A program made the position numbers and the translations under genes. Under the pieces are notes generated by a model. That model had not been told where the DNA came from, did no database searches, and worked only from the letters and a program-made list of their open reading frames with translations. Below are positions 1 to 36,626 of a stretch of DNA of 36,626 nt, in pieces. Location: the IMG/VR virus record IMGVR_UViG_3300034073_004938, positions 1-36,626 of that record. One strand, 5' to 3'. Within the stretch, counting starts at the first letter, position 1. Every line of letters begins with the position of its first letter. Source of the DNA: a virus.

Positions 1-84
1 CGGCACGATGGCGGCTTTACGCCCATCGAACCGGGCGACGCGTTCCTGTTCGAGCCCGGCCAACCGCACCAACTCCTGAGCGAT
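1..84 (+). pseudogene. host cupin-domain gene fragment interrupted by the prophage
   Basis: Frame 1 is open from the first base and reads a glycine/proline-rich segment ending in PGQPHQLLSD, which resembles the second conserved box of small cupin proteins (PG..H...). The frame continues into prophage sequence and meets a TAG at 133-135 inside the first 17-bp end repeat. If the prophage is removed by joining CGAT at 81-84 with CGAT at 36610-36613, the frame continues as HQLLSDVHLE, which is plausible for a cupin beta strand. The gene is therefore probably a host gene inactivated by insertion. Only about 28 codons are visible, so the exact cupin family and function cannot be given. Confidence 0.5.
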
Positions 85-85
85 C

Positions 86-107
86 TGTATCCCGGCGAAA
101 AAACCGG
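86..107 (+). repeat. left terminal transposase-site-like sequence
   Basis: The sequence starts TGTAT and contains GGCGAAAAAACCGG at 94-107. From memory the Mu left end also starts TGTAT and contains CGAAAAAAACCGG, the core of its first MuA binding site. The mirrored right end has GGCGAAAAAA at 36592-36601 in inverted orientation. Identification as the cleavage end is an inference from this similarity and symmetry. Confidence 0.55.
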
Positions 108-122
108 AAGGCGGGGGATGGG

Positions 123-139
123 TTGGCGGACTTAGGGAT
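123..139 (+). repeat. 17-bp end repeat, copy 1
   Basis: TTGGCGGACTTAGGGAT occurs here and again at 158-174, exactly 35 bp apart. An inverted copy with one mismatch lies at 36468-36484 near the other end. Such placement suggests an accessory protein-binding site at the element ends. Confidence 0.8.
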
Positions 140-157
140 TTGTGCCCCGGTTTGCGC

Positions 158-174
158 TTGGCGGACTTAGGGAT
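158..174 (+). repeat. 17-bp end repeat, copy 2
   Basis: This is a perfect copy of the 123-139 repeat. It ends three bases before the stop codon of the last tail gene (178-180). The 35-bp period corresponds to a little over three helical turns, so proteins bound to both copies would lie on roughly the same face of the DNA. Confidence 0.8.
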
Positions 175-177
175 GGC

Positions 178-1275
178 TCAGGCCACCGTGGCGACGCCGA
201 GCTGGTAGCAGAGCAGGTTGTGGGTAGCCTTTACCTGGGCCAGCGTGAGGGCGGCGGGGATTACCAGCGAGTGCGCTACGTCGGCCTTGGCCAGGCTGCT
301 GCCGCTCAGGAGGGTGCCGGCGCTGCTGCCGAAGAGGGTTGCCGGGCCGGCCGTGAGGCTGCGAATGACGGCGTCGGTGCCGATGCTGGCGGCGTTCACG
401 TAGAGGGTCGCGTTGTTGCTCGCGCCGGTCCACACCACGGCCACACTGCGCCACGTATCGGCGGCGCTGTTAATCGAGCGGGCGTTGGTCCAGGTTTCCG
501 TGCCGCCCACCCAGGGCTCGTAGCGGTTGTCGCTGGCCACCACGAGGCCGAGGCTGGCCCCGGCTCCAGCGGTGCCGACGGCGAACAGGACCTGCTTGGC
601 CGAGACGGTGCTGTGCCGGACGAATGCAAAGAGCGTGCAGGCGGGTTGCGCGCCCGATAACGCCACGTTGCTGGCGCCCTTTGCCCAGGCCGTGCCGTCG
701 GCCCGGAAGTGCTGGTAATCCTCCGCCAGCGAAGCCCCGAAACCGATGCTGCCGGCCTGCCAGGTGCCGACGTGCCCGGCGCTGACCGCATCCCAGAGCC
801 CGTCGCCGTCGTAGCTCCAGGCGCCGTCGTGGCGGATGGCGGTCTCGCGGTTGGCATCCCACCAGAGCAATGGGGTGGTGCCGGCGGCGGTGGCGACCTC
901 GGTGACCGTGGGCAGACGACGGCGAGGGGCGATCTCCAGCAGGGTCACGTCCACGTTGCGCAGATCCATCGTCGAGGCATCCCAGACGGGGGTGTTGGCA
1001 AAGCGGACCTCGGAATGCCCTTCCCGGCTGATGTTGTCCCGGTAGTAAAAGGCCTCGTAACCGCCGTCGCGGTCGCCATGGAACTCCTGGAGGCGGGCCA
1101 GCTCGGCGCGCGTGAGCGCCCCGTGGCTGAGGGCAAACTGCCGCCGGAACGTCTGCGCCGCCCAGAGCCGGCGGGCGTAGGTGACCCCGGACTCCATCTC
1201 GTCGGTGACGACCCGGTTGAGCGGGGTGACCCGGCAGGTGCCGATGCCGGACAGGGGATAGGTTTCGGTGCTCAT
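178..1275 (-). CDS. distal tail protein with LamG-like C-terminal domain
   Basis: A 365-residue protein and the last gene of the tail operon. Residues 1-110 contain the pattern SG..YARR.W.A..FRR.F, AE..RLQEF and GGYEAFYYRD, which resembles the DUF2460-type tail proteins found next to L/K/J-like genes in siphophages and gene transfer agents. From about residue 150 the protein changes to a jelly-roll type sequence (TLFAFVRH, VLFAVGT, LYVNAASIGT) like LamG/concanavalin-like sugar-binding domains. The likely role is in the tail tip, with the C-terminal domain touching host surface glycans. The start overlaps the stop of the NlpC-J gene by 4 bases. The family assignment of the N-terminus is moderate; that it is a virion tail-tip component is well supported by position. 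Confidence 0.65.
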   Translation of the reverse strand: MSTETYPLSGIGTCRVTPLNRVVTDEMESGVTYARRLWAAQTFRRQFALSHGALTRAELARLQEFHGDRDGGYEAFYYRDNISREGHSEVRFANTPVWDASTMDLRNVDVTLLEIAPRRRLPTVTEVATAAGTTPLLWWDANRETAIRHDGAWSYDGDGLWDAVSAGHVGTWQAGSIGFGASLAEDYQHFRADGTAWAKGASNVALSGAQPACTLFAFVRHSTVSAKQVLFAVGTAGAGASLGLVVASDNRYEPWVGGTETWTNARSINSAADTWRSVAVVWTGASNNATLYVNAASIGTDAVIRSLTAGPATLFGSSAGTLLSGSSLAKADVAHSLVIPAALTLAQVKATHNLLCYQLGVATVA

Positions 1276-3425
1276 GCGTAAGGCAGCTCCACATACTGGC
1301 TGGCCTTGATCACCAGCCGGTCGTTTTCGTCGTGGGAAATCTCGTCGATGCGGGCCAGTTCGCCGGCCCAGCTCGGCATGGCGGGATGGGTCAGGTCAAT
1401 GGTGTCGCCGGGCTCCAGGGCGAGGCCGATCAGGTTGGTGGTGAACTCCACCGTCCACGTCCGGCCCAGCTCGAGGGCGAGGCGTTGCTGGGCGAGCCGG
1501 TAGGCCTGCGCCCAGCCGGTCACGGCGGGGAAGTGCAGGGCCTTTTCGAGAATGGGTTCGAGGCCTTCCTCGCGGCGGGCTTCCTGGTCGGCCAAGTCGT
1601 CGGCAAAAACGGCGGTCTGGGCGCTGAAGTTGTCCACGTCGTTGAAGACCACCTTGAGCCGGTTGGCGGCGGTGGATTGGTCTAGGAAGCTGACCTTGAA
1701 CCGGTCGCGCAGGATGCTGTCGGCGTCGAAGCTGTAGACGCTCGACGAGTTGCGGATGGGCTTCAGCTTCAGCTTGCCGTCGGAGACCAGCAGGACCGAC
1801 GTGCAGGCATCGAGCAGCGCCTGCAGGTGATCGAGGGCCGGACGGCGGCGGTCCACGGTGTAGTTGGTGGTGTAACGGAGGTCGGAAACGGTCCCGGAAG
1901 GCGTGGGGGTGTCCACGGTCTCGCTGAAGTAGTCCTGGGCGGCGTCAAAGCTGGCCCAGTCGATCTTGGAAGCGGGTTTGCCCAGGCCGTAACGCTCATT
2001 GGTGAGCAGATGCAGGACGTGATGGGTGGGGGTCGTCCGCCAGGCCTGCTGGTAGTAGGTGTAGGTGACCAGCACGGTCGCCGCGGCGGCGGGGGCGGTG
2101 AGGAACTCCAGGTAACCCTGCTCGCGGTTCAGCCGGTAGACGTTGCCGGTCTGGTGGGTGGCGTCCATCTCGTCGTAGCTGGTGCCGTTGACGGTGACCG
2201 ATGCGACCGACACGACGTCGGGATGGAGCAGCACGCCATACTTCCGCGAGCCATCCCAGAGGGCGCCCAAGTCCTCGGCCGTGGCGGTGCTGGTCAGGAA
2301 GCCGGTTTCGTCGAACAGGCGCACGGGGCGGCCCTGGACGAGGGCAATGACGTTGAACTGGCTGTATTTCCGGGAATCCACCAGCCGGAAGACCCCGTAG
2401 GCGCAACCGTTCAAGCCGTAGAGCGGGAAGGCCCGGTCGTAGCTGGCCCGCAGGTCAATGGGGACGATCTCGGGCCGGCTGCCGGGGATGTCCAGAACCG
2501 CCTGCCGCATGGTGATCGACGGCCGGTCATCGAGGCTCAGGATGGTGCCATCCCAGACCTCCGCGCGGGTGGTCAGGCCGAGCCCGCCGAGGTCGTAATA
2601 GAACCCGGTCGTGGTGTCACCCAGCGGGGGCGCATCGGAGAACCAGACGTTGCTGTCCCAAGTGTTGCCGTTGATGCGCAGGTTGAGCAGCCCGTAACCG
2701 CTCACCGGGCCGGCGCAGAAGACCACGATGCTGACCGTCTTTTGCTCGGCCGGATCGGTGACCTCGCCGGTCTTATCCGTGAGGGCCTGGTAGATGATAT
2801 TCCCGGCGCACCAGACCTTGCCCAGCACGTCGGGCAGCGGCACCTCGGCGGTGTTCTGGGTCACCAGCCCGTCGAACCCATACCGGCCCCGGGTCGAGCC
2901 GTAGGCGGCGAGGTTCGGCATCAGCACGATGCTGAGGACCAGCGACACGATGGCCAGCACGCCCAGTATGATGGTGATCGGCTCGTGGAGCGACGGGATG
3001 GCCAGCAGTTGGCCCAGCCGGGCGGTATCGCCCAGCGGCACGCAGCCCACGGCCCGCAGGCCGACGCGGGCCAGCAAGTCCAGGGAGCGATCGAGGCGCA
3101 CGCCGCCAAACGTGCAGTGCATCAGCCGGCCGTCCTCGGTCACGACGCCGACGTGCATCAGGACACCCTTGGCGTTGGCGAAGAAGACCGCGTTCCCGGC
3201 CATGGCGGCGAGGGGCCCAATGGGGTCCACCAGCGCCAAGACGGCCGGCGTGCAAGCGGCCCGCGCGGGGCCTTCCGGGGTGTTGCCAGGCTCGGCTTCG
3301 GGCAGCGGAATGCCGTTCTCGGCGCAGTAGAGCAGGACGAACCCGACGCAATCGACGACGTCCGGCCCGCGGCCGTTGGGCGACCAGCGCAGGCGGCGCA
3401 GGCGTTGGAGGGAGTCAGCGGTCAT
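1272..3425 (-). CDS. tail-tip fusion: NlpC/P60-type peptidase plus J-like central protein
   Basis: A 717-residue protein. Residues 1-130 look like an NlpC/P60 cysteine peptidase: DCVGF (Cys26), LMHVGVV (His91) and a second histidine at 103. Residues 149-169 are a hydrophobic helix, as in lambda gpI-type proteins. From about 175 the protein follows the phage J/tail_3 pattern (YGSTRGRYG, NTAEVPLPDVLGKVWCAGNII) and ends in late J-type beta domains (ALEPGDTIDLTHP). In lambda K, I and J are separate genes; here they appear to be one polypeptide. The expected role is peptidoglycan cleavage and tip assembly during DNA entry. The gene follows the small coiled-coil gene, overlapping it by 4 bases. Confidence 0.82.
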   Translation of the reverse strand: MTADSLQRLRRLRWSPNGRGPDVVDCVGFVLLYCAENGIPLPEAEPGNTPEGPARAACTPAVLALVDPIGPLAAMAGNAVFFANAKGVLMHVGVVTEDGRLMHCTFGGVRLDRSLDLLARVGLRAVGCVPLGDTARLGQLLAIPSLHEPITIILGVLAIVSLVLSIVLMPNLAAYGSTRGRYGFDGLVTQNTAEVPLPDVLGKVWCAGNIIYQALTDKTGEVTDPAEQKTVSIVVFCAGPVSGYGLLNLRINGNTWDSNVWFSDAPPLGDTTTGFYYDLGGLGLTTRAEVWDGTILSLDDRPSITMRQAVLDIPGSRPEIVPIDLRASYDRAFPLYGLNGCAYGVFRLVDSRKYSQFNVIALVQGRPVRLFDETGFLTSTATAEDLGALWDGSRKYGVLLHPDVVSVASVTVNGTSYDEMDATHQTGNVYRLNREQGYLEFLTAPAAAATVLVTYTYYQQAWRTTPTHHVLHLLTNERYGLGKPASKIDWASFDAAQDYFSETVDTPTPSGTVSDLRYTTNYTVDRRRPALDHLQALLDACTSVLLVSDGKLKLKPIRNSSSVYSFDADSILRDRFKVSFLDQSTAANRLKVVFNDVDNFSAQTAVFADDLADQEARREEGLEPILEKALHFPAVTGWAQAYRLAQQRLALELGRTWTVEFTTNLIGLALEPGDTIDLTHPAMPSWAGELARIDEISHDENDRLVIKASQYVELPYA

Positions 3426-3694
3426 GGCAGCGTGGGCTTCCGGGTGCGATTCTGGCGCCGGGATGCCTTTGCCGTCCGCATGATAATGTCGATCTCCTTC
3501 TGTTGCGTTTGCAGACGGTTGTTCAGTCGCTCGTTTTCAGCTCGGTAGTATTCTGACATTTTACGGAGCCGAATCCTGCTATTCTCAAGGGGTTCAACCA
3601 ATTCTATGGCTTTTCCCAAGGCTTTGCTCAGCCGGGCGTTTTTGATCCAAAGCCACACGGCCAAGGCAGCCAGTCCAATCACAAATGGGGTCAT
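3422..3694 (-). CDS. small membrane-anchored coiled-coil protein
   Basis: A 90-residue protein. I chose ATG 3694 because it overlaps the stop of the upstream hub gene (ATGA) and gives an N-terminal transmembrane segment (residues 2-18, rich in L, A, V and W). A charged coiled coil follows (residues 20-75, with heptads such as LEN, LRKM, ERLNNRLQTQQKEI), then a basic tail. The gene has clearly lower GC than its neighbours, which suggests late acquisition. The layout resembles phage i-spanins and other membrane-anchored coiled-coil proteins, but its position inside the tail-tip genes is unusual. Function unknown. Confidence 0.65.
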   Translation of the reverse strand: MTPFVIGLAALAVWLWIKNARLSKALGKAIELVEPLENSRIRLRKMSEYYRAENERLNNRLQTQQKEIDIIMRTAKASRRQNRTRKPTLP

Positions 3695-5208
3695 GGAATA
3701 TACCGGTCGTTGGTGCTGCCGTCGCCCGCGTTGTTGCCGGCGCCGGGGGCGGTCACGGTGGCGCCCGAGGCGGCCACGCTGATCTCCTGCCCGATGTTCG
3801 GGAAACCGCCGAAGAACTCGGTTCGGCGGCGCTCGGCGCAGGCGTTGAAGCTGCGGTTGCAGCCGCGCTCGATCACGAAGGTATCGCCGCTGGCCGGGGC
3901 CACGGGCAGGGCGCGTTCCAGCACCACGCTGCCGTTCCAGCTTTCCTTGATCACCCGGCTTACGTTGCGGAGCGCCGCGGTGGTCGTGGCCGCGCCAAAG
4001 GTGATGCGGCCGGCGCGCCAGTAATGCCGACCGGCGGCGTAGGCCTCCACGGTTTCCAGCGCGGGCACCCAGTGGCCGACGGCCCAGCGGGACCGCAGGC
4101 ACAGCTTCCAGTAGCGGGCGCTGCTGGCGTGGGGAATCAGTGCCTCGCCCACGGTCTGCCCAGCGCCCTCATTGGCCGGCATCTCAAAGTCCAGCTCGTG
4201 GGTGTAGGTCGTGGCGTCGGGGCTGCTGTGGAACTGCCACAGGCGCGGCATCGTCTCGCGGCCGAGGTTGGCGACCGAGGTAAGCCGCCAGACCTTGGGC
4301 GTCACGGCGCTGCCGAAATCAATCCGCAGGTTGGGGTTCAGCAGGGGGTTCTTCCGCCCTTCCTCCGCGCTGGGGATTTCCCAGTAACCTTGCACGCAAT
4401 CGCCCCAGTTCGAACGGGAGGTGCTGAGCTGCCAGCTCGATGCCTCGGACGACTTAACCCGGTAGCCTTCGAAGCCGGTCTGGCTGCTGCTGGCGGTGAA
4501 GTCGCCGCTGGCCAGCGCATTGACCAGGTCGGTGCCGTAGCTGCCCGTGCTGTCGTCCTCGGTCAGGCCGCTGCTATTGACCGTGGTGGTGGTGCTGCCG
4601 GATCCACAGGTCTTGGCCTTGTAATGGTCGACGTGGAACCGCATGGCCCCGCAGCCGTCATCGGCCCACTTGAACCGGCAGGCGCTGTGGAAGGTGTCGC
4701 GGGGCAACTGCACGGTGAACGTGCCGAGGTCCGACGAGCAGGCCAGCGCGACGCTTTGCAGGCTGACCGCGGCGCTGTTCACCCGGCCGCTGAAGAGCGT
4801 GGTGCAATCGTCGGCGGTGAGGGTGCTGCTGCTGGTGGTGGGCACCTTGCGGATGACGAGCCGGGCGCGGCGCCAATCCACGGCGGCCAACATGTCGGCC
4901 CACTCGCCGGTCACGTTGCTGAAGGTCACCGTGAGGCGGTCGTCCTTGGACTGGCCGCTGCTCCGTGCCGAGTCGCGGGTGACCGGCCAGGCAATGTAAG
5001 TGGCGGCGTCGCCCTGGGTGCCGGTGGGTTCGGGTTCGGTCTGCGGGGTGAAGAAGGCGAGGTTGCCCGAGTAATTGGCGACCCTCAGGACGTCGGTGGT
5101 GCCAAACGGCGTGGTGATGCTCGCGGGCAGGTAAACGTCGTAGATCTCCGCCCAGCCGCTGGTGAGCGCGGCGGCCTCGGTCGAGACGGGTGACGTGAGC
5201 GTCTTCAT
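3691..5208 (-). CDS. tail hub protein, lambda L / BR0599-DUF2163 like, with inserted discoidin-like domain
   Basis: A 505-residue protein. It carries the cysteine signature of the L/BR0599 group. Cys177, Cys186 and Cys201 lie in ACRFKW..DGCG....C, and the C-terminal motif GCNRSFNAC plus FFGGFPNIG (Cys450, Cys457, residues 467-473) is close to the family hallmark. Between these parts, residues about 220-390 form an extra segment whose pattern (WRLTS, LWQFHSSPD, YWKLCLRS) resembles F5/8 type C (discoidin) sugar-binding domains. The protein is likely the hub joining tail tube and tip, with the insert displayed outward. Its start is preceded by an intergenic repeat zone. Confidence 0.72.
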   Translation of the reverse strand: MKTLTSPVSTEAAALTSGWAEIYDVYLPASITTPFGTTDVLRVANYSGNLAFFTPQTEPEPTGTQGDAATYIAWPVTRDSARSSGQSKDDRLTVTFSNVTGEWADMLAAVDWRRARLVIRKVPTTSSSTLTADDCTTLFSGRVNSAAVSLQSVALACSSDLGTFTVQLPRDTFHSACRFKWADDGCGAMRFHVDHYKAKTCGSGSTTTTVNSSGLTEDDSTGSYGTDLVNALASGDFTASSSQTGFEGYRVKSSEASSWQLSTSRSNWGDCVQGYWEIPSAEEGRKNPLLNPNLRIDFGSAVTPKVWRLTSVANLGRETMPRLWQFHSSPDATTYTHELDFEMPANEGAGQTVGEALIPHASSARYWKLCLRSRWAVGHWVPALETVEAYAAGRHYWRAGRITFGAATTTAALRNVSRVIKESWNGSVVLERALPVAPASGDTFVIERGCNRSFNACAERRRTEFFGGFPNIGQEISVAASGATVTAPGAGNNAGDGSTNDRYIP

Positions 5209-5318
5209 GGTTTAACAGCGAAGGCGCGAAGGGGCAGAGCAGCAGACGCGGAGAGGGGAGACGCGGAGACGGTTCCTGCTTTTGTCCGTTCCTGCTTTCC
5301 GGCTTTCCAGATTCGCCC
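5209..5318. repeat. intergenic low-complexity repeats (GCGAAGG type and TTCCTGCTTTCC type)
   Basis: The spacer contains AACAGCGAAGGCGCGAAGGG at 5214-5233, a type also found at 27664-27690 and 29903-29930. A pyrimidine-rich TTCCTGCTTTCCGGCTTTCC element lies around 5285-5312 and recurs near 11080-11105 and 23183-23210. No gene is seen here. Confidence 0.75.
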
Positions 5319-5582
5319 TCATTGCCGTGCCCTCCATTGGGCGAGGTTCCATAGGGCGACCAGGCCGCTCACCGTAGCCACTGCGGCGCAGGCTTCAAGG
5401 GGCAGGTTGCTGAGCACCACGCAGAAGAGGACGTTGCTGGCGATCCAGTAACGCCAGCCCAGCCGGCGGACGACTTGGTTCAGCTCACCGCTCAGGTCGG
5501 GCGTCACGAGCCAGGTGGTGTAGACGTCGGCCCAGCGGGCGAACAGCAGGATGACGAGGCGAAGTTGTTGGTCCGTGGTCAT
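5319..5582 (-). CDS. small membrane protein in tail operon
   Basis: An 87-residue protein with two hydrophobic segments (about residues 45-60 and 63-80) after an amphipathic N-terminus containing ARWADVYTTW and ELNQVVRRLG. The D..TT...E.N pattern resembles small integral membrane proteins of the DUF5658 type, but the match is from memory and weak. It lies between the gp10-like gene and the hub gene. It might be a holin-like protein or a minor tail-associated membrane protein. Confidence 0.6.
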   Translation of the reverse strand: MTTDQQLRLVILLFARWADVYTTWLVTPDLSGELNQVVRRLGWRYWIASNVLFCVVLSNLPLEACAAVATVSGLVALWNLAQWRARQ

Positions 5583-5592
5583 GGGTCCTGGG

Positions 5593-6192
5593 TCATTGCC
5601 CTTCGAGGGCTTTCTTCACGCCCGCATTCACCTCGCGGAGGATCCGCGGCAGCGCCTGCTGCAGGGCGGGGCGCAGGAAGGGTTTGCCGGCGTAGTTCAG
5701 CGTCCGTGTGTGGGCGCGCACCTGTTCGACTTCCTTCGAGATCACGGCCTTGCCCAGCTTGCGGGCGGTGCCCTGCCCCGCGGCCGAGGCCGCCCGCGTG
5801 CCGGGACCGCCACTGCGGCCAAAGGTGACCGGGGCCATGCCCTGGCCGGGGCTCGCCACGATGCGGATCACGCGCGTGTGCGCCTTGACCTGTTGCGTGC
5901 CCTGGAACCCGAACTCGTGGAAGGCGCCGTAGAAGACATTGGTGCCGATGGCGCCGACGATGCGGTCGGTCTCGTGGTCCACGCGGCTGGTGATGCTGCC
6001 GAACAGGCGGCCGGTGACCACGCCCAGCCGGGCCGGGCGCGGACCTCGCAGGAAGCTGCGCTGGCTGATCCCGACGGCGTATTGCAGGCCGCGTGCAAGC
6101 GCCTGGCCAACCTCCTGCCGGACCCGCCCATCGAGCGAGTCGAGCTGGCGCAGGACGATCTGCGTGCCTTGGAGTTTGACGGTGGCTTGCAT
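5593..6192 (-). CDS. HK97 gp10-like / virion morphogenesis protein
   Basis: A 199-residue protein. It has VFYGAFHEFG and, near the C-terminus, KPFLRPAL, the two recognisable boxes of the HK97 gp10-like tail completion family (usually Y....EFG and .PFLRPA). The predominantly alpha/beta sequence and length fit. In many siphophages this gene sits between the connector and tail tube genes; here it lies after the tape measure gene, which is an unusual position. Its product would act at the neck or tail completion step. Confidence 0.75.
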   Translation of the reverse strand: MQATVKLQGTQIVLRQLDSLDGRVRQEVGQALARGLQYAVGISQRSFLRGPRPARLGVVTGRLFGSITSRVDHETDRIVGAIGTNVFYGAFHEFGFQGTQQVKAHTRVIRIVASPGQGMAPVTFGRSGGPGTRAASAAGQGTARKLGKAVISKEVEQVRAHTRTLNYAGKPFLRPALQQALPRILREVNAGVKKALEGQ

Positions 6193-6195
6193 GGC

Positions 6196-6228
6196 GAAGG
6201 CAGAAGGAAGAAGGCAGAATGCAGAATT
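6196..6228. repeat. GAAGGCAGAAGG-type repeat at a gene junction
   Basis: The purine-rich unit (GCAGAAGGAAGAAGGCAGAA) lies between the tape measure stop and the next start. The stop codon TAA of the tape measure gene (6227-6229) lies at the edge of the repeat. The same family appears at 16333-16364, 16433-16468, 26713-26752 and 26768-26792. Confidence 0.75.
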
Positions 6229-8278
6229 ACTGGCCGACGGCCTTCACGGCGGAGCGCACGGCGGAGTCGCGGCCGAGCTGTTGGGTGATGCGGACCTCGG
6301 CGCCGACCACGGCGTCCTGGGTGATCTCCGCGCGCAGGCCGGGGGCCATGTTGACGTCGATCACGATGCGGCCGGTGCCGCCGCCGCTGCCGTTCGCGAG
6401 CGCCGCGGCGCCGCCGGCCGACATGACGGCGAGTTCCTTGCCCTGGGCAAAACCGGTCATGGCCTGCACGCCGCCAAAGGCCATCGGGCGCGGCTTGGCG
6501 AGGACCGTCATCATCTCCATGCCCGCCTCGCCGGCGACGACGTTGAAGCGCGGGAAGTAGGTCGCGTGGTTGAGCTGCGTGAGGCCCTCCGCGGCGAAGG
6601 TCGGGGGCAGGCCCGCGGCGGCAAAGGTGGTGCCACCCTCGGCAAAGGCCGCGCCGAACATGCCGCGGATGGCCCGGAGAATGAGCGTCTGCAGGATCAG
6701 TTGGGCGATCTGCGCAAAGAGGTCGCTGAAGAACTTGTCGGCCTCGAACTTGCCGGTGCGGAAGGCGTTCACGAGCCCGCCGGCCACGTTGGTGGCGATG
6801 GTCTGCTCGATCTGCGCGGTGACCTGCCGCCATTCCTGGAGGCGTTCCTCGTGGGCGCGGCGTTCCTGTTCCCGCTGGCGTTGCAGGCCCTCTTCCACGG
6901 CGCGATCGCGTTCGAAGGCGGCGTCGCGGGTCATCGAGGTCATCTGCTCCTCGGTGATCTTGTGCTCCGCGGCCAGGCGTTGGTAGGTGGCCACGCGGCG
7001 GTCATACTCTTCGTTGACCTTGCCGAGGCGGTAATCGCCGGCCCGGATGCTCTCGAGGGTGAGTTGCTGCTCCAGGGCAGTCAGCTCCTCGGTGGCCTCG
7101 CGGGCGAGCTTGCGGCGCTGTTCGTTGGCCTCGGCATCGGTGGGGCCGAATTGCTCGGTGTTGACCTTGCGGAAGCGGTCGGCGCCCGCGGCGGCGCTCA
7201 GGGTGGTGCGCGGCGGTGCGGGCGGGCCGTATTGCTCGCCGCCGCCCAGCCCGGCCGGGGTGTAATTGAGCAGGCCCATGGCGCGGGCCACGGCTTCGTC
7301 CTGCTGGAGCAGCGCCTCGGCGTTGATCGCCCGGTCGTCGCGCGGGTAGGCATAGATGCCGGCCGGCGACTTGGTGGCGTTGAACATGGACCGCAGGGCG
7401 GCCTGCGCCTTCTCGGCCTCGCCCGCGCGGGACGGGTCGTTGATTCCGAGCATCATCAGGTCCACGTCCAGGCGGCTGGCGGTCTTGGCGCGGGTCGCGA
7501 CGTCCACCGAACCGAGTTCGGCCTGCGCCTTCAGGATGGCTGCCTTGTCGATCAGTTCCTTGAGCTCGGCGATGGCCGGCGTGATGGCCTCGGCAAGCCA
7601 GGCGCCGGTGGTCTTCTGGATGTCGCCCCACAGCTTGGCGAGCTGTTCGGTCTGCCCCAGGAGCGTGCCGACTTCGCCGCCGGCCAGTCCCTGGAAGCGG
7701 GCTTCCACCTGTTCGACCACGCTGGTGAGGCGCGTGCCGGCGTCGGCCGTGGCGTCGATCTGGAAGCCGTAGCGTTCGAAGGCGGCGGTCTCCCCGGCGA
7801 CCGCGCGGCCCAGCATCGTGGCGGCGGTGTTCAGGTCGGTGCCGAGGCCGACGGAGAGGTCGAGGGCGGCCCGGGTGAGCCGGTCCATGTCGGCGCGGGC
7901 GGCGCCGAACTGGATCAGCAATCGCTGGCTGGAAATGATGGCGTCGTCGTCGGCCGTGGTGACCTCGGCCAACGCATCGGCCTGCTCGCGGAGGTCGCGG
8001 ACGTATTCGTCGGAGAACTGGCCGGCGGCGCGGAGCGTGTTGTTGAGGCGATTGAGCCCGGCCTCGGAATCGGCGAAGGCCTTGACCGCATCGAGCCCGA
8101 ACTTGGCGACGGCGCCGGCGGTGAAGGTGGCGGCGAGCGTCTGCGAGAGGCGCTGCAGGTGCTCATTGAGCCCACCCGCGGCGGATTGCACGCCTTCGAG
8201 GTCGCGTTTGGCGTCCTGGGCACCGGTGCCGGTGCGCAGGATTTCAATGATGGCCTGAACCTTCTGGGATTCGTTCAT
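6227..8278 (-). CDS. tape measure protein
   Basis: A 683-residue protein directly downstream of the G/GT chaperone region, the standard place for a tape measure gene. The N-terminus is alpha-helical (VQAIIEILRTGTGAQDAKRDLEGVQ, given here as a general description of residues 7-31). It is followed by the TMP-type core with SQRLLIQFG, LDLSVGLGTDLNTAATMLGRA and GETAAFERYGF around residues 110-175. A hydrophobic helix (LILQTLILRAIRGMFGAAFA) lies around residues 535-555. Helical and charged regions fill the middle, and the C-terminus is glycine-rich. It sets tail length and is presumably ejected with the DNA. Its start overlaps the stop of the preceding 81-residue gene (ATGA). Confidence 0.88.
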   Translation of the reverse strand: MNESQKVQAIIEILRTGTGAQDAKRDLEGVQSAAGGLNEHLQRLSQTLAATFTAGAVAKFGLDAVKAFADSEAGLNRLNNTLRAAGQFSDEYVRDLREQADALAEVTTADDDAIISSQRLLIQFGAARADMDRLTRAALDLSVGLGTDLNTAATMLGRAVAGETAAFERYGFQIDATADAGTRLTSVVEQVEARFQGLAGGEVGTLLGQTEQLAKLWGDIQKTTGAWLAEAITPAIAELKELIDKAAILKAQAELGSVDVATRAKTASRLDVDLMMLGINDPSRAGEAEKAQAALRSMFNATKSPAGIYAYPRDDRAINAEALLQQDEAVARAMGLLNYTPAGLGGGEQYGPPAPPRTTLSAAAGADRFRKVNTEQFGPTDAEANEQRRKLAREATEELTALEQQLTLESIRAGDYRLGKVNEEYDRRVATYQRLAAEHKITEEQMTSMTRDAAFERDRAVEEGLQRQREQERRAHEERLQEWRQVTAQIEQTIATNVAGGLVNAFRTGKFEADKFFSDLFAQIAQLILQTLILRAIRGMFGAAFAEGGTTFAAAGLPPTFAAEGLTQLNHATYFPRFNVVAGEAGMEMMTVLAKPRPMAFGGVQAMTGFAQGKELAVMSAGGAAALANGSGGGTGRIVIDVNMAPGLRAEITQDAVVGAEVRITQQLGRDSAVRSAVKAVGQ

Positions 8279-8520
8279 TTGACCTCTCGGAGATCGAAGC
8301 GGCGCACGGCAGCCGGCCGGAAGACCACGTTGCGATCGGCAAACTGGTCCACGATTTCAACGACCTCGTCGCCGGTATCCAGCGGTTGGCCGACGGGGCA
8401 GAACGCGATCAGTTCCAGCAGGTCGGCGTTGGCCTGTTCGATGGCGGCGCGCTCAACTTCCCGGGCGGCCAAAATCTTGCGGGCGAGGCGGCGGGCTTTC
8501 TGTTCCTGGGCTTTGGTCAT
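8275..8520 (-). CDS. small tail-region protein between the T frame and tape measure
   Basis: An 81-residue protein with a basic helical N-terminus (KARRLARKIL) and an acidic C-terminal half. It begins within the last codons of the GT frame and its stop overlaps the tape measure start. It has no cysteine pattern or domain I recognise. Given its place it may belong to the tail assembly chaperone set. Confidence 0.6.
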   Translation of the reverse strand: MTKAQEQKARRLARKILAAREVERAAIEQANADLLELIAFCPVGQPLDTGDEVVEIVDQFADRNVVFRPAAVRRFDLREVK

Positions 8521-9165
8521 TTTGCTCGGCGATCAGTTGTTCGACGGCTTGGCGGGTGGCGGCGGCGTCGGTGAGCTGGGGTTCGGCGTCGCGGCCGAGG
8601 TCGGCGGCGTGTTCGAGGTGGCGGGCGTAGTTGGCGCAGGCGTGGGTGTCGCCGTGCTGAGCGCAGCGCAGGAGGCTGAGCCAGTCGCGTTGCCGGCGGG
8701 CGTCGCGGGCGCCGAGGGCGCGGGTGACAAGTTCGAGGCGGCCGAGGTGCCAGCCGGGGGCGTCGGCGTAGCCGGCGGCGACGCATTCGACTTCGAGCTG
8801 GAGGCCGGCGAGAAACCAGCGTTCGGGATCGGCCGGGCGGTCAGACCGCTGGCCGCCCGCATGATTTTTTTTAGGGTGGCCTCTCCCAGGACAAAGGCGG
8901 CGGCCACGTTGCGGACCTCCGCGAGGCTGCCGGCATCGAGCCCGCGCAGCAGGTGATCGGGATCGCCCTGGAGCGTGGCGGCCAGGAGCGCGGTGTCGTC
9001 CTGCTCGCGCAGAAACTGGCCGGCGAGCTCGAGCTGCTGTTTCCACGGCACGGCGTGGACACGCACGGTGCCGGGGCTGCCGTGCAGGGTGGTGATCGGC
9101 ACGTCGCGGTAACCCGCGAGGGTGTCGGCCGGGGTCAGGAGCGGGGGGCTGGGGTCGGTCTGCAT
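8453..9165 (-). CDS. tail assembly chaperone GT fusion, made by -1 frameshift
   Basis: The product shares the first 100 or so codons with the G protein. It then shifts -1 on A AAA AAA (8866-8872) into a frame reading NHAGGQRSDRP and ERWFLAGLQLEVECVAAGY to the stop at 8453. The total is about 237 residues. The shifted frame has the amino-acid balance of a real globular protein, while the zero frame turns into Pro/Ala/Thr/Ser-rich sequence after the slip. Position just before the tape measure gene, two frames and a heptameric slip site together match the lambda G/GT arrangement. An assembly error in the A8 run would give the same picture, making one ordinary gene. Confidence 0.72.
8533..9165 (-). 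CDS. tail assembly chaperone G (zero frame product)
   Basis: A 210-residue reading without frameshift. ATG 9165 is chosen because upstream codons are repeat sequence and the context CCTATG is used by several other genes here. The first 100 residues (TPADTLAGYRDVPITTLHG, WKQQLELAGQFLREQDDTALL, FVLGEATLKKIM) form the chaperone domain. The remaining residues are low-complexity because this stretch also encodes the T frame. The expected role is to coat the tape measure and recruit tail tube subunits. Confidence 0.7.
   Translation of the reverse strand: MQTDPSPPLLTPADTLAGYRDVPITTLHGSPGTVRVHAVPWKQQLELAGQFLREQDDTALLAATLQGDPDHLLRGLDAGSLAEVRNVAAAFVLGEATLKKIMRAASGLTARPIPNAGFSPASSSKSNASPPATPTPPAGTSAASNLSPAPSAPATPAGNATGSASCAALSTATPTPAPTTPATSNTPPTSAATPNPSSPTPPPPAKPSNN
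8866..8872 (-). other. programmed -1 ribosomal frameshift site (A AAA AAA)
   Basis: Read on the minus strand the zero frame is CTA AAA AAA ATC within a run of eight A. Slipping back one base gives AAA AAA AAT and enters the long open T frame. An A-rich heptamer of this kind is a known efficient slip site in bacteria. Confidence 0.72.
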
Positions 9166-9169
9166 AGGT

Positions 9170-9284
9170 CCAAGAGCGGGGAGCAGGGAGCTGTGAGCTG
9201 GGGAGCCAAAAAGCTGGGAGCGGGGAGCCAGAGGCGGGGAGCGGGAGGTTCCTTTCCCTGCTCCGTGCTCCCTGCTCCGCGCTG
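9170..9284. repeat. GGGAGCGGGGAGC-type repeat tract with inverted half
   Basis: A purine-rich tract of GGAGC units is followed by a pyrimidine-rich tract (GCTCCGTGCTCCCTGCTCC), so the transcript could fold into a hairpin. It fills the space between the tail tube stop (9285) and the G start (9165). No coding content is supported. Confidence 0.8.
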
Positions 9285-10304
9285 TCAACTGAAGGTGATG
9301 GTGAACTCGTCGCCGAGGGCGTCGTCCAATTCGGTCCGGCGAACGAGCAGGTCGACGGGCGAGGTAATCAGGCCGCCGCGGTCGGCGAAGCGTTGGCGGC
9401 TGATCATGGTCTCCAGATGGATGGCCACCTGGTTGCCGGTCTGGGCGCCCCACACGACGTCGAGCGCCTGGCTGGTCCCGGCGAGCAGCGCGGCGTAGAT
9501 GGCGTGGGTGCCTTCGACGACGGCCTCCAGGTCGAGCGAGGCGGTGGGGCTATGGTTGGTGACGATGAAACCCTTGATGCCGGTGGCGCTGGCGGCGTCG
9601 TCGCGGCGGCTCACCTGGTTCGCGGCGTCCACATTCAGGCTGGCGAGCACGTGGGTGCTGACCGCGCCCCAGGTGCAGAGCGCGGTGGCGCCGTTGTAAA
9701 CGAACAGCGGCGGCATCGTGTTCAGCCAGGTGGGATCGGCTGGGATGCTGGCGTCGCTGACCGAATAGAAGCCGGTGAAGGTCCAGTTGACCTTGCCGCT
9801 CTGGCCGACGGCGAGCGCGAGCTGGAAGGTGCCCTTGGCGCCGGTGACCTTGTGCAGCTTGCCGCCGGCGTAGAAGTGGAAGGTGACGGAGGAACCCACG
9901 CCGCCGCCGCTGGGGACGGCGCGCCGGTATTGCACCTGGCCGTCGCGCGACCCGCTGCTCACCTCGGCGGTGTAGGTCGGCTCAAAGTCGCAGGCTTGGA
10001 ACAGCGGGTTAATCTCGATGGCATTGCCCGAGGCGCCGGCCGAGATGTCGGCGTCGGTGCCGTTGGTGCGGTTGCCGCGGAGCTCCGTCTGGAAGCGGAT
10101 GACGGCGCGCGGGAAGGCGGTCTGGCCGGTGCTCCGGGCGAAGTCACCGTGGAGGATGGGCCGCTCCAGGGTGTCCACGTCGGGCTCGACCGTGACATTG
10201 CCGATGACGGCGATGTTGTTGGCGGTTTTGGTCGGGGTGGGGTCGGTCCCGTAGGAGGATTCGACTTTGGCCAGCAGCAGGCCGAGCGCGGAAAGGTATG
10301 GCAT
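9285..10304 (-). CDS. major tail tube protein
   Basis: A 339-residue protein between the tail terminator gene and the G/GT gene, the usual site of the tail tube gene. It starts MPYLSALGLLLAKVESSYGTD and has the beta-rich, Gly/Thr/Ser-rich composition of tube proteins. Tube-like segments include VTVEPDVDTLERPILHGDF and the central FQLALAVGQSGKVNWTFTGFY, comparable to the conserved core of phage tail tube families. It polymerises as stacked rings around the tape measure. Its length allows an additional C-terminal surface domain. A palindrome lies about 40 bases upstream of the start. Confidence 0.8.
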   Translation of the reverse strand: MPYLSALGLLLAKVESSYGTDPTPTKTANNIAVIGNVTVEPDVDTLERPILHGDFARSTGQTAFPRAVIRFQTELRGNRTNGTDADISAGASGNAIEINPLFQACDFEPTYTAEVSSGSRDGQVQYRRAVPSGGGVGSSVTFHFYAGGKLHKVTGAKGTFQLALAVGQSGKVNWTFTGFYSVSDASIPADPTWLNTMPPLFVYNGATALCTWGAVSTHVLASLNVDAANQVSRRDDAASATGIKGFIVTNHSPTASLDLEAVVEGTHAIYAALLAGTSQALDVVWGAQTGNQVAIHLETMISRQRFADRGGLITSPVDLLVRRTELDDALGDEFTITFS

Positions 10305-10344
10305 GTGTCCCGGTCACTCGCTCGCGTCCATCGCGGGCGATGTG

Positions 10345-10365
10345 TCGGCGCACGTTGTGCGCCGA
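10345..10365. repeat. palindrome TCGGCGCAC-3 nt-GTGCGCCGA, copy 1
   Basis: Perfect 9-bp arms with a 3-base centre, 40 bases upstream of the tail tube start. The same arms occur at 24734-24754, 37 bases upstream of the holin-like gene. It is either a regulatory dyad for late genes or a dispersed host-type repeat. Confidence 0.8.
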
Positions 10366-10419
10366 CTGGGGTCACTTTGGGAAATGACCGGGAGGGGCGG
10401 GATTGGCCGGACGGCCAAA

Positions 10420-10546
10420 AGCACGGAGCACGGAGCCCGGAGCAGGGAAAGAGGCTGGGAGCGGGGAGCTTGGAGCAGTCGGCTGGAACGGGGGGCGCTG
10501 TTTTCTTCCGGGCTCCGCGCTCCGTGCTCCGTGCTCCCTGCCGCGG
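10420..10546. repeat. long inverted GGAGC-type repeat
   Basis: AGCACGGAGCACGGAGC on the left (from about 10422) pairs with GCTCCGTGCTCCGTGCT near 10517-10535, giving a long GC-rich stem between the tail terminator stop and the tail tube gene. It could act as a transcription attenuator or an mRNA-stabilising structure. No gene is seen in 10366-10546. Confidence 0.75.
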
Positions 10547-10990
10547 CTAGTAGCCCTGGGCTACGGCCGCGCGGCGGCGGCGGTAGGCCACGCGGTAGGT
10601 CAGGAAGGTGCCCTCGGTGGCCTCGGTCTCGTCGGAGATCCACGGCTGCTCGCCTTCGTAGAGGATGCCGCCGGCGGCCAGCTCATTCAGTTGCAGGTCG
10701 GCCTCGATGGCTACCTGCACGGCTTGCACCAGGTCGGCGGCCTTGTCGAATGGGTCGCGGGCGGGACCGAACACGAGCTTGAACAGATACAGGCGCTCGC
10801 AGGTGTAGCCCTGGGAATCCTGGGCGGTGCGCTGTTCGTCGCCCGGCACGATGTGGAGCGCGGGCAACGCCTTGGCGCCGTGCGCGGCGGAATTGCGGAT
10901 CGCCAGCTCGCGGATCGTGCCGGCCGTCTTGAGCGCGGTGAGGATCGTCTCCAGGCGCGCGAGAATCTGTTTGTGGATGGAGTCGCTCAT
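10547..10990 (-). CDS. tail terminator protein
   Basis: A 147-residue protein. N-terminal helix (IHKQILARLETILTALK), then ALPALHIVPGDEQ, a central strand-rich part with RLYLFKLVFGPARDPFDKAADLVQAVQVAIEADLQLN, and FLTYRVAYR near the end. This is the fold pattern of tail terminator proteins (lambda U / SPP1 gp17-like): alpha/beta with a final strand carrying Y.V.YR. The order connector, terminator, tube supports it. It would cap the tail tube and join it to the neck. Confidence 0.75.
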   Translation of the reverse strand: MSDSIHKQILARLETILTALKTAGTIRELAIRNSAAHGAKALPALHIVPGDEQRTAQDSQGYTCERLYLFKLVFGPARDPFDKAADLVQAVQVAIEADLQLNELAAGGILYEGEQPWISDETEATEGTFLTYRVAYRRRRAAVAQGY

Positions 10991-10999
10991 GGGAAGGGC

Positions 11000-11109
11000 G
11001 GGTTAATTTGGAAGGCAGGAAGGCAGGAAGGGGGCGGAAGTAATCAGTGGTCAGTAATCAGTGAGCAGTGGCCGGTCCGTTCCTGCTTTCCGGCTTTCCA
11101 GATTCATCC
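11000..11109. repeat. GGAAGGCAGGAAGG / CAGTAATCAGTG repeat block
   Basis: TTGGAAGGCAGGAAGGCAGG (from 11008) faces its imperfect inverted complement TTCCTGCTTTCCGGCTTTCC (to about 11101). TAATCAGTGGTCAGTAATCAGTG lies in the loop, described here in pieces of two related units at 11041-11064. The same two-part block lies at 23109-23210. It separates the connector gene from the tail terminator gene. Confidence 0.8.
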
Positions 11110-11694
11110 TCACAGGACGAGCCGGCGGTAGGGCTTGAGGATTTCCTCGACGCTGGGGAGCAGGTGCAGGCCCGGGGGCAGGCTCACCGAGCCGTCGCCC
11201 GACACGCTGCTGAGGCCCAGCCGATCGCGCTGGCGATACCAGTGCGCGCACTGTTCCAGGGCGGCGTGCTCGAGGTCCTTGGGCAGGGCGGTCTGGCCGC
11301 TGCCGACCGTCGCGCCGGGCAGCACGTAACCGCCGGCAAAGGTGACACGGGCATCATCGCGGCGGGTGCCCATCGGGCCGTCCACCAGCGACAGGAGCCC
11401 GGCGGCTTCGTTGAGGCGATAGGCCACGTCGGTCTGCGTGGTCCAGGTGCTTTCACCGGCCTCGCGGAGCGCGAGCGTGGTGATCGACTCGACGGGGAAG
11501 CGGTCCAGGAGCACCTCGGTCGCGTCGCCGTCAAAGCGGTAGGTGGCGGCGGCCTGCCGGTCGAACTGGCGATTGCACAACTGCTCGGCATGGGCCGTGA
11601 AGGCGGCCAGCAAGCGGGTCAGCAGCATGTCGTCCACGCTGTCCTCGATGCCGAGGCGTTCACGGAGTTCGGTGAGGCGGGCGAGGTGGCTCAT
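11110..11694 (-). CDS. head-tail connector (gp6-like adaptor)
   Basis: A 194-residue protein. The N-terminal half is helical (LARLTELRERLGI, LLTRLLAAFTAHAEQLCNRQF) as in gp6-like connector proteins, with the familiar R.F and beta segment YRFDGDATEVLLDRFPVESIT. The C-terminal half has VTFAGGYVLPG and LPKDLEHAALEQCAHWYRQRD, matching the P..L..A....A...W..R pattern of the family. It forms the ring under the portal to which the tail attaches. The start follows the secreted-protein cassette by a few bases. Confidence 0.78.
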   Translation of the reverse strand: MSHLARLTELRERLGIEDSVDDMLLTRLLAAFTAHAEQLCNRQFDRQAAATYRFDGDATEVLLDRFPVESITTLALREAGESTWTTQTDVAYRLNEAAGLLSLVDGPMGTRRDDARVTFAGGYVLPGATVGSGQTALPKDLEHAALEQCAHWYRQRDRLGLSSVSGDGSVSLPPGLHLLPSVEEILKPYRRLVL

Positions 11695-11697
11695 GGG

Positions 11698-12060
11698 TCA
11701 GAAAATGCTTTGCGTCGGGACGGCAAGGCCATTGGTTGCGAGGAACTCAAACGGCGCGGTTGGATTTGTGAGCGGATAGTCGAATACCAGCACGTTGGTC
11801 CACGGTGGCGTGGCGGTGAGCACGTTCAGCTTCACCCGGTTGGTTTGGCTGAACCGCGCAAGACACCAATAGTGGGTCGTGTTCGTGCCGGGCGGCGTGA
11901 CAAGGCGGGCAAGGAATGTTAATTCCCCGCCGCCGTCCGTGTCGAACTGCGCTGCCGCGAGTGCGTTGGCAGACGAAACCAGCGCGGCGGGAACGATGAC
12001 CACCGTGTTGGTCTGCGCTACGGCGGCGAGCGAAAGCAGAATTGTGAGCAACGGTCTCAT
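11698..12060 (-). CDS. small predicted secreted protein
   Basis: A 120-residue protein. ATG 12060 is chosen because it overlaps the stop of the previous gene by one base and gives a signal peptide (MRPLLTILLSLAAVAQ). The mature part is Thr/Asn-rich and beta-like with two Trp residues and no recognised domain. It belongs to a cassette of four genes with lower GC than the head and tail genes around it. It may be a chaperone or partner of the tailspike-like protein. Function unknown. Confidence 0.55.
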   Translation of the reverse strand: MRPLLTILLSLAAVAQTNTVVIVPAALVSSANALAAAQFDTDGGGELTFLARLVTPPGTNTTHYWCLARFSQTNRVKLNVLTATPPWTNVLVFDYPLTNPTAPFEFLATNGLAVPTQSIF

Positions 12061-12896
12061 CAGTGGGTGATGGTGATTCCAAGGTATGCGCCAAGCGCGT
12101 CTTCCACGTCCTCGATTGTCCCTGTTGAAAGCGCGGAGTTGCACACGCCGACGGCGGCGATTTCGCCGTTGAGGTAGAATCCTGCCACTGGGGTCAGGCC
12201 GTCAGTGCCGTTGTTGTATGCGCCAAGCAGCAGTGCATAGGTGGTTTGTTGATTTCCAACGCTTTCAGCACTCGCATTAGACGCGATCTGGACTCCGTTT
12301 TTACGGATCAGCGTCCCCGATGCCCGATTTAGAACGCAGGTAAGCAACTGCCAGCCCGTGTCGGTGTCCGAGCCGGATGACGAATACACCGTTCCGCCAG
12401 AGGTCCAAAGGGTGTTGGCGGCCCCCGATTCGATAAACGCAGCCCACCGCCCTCCAGCGCTGGCAGCCAAGCTCTTGCACAGAAGCCCGGCGTTTCCAGA
12501 ATTGCGCTTGAGCGCGATAAAGATTGTCCGCGAGTTCAGCCCAAGGTCCAACACGTCGCCCGCGGTCATCCAGTCATCGCCGCCGTCGAACAGGATGGAC
12601 GCCATGCCGCTGGAAGTTGCACCCGTCTTCCAGGTCGGTTTCGCCGCGGTGGTGGACTGCGTGAAGTGACGGCTGTTTCCAGAGAGATCGGTCGCGGTGG
12701 AAATGGAGGCGCCGTCGCTGAGCGCCGGGTCTTGCTGCGGGATTATTGAAAGCTCTGCGGTGAAGTAGTCGGAGAAGTCGAAACCTGATACGGGAAGTGG
12801 CGGAGTGATTCCGCTCTGCCCCTGCTGATTCATGAAGAACCCGGCCCCGAGCGCAGTGAGCGCGGAGCACAGGAGCAGTGAAAGGAGCGTCTTCAT
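12060..12896 (-). CDS. secreted LamG / concanavalin-like protein
   Basis: A 278-residue protein with an N-terminal signal peptide (MKTLLSLLLCSALTALGA). The remainder looks like a LamG-type jelly roll: SGNSRHFTQSTTAAKPTWKTG, ASILFDGGDDWM, RTIFIALKR, LIRKNGVQIASN and FYLNGEIAAVGVCNSAL. The last two are typical of the final strands of such domains. It is likely to bind polysaccharide. The same type of domain is fused to the last tail gene (178-1275). A signal peptide on a phage structural-type protein is unusual. The product may be exported to the periplasm or cell surface. Confidence 0.65.
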   Translation of the reverse strand: MKTLLSLLLCSALTALGAGFFMNQQGQSGITPPLPVSGFDFSDYFTAELSIIPQQDPALSDGASISTATDLSGNSRHFTQSTTAAKPTWKTGATSSGMASILFDGGDDWMTAGDVLDLGLNSRTIFIALKRNSGNAGLLCKSLAASAGGRWAAFIESGAANTLWTSGGTVYSSSGSDTDTGWQLLTCVLNRASGTLIRKNGVQIASNASAESVGNQQTTYALLLGAYNNGTDGLTPVAGFYLNGEIAAVGVCNSALSTGTIEDVEDALGAYLGITITH

Positions 12897-12929
12897 CGCA
12901 TCGCGGGTGGGTCGTAGGTGGGTGGCGTC

Positions 12930-13328
12930 TTACATCCGCACGCGAGTCCACACAGCAATATCGCCAGCAGGAGTGACCACGCCCGTCTGGGGTTCAAGAG
13001 CATACAGGTTTTCATCGGAGCAGAGGCAGAGGTTTAGGGTATGGGCGGAGCGATCCACCATGCAGGAGGCTTCGCCGAAAGTGTGGCCGGCATCACGCAG
13101 GCCGGCCTTGACCAGTGCGAGGTCGGCCTCGTGCGCGGCCCAGCGGGCGAACTGTTCGCAATCGAAGGTCTCCGGGACATACTCCAGCTTCTTGCCGGCG
13201 AGGTAGCCGCCGAACTCCCGCAGCCATTCCAGCGTCGGCGCAACGTAGGCCGCGTCCATGAGCTCGATGTCGCGCACACCGAGGGCGCGCAGCTTCAAGT
13301 AGATCGTTTCGATGGAGACTGGTTTCAT
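12930..13328 (-). CDS. papain-like / agglutinin_C-like protein
   Basis: A 132-residue protein. ATG 13328 overlaps the stop of the tailspike gene (ATGA). Residues 45-60 contain FDCEQFARWAAHEA and residues about 90-112 contain HTLNLCLCSDENLYALEPQTG. The C..FA ... H.N ... EPQ order is that of small papain-like proteins seen next to phage tailspike genes and in agglutinin C-terminal domains. It could be a cysteine peptidase or a structural derivative of one. It has no signal peptide, unlike its three neighbours. If enzymatic, it is a candidate for processing the tailspike or for lysis. Confidence 0.5.
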   Translation of the reverse strand: MKPVSIETIYLKLRALGVRDIELMDAAYVAPTLEWLREFGGYLAGKKLEYVPETFDCEQFARWAAHEADLALVKAGLRDAGHTFGEASCMVDRSAHTLNLCLCSDENLYALEPQTGVVTPAGDIAVWTRVRM

Positions 13329-16300
13329 CGGTAGTAGTTCAGCGCGGTCACCGAGACGCGATTGGTCCCGCCCACCACGGCGTTGATCCACGCGATTTCG
13401 GTGTGGTTGGTGTTACCCGTGCCGCCCGAAATTGTGAGTGTCGAACCGGTCGGGCTGAAGGCATAGCTCGGCAAAGTGAACGTGCAGTTGGTCGCCGCTG
13501 GCCCGACGTGAATTGTGCCGCCGTCCTTCGCAGCAAGTCCGGTCCATGCGAGCGTCGCGTCGTTTGTGCAGGTGAGCAGGTCGCGCTGGAGTGCTCCCCT
13601 GCCCGCGGTGATTGTTACGTCGGTGCCGGAGTAGGTGAGCGTGCCGACGCCAGCGTCGATCAGTGGCGTGCCCTCGATGCTCACCACTCCGGCCGCACTT
13701 CGCGCCAGCGTCGTGTCATCGTCCTCGCCGAGTTCAATGGCTCCGGTCAGGTAAATGTCGCCGTTGGGCCTGAACGTGTGCGTTGTGGTGCCGTTGGTCT
13801 GGAATCGGACCAAGTTGTTGGCGTCCGCGCCGGTGACATCAATTCTGAAACCACTGATTCCGTTGCCAGCAATGGCACTCAGTAGCGGCGTGCTGCTGCT
13901 GATAATTGTCGACCCGCTTAGCGTCGCGGTTCCGCTCACGTTAAGCGCGGTTCCGGCCGTGATCGTTGGGATCGTCGCCGAGGTGGCTGTGATGCTGCCG
14001 TCGGAACCGAAGGTGTGGGTGGTCGTGCTGTTGGTTTGGAAACGGACTAGATTTGCCGACCCGCCAAACACGTTTACCCGAAGGCCGCTGGTGCCATTGC
14101 CCGCGATTGCCGTGATCGTTGGCGCATCGTTGGTGAGTTGGAATTCGCCGCTAAAATTGGCCGTTCCGGTTACGTCAACAAGGCCGGCGTCGGTGTCAAT
14201 GGTCATTGTCGTCGCGCCGCCGCCTAGCACGGTCCGAAGGTCGCCGTCGCCGGTCGGTGTTCCGTTGGCATTGGCGCGGAAGGTTGTTGGAGATTTCCGG
14301 CTTGAAATCATCGGATACTCCGCACCCGCCGCCGCCGAACCGACATACCACTCCGACCCGGATGAGGCGATGTCTCGGGCAGTCAGATTGCCGACTATCA
14401 GGGCGGACGTTTCCGCACCTGTCCGCAGGATGTAGTTTGTGCTCCCGGGATTGAACCCAAGGTTGTTCATGTGCAGCGAACCAACCGCCACGTCGCCATT
14501 GGGGGAGTTGACCATATAGAGGTCGCCTGTGCTGCGGTAGAGCGCCTCCAGATGCACGTCTACGAAATGAACGTAGTTGTAGGACGGGGCGTAAATAATG
14601 GAGTCCGCATCGGTTACGACATGCTCCACGTCGAGGCCAACAAAGACATGTTGCCCGTTTCCGAGCTCGATCGGGTATCCGGTCGCCGGCTGGGCGAAAA
14701 AGGTCACCGTGCCAGTCACATCAACCGGAGCAGACCGGGACGACGAGGCGTCGCAGTAAATGTCTGACCCACTGATGGCGCGGACGAAATACTTCGTGTT
14801 ATAGGCCGAGTCCAATCCCGTAACGCTGAACATCCGATTGGTCGTCAGCAGTGATGGCAATGACCCGCTGCATGTCAGGACGATGTTGGTCCCGTTGGAT
14901 AGGCTGACGTTGGTGATGGCGGCGGTGTCCAACACCGTCACGTCGGCCAGGTTCTGGATATAGACGTTGTTCCACACATTCACGGTCCCGCCGCTCAACA
15001 CGCGAAGGCCTGAATGCGAGAAGGAGCGAATGAACAGGTTATCGATGGTTCCGTTGTAGACATTGACGGCTTGCGCTCCGTAAACAGCGTCGTAAGCGCG
15101 GCGGGCGGCGACGTTGCGAACGACGAACTTGTAGATTTCACCGTCGAACTTAATCGCCGCGGAGTTGGTTTTGGTCGCGTCCTGAAATGTCTGGTAGCGG
15201 ACCTCTATATCCTCAAGCTGGACGCTCTGCCCGGTAATGACCACGGCGGGAGTATTGTCGCCCGTGCAAACGATGGACGTGCCGTTGCCTGCGCCGCTTG
15301 TTTCGAGTCCGTCGCCCTTGAGTATGATTTGGTCAGAGAGTGTAAAGCTGCCGGAGTGAAGGTAGTTGCCGCGTGGCAGGTAAAGCGTTGTGGAAACGCC
15401 TGACGTGCGGACGGAATCGGCGATCCAATCCCGTGCGGCATCCAGCGCGGCGGTGTCGTCGGTTACGCTGTCGCCCTTGGCGCCGAACCATTTGGCATTT
15501 ATGGCCTCGCCGGTAGTAACCCGCTCCCACGCATACGTTGCGTTGGCAGTCGAGGCGAAGAATGTGCCGAGGTTGGTTGTTCCGGAACTGGTCAGCACCC
15601 GGCGCACACTTCCACCGCCGCCATCACCTGCGGAATTGTAGCCCAGCACATCAACCCGCGCATAGGTTGGAACCAGCAGTGGGTCCACATCGGCCACCAG
15701 CGATGCCACGGTTGCCACCGTGCGCGGGCGGGCCGAAGCATCATTCTCGGTCGACGTGTTGCCGTTCGGCGTCAGCGCGTAACCGTAGTCCACCGTGTCC
15801 TGCAGCTCGTCGCCCGTGTCAATCACGGTGCTGCCGTAAATTGAGATGTTTGTCAGCGAGCCCGTGAGGTTCACCGCGGCGCCGTTGGTGATGTCGAGTT
15901 TGGTCGGGGCCGCGTTGGTTGCGAGCAGGGCGTCGAGGCTGCTCTTGAGGTAGACGACGGGGTCGGCGGAATCCACGTCGGTCTTCACGCCGCCGTTCTG
16001 GCTGCTGGTCGCGCTGGGGTATTGGCCGGGGTCGGCGGTGTAGACGTAGCTGAGCCCGTCGGTGGTGAGCGCGGTGACGTTGTTGGTCGTCGAGTCGTTG
16101 GGGACGGCGATGGTGAACTGGTCGCGGCCCCGGATCAGGACGGTGTAATCCCCCTGCTCCAGCGTGACGCTGAAGGTGCCGTTGGTGCCGGTGGTGACCG
16201 ACTTGGGGCCGGCGGTGATGACGATGCCGGCGTCGGCCTGGGGATTGGACAGGGGCTGGAAGACGACCGTGGTGACCAGGGCCGTGCCCGTGGTGTCCAC

Positions 16301-16426
16301 GATGGTGCCGGTGACCACGGCCGCGCGGCCGTGGAAGGCAGAAGGAAGAAGGAAGAATGCAGACAGCAACGCGGCGGCAAGGCGCGTGCGGGCGGTCTGC
16401 CAGAGGGTTGCGGGGTGTGGTTTCAT
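13325..16426 (-). CDS. large tailspike-like protein with signal peptide and pectate-lyase beta-helix
   Basis: A 1033-residue protein starting at ATG 16426. Residues 1-35 form a signal peptide whose core SAFFLLPSAF is encoded by the purine-rich repeat at 16333-16364. Residues 36-125 match the carboxypeptidase-regulatory-like beta domain (VVTGTIVDTTGTALVTTVV, GTFSVTLEQGDYTVLIRG). Residues 311-328 hold AKWFGAKGDSVTDDTAAL, the hallmark of pectate_lyase_3 type tailspike beta-helices, which extends to about residue 750. The C-terminus has two similar units of about 80 residues with AGNGTSGLRV / AGNGISGFRI and LVRFQTN..TTHTF. It is a probable receptor-binding and polysaccharide-degrading protein. 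The location between capsid and connector genes is unusual. Confidence 0.75.
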   Translation of the reverse strand: MKPHPATLWQTARTRLAAALLSAFFLLPSAFHGRAAVVTGTIVDTTGTALVTTVVFQPLSNPQADAGIVITAGPKSVTTGTNGTFSVTLEQGDYTVLIRGRDQFTIAVPNDSTTNNVTALTTDGLSYVYTADPGQYPSATSSQNGGVKTDVDSADPVVYLKSSLDALLATNAAPTKLDITNGAAVNLTGSLTNISIYGSTVIDTGDELQDTVDYGYALTPNGNTSTENDASARPRTVATVASLVADVDPLLVPTYARVDVLGYNSAGDGGGGSVRRVLTSSGTTNLGTFFASTANATYAWERVTTGEAINAKWFGAKGDSVTDDTAALDAARDWIADSVRTSGVSTTLYLPRGNYLHSGSFTLSDQIILKGDGLETSGAGNGTSIVCTGDNTPAVVITGQSVQLEDIEVRYQTFQDATKTNSAAIKFDGEIYKFVVRNVAARRAYDAVYGAQAVNVYNGTIDNLFIRSFSHSGLRVLSGGTVNVWNNVYIQNLADVTVLDTAAITNVSLSNGTNIVLTCSGSLPSLLTTNRMFSVTGLDSAYNTKYFVRAISGSDIYCDASSSRSAPVDVTGTVTFFAQPATGYPIELGNGQHVFVGLDVEHVVTDADSIIYAPSYNYVHFVDVHLEALYRSTGDLYMVNSPNGDVAVGSLHMNNLGFNPGSTNYILRTGAETSALIVGNLTARDIASSGSEWYVGSAAAGAEYPMISSRKSPTTFRANANGTPTGDGDLRTVLGGGATTMTIDTDAGLVDVTGTANFSGEFQLTNDAPTITAIAGNGTSGLRVNVFGGSANLVRFQTNSTTTHTFGSDGSITATSATIPTITAGTALNVSGTATLSGSTIISSSTPLLSAIAGNGISGFRIDVTGADANNLVRFQTNGTTTHTFRPNGDIYLTGAIELGEDDDTTLARSAAGVVSIEGTPLIDAGVGTLTYSGTDVTITAGRGALQRDLLTCTNDATLAWTGLAAKDGGTIHVGPAATNCTFTLPSYAFSPTGSTLTISGGTGNTNHTEIAWINAVVGGTNRVSVTALNYYR
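13785..14115. repeat. diverged tandem repeat within the tailspike gene
   Basis: Two segments about 235 bp apart encode similar units: GNGISGFRIDV with LVRFQTNGTTTHTF, and GNGTSGLRVNV with LVRFQTNSTTTHTF. At DNA level GTCTGGAATCGGACCAA and GTTTGGAAACGGACTAG mark the two copies. It is a duplicated fibre module. Confidence 0.7.
16333..16364. repeat. GAAGGCAGAAGG-type repeat encoding part of a signal peptide
   Basis: Purine-rich repeat of the same family as 6196-6228. On the minus strand it codes SAFFLLPSAF, the hydrophobic core of the tailspike signal peptide. Confidence 0.75.
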
Positions 16427-16432
16427 CGGGGC

Positions 16433-16468
16433 CTTCTTCATTCTGCCTTCTGCCTTCATCATTCTGCG
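16433..16468. repeat. inverted copy of the GAAGGCAGAAGG-type repeat
   Basis: TTCTTCATTCTGCCTTCTGC and following bases lie just upstream of the tailspike start in the opposite orientation to the copy at 16333-16364, so the two could pair in the mRNA around the start codon. Confidence 0.75.
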
Positions 16469-16481
16469 GGCGGTCCCTGTG

Positions 16482-16516
16482 GGCCGCGCCCCGGGCCTAT
16501 GCTCCCGGGGGCGGCC
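16482..16516. terminator. GC-rich hairpin after the capsid gene
   Basis: GGCCGCGCCCCGGG pairs with CCCGGGGGCGGCC across an 8-base loop, with one bulged base. It lies in the 142-base spacer between the capsid stop (16569) and the tailspike start. No T-run follows on the minus strand, so it may be an attenuator or mRNA 3'-end stabiliser and not a complete intrinsic terminator. Confidence 0.45.
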
Positions 16517-16568
16517 GTTGGGTTCAGGGGCGGCAGGGGACCAGTCCGCCGTCCCGGAAAGGACAGGC

Positions 16569-17963
16569 TTAGCTCGCGGCGGTGATGATGCCCGCGACGG
16601 CACCGGTCGCCATGAGGCCGGTAGTCATGCGCTCCAGCACGCGGATGAGGATTTCATCCGTGGTGAAGGCCGCCTGCTCCGACGACTCGAACCGCAGGCC
16701 GCCACGCAGCCCGAGGTAATGCCAGGACACGTCGCCAAACAGACCGTAGACGGTGCTGGCGGCGTCGGAGGAGCTGAACGCCGGCATGGCGTCGACCCAG
16801 CGGATGGGGAAGCCGTCCAGCGAGGCACCGTTGAGGCCGTTGGCCTGGTAGGGCTTGTCGCCGCTGGTGTTGAACGTCGAGAACTTGTGCTCGAACGACG
16901 GGTGGAAGTAGTAGGCCGACATGCCCAGGGCCGCGGCATCCACGATGGGGCGCATGGCCCGCACCTTGGCGAGGGTGATGTCGTTCGCGGACAGGTCGCC
17001 GCTGGCGAGGGCCACCGTCTTGGAGTTGGTGACCACGTTCTTGCACAGGCCCTCGGCGGTGCCGTTGAGGCCCGAGCCGGCGCCGGTCGCGCGGAAGAAC
17101 TGGTAGTCTTCGCAGTAGGCCGCGCCGCGGGCACCCCAGCGGGCCGCAAACTGGCCGATGGCGACGATGGAGTCCGCATCCAGCTCGGAGGGGAGCCGGA
17201 GCAGGCCGCCGAATTTCTCCGGCGTGAAGGTGACCCATTCGGTCTGGGGCGACTTCTCGGTGACCGTGCCCGACCCCGCGATCAGCGAGAACGTGGGGTC
17301 GGTCTTGAGGCGCGGCAGCTTCACACTGGAACCGCCGAGCGGGTAGACCGTGCCGAACCGGCGCGCGGCGCCATACAGGCTGACCAACTCCGCGACCTCG
17401 CCCGAGTATTGGACGGGCAGCGGGATGTCCGAGGAACTGAGGGCCGTCTTGACGTTCAGGCCGGTGATCTCGCTCACGACGCCCAGGTAGAGATCCTTGA
17501 CCTTCGAGCCGAGCGACTGCTGGGCGACGTCGGACTTGAGGCGGTTGAACAGGATGTGAGCGGTCAGGTTGGCCGCGGCGTCATCGGTCAGCACGCCGGT
17601 GGAGCGCACCAGGTGCTTCCGCTCGGCGAGCTGGCTTGCGCGCAGCAGCTTGAACTGCCTCTGGAAGTCGTCCACGGACTGCTCGATCTTCTCGATCTTG
17701 TCGGTGGCTTCCTTGATGAGGCCGAACTGGCTTTCGGACTTCGCGACGGAGGCCTGAATGCCCTTGATCTGCTCACCGGCTTCGGTGAGCAGCTTGACCA
17801 CCTCGGGGTCGGCCGTGATGCCGAGGAGCGGCGTGAGGGCGACGAGGCCGAGGGCGGCGGCCGGGCTGAGGATCAGCGCGGCGGCGAGGATGGCGACGGC
17901 CAGGAAGGCGAACGCCAGGGAACGGGAGGCAGGGAGCAGGGAGCAGGGAGCGGGGAACTTCAT
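16569..17963 (-). CDS. HK97-fold major capsid protein with hydrophobic N-terminus
   Basis: A 464-residue protein. The C-terminal 300 residues follow the HK97 capsid family: GSSVKLPRLKTDPTF, VTFTPEKFGGLLRLPSELDADS, DYQFFRATGAGSGLNGTAEGL, SAYYFHPSFEHKFS, GFPIRWVDAMP and VYGLFGDVSWHYLGLRGGLRFESSEQAAF, named here as successive landmarks. Residues 45-110 are a coiled coil (EQIKGIQASVAKSESQFGLI, KIEKIEQSVDDFQRQF), the expected delta/scaffold domain removed by the protease. Residues 1-45 are unusual. ATG 17963 leads into a repeat-encoded FPAPCSLLPASRS and then a strongly hydrophobic stretch. No later ATG exists before the scaffold domain, although GTG codons do. Confidence 0.85.
   Translation of the reverse strand: MKFPAPCSLLPASRSLAFAFLAVAILAAALILSPAAALGLVALTPLLGITADPEVVKLLTEAGEQIKGIQASVAKSESQFGLIKEATDKIEKIEQSVDDFQRQFKLLRASQLAERKHLVRSTGVLTDDAAANLTAHILFNRLKSDVAQQSLGSKVKDLYLGVVSEITGLNVKTALSSSDIPLPVQYSGEVAELVSLYGAARRFGTVYPLGGSSVKLPRLKTDPTFSLIAGSGTVTEKSPQTEWVTFTPEKFGGLLRLPSELDADSIVAIGQFAARWGARGAAYCEDYQFFRATGAGSGLNGTAEGLCKNVVTNSKTVALASGDLSANDITLAKVRAMRPIVDAAALGMSAYYFHPSFEHKFSTFNTSGDKPYQANGLNGASLDGFPIRWVDAMPAFSSSDAASTVYGLFGDVSWHYLGLRGGLRFESSEQAAFTTDEILIRVLERMTTGLMATGAVAGIITAAS
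17930..17958. repeat. GGAGC-type repeat at capsid N-terminus
   Basis: GGCAGGGAGCAGGGAGCAGG and following bases encode PAPCSLLPAS at the start of the capsid protein on the minus strand. It is the same family as the tract at 9170-9284. Confidence 0.75.
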
Positions 17964-17995
17964 ACTGTGTTTTGGGATGCGTGACTTGTCCGGGG

Positions 17996-18730
17996 TCACT
18001 TGGTTTTCAGCGCCGCAACCAGGGCGCGGAGGGACGGCAGCCAATCCGGCACGGGAGCCTTGCCACCGGGTGCCGGGTCCGGGGTGGCAGGCGTCTGCTT
18101 GGTCTGCGAAAGGGGTTCCGATTGCGGATTGCGGATTGCGGATTGCGGAATCTCCAGGGACCGCAGCATCTCGATGACGTTGCCGAGGTCGCCCTGGTTG
18201 ATTGCGCCGCTGTGCAGGGCGCTGCGCATCTCGGCCACGGCGTTGGCGTTGGCGGGCACCACGACCAGGCTGATCTCCAGGAGTTCGCTCTCGGTGAACT
18301 CGTAGCCGTTCTGGCTGCCGGGCAGGGCCTGATACTTCTGCGGGAGGAAGCCGATGCTCTGCGCCCGGATGTGGCCGGCCTTGGCCATCTTGTAGGCGAG
18401 CGCGCCCAGTGGATTGTCCAGGGCGAAGCGCACCTGGTTCACCAGCCGGCCATCCTTGACCACCACGGAATCGCAGGTTCCGAGGATGCGGGCGATCGAG
18501 CTGTAGTCGTGGCAGTCGGGCACCACGGGGTTGCGGCGGAAGTTGTCGAGCTTGAGACCAGCCTGGCGGACGACGTCGCCGTAGCGGTCCACCGATTCAT
18601 CGGAGCCGATGAAGGTGAGCACGGGCTCGGTGCCGGTGTCGGCCGACTTGAAGCTGCCGGCGAGGGCGGTGCGGACCCCGGCGGCGCCGGTGTGCAGGGT
18701 GACGAGGCGGTTGTCAGGCAGGGTGTTCAT
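17996..18730 (-). CDS. prohead protease, S78 / HK97 gp4 family
   Basis: A 244-residue protein. ATG 18730 overlaps the portal stop and excludes a repeat-derived leader. VLTFIGSDESVDRYGDVV and LDNFRRNPVVPDCHDYS contain His74, and IRAQSIGF contains Ser125. ELLEISLVVVPANANA completes the S78 motif set. The enzyme would remove the capsid scaffold domain during maturation. After the catalytic domain, residues 194-204 read IPQSAIRNPQS, which is a translation of the GATTGCGG repeat at 18119-18150. A proline-rich linker and a short C-terminal helix (LPSLRALVAALK) follow. Confidence 0.88.
   Translation of the reverse strand: MNTLPDNRLVTLHTGAAGVRTALAGSFKSADTGTEPVLTFIGSDESVDRYGDVVRQAGLKLDNFRRNPVVPDCHDYSSIARILGTCDSVVVKDGRLVNQVRFALDNPLGALAYKMAKAGHIRAQSIGFLPQKYQALPGSQNGYEFTESELLEISLVVVPANANAVAEMRSALHSGAINQGDLGNVIEMLRSLEIPQSAIRNPQSEPLSQTKQTPATPDPAPGGKAPVPDWLPSLRALVAALKTK
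18119..18150. repeat. GATTGCGG tandem repeat inside the protease gene
   Basis: Four consecutive GATTGCGG units lie in frame between the catalytic domain and the C-terminal tail of the prohead protease. Related units are at 19607-19634 (GATTGCC) and 29642-29677. Confidence 0.85.
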
Positions 18731-21144
18731 GGCTGGGAGCGGGGAGCGGGGAGCGGGGCGGAAGCAGGGAGCGGGGAGCCGGGAGCCGAGGCGGGGTTGG
18801 CAGGGGCCTTGGAACCCCCTTGCAAAACGTCGGAAACGGCCCGTAGGGCGTTTGATGGGGCCGGGGTGCGGTCTTCGGTGCCCCGGATGCTTCCTGGGGC
18901 ATCCTGGCGCGATTTCACCCACGCCTCGTAACTGAGCCATTGGGCGGGCACGCAGCGGCGTTGCCGGGGCTCCGTGCTCCCGGCTCCGCGCTCCTCGCTT
19001 TCGAGCACGGCAATGGACACGCAGCGGCAGCGGATGGTGTTGCTGGGGCTGCCGTTGGGGTCGCCCGGGTGCATGAGCGCCTCGCCGCCGACGATGAAGG
19101 GTTGCCCCACGGGGATCGCGTCGGCCTCGGCGCCGTAGTCGCGCTCGGCCTGCAGGTGGGTGGCGCGGCTGGTTTCGAGCCGGGCGCTGAGCCAGCCCTT
19201 GAGCGGCACGCGGGCCTGCTCCATGGCGGCGAACCGGCCGGCGTTCACCGCCACGTTCGTCTCCGTGATGGCGATGGTCTCAGCCCGGGAATCCGAAGCC
19301 TCGTTGAACACGGTGCGAATCTGCGCCGCGATCTGTTCGTAGCTGCCGCCGGCTTCCAGGCCGGTCTTCACCGCCTCGCGGATGGCCTCAAAGGTCGTCT
19401 CATTGATGCCGACGATTTCCTTGGTGCGCTGGGCGAGGAAGGCGGTGGCGTTGGCCGGGCTCAGCTTAAAGTCCAGGCCGGCGGCGATTTCGTTCCACAC
19501 CTGGGCGCCGCCGAATTCGAGGTCGGCGATCAGGAGCGGCCGGAACGTCGCCTGGAGCGCGGCGTCCTCGTCGTTGTCATTCCAGAGGTCGTCGGCCAGG
19601 CCCTTCTGATTGCCGATTGCCGATTGCCGATTGAGGGCGCGGGCCAGCTCGGCGAGCACCCGGGTGCGCTGGTCGTAGAAAAAACGGGATAGGCGCGACT
19701 GCTTGCGTTTGATGCTGCCGGCGATGGCGGCCTCGTAGCCGGCGGGGGCTGAGCAAGCATGGAGCGCGGAGCTGGGAGCCGGGAGCGCGGCGGCCGGAGC
19801 AGCGGCCCGCGTAGCCAGCAGACCAGCCAGGCGAGTGAAAGCATTCGCGCCAGTTGCCCCCTCACCATCAGGTGCATCGTCGCCAGTTGTTGCGGGCTCA
19901 TTGCTGGGCAGGGTTCCGACGACTTCCACGGAGAACGGACGGAGCGCATCGCCGGCGCCGGGGAGGTTCTCGGGCAGGCCGAGGTCGAAGGTGTCGTTGA
20001 GGACCGCCAGGGGAATGCCCATGAGCTGGGCCTGCAGCGCGCCGGTGAAGCGCGCGCGGCGCTGGGCCTGCATGGCGGGGTGCGCGTCGGTGTCGAACCA
20101 GCAGTCGAGGTCCGGGCCGAACGCCTTGACCAACGGGCGGAAGGCGGCGGCCACGCGGTCGGCCAGCGGGCAGATGGTGTGCTCGACGAAGTTGGCGCGG
20201 GCGCTCTCGCCGACGGAGCGGTTGGCATCCTCGGTGAAGCCGAGCAGCTCCTGGGGCACGCCGAAGACGGCGCAGATTTCCTGCCGGGCAAACTTGCGCG
20301 ATTCCAGGAACTGCATGTCGGCGCTGGAGAGCGTCGGCTTCACCACCTTGAATCCGCCCCACAGCAGCAACGGGCGGTCGGCGGTGCCGGCCTTGCGCTT
20401 GCGTTCGCGCAGGGCCGCGAGGATCTGCGTGCGCTGTTCCTCGGTGGGCTGCTGGTCAGTCTCGACGATCACGCCGGTGTCGGCGTTGTTGGCCATGAGG
20501 CCCGCCATGAACTTGGACGCGGCGAAGTCGGTCTGCGCCGCGAGGGCGGCCACGGCGGCGGGCGACTGGCCCTCGATGAAGTCGTAGGGGCTCGGCAGGC
20601 GCATGGCGATGACCTCCTCGGGCAGCAGGTAGGCATCGCGCACCGGGGAATCGTTGCCGCGGGCGTAGCGGTAGCCCATCAGCTCGCCGGCCTGCACGTG
20701 GGCGGTCATGCGCTCGGCGGGCAACACCAGGAGCGACGCGGGTTTCTTCGGCCGGGGACCGGACACGGGGACGACCTCACCGGTCCGATCCAGGCCGACG
20801 ACGTAGGCCCGGCCGCGGAGCGCCATGTTCAGCGCCACGAGTTCCCACAGGTTGAACCGCGAGAGTTGCGGGTGGGGCTGTTCGAACAGGTCCACGAGCG
20901 GACCCTTTTCGAGCAACTGCCCGCCGCGTTCCGGTCCGCGCCAGATGCGGAAGGGAATGCCGGCCAGCGTGCGCCCCACGAGCGACACGCAGGCGTAGAC
21001 CCACACGCTCTGCTGATACGCCGAGGTGAGCGTGGCCCCGCCGGCCTCACTGCCCTCCTCACCCCGCAGGAAGGCGGCGGCAAAGGACGACTTGGTCTGG
21101 AGGCCAATGAGCGAGAGACCGCGCTGGAAAAGGGAGGGCTTCAT
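18727..21144 (-). CDS. portal protein fused to MuF-type minor head protein
   Basis: An 805-residue protein. Residues 1-410 are an HK97-type portal: QQSVWVYACVSLVGRTLAGIPFRIW, ELVALNMALRGRAYVV, ESRKFARQEICAVFGVPQELLGF and ANFVEHTICPLADRVAAAF are successive landmarks. Residues about 470-712 are a MuF/SPP1 gp7-like head morphogenesis domain: RAETIAITETNVAVNAGRF, LETSRATHLQAERDYGAEADAIPVG and the end motif HPGDPNGSPSNTIRCRC. Separate genes in most phages, they form one frame here. The linker (449-466) and the C-terminal tail (787-803) are GGAGC-repeat translations, and residues 506-514 are a GATTGC-repeat translation. The protein is part of the DNA packaging vertex. Confidence 0.87.
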   Translation of the reverse strand: MKPSLFQRGLSLIGLQTKSSFAAAFLRGEEGSEAGGATLTSAYQQSVWVYACVSLVGRTLAGIPFRIWRGPERGGQLLEKGPLVDLFEQPHPQLSRFNLWELVALNMALRGRAYVVGLDRTGEVVPVSGPRPKKPASLLVLPAERMTAHVQAGELMGYRYARGNDSPVRDAYLLPEEVIAMRLPSPYDFIEGQSPAAVAALAAQTDFAASKFMAGLMANNADTGVIVETDQQPTEEQRTQILAALRERKRKAGTADRPLLLWGGFKVVKPTLSSADMQFLESRKFARQEICAVFGVPQELLGFTEDANRSVGESARANFVEHTICPLADRVAAAFRPLVKAFGPDLDCWFDTDAHPAMQAQRRARFTGALQAQLMGIPLAVLNDTFDLGLPENLPGAGDALRPFSVEVVGTLPSNEPATTGDDAPDGEGATGANAFTRLAGLLATRAAAPAAALPAPSSALHACSAPAGYEAAIAGSIKRKQSRLSRFFYDQRTRVLAELARALNRQSAIGNQKGLADDLWNDNDEDAALQATFRPLLIADLEFGGAQVWNEIAAGLDFKLSPANATAFLAQRTKEIVGINETTFEAIREAVKTGLEAGGSYEQIAAQIRTVFNEASDSRAETIAITETNVAVNAGRFAAMEQARVPLKGWLSARLETSRATHLQAERDYGAEADAIPVGQPFIVGGEALMHPGDPNGSPSNTIRCRCVSIAVLESEERGAGSTEPRQRRCVPAQWLSYEAWVKSRQDAPGSIRGTEDRTPAPSNALRAVSDVLQGGSKAPANPASAPGSPLPASAPLPAPRSQP
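18733..18800. repeat. GGAGC-type repeat at portal C-terminus
   Basis: Reiterated GGGAGCGGGGAGC units encode PGSPLPASAPLPAPRS at the end of the portal fusion and lie directly upstream of the protease start. Confidence 0.8.
19607..19634. repeat. GATTGCC tandem repeat inside the MuF part of the portal gene
   Basis: Three to four GATTGCC units encode NRQSAIGNQ at residues 506-514 of the fusion, on a surface-like helix boundary. Confidence 0.8.
19757..19795. repeat. GGAGC-type repeat in the portal-MuF linker
   Basis: Units such as GGAGCGCGGAGCTGGGAGCC encode LPAPSSALHACSAP at residues 454-467, exactly between the portal and MuF domains. Confidence 0.8.
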
Positions 21145-22520
21145 CCGACTTGGGCTCCGAAACTGCCGGGGTTCTTCGCGGCGTGCAGGGCGAGGGCGAG
21201 CGCCCAGAAGCGGTCCGCGTGGCCGTTTTTGCCGCGGTCGGCCGTGAACCGCACGTGACCGCTCGCGGTGCTTTCCTTGCGGATGGCCCGCAGGTCGGCC
21301 CGGATCACGGGATCGCTGGGCAGGCGCAGGGTGCGATCCTCGAAGGCGGCGCGGACCGGGTAGGCCAGCTCCTCCTTGACCCCGGCGGTAAAGTGGATGC
21401 CCTCGACCTTGTAGTTGCCGAACCGTTCGGTGGCGCGCTCGGCGAACTGCCGGCCGAGGCCCGTCTGGTCAATGCAGCACCGTTTCACCTGGGGCAGCGC
21501 GAGCCATTCGTAGAGGGCGGCCTCCTGGGCGGCGAACGTCTCGCCGCGGAAAGTGAGCACCTGCCGGGTGTGCAGCACGTCGCCCAGCTTCTCGCCGATC
21601 CAGATGACGGTGAGGTCGTGGTCGCGGCCGACGTCGACACCGACGAAGAGCGACTCGCCCTTTTCAAAGGCCTGCTTCTGCCAGACCTCGCCGCCGCGGT
21701 ATTCGCAGCCGGCGATCAGGTCGTAGCTGAGGAAGGCCGAGTTGTCGTCGGCCGGCACGCAGCAGAACTCCTGCAGGAAGTCTTCCTCGGTGGCGCAACC
21801 GGCCTTCACGAAGTTGAAGTAGTCCGCCTCGTCCATCTGCTGGCGCGCGTCGGCGGCGGGCAGCTTGCACTGGAGCTTGTAGAGGAAGCCGTCGGCGAGG
21901 GCATCTTCCAGGCGCACGGTGTGCAGGCTGAAGCCCTTGGGGTTGCCCTTGTGTTTGATCTCCTCGACCAGTTCGTTGAAGAAGTTGGCCGAGCCGCGGT
22001 GCGTGGAGATCAGCTCCATGTTGCCGCCCCAGGTGATGCCCGGGTAGGCGATGGAGTAGAGCTTGCGCGGGTCGGGATGCAGCGCGAACTCGTCGAGCAC
22101 CCGGCGACCACGCTTGCCGGCCTGGGCGTCGGGGTTTGAGCTGAGCGAGTTGGTGCAGAGGCCGTTGCTGTAGCGGAGCACGTAGCCGGAATTCTTCCGG
22201 TCATCGAGCACCCGCTCGCCGAGGTCCTGCGAGCCCTTGTCCAGCAGGCCGGCAAAGCTCTTGCAATCCTGGATGAAGAGCTGGGCCTGCAACTCGTCGC
22301 GGCTGCTCACCCAGTCGTCGTAACGGGCGTCCCGGAGCGAAGTCGTGGAGACGCAGCGGTAGGCGCTCGCCCAGGACAGGCCGATCTGCCGGCTCTTCTC
22401 CATGAGCTTGAGGCGCGAGTCGTCGCGCACCCACTTGGCCTGGTAGGGCAGCAGGAGCGTGTCCTTCTTCGGCCGGTTCTTCGCCTTGCCGGCAAACGTG
22501 CTGGTGGGCGACAGGCTCAT
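21141..22520 (-). CDS. large terminase subunit, Mu gp28-like
   Basis: A 459-residue protein. The ATPase part has LLLPYQAKWVRDDSRLKLMEKSRQIGLSWA, given as a span (residues 22-51), with a Walker A-like loop at residues 40-50. This is the variant found in Mu gp28-type terminases. Walker B is RRVLDEFA (residues 139-146). The nuclease part shows acidic residues Asp296 (LFVGVDVGRDHD), Asp351 (CCIDQTGLG) and Asp436 (GHADRFWALALALH), the RNase H-like set. It drives headful packaging of DNA, which for Mu-like phages starts near the c end and extends into flanking host DNA. It overlaps the small subunit gene and the portal gene by 4 bases each. Confidence 0.9.
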   Translation of the reverse strand: MSLSPTSTFAGKAKNRPKKDTLLLPYQAKWVRDDSRLKLMEKSRQIGLSWASAYRCVSTTSLRDARYDDWVSSRDELQAQLFIQDCKSFAGLLDKGSQDLGERVLDDRKNSGYVLRYSNGLCTNSLSSNPDAQAGKRGRRVLDEFALHPDPRKLYSIAYPGITWGGNMELISTHRGSANFFNELVEEIKHKGNPKGFSLHTVRLEDALADGFLYKLQCKLPAADARQQMDEADYFNFVKAGCATEEDFLQEFCCVPADDNSAFLSYDLIAGCEYRGGEVWQKQAFEKGESLFVGVDVGRDHDLTVIWIGEKLGDVLHTRQVLTFRGETFAAQEAALYEWLALPQVKRCCIDQTGLGRQFAERATERFGNYKVEGIHFTAGVKEELAYPVRAAFEDRTLRLPSDPVIRADLRAIRKESTASGHVRFTADRGKNGHADRFWALALALHAAKNPGSFGAQVG

Positions 22521-23098
22521 AGCAGGCCGACCGCCTCCTCGATCTGCGCCAGGGTTTCGGGCGTGAGGCCGCCCTTGGCCTTGAGCGTGTTGAGCTTGTC
22601 CTTGGCCTCGCGCGCGGCGTCCTCGTAACGGCGGACCTTCAGTTCCAGTTCCGCGAGCTTGACCTTGCCGGCGCTGGCGCTGGCGGTGACCCCGGAGAGG
22701 AGCTGGAAGACCTTGGCCGGTTCGGTGGCGGCGAGTTCCTTGAGCGCCTGGGGATCGAACTCGTCGAGCACCTCGTCGGCGATCTCCATGAGGCGCGCCG
22801 TGTTGCTGTCGGTGATGTCAAGCCCCTCGGCGGCGAGCTGGTCGCGCATGGCCTTGCGGGCCTCGGCCTTGAGCTTGAGGTGTTCGAAGCGTTCCTGCCC
22901 GTTCAGCCAGTGCTGGTGGCCGCCCTGCCGCCAGTTGGAGATGTTCTCGGGCGAGAACTCGCCTTGCCCCTCGGTGGCCAGCCAGTCGCACACGGCCTGC
23001 AACGTGGCCCCGTTCAGCAGCATGAGGTTCACGGCATCGCGCACCGGCTTGGGGAGCCGGGCGACCTTGCCCATGTCTTTGCGGGGGACCTCAGTCAT
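22517..23098 (-). CDS. small terminase subunit, Mu gp27-like (DUF3486)
   Basis: A 193-residue protein. The N-terminal helix-turn-helix-like part (KVARLPKPVRDAVNLMLLNGATLQAVCDWLA) is the DUF3486 pattern, with the family's LP...R..V...L..G....I...L. A coiled-coil region (KLKAEARKAMRDQ, LELKVRRYEDAAREAKDKLNTLK) follows. It lies directly upstream of the large subunit with a 4-base overlap. It would recognise the packaging start and regulate the motor. Confidence 0.82.
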   Translation of the reverse strand: MTEVPRKDMGKVARLPKPVRDAVNLMLLNGATLQAVCDWLATEGQGEFSPENISNWRQGGHQHWLNGQERFEHLKLKAEARKAMRDQLAAEGLDITDSNTARLMEIADEVLDEFDPQALKELAATEPAKVFQLLSGVTASASAGKVKLAELELKVRRYEDAAREAKDKLNTLKAKGGLTPETLAQIEEAVGLL

Positions 23099-23108
23099 CG
23101 GAGCGGAG

Positions 23109-23210
23109 AATTTGGAAGGCAGGAAGGCAGGAAGGGGCGGGAAGTATTCAGTGGTCAGTGTTCAGTGATCCGTCGGCCGGGCCGTTCCTGCTTTCCTGTT
23201 TTCCAGATTC
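23109..23210. repeat. second GGAAGGCAGG / CAGTGGTCAGTG repeat block
   Basis: Same organisation as 11000-11109: TTTGGAAGGCAGGAAGGCAG, then CAGTGGTCAGTGTTCAGTGA, then GCCGTTCCTGCTTTCCTG and TTTTCCAGATTCATC. It lies between the terminase small subunit and the 87-residue gene. Confidence 0.8.
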
Positions 23211-23217
23211 ATCGGGC

Positions 23218-23481
23218 TCAGTTGCCGAAGCGTTCGTGGTGGGAGACGCCGGCACTGGTGGCGGCGTAGCGGGTTTCGTTCAGGGCGACATTGATGACCT
23301 CTTGGGCGAGCGCGGGCTGCAGGCCGCAGAGGTAGGCGACGCCGCGGAGCAGCTCGGCCTCGGCAAAGTCGAGCCCCGTGCGCTTGGCGGTCTTGTGCAG
23401 GCGCGCCAGGGGCACGGCTTGCGGAAAGGCGGCGACCAGTTGCATGAGCACTTCGTCGCGAATCTCTTGGTCCCGGTTCAT
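23218..23481 (-). CDS. small conserved-type helical protein, winged-helix-like
   Basis: An 87-residue protein. IRDEVLMQLVAAFPQAVPLARLHKTAKRTGLDFAEAELLRGVAYLCGLQPAL has the helix pattern of a small winged helix found in Mu-like phages near the terminase genes. It lies between the coiled-coil membrane gene and terminase. Family not named with certainty; a packaging or lysis-region regulator is possible. Confidence 0.6.
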   Translation of the reverse strand: MNRDQEIRDEVLMQLVAAFPQAVPLARLHKTAKRTGLDFAEAELLRGVAYLCGLQPALAQEVINVALNETRYAATSAGVSHHERFGN

Positions 23482-23483
23482 GA

Positions 23484-23870
23484 TCAGCTCTCTCGGTTGG
23501 TGCGGTCTTCGGCGCGGATGGCGATGGCGGAGATGGCGTCGAGCTTGTGGTAGACCTCGACAATTCGGCGCTCGCTCGCGGCGCTCAGCTCGGCCTTCAC
23601 CTCGTCGAGCCGGTTGAGCACTTTGTCGGAGTCGGCATCGAGCTTATTGCGCAGCTCGGAGAGGGCAGCGTGGATGCCCTGCTTGTGGGCCAGGAAGTCG
23701 TCACGCGTGACGTAACGCTCGGCGGACTTCTGGTCGACCTCGGCGGCGCTGGGCCGGCCCCGAAAGCGGTCGGCGACCTTGCCCACGTTCACGAGCAGCA
23801 CGGCAATGAACGCGAGGCAGGCGAGCCAGGTGGCAAGACCGTCGGGCGGATTGAGCTGGGCGAGCATCAT
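23484..23870 (-). CDS. membrane-anchored coiled-coil protein, spanin or holin-like
   Basis: A 128-residue protein (ATG at 23870, another at 23867). One transmembrane helix (residues 13-29, TWLACLAFIAVLLVNVG) is followed by a long charged coiled coil (HAALSELRNKLDADSDKVLNRLDEVKAELSAASERRI). This topology fits an i-spanin or a phage membrane protein next to lysis genes. The gene order with the adjacent holin-like/lipoprotein gene suggests a lysis block. Confidence 0.65.
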   Translation of the reverse strand: MMLAQLNPPDGLATWLACLAFIAVLLVNVGKVADRFRGRPSAAEVDQKSAERYVTRDDFLAHKQGIHAALSELRNKLDADSDKVLNRLDEVKAELSAASERRIVEVYHKLDAISAIAIRAEDRTNRES

Positions 23871-24193
23871 GGCGCGGGAGTGAAACGGGTGCGAAAGGCA
23901 GCGAGGTTCATCCGGTTGGGTTGGCGTTCGCCGGGCCGGACATATTCCACGGTCGAATCCCCGCTGGCTTGGTTGGGCGGACGCACGGCCTGGATCACGA
24001 ACACCTGCGGCTCGCCGCCGTCCGTCTCGACGAGGCCAATGCCGGACTGACGAAGCATGTTCCAGCGGGAGCCGGGCGCGGGCAGGGCCGGGTCCAGGGG
24101 AACGGCATCCACGGCACGGCTGGGGCGAGGATGCCGCGGGGTGCGCGCCTCGCGGCCGGAGCGCGGGACACGGGCGGAGCGGAAGAGCTTCAT
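23867..24193 (-). CDS. uncharacterised lysis-region protein
   Basis: A 108-residue protein. The N-terminus is Arg/Pro-rich and basic (KLFRSARVPRSGREAR). The middle (GIGLVETDGGEPQVFVIQAVRPPN) is strand-like. It overlaps the next gene by 4 bases (ATGA). No family recognised. It lies between two membrane proteins, so a lysis or host-interaction role is possible but unproven. Confidence 0.55.
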   Translation of the reverse strand: MKLFRSARVPRSGREARTPRHPRPSRAVDAVPLDPALPAPGSRWNMLRQSGIGLVETDGGEPQVFVIQAVRPPNQASGDSTVEYVRPGERQPNRMNLAAFRTRFTPAP

Positions 24194-24225
24194 GGGGTCG
24201 CAGTGGTTGAGCCGCGCTGAACAGC

Positions 24226-24696
24226 TCAGGGCTTGGCGGCGTTCAGCAGCTTGGTGGCGGCCTCGATCAGCGCGACGGCGTTGGTCGGCCCCCTGTTGCT
24301 GATGCTGTCGGTGCCAAAGCTCTGCGACTTGTCGGTCTGGATCGCCTTGAGCTGGGTGATAGCCTGTTGCCCGGAAAACCAGGCGCGGCCCCGGAGCTTA
24401 AAGGTGATCTGCCGTTCGGGGCTCACGTCACCCTGCTCCACGGCAAACGTGGTGCAGCCGGTGCCAAGCGGAAGCAGCGCCAGCGCCAGCAGCGCGGCGA
24501 TCGCGGCGGGGGGCACGGTGGGGCCGGGCGGGCGGTTGCGCTTTTCCCAGATGGACCACACGACGCCGACGATGGTGACGATGGCCCCGGCGAGTGCCTC
24601 GATGTCATCGGAGCCGGCGAGACCCTTGGAGGTGAGGGCGCCGCCGGCGGTGGTGAGGCCGTGGCGAAGGAGCGCGAGGAGTGTGTTCCGATTCAT
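24226..24696 (-). CDS. holin-like protein with C-terminal lipoprotein-like part
   Basis: A 156-residue protein starting at ATG 24696. Residues 1-55 (NTLLALLRHGLTTAGGALTSKG, IEALAGAIVTIVGVVWSIWEKRN) resemble the Pam3 gp28-type holin family, with one transmembrane helix. Residues 63-80 form a second hydrophobic segment ending in PLGTGC (Cys81), which resembles a lipobox. About 75 polar residues follow. The shape suggests a holin fused to an outer-membrane spanin-like lipoprotein. A terminator and palindrome lie just upstream, so this gene should begin a separate transcript. Confidence 0.65.
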   Translation of the reverse strand: MNRNTLLALLRHGLTTAGGALTSKGLAGSDDIEALAGAIVTIVGVVWSIWEKRNRPPGPTVPPAAIAALLALALLPLGTGCTTFAVEQGDVSPERQITFKLRGRAWFSGQQAITQLKAIQTDKSQSFGTDSISNRGPTNAVALIEAATKLLNAAKP

Positions 24697-24733
24697 GGTC
24701 CAGTGTCGACCGCGGCCGGAGTGGCGGCGGTTG

Positions 24734-24754
24734 TCGGCGCACAAGGTGCGCCGA
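24734..24754. repeat. palindrome TCGGCGCAC-3 nt-GTGCGCCGA, copy 2
   Basis: Perfect 9-bp arms, 37 bases upstream of the holin-like start and immediately after the intrinsic terminator. It is the second copy of the 10345-10365 palindrome with the same distance to a downstream start. Confidence 0.8.
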
Positions 24755-24761
24755 TGGACCG

Positions 24762-24793
24762 GTGAAAAGGAAACGCCCCGGAGAGCCGGGGCG
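24762..24793 (-). terminator. Rho-independent terminator of the three-gene operon
   Basis: On the minus strand CGCCCCGG-CTCT-CCGGGGCG (24793 to 24774) forms an 8-bp GC stem with a 4-base loop. TTTCCTTTTC follows directly. It stands 41 bases after the stop of the 60-residue gene (24835) and before the holin-like gene, so it ends the operon that starts at the 26247-26275 promoter. Confidence 0.8.
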
Positions 24794-24834
24794 CGCGGGG
24801 TGGCGGAATGTGAGGCGAAAGCAGGGGCGGGGAA

Positions 24835-25017
24835 CTAGGAGCGGGGAGCGCAGAGCAGCGCGCGGACGGCCTCGGCCGTGGTCAGCCCGCCGGCCGCGAG
24901 CGCGGGGGCGTCGGCCGCGTAGATGCGGATCAGCTTGGTGGGCTCGCCCGCGGGGCGACCACCGAGCTTGCCGTTGCGGCGCGCGGCGCGGGCGCGGGGA
25001 TCAGTCTTGGGGCGCAT
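24835..25017 (-). CDS. small basic protein with NGKLGGRP motif
   Basis: A 60-residue protein starting at ATG 25017, overlapping the end of the previous gene by 17 bases. The N-terminus is basic (RPKTDPRARAARRNGKLGGRP). RNGKLGGRP-type sequences occur at the start of many small phage DNA-binding proteins. The C-terminus reads LLCAPRS followed by TAG, and these last codons and the stop are a GGAGC-repeat translation. Possibly a DNA-binding accessory or antitoxin-like peptide. Confidence 0.5.
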   Translation of the reverse strand: MRPKTDPRARAARRNGKLGGRPAGEPTKLIRIYAADAPALAAGGLTTAEAVRALLCAPRS

Positions 25018-25540
25018 AGTAGTAGGGCAGGCAGCGGGCGAGCCGCAGCATCTCGTCGCCCAGCTCCTCGGCCTCCAGGCGGCGGGTGCCCAGCTCGCCG
25101 ATGACCGTGCCGGAGGGAATGCGGAGCGTGTGGAGCGTGGGCGTGTCGCGGAGATTGATCGTGCCGCCGGCCAAGACGCCATCAGCCAGTTCGGTGGCGT
25201 AGGTGAGCATGGGCTCGGAGTAGGCGCGGATGTAGTCCGGGGCGCGGACGATGACGGGCTGCCGGGCATCATGCCGGGCGATGATCAGCCACTGGTCACG
25301 ATCCAGCACGTAGCACACGCCGGGGCGCACCACGGGCGCGGTGGCGAGCGGGAGATCGGCCAGCAGGGGGGCTGCCCGCACATCGGTGCGCAGGCGATAG
25401 ACGTGCTCGCCGGACTCGTGCCAGCGATACAGCGAGGCCCACGCATCACGCATCACGGCGAGGTGGGGCGGCGTGGGCCACCCGGCCGCCAGCAGGGAGC
25501 GCTGGAGCCGGGTGGCGAGCTGATGGAGGTGCTTGGTCAT
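25001..25540 (-). CDS. uncharacterised protein of the three-gene operon
   Basis: A 179-residue protein. Helical N-terminus (HLHQLATRLQRSLLAAGW), then a region with aromatic and strand-like segments (VCYVLDRDQWLIIARHDARQPVIVRAPDYIRAYSE) and an alpha/beta end (IPSGTVIGELGTRRLEAEELGDEMLRLARCL). No motif recognised. It is the middle gene of an operon with its own promoter and terminator. Confidence 0.6.
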   Translation of the reverse strand: MTKHLHQLATRLQRSLLAAGWPTPPHLAVMRDAWASLYRWHESGEHVYRLRTDVRAAPLLADLPLATAPVVRPGVCYVLDRDQWLIIARHDARQPVIVRAPDYIRAYSEPMLTYATELADGVLAGGTINLRDTPTLHTLRIPSGTVIGELGTRRLEAEELGDEMLRLARCLPYYYAPQD

Positions 25541-25543
25541 CGG

Positions 25544-26158
25544 TCAGTCCTCATCGACCTGGCACCACTCGCCGCCCACCAGTTGCCGGACCTCGTATCC
25601 GCACAGATAGCGCGTGTGATCTCCGGGGCCTGGCCAGTCCTTGGCGGCCACAGCCTGAGAGGCTAGGTCGGAGGTGGCGTGGCGAGAGACGACGTGCGCG
25701 TCATCGCCGACCGTCTCCCAGTAGCACGCCCACTCGCCCGCCGGGTCAGTCTCGGGCTCTGGCGGCGGGGTCTGGCGGAGATAGGTCCGGGTCTGATTGC
25801 CGGCGCCGCATGACTCCACCACGGTCTCGACCCCGGTGCAGTTGCCGCACAGCACCTCACCATCGTCGGTGGTGGTGTAGTCCTGACAGGCGGCACAGGT
25901 CGGGATGCCCTGATCGTCGGTGCAGGTAGCCGGCTCGCTGCAGCCGCAGCCGCTGCATTCGCAGCCCGGCCAGCCGGCGATCTCAGCCTCGGCCAGCACC
26001 TCCCGCTCGTGCTGCTGGCGCAACTCGCGGAACAGGGTCAGGCCGAGGTCGCCGTCACGCAGGCCCTCCAGGATGCTGCGGCGATCGCAGCAGCGGCTAG
26101 GGAGCGGCAGGGCCATGATGCGGCGGCACTCGGGGCGGATGGATTCGACAGTCTTCAT
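25544..26158 (-). CDS. cysteine-rich, probably zinc-binding protein
   Basis: A 204-residue protein starting at ATG 26158. The N-terminus is helical (RSILEGLRDGDLGLTLFRELRQQHEREVLAEAEI). Residues 66-117 hold ten cysteines in close pairs (CECSGCGCS at 66-74, CAAC at 88-91, CGNC at 104-107), typical of zinc ribbons or rubredoxin-like knuckles. The C-terminal part (WACYWETVGDDAHVVSRHAT, TRYLCGYEVRQLVGGEWCQVD) is globular and acidic. It is the first gene after the promoter. A regulatory role is possible; no known family is named. Confidence 0.6.
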   Translation of the reverse strand: MKTVESIRPECRRIMALPLPSRCCDRRSILEGLRDGDLGLTLFRELRQQHEREVLAEAEIAGWPGCECSGCGCSEPATCTDDQGIPTCAACQDYTTTDDGEVLCGNCTGVETVVESCGAGNQTRTYLRQTPPPEPETDPAGEWACYWETVGDDAHVVSRHATSDLASQAVAAKDWPGPGDHTRYLCGYEVRQLVGGEWCQVDED

Positions 26159-26215
26159 TTTGTTCTTCGCGACTTTTGCGGCCTGCGTCCGGCCGGTTCG
26201 ATTTTCTTGCCGTCC

Positions 26216-26232
26216 GCGGGACTCATTCCCGC
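26216..26232. promoter_or_regulatory. operator-like inverted repeat in the 5' leader
   Basis: GCGGGA-CTCAT-TCCCGC is a perfect 6-bp inverted repeat with a 5-base spacer. It starts about 15 bases downstream of the -10 box, so it could be a repressor site or a leader hairpin. Confidence 0.45.
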
Positions 26233-26246
26233 TCACGACGGGGAAA

Positions 26247-26275
26247 GGTATAGCCGGGGTTTTGGTTTGCGTCAA
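26247..26275 (-). promoter_or_regulatory. sigma70-type promoter of the three-gene operon
   Basis: On the minus strand TTGACG (26275-26270), a 17-base spacer and TATACC (26252-26247) form a near-consensus promoter about 90 bases upstream of the cysteine-rich gene. The stretch 26159-26372 otherwise contains a degenerate GGAGC-type repeat near 26340-26380 and no supported gene. Confidence 0.7.
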
Positions 26276-26372
26276 CGGAAACCGAATGGAATTTTGCGCG
26301 GGGGATTCGGATTGCAGGGGCCTCGCCCGGGCGTGGTGGCCCTGGGCTTCCCGCTCCGCGCTCCCCCGCTGC

Positions 26373-26711
26373 TCAGCGCCGGGACTCGCGGAGGCTTTGG
26401 GCTTCCTTGGCGCGGCGGGTCCAGAACTCGGGGTCGCGGATGTCGTGGAGCAGGCGCTGCAGGCTGCCGAGCTCGAATTCCCACTTGGTGGGCGTGGGGC
26501 GTCGGAAGGTGAGCAGACCGACCTCGGCCCACCGGTAGAGCGTGCTGGCGCTCTGTCCGCTGAGGCGCAATGCGTCGCGCGTCTTGATCCAGGTCTCGCC
26601 GTGGCTGTCGGGCAGCCGGGGGCGCATGGTGAAGGTGCCGTCGCCGCGGGCCTGGAAGGTGCCCATGATCGGCAACTCGAACTGTTCGGCGGTGTGGATG
26701 GCACGGGGCAT
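26373..26711 (-). CDS. MerR/AlpA-like helix-turn-helix protein
   Basis: A 112-residue protein. Residues 41-80 (WIKTRDALRLSGQSASTLYRWAEVGLLTFRRPTPTKWEF) match the excisionase/MerR-like helix-turn-helix pattern: helix, turn, S.STLYRW helix, then a wing with K.E.E. The preceding strand-rich part and short helical C-terminus may be an effector or dimerisation region. It lies just upstream of the operon promoter, so it may regulate middle or late transcription in place of a Mor/C protein. Inference from position only. Confidence 0.68.
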   Translation of the reverse strand: MPRAIHTAEQFELPIMGTFQARGDGTFTMRPRLPDSHGETWIKTRDALRLSGQSASTLYRWAEVGLLTFRRPTPTKWEFELGSLQRLLHDIRDPEFWTRRAKEAQSLRESRR

Positions 26712-26712
26712 A

Positions 26713-26792
26713 GGAAGGGGGAAGGCAGAAGGGTGAAGTCAGAATGCAGAAGCAACGGCGTCGCCCGTTTCTTCATTCTGCATTCCGCCTTC
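26713..26792. repeat. GAAGGCAGAAGG-type repeat pair at a gene junction
   Basis: GGGGAAGGCAGAAGGGTGAA (from about 26717) continues to AATGCAGAAG (26752), and the inverted form TTCTTCATTCTGCATTCCGC follows at 26769-26788. The second half encodes the last residues (EGGMQNEETG) of the adjacent 104-residue protein. Confidence 0.75.
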
Positions 26793-27053
26793 GACCTGCG
26801 CCGAAGGCAGGAGCCGGTAGAAGCTGAGCACTTGGCGACCGCAACGATCGCTGCGTTGCTCGATGGCGTGGCCGAGCTTACGGAGATCGGCGACGCGGCT
26901 GTGGACGATGCAGAAGCCGGTGCCGTCGGCCGAGCCGGCGCGGGAGAGCACGGGCATGGCGACCCAGCTGGGCGCGTGCTCCCGCAGGGCGTGCAGGACG
27001 CGATCGTTCTGGGTGAGGCCGTAGCCGGATTTGGCAAAGGTCTGCTGATCCAT
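26739..27053 (-). CDS. small winged-helix-type protein
   Basis: A 104-residue protein. TQNDRVLHALREHAPSWVAMPVLSRAGSADGTGFCIVHSRVADLRKLGHAIEQR and VLSFYRLL give the pattern of a winged helix with the V..RV..LR..G..I sequence common in small phage proteins. The C-terminus is repeat-derived. It follows GemA on the same strand. A transcriptional role is possible, but the family is a common one of unknown function. Confidence 0.65.
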   Translation of the reverse strand: MDQQTFAKSGYGLTQNDRVLHALREHAPSWVAMPVLSRAGSADGTGFCIVHSRVADLRKLGHAIEQRSDRCGRQVLSFYRLLPSAQVEGGMQNEETGDAVASAF

Positions 27054-27054
27054 A

Positions 27055-27090
27055 AGCGCAGGGAGCGGGAGCTAGGAGCGGGGAGCGAGG
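27055..27090. repeat. GGAGC-type repeat carrying the GemA stop codon
   Basis: GGGAGCGGGAGCTAGGAGCGGG codes on the minus strand APRS followed by TAG (stop at 27072-27074). The 60-residue gene at 24835 ends in exactly the same way. Confidence 0.8.
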
Positions 27091-27629
27091 GTGTAGACGC
27101 GGCCGGCGCCGGCGCGGTTGGCGGCGATCTGCTGGCCTTGTTCGTGGTCGGCGCGGGATTCGCGCAGGCGTTCCTGGGCGGCGCTCTCGGCCTTCACGGT
27201 GCGCTTGAGGGCGGCCAGGTAGGGCCAGCCGTCGCCGGTCTTGGCGCGGATGGCGGCGAGGTAGCCGGTGCCCTTGCCGGCGAGCTGCAGGTAGCTTTCC
27301 GCCTTGCGGATGGCGGCTTGCAACTGCGCGTCGGCATGGCGGTCGCGGCTGGTGTTGCCGGCGGGATTCTTGGCGGCCCAGTAACCGCGCTTGAGGAAGG
27401 GCGCCGTGGGGCGCGGCTTGGTGCCGGCCTGGTCGAGGGCGCGCCAGTAGATGGCCTCGGCGTAGCCCATGAAGCGGTCGAACTGTTCGTCGCCCAGGCG
27501 GGGGTCCTTGCTGGTGGTGCAGCTCGGCAGGCCGCTGGCGGTGGCGAGCGCCGCGTGGTAGTCGGCCTCGGACAGGCCGGCGGCGCGCTGGGCCATCTTG
27601 ACGAGGCGGATTTGGGCGGTGGTGAGCAT
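27072..27629 (-). CDS. gemA: GemA / Mu gp16-like regulator
   Basis: A 185-residue protein. The N-terminal TAQIRLVKMAQRAAGLSEADYHAALATASGLPSCTTSKD and LGDEQFDRFMGYAEAIYW match the DUF1018/GemA family pattern (I...K..L.L....Y...L......S...L...E...F...). In Mu this protein modulates host gene expression and DNA supercoiling. It lies in the early-to-middle region, as in Mu. The last residues LAPRS and the TAG stop are contributed by a low-complexity repeat, which suggests a recent change of the C-terminus. Confidence 0.85.
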   Translation of the reverse strand: MLTTAQIRLVKMAQRAAGLSEADYHAALATASGLPSCTTSKDPRLGDEQFDRFMGYAEAIYWRALDQAGTKPRPTAPFLKRGYWAAKNPAGNTSRDRHADAQLQAAIRKAESYLQLAGKGTGYLAAIRAKTGDGWPYLAALKRTVKAESAAQERLRESRADHEQGQQIAANRAGAGRVYTLAPRS

Positions 27630-27690
27630 GGGGAGCGGGGAGCTAGGAGCGGGGAGCAGGGAGAACAGCGAAGGCGCGAAGACGCGAAGG
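27628..27690. repeat. GGAGC-type and GCGAAGG-type repeats in the GemA upstream spacer
   Basis: GGGGAGCGGGGAGCTAGGAGCGGGGAGC-type units (27630-27660) are followed by AACAGCGAAGGCGCGAAG (27664-27681). The second unit touches the stop of the 84-residue gene, as the similar unit at 29903-29930 touches the stop of the 45-residue gene. Confidence 0.75.
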
Positions 27691-27945
27691 TCAGTCCGGT
27701 TTGGAGGCTGCCAGTTGGCGAACGCTCTTCAGGGGAATGCCCGAGGTGGTGCCCAAAAATGGAATCTCAGGGCGCTCACCGCGGAGCTGGCTGTATTCCA
27801 GTTCAAGGGCCAGGGACGTGAACACCTTGCCAGCCGCGTTGACCATTTCCTTCACCTGGTTGGCGCGCCGTGGGTCCTGTTTCACGGACTCGAAGGCGTC
27901 GAGCAGTTGGTCGCGGAGCTCTTGGTTGTTAGTAGGTCTTGGCAT
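27691..27945 (-). CDS. small conserved-type phage protein upstream of GemA
   Basis: An 84-residue acidic helical protein. RPTNNQELRDQLLDAFESVKQDPRRANQVKEMVNAAGKVFTSLALELEYSQLRGERPEIPFL is a compact two- to three-helix sequence of a kind I recall as a small conserved phage protein of unknown function. Its first 64 bases overlap the last codons of the zinc-finger gene. Confidence 0.65.
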   Translation of the reverse strand: MPRPTNNQELRDQLLDAFESVKQDPRRANQVKEMVNAAGKVFTSLALELEYSQLRGERPEIPFLGTTSGIPLKSVRQLAASKPD

Positions 27946-28424
27946 AGTCTTTTTCCTTGGATGATGGTGCGTTTGAGGTCGATCAGAGATTGAGGGATTG
28001 CCCGTCTAGTTAGGGGTGTGGTCGCGACGATGAGGCTTCTTACGTATCCATCCGTGAGTCTCTCGCTGTGCCGCCGTGCATAGTTTGCTGATAGCGATGG
28101 ATTTTTGGCTCGAAGCATTTGCTGCCAATCTTTGCGCGCTTTCCGGCCTCCGCGCTCAAGCCAGTTAAGTAGCGTCGCTTTGGATTTTTCGGGATTCAAT
28201 GAGCGCCACCGGCCCAATCTCTCCAGTTCTCTTTTTTTCCATTCCGGCGGCATCCCGGCAGCGCGGTCTCTTACTTTCTTCTTTGCGGACTCTGGGTTCT
28301 TCCAGTAGCGAGCCCGTCCTGCTTTCTTTTTGCAGTCCCGACAGGTGTTTCCGCTCCCGTGGTAAAAATCCTCCTCGGTTTTCTGAATGCCACACTTCCG
28401 GCAAACTTTGGTCGGTGAACTCAT
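27882..28424 (-). CDS. lower-GC zinc-finger protein, possible moron
   Basis: A 180-residue protein with an N-terminal zinc-finger pattern CRKC...CRDC (Cys8, 11, 28, 31, EDFY between). This is a pattern seen in HNH-associated and recombination-type small phage proteins. A long basic helical region (KKKVRDRAAGMPPEWKKRELERLGRW) and a C-terminal LTDGYVRSLIV...IPQSLIDLKRTIIQGKRL segment follow, typical of phage proteins with an HNH or similar partner. I see no H-N-H catalytic site. GC is visibly lower than in neighbouring genes. It overlaps the next gene by 64 bases. Confidence 0.65.
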   Translation of the reverse strand: MSSPTKVCRKCGIQKTEEDFYHGSGNTCRDCKKKAGRARYWKNPESAKKKVRDRAAGMPPEWKKRELERLGRWRSLNPEKSKATLLNWLERGGRKARKDWQQMLRAKNPSLSANYARRHSERLTDGYVRSLIVATTPLTRRAIPQSLIDLKRTIIQGKRLCQDLLTTKSSATNCSTPSSP

Positions 28425-28448
28425 CTTCGTTTCCTTCGTTGGCTCCTG

Positions 28449-28943
28449 TTAAAACAGGGCGGGTTGGGCAACGGCTGGCCGGGCTTTGGCGACTTGTTTG
28501 CCGGCGCGGCTCCGGCTGCGGAGGTCGCGGTAGAGGGTGTCGAGGGTTTCCACGGTGCCGGGTTCGCGGACTATTACGGTCTCGGGCAGCACCTGAAGTT
28601 TGCCGAGGCCGCGTTGGGCAACCTTGGCGGGGGCGGCGTTCTTCCTGGCCACTTGCTGGAGCTGCTCGGCGCGCTGGCGGATGCTGCGGTCGATGCAGCT
28701 CTCCAGGTAGCGGGGCAGCCATTGGTGGTCTGGCGGCTTGATCGTGGGCAGGAGCTTGAGCAGGTCCTGCACGATCTGCGCGGGCTCGAATTCCCAGCCG
28801 TTGCGGTGGCAGGCGAAGCCGTAGCGGGCAATCGCCTGCATGAGCATGGTGCGATCTCGCACGAAGTCGCGGGCCGGCTTGGCGGCGTAGAATTGCTCGC
28901 GCACGACTTGCAGCACCCGCTCGATGAGGTCGGCGACGGTCAT
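28449..28943 (-). CDS. uncharacterised early protein
   Basis: A 164-residue protein. Helical N-terminal half (VADLIERVLQVVREQFYAAKPARDFVRDRTMLMQAIARYG), a central WEFEPAQIVQDLLKLLPTI segment and a basic C-terminus. No known motif. One base separates its start from the stop of the 84-residue gene upstream. Its position in the early block suggests a DNA-replication or host-takeover accessory. Confidence 0.6.
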   Translation of the reverse strand: MTVADLIERVLQVVREQFYAAKPARDFVRDRTMLMQAIARYGFACHRNGWEFEPAQIVQDLLKLLPTIKPPDHQWLPRYLESCIDRSIRQRAEQLQQVARKNAAPAKVAQRGLGKLQVLPETVIVREPGTVETLDTLYRDLRSRSRAGKQVAKARPAVAQPALF

Positions 28944-28944
28944 C

Positions 28945-29199
28945 TTACCAAGGGAGGTCGGGGTTGAGGCCGCGCCGGGCGCAGAAGGCGGCGAAGCCTT
29001 GGTCGATCTGCTGCTTGGTGCGGGTCATGGATTTGTGCCCGCGCGAACTGGAGACTTCCGTGGGCTCCCCCGCGGTCGCCTCGCGGCCGGGGATCACGCC
29101 CGAGGAGCGGATGCGCCGATAGGTCACGAGCTTGCCGGTCCTTGCGTTGCGCTGGGTGACCTCGATGAATTTGGACTTGGTCTTGCCTTTGGTCTTCAT
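28945..29199 (-). CDS. small basic early protein
   Basis: An 84-residue strongly basic protein (KTKGKTKSKFIEVTQRNARTGKLVTYRRIRSSG) ending in a short helical domain (QQIDQGFAAFCARRGLNPD). It could bind nucleic acid. Three bases separate its start from the stop of the previous gene. Confidence 0.55.
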   Translation of the reverse strand: MKTKGKTKSKFIEVTQRNARTGKLVTYRRIRSSGVIPGREATAGEPTEVSSSRGHKSMTRTKQQIDQGFAAFCARRGLNPDLPW

Positions 29200-29202
29200 G
29201 GC

Positions 29203-29430
29203 TCAGGCGAGGCGATGGATGAAGACGCGGCAGTCGCCCTTGCGGATCTGCCAGCGGGTGCCGGTTTTCTTGCCGTGGTAGCTCACCCGGCTGCCGATGC
29301 GTTGGTAGACCCCGCCGGGCAGTTCCACGGTGTCGCCGGGAGCCACGGTGACGAGCAGGCGGCGCAGTTCACCCAGGCCGGACGAATGCGACGGCGGCGG
29401 CGGGGTGGCGCGATGCAGGATGGCGTTCAT
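29203..29430 (-). CDS. small early protein of unknown function
   Basis: A 75-residue protein. LGELRRLLVTVAPGDTVELPGGVYQRIGSRVSYHGKKTGTRW suggests a small beta-rich domain. It overlaps the stop region of the next gene upstream by 4 bases. Confidence 0.5.
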   Translation of the reverse strand: MNAILHRATPPPPSHSSGLGELRRLLVTVAPGDTVELPGGVYQRIGSRVSYHGKKTGTRWQIRKGDCRVFIHRLA

Positions 29431-29633
29431 GGGCGGCCAGACCGGGTTGGATTGATGGTCAGCTCGACACCCTTCACGCGGGAGTAGTCGAAGAGCTGGG
29501 CGATCAGCTTCATGGTGGCCCAGCGGAACGCCTTTTCCTGTTCGGTGGGGTGCTCGATCTTGCAGTTGGCCTCGTGGATGTAGCGCAGTTGGGCGCGTTC
29601 CTGGGCTTCTTCTTTGGTCAGTTCTTTTGCCAT
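29427..29633 (-). CDS. small early protein of unknown function
   Basis: A 68-residue helical protein (ELTKEEAQERAQLRYIHEANCKIEHPTEQEKAFRWATMKLIAQLFDY). The start context is CCTATG, shared by several genes here. No family recognised. Confidence 0.55.
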   Translation of the reverse strand: MAKELTKEEAQERAQLRYIHEANCKIEHPTEQEKAFRWATMKLIAQLFDYSRVKGVELTINPTRSGRP

Positions 29634-29641
29634 AGGTTGCT

Positions 29642-29677
29642 CGATTTTGGATTTTGGATTGACGATTGCGGATTGGT
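29642..29677. repeat. GATTTTGGATT / GATTGCGG repeat
   Basis: CGATTTTGGATTTTGGATTG followed by ACGATTGCGGATTGG lies between two small genes. It is the third site of the GATTGCGG family (also 18119-18150 and 19607-19634). Confidence 0.75.
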
Positions 29678-29679
29678 GG

Positions 29680-29898
29680 TCAGTTGTCGCCGAAGGTGCC
29701 GAGGCGCACGCCGGCGTGGCCGGGGCGGCCGAGATTGACGGCTTCGAAGGCCACGTCGCCGCTGAGGTGTTCGCGGGTGTGGCCGCGCCAGATGTGGAGC
29801 ATGCCGGGCCGGCCGTCGGAGTCGCCGTAGATCACGCGGTCCGCGGCGGGTGCGATGGGCGCGGGTTGCTTGGCCTTGAAGGGGTTGGTGATTTTCAT
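29680..29898 (-). CDS. small early protein of unknown function
   Basis: A 72-residue protein starting at ATG 29898 (MKITNPFKAKQPAPIAPAADR). The C-terminal part IYGDSDGRPGMLHIWRGHTREHLSGD is beta-like. Its frame ends inside the GATTGC repeat zone. Function not recognised. Confidence 0.5.
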   Translation of the reverse strand: MKITNPFKAKQPAPIAPAADRVIYGDSDGRPGMLHIWRGHTREHLSGDVAFEAVNLGRPGHAGVRLGTFGDN

Positions 29899-29902
29899 GG
29901 GT

Positions 29903-29930
29903 GAACAGCGAAGGGGCGAAGGGGCGAAGG
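29903..29930. repeat. GCGAAGG-type repeat directly after a stop codon
   Basis: GAACAGCGAAGGGGCGAAGG and a further unit fill the spacer up to the stop codon at 29931, matching the arrangement at 27664-27690. Confidence 0.75.
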
Positions 29931-30068
29931 TCAGGGTTCGCGGTGTTGTTCGGTGGCCTGGCAGCGGCCGCGCCAGTAGCCCCAGCGGTTGGCCAGGTAG
30001 GCGATCACGGCGATTAGGGTCAGGGTCAGCCAAGGAATGCCCGGCGTGGGGCCAAAGGTGAAGCTCAT
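29931..30068 (-). CDS. 45-residue membrane protein
   Basis: A short protein (ATG 30068) with one transmembrane helix (IPWLTLTLIAVIAYLANRWGYW) and a basic/polar tail. The start overlaps the stop of the 98-residue gene upstream (ATGA). Function unknown. Confidence 0.55.
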   Translation of the reverse strand: MSFTFGPTPGIPWLTLTLIAVIAYLANRWGYWRGRCQATEQHREP

Positions 30069-30361
30069 GCGCGCGGGATCTGGGGTTGGCCGTTGCTCTC
30101 GTGTTGCTTGCAGAAGTCGGTGGCGCAGGGCGTGGGCCAGCGGGTCACCAGGTTGCCGGCGCCGGCGCCGCGATCTTGCAGGAAGATTTTCGGCTCGCGG
30201 TTGCGGAACTCGCCGCGCGGCAGCACGGTGGCCCCCACGACCTTGGCCGTGATGGCATCGTTGCGGACCCACCACTTGCACGTGGAGCACGGAGCCGGGA
30301 GCGCAGAAGCAGGGAGCACCGAGCTGGGAGCGGGGAGCCGGAAAAGGGACGAGAGCTTCAC
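30065..30361 (-). CDS. small cysteine-containing protein with repeat-derived N-terminus
   Basis: A 98-residue protein with a GTG start (30361) overlapping the MuB stop (GTGA). Residues 8-27 are a GGAGC-repeat translation (PAPSSVLPASALPAPCS). The remainder, CKWWVRNDAITAKVVGATVLPRGEFRNREPKIFLQDRGAGAGN and CATDFC, contains four cysteines that could bind zinc. An original start downstream may have been replaced when the repeat entered. It is co-translated with MuB. Confidence 0.5.
   Translation of the reverse strand: MKLSSLFRLPAPSSVLPASALPAPCSTCKWWVRNDAITAKVVGATVLPRGEFRNREPKIFLQDRGAGAGNLVTRWPTPCATDFCKQHESNGQPQIPRA
30280..30352. repeat. GGAGC-type repeat at the start of the 98-residue gene
   Basis: Units such as GGAGCACGGAGCCGGGAGCG and GGGAGCACCGAGCTGGGAGC encode its Pro/Ala/Ser-rich N-terminus. 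Confidence 0.75.
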
Positions 30362-31449
30362 AGGTCACCTCCGATCTTTTCGAGTTGGCGGCGGCCGGCG
30401 TCGGCCAGCAGGACGTGTTTCCAGTCGAGGCGTTGCTTGCGTTTGCCGGCGAGCGCGCTGGCCATGCGCAGGACGGTGAGCCACATGCCCAGGGCTTCCT
30501 CGCTGAGCACCTTGGTCTGGAGCGCGAGGGCGTCGCCTTCCGCGGGGTCGAGGCCGTAGTGGGCCGCGAATTGGTTGAGGTCCTTGCGCGGCGGCGTGGG
30601 GGGCAGCACGAGGTTGTAGAGCCGGCGGCGGCGCGTCTGCTCCATGAGCTTGCTGAACTCGCTGCGGTCGTCGTCCAGGGCGCGGTTGAGCAGCCGGGTG
30701 GCGCTCAGGATCACGCCGCACTTCCGCGCGTCGTAGAGTTCCCGGATGAATTCCAGGGTTCGGATGCTGACCGCGCTGCCGCCCTTGATCGGCAGGCAGC
30801 GGTCCACCTCGTCGACGATCAGCAGCATGCGGTCGTCAAAGGCGCGGATGATGCGGTCGCGGATCGTGCTGCTCTTGCTGTCGCCGATGTTCAGGGCGTC
30901 GCGCAGGGCATTGATGAAGTTGCCCAGGCTGCCGCCCACCGGCATCTCGACCTTGCGGGTGGTGCCGTGGTTGTGGGTGCGGGTGTAGTGGTCGAGCGAG
31001 GCGGTCTTGCCGATCTGCGTGTCGCCGATGATGAGGGAGATTTTCTGGAACTCGCGGGTCTGGTCGCACACGGCCTCGACCTTTTTGTAGAGGCTGGTCT
31101 CGATGAACTCCACGGCGCGGCTGGTGGCGCGGCGTTCGGCCAGCTCGAGGAACTCGCCGAGGACACGGCAGACTTCGCCGAGGTCGCCCGCGTAGTCATT
31201 GCGCAGCACGCGGCTGAGGGTGCTGGCGCTGTAGCCGCTCTTCTCGGCCAGTTCCTCCAGCGTGAGGTTGTGCTGGTGGCCGAACTCATTGAGCCGGCGG
31301 ATGGTGCTGCGCTGGTCGTCGGGGAGGTGCTGCGTGGCCACGTAGACGACGTCGCCGGCAAACCGCCAGCGGCGGGTGGTGTCGCGCGCCTCGCGGGCGG
31401 CGCTCATGGCGTCGGCCGAGGGCGGGGGGGTCTTGGTTTCTTGCTGCAT
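30358..31449 (-). CDS. MuB-like AAA+ transposition activator
   Basis: A 363-residue protein. Residues 50-90 hold a helix-turn-helix (LNEFGHQHNLTLEELAEKSGYSASTLSRVLRND), as in Mu B. Walker A is GDTQIGKT (142-149), preceded by the hydrophobic strand ISLII. Walker B is MLLIVDEVD (208-216), and an SATRL sensor region lies near residue 252. The C-terminus has a helical domain. It would deliver target DNA to the transposase and give target immunity. It lies directly downstream of the transposase gene. Its length and domain order suit a MuB relative of the larger type. Confidence 0.85.
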   Translation of the reverse strand: MQQETKTPPPSADAMSAAREARDTTRRWRFAGDVVYVATQHLPDDQRSTIRRLNEFGHQHNLTLEELAEKSGYSASTLSRVLRNDYAGDLGEVCRVLGEFLELAERRATSRAVEFIETSLYKKVEAVCDQTREFQKISLIIGDTQIGKTASLDHYTRTHNHGTTRKVEMPVGGSLGNFINALRDALNIGDSKSSTIRDRIIRAFDDRMLLIVDEVDRCLPIKGGSAVSIRTLEFIRELYDARKCGVILSATRLLNRALDDDRSEFSKLMEQTRRRRLYNLVLPPTPPRKDLNQFAAHYGLDPAEGDALALQTKVLSEEALGMWLTVLRMASALAGKRKQRLDWKHVLLADAGRRQLEKIGGDL

Positions 31450-31487
31450 AGGTGCTGCTTGTTTTTGGTATTGGGCTTCGCTGGGGG

Positions 31488-33353
31488 TCAGACCAGTTCG
31501 GCCAGGAGATCGACGGCCTCGGCCTCGGGCTCGCGGGAGCGCGGGCGGGGCGCGGGTTCGAGGAGGTCGGCCAGGGCCTCGGGGCCCAGCTCGCGGACGC
31601 GGCGGGCGGTGGCCTGCCGCTCGGCGGTGCGCTCCTCGGTGCGGGCAATGGCGGCGCGAAGTTCCTCACCCACCGCGGCGGTCTGCCGGTCGACGGCGCA
31701 GGGAGCGCCGAGCGGGGAGCCGGGAGCTTCGAGCGGGGAGCACGGAGCGGGGAGCACGGGGCTCGGAGCGGCGCGGCGGGTGAGGTAAGGGGTGAGGGTG
31801 CGGACCTCGGTCGCAACGAAGCGGCGCTCGGCGGTCTTGCGGGCGGCTTCGTCGCTGAGCTGCTCGTCGGTGGCGTCGAAGGCGTCAATCGGGCCAAAGC
31901 TCTTGGCGATGCCGAGGAACTTCCGCGAGAGGCTCAGGAGCACGGCGTCGGCCTCGGGCCGGTGGTCGTTCCAATACACGATGACCTTGGCTCCGCGCAG
32001 GGGGGTGAGCAGCTCGGGATTGTCCCACCGGAAGCTCCGCCGCTTGGGGCCGGAGCCACGGGTGAGCAGCAGGCCGTTGCGCGTAACGGCGACCAGGTCC
32101 ATCGCGCTGCGGTAAAGCCACCGGGCCGAGTCGGGCAGGAACCGGAGACGCTCGGCGGCGCCATCCTCGATCCACTTTTGGTCGGGGCTGAGGCCGCGGC
32201 AGATGGTGCCGTCGTTGCGCTCCTGGTTGAGGTTGCCCATGACCTCCCAGATGTGGGTGGCGAGCTGGTCGTTGCGGAGCAGGAATTCGGAGGGGTGCAG
32301 CTTGCCAGACTTCGCGGCCTGGAGCTTGGCCTTGAGCGCCTCGGGCATCTGCTTGCGCTGGTCGCGCCCCGCCCAGCCGGGCACGAGGTCCATGGCGCGC
32401 TGCAAGCCGTTGAACATGCCCTCGATCTGCTTCGAGCGGGGGTCGTAGCTCCGCCGCATGTCGAGGCCGAGGCTGCGGAGGCCGCCGATGCGGTCGTCGT
32501 CGCTCAGGCCGGTGCGGTGGCCAATGACCGCGTTGGCCTGCCAGTGGCCGCCTTCCAGGACCATTCCCCGGTGGGGCAAACCGGCGCTGTCGAAGGTGTC
32601 GCCGAACAGGCCCCAGATGTCGTCGGCGGCGTTGTATTGGCCACCGTCGCGGATGATCAGGCGGAGGTTGAGCCAACGGAGGGAGCAGATGTCGGCGACC
32701 GGGAGCAACTGCGCCTGGGCAATGCGCCAGCCGAACTCGGCGGTGGGATCATCCACCCAGCAGAGGACGTTGCTCGTCATGTCGTCGGCCACGAACCAGT
32801 CGCCGGCCTTGTGGGCGCTGTAATCGCGCTCGGTGAAGCGGCCATCGAGCCGGGCCGCGCGGTGCCCTTGCAGCCGGGCGGTGAGCAGGGGCGAGGACTT
32901 GAGCGCCTTGCCGATGCTCTTGGGCACGTGTGACTTGCTGGCAAACGCCTGGTGAACGTGCAGCCGGGCGTCGGCGCTGAGGTCGTCGCGCAGGGTGAGG
33001 CGGCGGAAGGCAAAGGCCGCGCTGCCGCTCTCCTGGGCGGCGGCGCGGGCCGCGAAGAGTTGTTCCTCGGTGAGGGCCGCGGCGGCGGGTTTGCGCCCCA
33101 CCACGCCGCGTTTCTGGTCCACCAATCCGTCGAGCCCGTGGGCGGCGTGCCGCGCCACAAACACGCGGAGCCGGCCGGGGCTCATGGTGAGGCCGCTCTC
33201 ATGCACGAGCCCGCAGGCGGCTTGCAGGGCCGCTTCCTTGCCCAGGCCGCCGGCTTGCAGGGCGGCAAATTGGCCGACGAACCATTCGCGGGCGAGGGCC
33301 TTGGCGGCGGCGCGACTGCCGGCGACGGCGGAGAACGTGACGGAGGGATTCAT
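31488..33353 (-). CDS. MuA-like DDE transposase
   Basis: A 621-residue protein starting at ATG 33353, overlapping the stop of the 92-residue gene. Residues 1-130 form the helix-turn-helix DNA-binding domains. The catalytic core has Asp190/191 in GDWFVADDMTSNVL and Glu311 in DPRSKQIEGMF. The residue at the middle catalytic place appears to be Glu267 in MVLEGGHWQANAV, where Asp is usual. A beta-barrel domain follows (PLRGAKVIVYWNDHRP). Residues 527-552 are a GGAGC-repeat translation between barrel and C-terminal helical domain (VGEELRAAIARTEERTAER). It cuts and joins the element ends. Confidence 0.88.
   Translation of the reverse strand: MNPSVTFSAVAGSRAAAKALAREWFVGQFAALQAGGLGKEAALQAACGLVHESGLTMSPGRLRVFVARHAAHGLDGLVDQKRGVVGRKPAAAALTEEQLFAARAAAQESGSAAFAFRRLTLRDDLSADARLHVHQAFASKSHVPKSIGKALKSSPLLTARLQGHRAARLDGRFTERDYSAHKAGDWFVADDMTSNVLCWVDDPTAEFGWRIAQAQLLPVADICSLRWLNLRLIIRDGGQYNAADDIWGLFGDTFDSAGLPHRGMVLEGGHWQANAVIGHRTGLSDDDRIGGLRSLGLDMRRSYDPRSKQIEGMFNGLQRAMDLVPGWAGRDQRKQMPEALKAKLQAAKSGKLHPSEFLLRNDQLATHIWEVMGNLNQERNDGTICRGLSPDQKWIEDGAAERLRFLPDSARWLYRSAMDLVAVTRNGLLLTRGSGPKRRSFRWDNPELLTPLRGAKVIVYWNDHRPEADAVLLSLSRKFLGIAKSFGPIDAFDATDEQLSDEAARKTAERRFVATEVRTLTPYLTRRAAPSPVLPAPCSPLEAPGSPLGAPCAVDRQTAAVGEELRAAIARTEERTAERQATARRVRELGPEALADLLEPAPRPRSREPEAEAVDLLAELV
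31690..31770. repeat. GGAGC-type repeat in the transposase linker
   Basis: Repeated GGAGC units encode SPVLPAPCSPLEAPGSPLGA and adjacent residues between the catalytic/barrel part and the C-terminal domain of the transposase. Confidence 0.8.
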
Positions 33354-33628
33354 CGGAAAGTGGCGGGGAGGCAGAGAGGGTGGGACTCGGACAGGTGAAG
33401 CCGTTGCTGGGCGTAACCGGCGGCCCAAAGGTCCACTTGGTGCCAGACTTCGCGGGCGGCGGGGTCGGCGGTGAGCCGGGATTCCAGGCGGGCCATTTCC
33501 CGGAGTTCAGTCAGGGCGGCCAGGGCGATGAGCACGGTCGCCGACGGGCCACGCCCAGTCCTTGTGCCCGCGGGCTTGCGCGGCGCGGCATCCGGGGTGC
33601 GGACGTTGGCGGTTTGGGGACTGGGCAT
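33350..33628 (-). CDS. small early protein upstream of transposase
   Basis: A 92-residue protein with ATG 33628 (an upstream TTG is less likely). The N-terminus is basic and Pro/Thr-rich. The C-terminal helix-rich part (SATVLIALAALTELREMARLESRL, VDLWAAGYAQQRL) is compact. It overlaps the transposase start by 4 bases. Function not recognised; in Mu-type phages this place often holds an Ner-like regulator, but I see no helix-turn-helix. Confidence 0.55.
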   Translation of the reverse strand: MPSPQTANVRTPDAAPRKPAGTRTGRGPSATVLIALAALTELREMARLESRLTADPAAREVWHQVDLWAAGYAQQRLHLSESHPLCLPATFR

Positions 33629-33646
33629 GGCCAAGAGGGCGAGCGG

Positions 33647-34048
33647 TTAGCAGGCGTTGACGTTGCGGTAGGGCACCGGGGAAAACCCGAACCGGCGGGG
33701 GCTGGCCAGGGCGCGGTTCAAGGGCGCATTCACCGTGTCGCGATTGTGAATCCCGGTGAGGGCGCGGAGGCGGTCCACGACACGGTTGAGACGGGCGCGG
33801 AGGGCGGGGTCGCGGGTCAGCTCGGCCTCGATGTCGCCGGTGGCCTGGGTGAGGTAGCTGAGGCTGAGGCCGGTGGCCTCGGCAAACTCGCGGCAACGGC
33901 ACAGGCTGAGCTTCCAGACGACCCAGGCATGGATGCGCCGGGCGCGGCTCAGCTCGTGGGTGGCGCCGCTGGCGATCTGCTCGGGCGTGAGGCCCAGCTC
34001 GGCGGCGACCGCTTGGCGGGCCTGGAGGATGAGGGCGGGGATGTTCAT
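33647..34048 (-). CDS. DnaA domain IV-like helix-turn-helix protein
   Basis: A 133-residue protein starting at ATG 34048. The central SRARRIHAWVVWKLSLCRCREFAEATGLSLSYLTQATGDIEAELTRDPALRARLNRVVDRL matches the domain IV pattern of DnaA-like C-terminal modules (S.SR..RI..A...A.......EIA...GLS....T.....I...L..D..L...I..L). It lacks any ATPase part. In phages such proteins may recruit or inhibit host replication initiation, or act as sequence-specific DNA-binding factors. It lies just upstream of the transposase set. Confidence 0.65.
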   Translation of the reverse strand: MNIPALILQARQAVAAELGLTPEQIASGATHELSRARRIHAWVVWKLSLCRCREFAEATGLSLSYLTQATGDIEAELTRDPALRARLNRVVDRLRALTGIHNRDTVNAPLNRALASPRRFGFSPVPYRNVNAC

Positions 34049-34072
34049 GACGGGCAAAAGGAAGGCTGCCGG

Positions 34073-34813
34073 TTACGGTTCCTGGGCGGTGGTCCCGGTG
34101 CGTCCCGAAGAGGGTTCACCGGCAGCGGTGGGCGACGTCGCGGGGAGGTCCGTCGCTTGAAGATTGGCCCGGGCGTCGCGCACCTTGGCGAGGGCGGCGG
34201 TGAGCTGGGTTTCGAGGTCGGCGAGCTTGGTGCCGTCGAGCTTGTCCACGGGCACCCGGTCAATCGCGCCCAGGGAGCGCAGTCCGTGCAGGCTCAGTTC
34301 CCAGTTGAACTCGATCTGCCGGGGCTCGGTATTGCCCTTGGCGGCGCGGGCCTTGGCGGCGGCGTATTGCACCGCATCGTGCTCGCCAAACTTGCGGAAG
34401 ACGCGCAGCTCGCGGGCCAGCTCGGTGAAGTTGGCGGCGGACTGGATCACGACCGTCTCGGCGGCATCGCGCAGGGCGGCGTCGGCGAGTTCGCGGTTGG
34501 TCAGCTCGTAGCTTTTGACCTGCTCGGCCGTGAGCTTCTTTTTCTCGGCGATGACCGAGACGAGGGCGTCCTCGGCGAACTGGATGTAGGCCCGGACGGT
34601 GCGGTAACTGATCTTGGTCTCAAACTCGGCGGTAATGTCTTCCCACTCGCCGTGTTGGCAGGCGTTGCGAGCCTGGAGGAGGAACCAGCCGGTGATGATG
34701 GCGGCATTCTTGGCCTTGTGCAGGAAGCCCTCGGTTTCCTGGTGGCTCTTGATCGCCTGCTGGAACCAGGCGGATGGGTTGGCTTTGGTCGGTGATTTTG
34801 CGGGGGATGACAT
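34073..34813 (-). CDS. DUF3102-like protein
   Basis: A 246-residue protein starting at ATG 34813 (MSSPAKSPTKA), the start region duplicated at 35052. Residues 20-95 (WFQQAIKSHQETEGFLHKAKNAAIITGWFLLQARNACQHGEWEDITAEFETKISYRTVRAYIQFAEDAL) follow the DUF3102 pattern (A...G..L..A+..+.HG.W..W......S.RTA..YM..A). The middle is helical and the C-terminus disordered and Pro/Thr/Ala-rich. DUF3102 proteins are common in phages and plasmids, with a presumed DNA-related role. It is the second gene of the leftward early operon. Confidence 0.7.
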   Translation of the reverse strand: MSSPAKSPTKANPSAWFQQAIKSHQETEGFLHKAKNAAIITGWFLLQARNACQHGEWEDITAEFETKISYRTVRAYIQFAEDALVSVIAEKKKLTAEQVKSYELTNRELADAALRDAAETVVIQSAANFTELARELRVFRKFGEHDAVQYAAAKARAAKGNTEPRQIEFNWELSLHGLRSLGAIDRVPVDKLDGTKLADLETQLTAALAKVRDARANLQATDLPATSPTAAGEPSSGRTGTTAQEP

Positions 34814-34818
34814 AGGTG
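34785..34818. repeat. duplicated translation-initiation region, copy A
   Basis: GCTTTGGTCGGTGATTTTGC followed by GGGGGATGACATAGGTG is repeated at about 35020-35057 with a single mismatch. It includes the start codon (CAT) and the ACCTATG context, so two adjacent genes have the same first residues MSSPAK(S/T)PTKA. Confidence 0.85.
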
Positions 34819-34839
34819 GCGTGGTCACAAATTGGGGAT

Positions 34840-35052
34840 TCACCAGACGGGGAGGCCGTTGACCCGGTAAGGTTGGCGGGCGAATTCGAGAGCCTCCCGG
34901 CCGTAGCGTTTGCGAAGATATTCTGCCACCTCGGCGGCTTGGAACCGGCTGAGGGCGCCACCGGCTTGGGTGTAGACCTCAGCGGCTACACGCCTGAGGG
35001 ATGACAATTTCGGGCTGGCGGCTTTGGTCGGTGTTTTTGCGGGGGATGACAT
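34840..35052 (-). CDS. small early protein with duplicated start region
   Basis: A 70-residue protein. The first 11 residues (MSSPAKTPTKA) repeat those of the DUF3102-like protein. The rest (KLSSLRRVAAEVYTQAGGALSRFQAAEVAEYLRKRYGREALEFARQPYRVNG) is helical and strongly basic. Function unknown. Confidence 0.6.
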   Translation of the reverse strand: MSSPAKTPTKAASPKLSSLRRVAAEVYTQAGGALSRFQAAEVAEYLRKRYGREALEFARQPYRVNGLPVW

Positions 35053-35057
35053 AGGTG
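35018..35057. repeat. duplicated translation-initiation region, copy B
   Basis: The second copy of the 34785-34818 duplication. The end of this copy is the start of the first leftward gene after the RHH regulator. Confidence 0.85.
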
Positions 35058-35060
35058 TTT

Positions 35061-35195
35061 CTAGCGGGTGATCGTGGCCAGCTTTTCGCGGATGGCGTTG
35101 CGGCCGAACTTCGAGCGGTCCGTGTCGAGGTGCGCGACCGCGTGGTCCATCGCCAGAGCCAGGGACTCCGGGAGCTTCATGGTCACGACCACCAT
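35061..35195 (-). CDS. ribbon-helix-helix regulator (leftward, Ner/Cro-like place)
   Basis: A 44-residue core from ATG 35195 (MVVVTMKLPESLALAMDHAV, then RSKFGRNAIREKLATITR). The strand VVVTMKLPESL, helix, and SKFGRNAIREKL helix are the MetJ/Arc-type ribbon-helix-helix. A GTG at 35231 would add a basic arm (RRKRQKQTPEK). It is the first gene of the leftward early operon, facing the second RHH gene. It is likely a repressor or anti-repressor of the lysis/lysogeny choice. Confidence 0.72.
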   Translation of the reverse strand: MVVVTMKLPESLALAMDHAVAHLDTDRSKFGRNAIREKLATITR

Positions 35196-35238
35196 CTTTT
35201 CGGGGGTCTGTTTTTGGCGCTTGCGTCGCACGGCAAAA

Positions 35239-35267
35239 GGAATACTGGGTATTACCCGATATGTCAA
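35239..35267 (-). promoter_or_regulatory. leftward early promoter with internal operator
   Basis: On the minus strand TTGACA (35267-35262), a 17-base spacer and TATTCC (35244-35239). The -35 box is consensus. The spacer contains the palindrome GGGTAATACCC. This should drive the early operon from the RHH gene onward. Confidence 0.65.
35247..35257. promoter_or_regulatory. operator palindrome GGGTA-T-TACCC
   Basis: Perfect 5-bp arms around a single centre base. It lies in the spacer of the leftward promoter and overlaps a possible -10 (TATTAC, 35250-35255) of a rightward promoter. Proteins bound here could block both directions. Confidence 0.65.
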
Positions 35268-35314
35268 CCGACTTGTTTCAAGAATTGTTTCCGTGGTATC
35301 AGGCTGTGCTGCGA

Positions 35315-35734
35315 ATGGTGGTCGTATCCATGAAGATGCCCGAGAGCCTGCGTGAGCTGGTGGCCAAGACCGATTTGGCCAAGGACCGCGGGGAGGGTTA
35401 CTTCATCCGTGAGGCCGTGGCCGAGAAACTGGCCAAACTGGGCTACGTAGTGGCCGAAGAGGACTGGAAACCGGCGTCCCGGAAGGGCGTGGGCGGCTTC
35501 CCGACGCACCGCAAAAACGCCGATCCGGCGACCGCGGAGGCGGAGTCAAAATGGCAGATCGCTGCCACTTTGTCTGGCGGAGTTAGTGACTTGAAACCGG
35601 TTGAGGAGGCTAATTCGGAGGCCAGTTTCGCTGCGGAAGCGGCGGCAACCTACAAGTTGAAGACCGACCCGGATGCGCGGTCGAAGGCCGCGATGCAAAA
35701 GTCGGGGAAGATCATCAAGAAAGGCAAAGCATGA
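35315..35734 (+). CDS. ribbon-helix-helix repressor candidate (rightward)
   Basis: A 139-residue protein from ATG 35315 (ATG 35261 gives 18 more residues and would suit a leaderless mRNA). Residues 1-50 (MVVVSMKMPESLRELVAKTD, GYFIREAVAEKLAKLGY) are a ribbon-helix-helix similar to the leftward regulator, so the two are paralogues. The C-terminal part is longer, with WQIAATLSGGVSDLKPVEEAN and a basic end (KSGKIIKKGK). It is the first gene of a rightward, probably lysogenic, operon. It replaces the Mu c repressor in position. The start overlaps the next gene (ATGA). Confidence 0.72.
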   Translation: MVVVSMKMPESLRELVAKTDLAKDRGEGYFIREAVAEKLAKLGYVVAEEDWKPASRKGVGGFPTHRKNADPATAEAESKWQIAATLSGGVSDLKPVEEANSEASFAAEAAATYKLKTDPDARSKAAMQKSGKIIKKGKA

Positions 35735-36156
35735 AGACGATCCTGGGAATGTGGCTGGCGGTGGTGTTGTGCGGCTGTGCGGCGACGAAAATGCCGACGG
35801 AGAGCGGGCGGCCGGAGGTGGTGTTGCCCGGGACGGTGGCGGAGGTGAAGCCGCGCCTGGTGGCGGCCGTCTTGGCGAAGGGTTACACGGTCACGGCGTC
35901 GGACGATCTCCGCGTGGTGGCCGAAAAGGACGCGGGCATCGGCGCCGCCGTGGCCATGAGCCTGGGCACGGGCGCCAGCTCGGACGGCGCGGCGCGGACC
36001 CGGGCGCAGTTCACGCTGCTGCCGGTGCCCGCCGGGACGCGCGTGGTCGCGGATCTGTGGCTGGTGAACCGCACCTTGGGCGGGGAGAACGCCGTTCCCC
36101 AGGAAGGGAGCCGTGCGCGGACTTCGTTGCAGTCGTTCCTCACGGGTTTGCGGTGA
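35731..36156 (+). CDS. lipoprotein coupled to the repressor, superinfection-exclusion candidate
   Basis: A 141-residue protein with a lipoprotein signal peptide (MKTILGMWLAVVLCGCAAT). Cys16 is the presumed lipidated residue, in LCGC. The mature part is a globular alpha/beta-like sequence (VEVKPRLVAAVLAKGYTVT is described at residues 38-55) resembling small periplasmic lipoproteins of unknown function. It shares ATGA with the repressor candidate, so it is made during lysogeny. Prophage-encoded surface lipoproteins of this kind in other phages block superinfection; that role here is inference. Confidence 0.65.
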   Translation: MKTILGMWLAVVLCGCAATKMPTESGRPEVVLPGTVAEVKPRLVAAVLAKGYTVTASDDLRVVAEKDAGIGAAVAMSLGTGASSDGAARTRAQFTLLPVPAGTRVVADLWLVNRTLGGENAVPQEGSRARTSLQSFLTGLR

Positions 36157-36363
36157 TCAATTCCCCCTGATCTGGCGGGCGGGGAGCGGGGCGAGGGCGG
36201 GCCTGGGTGTGGGCGCTCGGCGGCGGAGGATTGCGGCACTCACGCGGAGCTGGCGCGCCCAGCGGGTGAGCTTGCGCGCCAGGAGCAGGCGGGCCGCCGG
36301 GGTCAGGTCGCCGGCGATGGCTTCCAGGTCGGGTTCCAGGCGCACAAAGGGGCTCGGGTGCAT
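36157..36363 (-). CDS. small terminal gene facing the lipoprotein
   Basis: A 68-residue protein from ATG 36363 (an ATG at 36453 would give 98). Central helix LTPAARLLLARKLTRWARQLRVSAAIL, then a basic Pro/Arg-rich end. Its stop adjoins the lipoprotein stop (36154-36156 and 36157-36159), so the two are convergent with no gap. No family recognised. It is the last gene before the end. Confidence 0.5.
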   Translation of the reverse strand: MHPSPFVRLEPDLEAIAGDLTPAARLLLARKLTRWARQLRVSAAILRRRAPTPRPALAPLPARQIRGN

Positions 36364-36467
36364 GCCCGGGAATCTGCCCCCGGGGGTCGGACACTGGCAG
36401 GCCCTGGGAACAGCCGGTGAACAAGTCGCCGGCCGGGGTTTTGCAGGGTCCATGCAGGGGCGTTGCC

Positions 36468-36484
36468 GTCCCTAAGTCCGCCAA
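36468..36484 (-). repeat. 17-bp end repeat, inverted copy 3
   Basis: GTCCCTAAGTCCGCCAA is the inverted complement of the repeat at 123-139 and 158-174 with one mismatch. It lies about 125 bases from the right end. The 36364-36467 stretch between the last gene and this repeat shows a small inverted CCCGGG..CCCCCGGG repeat and no gene. Confidence 0.8.
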
Positions 36485-36503
36485 CAAATTGCCGGGCCGA
36501 ATC

Positions 36504-36601
36504 TTTCACTTTTTTCAACGCAAGCGCCGTTTTGTGAAGCCTAGCGTTTTCGGCCTGTTTCAAGCGTTTTCAACCGTCGCCATGTTTTCACTTTTTTCGC
36601 C
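36504..36601 (-). repeat. right-end array of GAAAA-type transposase sites
   Basis: Read inward from the right end, four related sites occur: GGCGAAAAAAGTGAAAAC (36601-36584), GGTTGAAAACGCTTGAAAC (about 36576-36558), GGCCGAAAACGCTAGG (about 36554-36539) and CGTTGAAAAAAGTGAAAG (36520-36503). The first and fourth share GAAAAAAGTGAAA. The C/TGAAAA core is as in MuA sites. Confidence 0.65.
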
Positions 36602-36609
36602 TGTGTGAA

Positions 36610-36626
36610 CGATGTCCACCTTGAAC
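36610..36626 (+). other. right host flank
   Basis: CGATGTCCACCTTGAAC reads DVHLE in the frame of the left flank cupin fragment after joining the CGAT copies. It is too short for independent assignment. Confidence 0.45.

Follow-up and report, generated by a model that had tools for sequence, protein, structure and literature searches.

Textbook tailed phages build both heads and tails in the cytoplasm, so that any exported parts would need to be added late. Usual tailspikes are made without signal peptides and located with the tail genes, and the lambda-type side tail fibre likewise has no signal peptide and a gene among the tail genes. Virion proteins with Sec signal peptides are represented by the coat proteins pIII and pVIII of filamentous phages. 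Lom of lambda is an exported phage moron that forms an outer-membrane barrel (PMC12309495). In the Anabaena phage A-1(L), a cyanophage, gp82N attaches the neck fibre to the neck protein gp5 (PMC10966104). A search of the open-access literature found no precedent for structural proteins of tailed phages with signal peptides.

The cassette between capsid and connector

The window, meaning the whole stretch of DNA analysed, is an IMG/VR record of 36,626 bases. On its minus strand it encodes, in order, a holin, terminase, portal with a Mu-F domain, protease, capsid, four-gene cassette (11698-16441), connector, tail terminator, tube, tape measure and tail tip. An earlier note had placed four genes between capsid and connector, and Phage_capsid and Phage_connect_1 matches of the flanking genes confirm this layout.

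16569..17963, minus strand: major capsid protein, HK97-type (Pfam Phage_capsid, 4.7e-21)
13325..16441, minus strand: pectate-lyase spike/fibre protein with signal peptide (PF12708, 6.3e-12; phrog_4250 EPS depolymerase, 4.8e-13)
16322..16441, minus strand: spike signal peptide (predicted cleavage before AVVTG, at a position as in 12 homologues)
16061..16321, minus strand: spike N-domain, a transthyretin/CarboxypepD-like beta sandwich resembling fibre-anchoring domains (AF2 model, VIA, PDB profile)
14948..15502, minus strand: beginning of the pectate-lyase-like beta-helix of the spike (PF12708, Pect-lyase_RHGA_epim, residues 309-493)
12930..13328, minus strand: small Cys-motif protein, weakly papain-like/Agglutinin_C-like, without signal peptide (Agglutinin_C, E 0.26)
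12060..12896, minus strand: LamG/ConA-like lectin-type protein with signal peptide at 12843-12896 (phrog_10356, 4.6e-11; homologues in the related contigs L022 and L058)
11698..12060, minus strand: 120-aa protein of no known family with signal peptide at 12016-12060
11110..11694, minus strand: head-tail connector (neck), flanking the cassette (PF05135, Phage_connect_1, 1e-10; phrog_442, 3.5e-22)

The genes are tightly coupled, with an ATGA-type overlap between the spike stop and the Cys-motif start and a one-base overlap between the LamG-like and small-protein genes. For the spike, the ATG at 16441 is preferred over 16426; the small protein starts at 12060. The reduced GC reported for this region holds for overall composition (0.60-0.63 in cassette genes versus 0.67-0.70 elsewhere in the window) and for third codon positions (GC3 0.71-0.77 in all four cassette genes versus 0.84-0.93 in nine other measured genes), and the low GC3 common to the four genes indicates a shared composition history.

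The pectate-lyase assignment of the spike was borne out by its PF12708 and phrog_4250 matches, and two other labels are tentative. The second gene, called papain-like, gained an Agglutinin_C match that lies below the cut-off; its product carries no signal peptide and had no PDB sequence match. The LamG label of the third gene agrees with matches to phrog_10356 (virion structural; 4.6e-11, also 3e-25) and, for a profile including two homologues, to an S-layer-protein domain in the PDB (4qvs, 6e-5), but the window protein had no Pfam match at E 0.1; its homologues reach Laminin_G_3 at 0.03-0.06. A C-terminal LamG domain (6e-9) is also found in a DUF2460-type tail protein (window 178-1275), which lacks a signal peptide, unlike the LamG protein of the cassette. 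No other obvious fibre gene was found in the parts of the window examined. At 30361-33428, a TniB/MuB-like AAA ATPase (TniB, 1.3e-7) lies beside a 646-aa putative transposase, and from these genes the virus looks like a transposable (Mu-like) phage.

Relatives with and without the cassette

Searches with portal and connector profiles added about 35 distinct contigs from metagenomes or genomes (L numbers). Two sets can be told apart: equivalents occupy the same place in 14 IMG/VR relatives (L003, L006, L007, L010, L011, L012, L013, L019, L022, L069, L070, L073, L074 and L076, forming the cassette set with the window), and 13 others (L023, L025-L036) have none, their connector directly following the capsid. 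Cassette-set contigs carry one to four genes between capsid and connector, or after the capsid to the contig end, including a lipoprotein-like gene in L006. A match of an L011/L022 protein to phrog_2122 (minor head; E 0.015) was unconfirmed and set aside. Altogether, about 16 related or module-sharing phages were found besides the window.

A second backbone is represented by L055 and L058, whose capsid belongs to another family (phrog_1005; 4e-60 for L058). In both, a leader-bearing N-domain spike gene lies between those for tape measure and tail assembly, with further leader-bearing genes after it; a leader-bearing gene of the decB family also stands behind the capsid. The L058 spike matches a tail fibre family (phrog_30742, 1e-9) and is followed by a LamG homologue. 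The third cassette gene of L055 begins MKNQSMFNRRGFIKRGALFLPAIFLP, a Tat-type signal by motif (NRRGFIKRG).

Single-protein scans of IMG/VR with the capsid, connector and spike found no close relatives. A tblastn search of 50,697 phage records with the spike, the LamG protein, decA (a family of small proteins behind the capsid) and the L011 protein returned no matches, so that these records supply no leaderless homologue for sequence comparison. One partial portal match was found in a Pirellulales MAG. About 300 sampled genomes of the Pirellulales' phylum contained distant prophages, all without the cassette, and the N-domain matches in this sample were weak, superfamily-type and in long host-type proteins.

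Predicted export signals across the family

Three of the four window proteins were said to have signal peptides, and the present scan agrees: the spike, LamG-like and small proteins have one and the Cys-motif protein does not. Predicted cleavage falls at MKKAPMKPHPATLWQTARTRLAAALLSAFFLLPSAFHGRA|AVVTG in the spike, MKTLLSLLLCSALTALGA|GFF in the LamG-like protein and MRPLLTILLSLAAVA|QTN in the small protein. All three show Sec/signal peptidase I features under a rule-based predictor made for this work (not SignalP), which looks for a positive n-region, an uncharged hydrophobic core and small residues at -3 and -1.

Counted over the contigs first gathered, 16 of 22 cassette genes have signal-peptide-like starts, compared with 29 of 250 other genes (OR 20, Fisher p 9e-10). 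Half of the six cassette misses (L003, L010, L012/L021) have an evident leader beyond the predictor's limits, and among the 29 scoring non-cassette genes are lipoprotein-like ones and four that encode capsid proteins. Since the enrichment is repeated across related phages, it is not due to chance, and as judged from sequence the signal peptides are genuine insofar as they recur across the family. The (-3,-1) rule holds in 30 of 30 leader proteins versus 4% of positions within the same proteins, a figure that is partly circular for decA, decB and the LamG-like proteins, whose mature starts were read by eye. The 30 combine these three families with 14 spikes, among them that of L010, for which the profile does not back membership of the N-domain family. 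All members of the three families bear leaders: seven to nine decA proteins behind the capsid, four decB proteins and three LamG-like proteins. In L003 (8247-9065), decA forms an in-frame fusion with a small N-terminal domain ahead of it, which places the leader in mid-protein; this domain resembles a separate gene of L069 (5746-6036).

By profile, the N-domain occurs in 13 distinct spikes (window, L006, L007, L012, L013, L055, L058, two in L069, L070, L073, L074 and L076), which have about 90 residues in common and differ in the sequence behind. In all 13, a hydrophobic leader ends in a peptidase-I-type (-3,-1) site where the N-domain begins. The leaders themselves do not align, their sequence not being conserved; in most relatives they are short and of textbook form. 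Because L013, L058, L073 and L076 have no start codon between -8 and +14 of the mature start, their leader must be translated and a leaderless product is impossible.

Fold of the N-domain and of decA

An AF2 model of the N-domain, from seven sequences, is a beta sandwich with pLDDT 71. Its top VIA match is the A-1(L) neck fibre chain 8keg_a (Z 10.2, rmsd 3.2 Å over 91 residues), which, judged by chain length, is gp82N. Further matches are the tail tips of Bxb1 (9.0) and Ur-lambda (8.9), the A-1(L) tail fibre (8.3) and the XM1 neck (8.2), and all phage fibre and tip matches begin at residue 1 or 2. A PDB profile match to 9d93 (E 0.0014) was also obtained. Bacterial and animal transthyretin-like domains tied with the phage fibres in VIA, and attachment to virions therefore does not follow from the fold by itself; bacterial surface proteins (DUF3823, pilins, CarboxypepD_reg) often have similar folds as well.

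The decA model reached pLDDT 84. The eight best VIA matches of its central domain (about residues 72-149) have Z of 8 to 13 and comprise phage tail tube, baseplate, tail tip, capsid and tailspike proteins and a phage-type capsule lyase. There was no PDB sequence match for decA.

Interpretation

That this is a receptor-binding-type cassette, as first proposed, is well supported by the retention of an anchor-like N-domain with variable C-termini, the pectate-lyase fold, the lectin, the tail-fibre PHROG match of a homologue and the occurrence in two backbones. With a probability of roughly 0.4, its products are real virion appendages (neck or tail fibres, lectins and decoration proteins) that would be exported by Sec, once perhaps by Tat, and would become attached to virions at lysis or later. 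Among the options raised earlier (display on or secretion from the host, or assembly on virions in the periplasm), the last is the best fit, albeit unproven. The outer virion parts would comprise a spike or neck/tail fibre, in which an anchoring N-domain is joined to a polysaccharide-cleaving beta-helix, along with a lectin-like partner and small accessory proteins, all synthesized as pre-proteins unlike known tailed-phage fibres. Sec would move the pre-proteins across the inner membrane, a Tat-type signal apparently substituting in one relative, and signal peptidase would trim the leader, leaving the anchoring domain at the very start of the mature fibre. The mature proteins would then fold in the periplasm, and may dock on finished particles once lysis breaches the inner membrane. 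In support of this, the leader enrichment, the leader-to-N-domain border in 13 of 13 spikes, forced leader translation in four phages, the anchor fold, the tail-fibre and virion-structural PHROG matches, the virion-type fold of decA and the Tat-like signal of L055 were counted in favour. The building of tailed-phage heads and tails in the cytoplasm, the frequency of the anchor-like fold in bacterial surface proteins, the hydrophobic capsid leaders, the repeat-derived spike leader and the use of a custom predictor were counted against.

The main rival is that the proteins are secreted or surface-displayed without entering virions: a late depolymerase, lectins and accessory proteins would loosen polysaccharide, block progeny re-adsorption or alter the lysogen surface. 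Signal peptides by themselves predict as much, the N-domain fold is frequent in extracellular bacterial proteins, the L006 cassette has its lipoprotein-like gene and the lower GC3 sets the genes apart as separately acquired cargo. This reading is somewhat less probable than that of virion appendages; against it stand the conserved fibre-anchor N-domain with changing C-termini, PHROG matches to tail fibre and virion structural families, the decA fold, the location with head genes in one backbone and tail genes in the other and the lack of another obvious fibre gene in the window parts examined.

Less probable still is that the virion proteins are made and assembled in the cytoplasm, with leaders that keep assembly intermediates attached to the inner membrane or that the phage protease cuts off. 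The capsid proteins are relevant here. That of the window has a hydrophobic leader MKFPAPCSLLPASRSLAFAFLAVAILAAALILSPAAALGL (17963-17850, maximum KD19 2.57), and strongly hydrophobic starts ahead of a scaffold-like region also occur in L002/L008 (8833 in L002), L006 (~4435), L010 (13146), L034 (5901), L069 (4209), L072 (3329) and L073 (2298), with a WQLxQ...S[KRG]R motif common to L006, L010, L069 and L073. Leader-bearing capsid proteins can hardly be exported, so hydrophobic leaders may serve another use; a membrane-anchored capsid precursor is possible. Membrane holding would also accommodate the long tail ahead of the leader in five spikes (L006 ~6054-6180, L010 15363-15500, L069 6156-6320, L073 4631-4760, L074 6060-6240), at least four of which contain PxxDRx[IML][KR][ST]P, a motif that might be a cytoplasmic docking peptide. 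However, the AxA-type sites where the domain starts, the positive n-regions and a Tat-type leader are characteristic of exported proteins, and the short leaders of most relatives are of textbook form.

The window spike leader coincides with a 124-bp inverted repeat (16334-16457) that holds both its start codon and its core:

16334..16360, minus strand: inverted-repeat arm encoding part of the spike signal-peptide core (89% complementary)
16431..16457, minus strand: second arm, covering the spike start codon and a GAAGG-type ribosome site

A further copy of the motif lies at 6193-6214, and in several other leaders part of the sequence is simple repeat-like DNA sharing 12-mers with other places. 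Signal-peptide cores of the window, L011 (4350), L013 (9025), L055 (9200), L069 (6345) and L074 (6261) coincide with interspersed or simple repeats, such as the GAAGGCAGAAGG inverted repeat and repeats of CTTTCAACCTTCA type. Leaders may have been rebuilt repeatedly from repeat DNA with their property kept. Such DNA and the GTG codons just past the window spike leader could suggest that the signal peptides are artefacts, produced when misplaced start codons extend the genes through interspersed repeats of host type. This is very improbable, as the window's LamG and small-protein leaders lack the repeat and many relatives combine non-repeat leaders with no alternative start codon, which largely refutes it for the family.

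Returning to exported appendages, a tentative extension is that this tailed-phage lineage finishes its virions outside the cytoplasm: Sec- or Tat-exported fibres, lectins and decoration proteins would dock in the periplasm or medium at lysis, and some capsid leaders would be membrane-seeking, pointing to assembly near the inner membrane. If so, the cytoplasm-only rule for tailed-phage building would be broken, and the periplasm, which is oxidizing and disulphide-forming, would be usable as a finishing compartment. Export signals would also mark the receptor-binding genes of phages whose hosts are uncultured and in which such genes are otherwise hard to spot amid head genes.

Comparison with known systems

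Filamentous phages are of an unrelated type, their virions being extruded through the membrane rather than released by lysis. Lom resembles the spike as a signal-peptide protein encoded near fibre genes, but is not a fibre with an anchor domain. EPS depolymerase tailspikes (phrog_4250, PF12708) have the same pectate-lyase-like beta-helix and polysaccharide-degrading annotation. The lambda-type side tail fibre (PF08400; 9e7m) is similar in fold (Z 8.9), in a weak profile match (E 0.019) and in the N-terminal position of its anchor. The spike differs from the fibre anchors of A-1(L), XM1, lambda and Bxb1 in that these have no signal peptides. Like the spike, gp82 of A-1(L) (PDB 8KEG) has an N-terminal beta-sandwich anchor, and A-1(L) neck fibres are attached beside the connector; for the spike, attachment to the neck is a possibility suggested by gene adjacency to the connector. 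In contrast to the spike, gp82 belongs to a myophage, its fibre domain starts from Met1 without a signal peptide, and the passages drawn on mention no pectate-lyase domain for it (PMC10966104).

Follow-up and report, generated by a model that had tools for sequence, protein, structure and literature searches.

A probable moron operon with a constant leader and gene pair and a replaced first gene in two unrelated phages

Overview

We analysed a 36,626-base stretch of viral DNA (IMG/VR record IMGVR_UViG_3300034073_004938; hereafter the window) and found on its minus strand, from 26275 to 24763, a three-gene unit that is probably a horizontally moving accessory operon (moron) placed between an HTH regulator gene and the lysis genes, autoregulated and with a replaceable effector as its first gene. 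At the level of sequence, two unrelated phages share a constant start region and leader, the gene pair orf179-orf60 and a terminator-like 3' end, and differ by replacement of the first gene. The moron reading, one of the options raised in the first-pass annotation, is well supported because in seven relatives the counterparts of the two genes on either side of the unit are neighbours, and because it recurs with its own ends in an unrelated phage, IMGVR_UViG_3300044957_000644 (L187).

Judging from its genes, the window looks like a Mu-like transposable phage. It encodes a TniB/MuB-like ATPase, a transposase-like protein also found in L009 and L085, and a GemA-like protein (a weak match), together with holin, terminase, portal and tail genes, and nearly all of its genes lie on the minus strand. 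Comparison of the large terminase places many Verrucomicrobia-type contigs among its closest relatives.

Organisation of the unit

Every element that had been named for the unit (start region, leader palindrome, three genes and terminator) was found on the minus strand, in the order start region, orf204, orf179, orf60, terminator. The first gene, orf204 (25544..26158, minus), encodes an acidic, zinc-ribbon-like protein of 204 aa with 16 cysteines and occupies what we call the variable first slot; codon statistics, which favour the stated frames of all three genes, are the sole basis for taking it as a gene. The second, orf179 (25001..25540, minus), encodes a conserved protein, and the third, orf60 (24835..25017, minus), overlaps it by 17 nt and encodes a small, basic (pI 11.5), putatively DNA-binding regulator. 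Within the window the composition of the unit is ordinary.

The three products had been described as unrecognised, and this holds for Pfam, PHROGs, NCBIfam and PADLOC, none of which gave a match to any of them. The same four resources yielded no match to Acr or Aca proteins and no positive evidence for a defence role, and no homology to toxin or antitoxin families was found for the unit's products. Neither orf179 nor orf60 had a match among solved structures. The AlphaFold model of orf179 is not usable (pLDDT 42); that of orf60 (pLDDT 70) consists of helices without a strand and found no match with Foldseek. The relative of orf60 in L187 has a weak, sub-threshold match to HTH_psq.

The unit ends in an intrinsic terminator (24763..24794, minus), a 9-bp stem at 24794-24773 followed by TTTCCTTTTC. 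It is strong, as described earlier, and one of two terminators of that strength in the window. The minus strand showed no terminator-like site between the upstream gene and the promoter of the unit.

Start region and structured leader

A putative promoter, TTGACG-17-TATACC (26247..26275, minus), opens the unit, with TTGACG starting at 26275 and TATACC at 26252-26247. Its 17-nt spacer and both hexamers are there as reported, but "near-consensus" was a generous term, since only 9 of the 12 positions match, a moderate agreement, and the -10 element is weak and lacks its final T. Sites of this strength are no commoner than chance across the window (3, against a mean of 4.5 after shuffling), and a shuffled version of the 214-nt gap holds one in only 1.4% of cases. 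The TTGACG of the -35 element is kept in L187; the -10 element is not conserved. Around the -35 element lies the dyad GGTT-N12-AACC (26264..26283, minus), a short inverted repeat kept in both copies, which may act as an operator.

The leader carries two hairpins. Hairpin 1 (26211..26239, minus) contains the palindrome noticed earlier, GCGGGA-ATGAG-TCCCGC at 26232-26216, at the position of the expected transcript start. The palindrome is present, and its hairpin is kept in L187, but when the whole gap is shuffled, 28% of the shuffles hold one as good, so that it is not rare; folded in isolation, hairpin 1 scores better than 198 of 200 shuffles. In the window its stem is GCGGGA/TCCCGC and its loop has 5 nt; in L187 the stem is TCGGGA/TCCCGA, a difference that includes a compensatory pair (G-C to U-A), and the loop has 3 nt. 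Hairpin 2 (CGGCC-GGACGCA-GGCCG; 26179..26195, minus) is likewise kept with one compensatory pair, its stem changing from CGGCC/GGCCG to CGACC/GGTCG. The stems of both hairpins are thus retained between the copies while flanks and one loop have changed; folding scores are modest, and the covariation comprises two sequences with one varying pair per hairpin stem. Because the loop of hairpin 1 differs in length, a structured RNA appears to be a better fit than an operator in the DNA, whose spacing would be fixed.

The leader also includes a 44-nt block (26155..26198, minus) that extends into the first start codon and is identical to L187 at 42 of 44 positions. With the 50% identity seen at third codon positions in the downstream genes as the baseline, we calculate a binomial chance of about 6e-11 for such agreement. 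Rfam gave no match at the gathering threshold; a sub-threshold NiCo match falls in coding sequence and was dismissed as chance.

A second copy in an unrelated phage

L187 was found in the viral collection by means of an alignment of orf179 with its possible relative in L183. This phage is unrelated to that of the window and has lambda-type packaging, its terminase being of GpA type and its portal of lambda type; its copy of the unit adjoins the terminase genes. The order is the same: TTGACG at 1022, the two-hairpin leader, a first gene (1122-1352, 76 aa), a relative of orf179 (1399-1971), a relative of orf60 (1968-2162) whose start lies within the last codons of the gene before it, and a terminator-like stem followed by CTTTT. 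The triplet had been suggested as a movable unit to be sought elsewhere, and here it recurs, but with a different first gene: the two first genes are unrelated, with an alignment score of 23 against a shuffled mean of 25.

The orf179 relative matches with E=3e-57 and is 51% identical across residues 1-177; in the pairwise alignment, 99 of 176 residues agree. By codon position, nucleotide identity is 0.66, 0.73 and 0.50, the third position being the least conserved, and different codons are used at 44 of the 99 identical residues. For orf60, 29 of 59 residues are identical, and the alignment scores 119 where shuffled sequences average 28. Because of these codon data and of the orf60 score, we conclude that orf179 and orf60 are genes under protein-level selection. 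In L187 the unit has a G+C content of 0.65 and its flanks 0.56-0.58, as expected for an import.

These two are the only known copies; near-identical ones may exist unseen. Direct searches with orf179 or orf204 found no relatives. The possible chromosomal relative of orf179 in L183 (26% identity over 135 residues) has E=6.5e-4 for one genome and is marginal, since about 0.5 such matches are expected over the roughly 830 genomes searched. A candidate in L165 was discarded because it lies on a chromosome, opposite other long reading frames on the complementary strand. A trio of the same layout in L085 (137, 163 and 83 aa) was discarded too, its 83-aa protein being unrelated to orf60: 80% of shuffles reach as high a score. 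Weak matches to orf204 in 12 genomes were short, some with stops inside, and were taken as chance. The leader pattern was absent from 164 phylum-level, 77 order-level and 80 family-level genomes (321 look-ups in overlapping sets), and the leader DNA and the constant proteins gave nothing significant against phage and plasmid collections.

Insertion between genes that are adjacent in relatives

Upstream the unit is bordered by the HTH regulator gene (26373..26711, minus), whose counterparts are a phage core gene in relatives, and downstream by a holin gene (24226..24696, minus; Pfam PF23987, E=1.3e-17). An excisionase/MerR-like HTH gene family is present in L010, L027, L028, L037, L089, L093 and L151, and in all seven the next gene encodes a small holin-type membrane protein. 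A profile built from the seven HTH proteins has 26373-26711 as its best match in the window, a modest family link (E=0.0015 for the window's ORFs, 0.11 for all ORFs); PHROGs independently classes this gene as excisionase- or regulator-like. The window has 1,677 nt (about 1.7 kb) between its HTH gene and its holin gene, and the unit occupies that space. Read from gene order, the unit is an insertion between the two.

Which small genes precede the lysis genes differs from one relative to another (thermonuclease-like, lipoproteins, a repressor; L010 5448-6764, L085 5846-7834, L168 548-1609, L169 3-470), and this region is therefore generally variable. Separately, five of the seven relatives carry the motif [AC]AGGTGCG between the HTH and holin-like genes (L010 7218, L037 2330, L151 6934, L093 400, L027 7326), a possible regulator site.

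Interpretation and alternative explanations

In the mechanism that we propose for the moron, the TTGACG region would serve as a promoter working independently of the phage's own programme, and orf60 would bind the dyad at the -35 element and repress its own operon. The leader hairpins may set the stability or the translation of the message. The first gene would be the effector, swapped when recombination takes place between orf179 and the conserved leader, with orf179 as the presumed constant partner in the unit, and the terminator would shield the lysis operon. A role of the effector in defence or counter-defence is plausible, but a guess.

The first-pass annotation had also offered the unit as the middle operon of the phage, at the place of Mor and C in Mu and needed for the lytic programme. 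Its position, with the GemA region on one side and the lysis genes on the other, and its small, regulator-like last gene would suit that role. We consider it very improbable: the unit is absent from that place in the seven relatives and present beside the terminase genes of another phage type, its first gene is not conserved, its promoter lies downstream of both candidate regulators of the phage (26373-26711 and 26739-27053), and Pfam found no Mor or C family match in the proteins scanned (early region and unit). The likeness to the Mu middle operon ends with the place between GemA and the lysis genes; unlike that operon, with its Mor-activated Pm and its C gene, the unit has a -35 element. 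It is unlikely, too, that orf179 and orf60 form a toxin-first toxin-antitoxin pair that stabilises the prophage, with the first gene as a passenger. Two overlapping small genes, of which the second encodes a basic, putatively DNA-binding product, stay paired in two phages behind a promoter with a dyad, much as in BrnTA-like type II pairs, and in BrnTA the gene for the RHH antitoxin follows that for the toxin. Yet the pair matches no toxin or antitoxin family and shows no sequence similarity to BrnTA-like pairs; orf179 is larger than the usual toxins of toxin-first pairs, which counts against this reading; and the exchangeable gene in front, replaced under a conserved leader, would be left unexplained.

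A different doubt concerns the leader. If the two copies reflected one recent exchange, its identity would be leftover shared DNA, with neither a leader RNA nor a platform function. There are only two sequences, with a single varying pair per stem and modest folding scores, as such an event would leave. The exchange is old, however, because third codon positions of the downstream genes are only 50% identical; the leader block is nonetheless kept at 42 of 44 positions, and the stems have persisted while loops and spacers changed. We therefore give a recent exchange little credence.

Among known systems, the moron as defined for Mu-like phages (PMC4378225) shares with the unit its own promoter and terminator signals, an insertion between genes adjacent in relatives and, in L187, a foreign composition; the unit differs in having three genes rather than one, a constant leader and gene pair, and an ordinary composition in the window. 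In acr-aca operons an inverted repeat lies in the core promoter and a co-encoded regulator represses the operon (PMC9410906). The unit resembles these in the short inverted repeat around its putative -35 element, its interchangeable, unrecognised first gene, its constant small, basic and putatively regulatory last gene and its unrelated carriers; it departs from them in having orf179 and a structured leader in addition, and in an orf60 whose HTH is only putative. Because the searches showed no homology to Acr or Aca and orf60 is a DNA-binding protein only putatively, we do not class the unit as acr-aca.

More speculatively, and with distinctly less confidence than in the moron itself, the unit could be a modular cargo platform of phages. 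The structured RNA leader and orf179-orf60 would then be its constant chassis, passed between unrelated phages, and the first slot would take up different effectors under ready-made RNA- and protein-level control. If so, the leader sequence GACGCAGGNCGCAAAAGTCGCGAAGAANAAAATG and the two proteins could be used as bait to pull out first-slot phage effectors that are otherwise unrecognisable, in parallel to the way in which aca genes led to anti-CRISPRs. The unit would also provide a leader RNA to test, along with two protein families that have no known relatives.

Other features of the window

Just beyond the terminator, the dyad GTCGGCGCAC-N3-GTGCGCCGA occurs at 24734-24754, and only once more in the window, at 10344-10366. 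Each of these two sites precedes a minus-strand start codon (of the holin gene and of 9285-10304) by about 40 nt, and the dyad looks like a late-gene operator. Neither 52 genomes nor the viral collection contained it, which led us to reject a host repeat or a widespread operator.

The single gene at 27882-28424 is a candidate for another moron: it encodes a Cys4 motif, its codon use is atypical (G+C 0.53, score -0.49), and a promoter-like site lies at 28128, inside its upstream part. Between 9174 and 31784, many gene ends carry low-complexity "vocabulary" repeats, for example GAGCGGGGAGC and GAAGGCAGAAGG; the sites include 24824-24862, 27632-27670 and 27067-27103. Both orf60 and the GemA-like gene end in one common repeat, ...GCTCCCCGCTCCTAG (APRS*).

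Follow-up and report, generated by a model that had tools for sequence, protein, structure and literature searches.

A probable lysis-lysogeny switch of two facing ribbon-helix-helix paralogues in a Mu-like prophage

Repressor pairs in described phages and viruses

Phage Mu carries its repressor gene c at the phage end, opposite the early MuA/MuB operon. In the Mu-like hankyphage, a gene in the terminal slot encodes RepC, which acts as master repressor (PMC12135933). The immI region of Salmonella phage P22 contains mnt and arc, divergent genes for ribbon-helix-helix (RHH) paralogues with operators between overlapping promoters (PMC11016777, PMC8022706). It is a secondary immunity region, which controls the anti-repressor Ant and lies beside immC, a region based on helix-turn-helix (HTH) proteins (PMC11016777, PMC8022706). 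For the temperate virus SSV1, the RHH protein F55 was described to control the early genes (PMC9608457).

Here, we analyzed a 36.6-kb virus record, called the window throughout, in which two facing genes at 35061-35734 (A and B) encode RHH paralogues. Like P22 immI, the window combines divergent RHH paralogues with a putative operator between them, and Arc was the top structural match of B. In contrast to immI, the pair stands where a transposable phage has its main switch, and is followed by the transposition operon. Control of an anti-repressor gene (ant) as in immI was not observed: a 70-aa ORF and then an early gene follow A, without Ant-like matches. The genome slot is the one used by Mu c/Ner and hankyphage RepC, whose repressors are, however, of the HTH type. 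With lambda CI/Cro the window shares the proposed logic of two related DNA-binding proteins, one operator and divergent promoters, while its proteins are smaller and of another fold, and B is without a recognizable oligomerization or cleavage domain. SSV1 F55 differs as a single RHH regulator of an archaeal virus, no facing paralogue being described in the available text (PMC9608457). The original prediction had regarded a switch of two RHH paralogues as a distinct solution. This held insofar as the pair resides in the slot of HTH pairs and recurs in five further loci, but the solution is not wholly distinct, P22 immI having the same architecture. What differs is the proposed use as primary switch in a transposable phage; a literature search with limited coverage of subscription journals did not find an RHH pair in this role.

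Two RHH paralogues around an early promoter

The window shows Mu-like hallmarks, and its minus strand carries nearly all genes. Besides the transposition genes (Table 1), a Mu Gp27-like terminase small subunit, a terminase large subunit, a MuF-domain portal, an HK97-type capsid and tail genes are encoded, and the hosts of this Mu-like virus are probably Verrucomicrobia. At the gene-B end, the only clear plus-strand genes are B and the lipoprotein gene after it. The divergent pair is located between the phage end and the early MuA/MuB operon, as in a Mu-like switch; the HTH repressor and Ner of such a switch were not found there, both proteins being RHH.

Table 1. Features of the window around the facing RHH genes.
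Feature	Position	Strand	Evidence
MuB/TniB-type ATPase	30358..31449	-	phrog_296
MuA-type transposase, family marker	31488..33428	-	phrog_310, E 7e-23; relatives; tree
Conserved early gene, after A in the family; bracket of the exchanged block	34073..34813	-	alignment A4 of eight phages; tree
70-aa ORF between A and the early gene	34840..35052	-	first 11 codons same as those of the early gene
Gene A, RHH protein of 56 aa (MRRKRQKQTPEKMVVVTMKLPESLALAMDHAVAHLDTDRSKFGRNAIREKLATITR), opens the early operon in Cro/Ner position	35061..35231	-	ORF; AF2; Foldseek
-10 box TATTCC of the A promoter, 17-bp spacer	35239..35244	-	sequence
Putative operator GGGTATTACCC, GGGTA-T-TACCC, 5-1-5 palindrome, center 35252	35247..35257		sequence
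-35 box TTGACA of the A (early) promoter	35262..35267	-	sequence
Gene B, 139 aa, N-terminal RHH core and low-confidence tail of ~95 aa, repressor (c/CI) position	35315..35734	+	ORF; AF2; Foldseek
Lipoprotein gene, directly downstream of B	35731..36156	+	phrog_3152; BLASTP orthologues in L056, L086, L026

Both ORFs of the predicted divergent pair exist, and their cores read MVVVTMKLPESL and MVVVSMKMPESL as given beforehand. Comparing the two cores by pairwise BLASTP, 43% identity over 42 aa was found (E = 2e-7 for that single comparison); Arc and Mnt share 47.5% over 40 aa. A and B are mutually closest, with 41-44% identity versus at most 28% to any other protein. A probably starts at GTG 35231, by analogy with relatives (loci with L numbers, see below) as a leaderless message, or at ATG 35195 (44 aa), and not at TTG 35267, which was ruled out as it is the -35 box. 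GTG 35231 lies 36 nt after the start of this box, compared to 36 nt in L096 and 35 nt in L028. Since an A-to-(-35) spacing of 35-40 nt recurs in the RHH relatives L028, L081, L083, L096 and L025, the mRNA of A is probably leaderless. For B, ATG 35315 is the more probable start, with ATG 35261 as the alternative.

The RHH fold, initially a guess, was confirmed by AlphaFold2 (AF2) models, Foldseek and a profile search against the PDB. A was modeled with a pLDDT of 91 as a beta-strand followed by helices 10-23 and 27-43, and its top Foldseek matches were RHH proteins (antitoxins, CopG, NikR, PutA, Arc), with single E-values that were weak because the protein is tiny. The B core reached a pLDDT of ~80, the tail being of low confidence, and its top three Foldseek matches were all P22 Arc. 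In both proteins a beta-strand and two helices are found within ~45 aa. A profile of ten family members retrieved 21 sequences from the PDB, all of the RHH/CopG/PutA/antitoxin type (best E 7.5e-4). We are aware that the RHH proteins' own scores against the family HMM are circular, since ten of them were used to build it. Neither A nor B alone gave a Pfam RHH match, and A matched phrog_876 (transcriptional repressor) at E 0.008. Among the relatives, L028B, L081B and L096A scored above the Pfam RHH cut-off; both L028 proteins matched the Arc-like phrog_6506 and both L096 proteins phrog_18157.

Aligned in the register of Arc, A and B of one phage have matching strands, with VVTMKLP/VVSMKMP in the window, PIPIRLD/PIPVRLD in L096 and AVPVRFT/SVPVRFD in L081, and the within-pair similarity exceeded that of permuted pairs (P = 0.004). 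The contact positions of the window proteins are V-T-K (A) versus V-S-K (B). As its strand is nearly the same as that of B, A should read the operator of B.

Regarding the putative operator, the 11-mer GGGTATTACCC is unique in the window, and its center deviates by no more than 1 bp from the midpoint of the A-promoter spacer (35245-35261, TTGACA-17-TATTCC). A 5-1-5 palindrome arises in 9% of shuffles of the 119-nt intergenic stretch (chance 0.09), so that the palindrome by itself is only marginally non-random and not striking; it is noteworthy because of its central position in the spacer. It had been placed in the spacer of one promoter and in a possible -10 box of the other. The first location was found in the sequence, while the opposite -10 box, TATTAC, has no recognizable -35 box and was rejected on this ground; a B promoter was not found. 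Upstream of A, TTGAC was observed at 10 of the 14 switch loci versus 1.1 expected. In L028, L081, L083 and L096, too, repeats resembling operators lie on or next to the A promoter, with P values that are optimistic, because the motifs were spotted by inspection before testing. In L028, a palindrome with 11-bp arms covers the early promoter (P = 0.002); beginning with GGGTAT and ending with ATACCC, it resembles a longer version of the window site. L081 contains GTATAGCA three times (0 of 400 shuffles) and L083 carries copies related to this motif, each of the two loci having a pair of copies beside B with a spacing of exactly 10 bp, and more at the A promoter. In L096, a palindrome with 7-bp arms directly follows TTGACA. 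Overall, these data support the predicted shared promoter-operator between the facing paralogues, with the operator being putative.

RHH and HTH pairs in one genome slot

Searching directly with A or B, nothing was found in viral contigs, INPHARED phages and plasmids, and a single-sequence transposase query did not provide a route to relatives. Because both failed, the Mu-like family was gathered stepwise via portal and MuA alignments. Its hosts include Verrucomicrobia (L027, L028), with a host of the same order for L056; two MAG loci are named differently (Pirellulales, Patescibacteria), possibly owing to misbinning. Nine phages (L018, L021, L024, L026, L027, L056, L079, L080, L086) have a CI-like HTH gene and a small Cro/Ner-like gene facing each other in the slot that lies upstream of the conserved early gene. 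HTH_3 or HTH_31 scored above the Pfam cut-off in 7 of the 9 repressors (L021, L026, L027, L056, L079, L080, L086); the L024 repressor remained below it and the L018 repressor was read by eye. The small A-side partners are HTH-like by alignment, with Pfam E-values of 0.015 or worse.

The same divergent pair, which the original prediction had suggested to look for in other prophages, was found in five further loci (L025, L028, L081, L083, L096/L108), giving six RHH pairs in this slot including the window. Among the six RHH/RHH and nine HTH/HTH loci no mixed pair was observed, an absence that is partly a by-eye result because the small HTH proteins score weakly in Pfam. Without correction for kinship, this distribution has a Fisher probability of 1 in 5005. 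Two loci were left out of this count. L023 contains two overlapping, weak RHH-like ORFs in tandem (3837-4215) instead of a facing pair. In L109 (6066-6458), an RHH repressor-side gene faces a TTGACA promoter, which leads into a 21-aa ORF at the contig end, without an RHH partner. The C-terminal tails of L025, L079 and window B were compared by eye, and a sharing of tails between RHH and HTH repressors is not claimed.

The exchanged block is bracketed on both sides by orthologues, across HTH and RHH types. Lipoproteins encoded next to the HTH repressors of L056, L086 and L026 are orthologues of the one after gene B of the window (BLASTP E-values of 1e-16, 7e-15 and 2e-9), and the early gene after A is common to the family (alignment of eight phages). 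The nearest relative of the window by transposase is L056 (52-54% identical) and by early gene L086, both of the HTH type. Three switch-type changes were counted in the MuA tree (L079 and L082 uncounted, the tandem locus L023 counted as RHH) and five in the early-gene tree, and well-supported branches force at least two exchanges in each of the two trees. A single ancient split of A and B was not supported by the 44-column tree, none of whose branches was starred. We tentatively suggest, as one possible account and short of a favored one, that one phage family has, at least twice, exchanged the whole primary switch, both proteins together with the operator, between two unrelated DNA-binding folds (HTH/HTH and RHH/RHH). 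The partners would share one reading head in each RHH lineage, so that selection would require a matched pair from one ancestor, possibly through separate inverted duplications.

Proposed switch, alternatives and surroundings

We consider it likely that 35061-35734 serves a Mu-like prophage as its primary lysis-lysogeny switch, in which RHH paralogues replace the usual CI/Cro-type HTH pair, with B as repressor and A as the Cro/Ner counterpart. This role is the most likely one because relatives hold an HTH pair in the same slot, the flanks are orthologous and exchanges are forced. For operator binding, the direction of repression and the antagonism between A and B we infer the following course. 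B, transcribed away from the early operon, would be the lysogeny repressor, and its RHH dimer would bind GGGTATTACCC and thereby block the early promoter TTGACA-17-TATTCC. From this promoter the early gene and probably MuA/MuB would be transcribed along with A. As its first product, probably made from a leaderless mRNA, A would read the same operator, autoregulate the early promoter and block B, whose own promoter may be weak, by analogy with lambda PRM.

A variant concerns the last step only: A could form heterodimers with B and so titrate it as a dominant-negative anti-repressor, with no homodimer of A competing for the operator. RHH proteins are obligate dimers, and A and B share the RHH dimer interface and are each other's closest relatives; Arc and Mnt of P22, in contrast, are separate repressors, and we regard this variant as rather unlikely. 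To our knowledge, no divergent RHH pair of a phage other than that of P22 immI has been well studied. As the immI pair is secondary (PMC11016777), the window pair could also be an accessory control of the immI kind, tuning an early or anti-repressor gene, with the main repressor encoded elsewhere. The pair, however, sits exactly in the slot of the HTH pairs, A leads directly into the early operon with MuA, and no second repressor candidate was found beside it in a Pfam scan of part of the window's small ORFs, which renders an accessory role improbable. Although many RHH antitoxins (TacA1, ParD, MazE, VapB) are among the closest structures, a reading of the two genes as antitoxin or partition-regulator cargo unrelated to the switch was discarded as highly improbable, since Pfam and PADLOC showed no toxin or defense gene among the neighbors of A and B as in a type II toxin-antitoxin module, the six loci with the pair have no common toxin, and slot and divergent layout match the HTH switch.

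If the pair indeed acts as the primary switch, CI/Cro logic would be independent of the HTH fold, and a phage could swap the fold of its whole main switch while keeping place and flanking genes. P22 immI would then be an example of a broader class and no longer an oddity. With proteins of 56 and 139 aa and one operator, the window offers a very small set for operator sharing, mixed dimers and the origin of immunity groups.

Several further observations were made around the switch. Opposite to the repressor gene, at 36157-36453 (minus), a small protein with an RW(A/S)RQL-like motif is encoded. Similar small ORFs in relatives (L026 4097-4381, L027 4335-4574, L056 5878-6174) overlap the 3' end of the repressor gene in antisense, and these proteins are possible small regulators. 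In the early region, small genes resembling by eye the DNA-binding domain of DnaA were noted at 33647-34057 (minus), in L018 (847-1290) and in L108 (11095-11502), with no Pfam match for the window gene. An 11-nt inverted repeat (35216/36518) was judged to be due to chance. In an A/T-richer stretch near the window end, TTTCACTTTTTTC is directly repeated at 36504-36516 and 36586-36598, possibly representing transposase sites at the phage end. The 70-aa ORF gave no match in the family search. A 38-nt repeat (34781-34818 and 35020-35057, 97% identical) spans the start codon and first 11 codons of this ORF and the adjoining early gene (MSSPAKxPTKA), as if a new ORF had received a copy of a start region.
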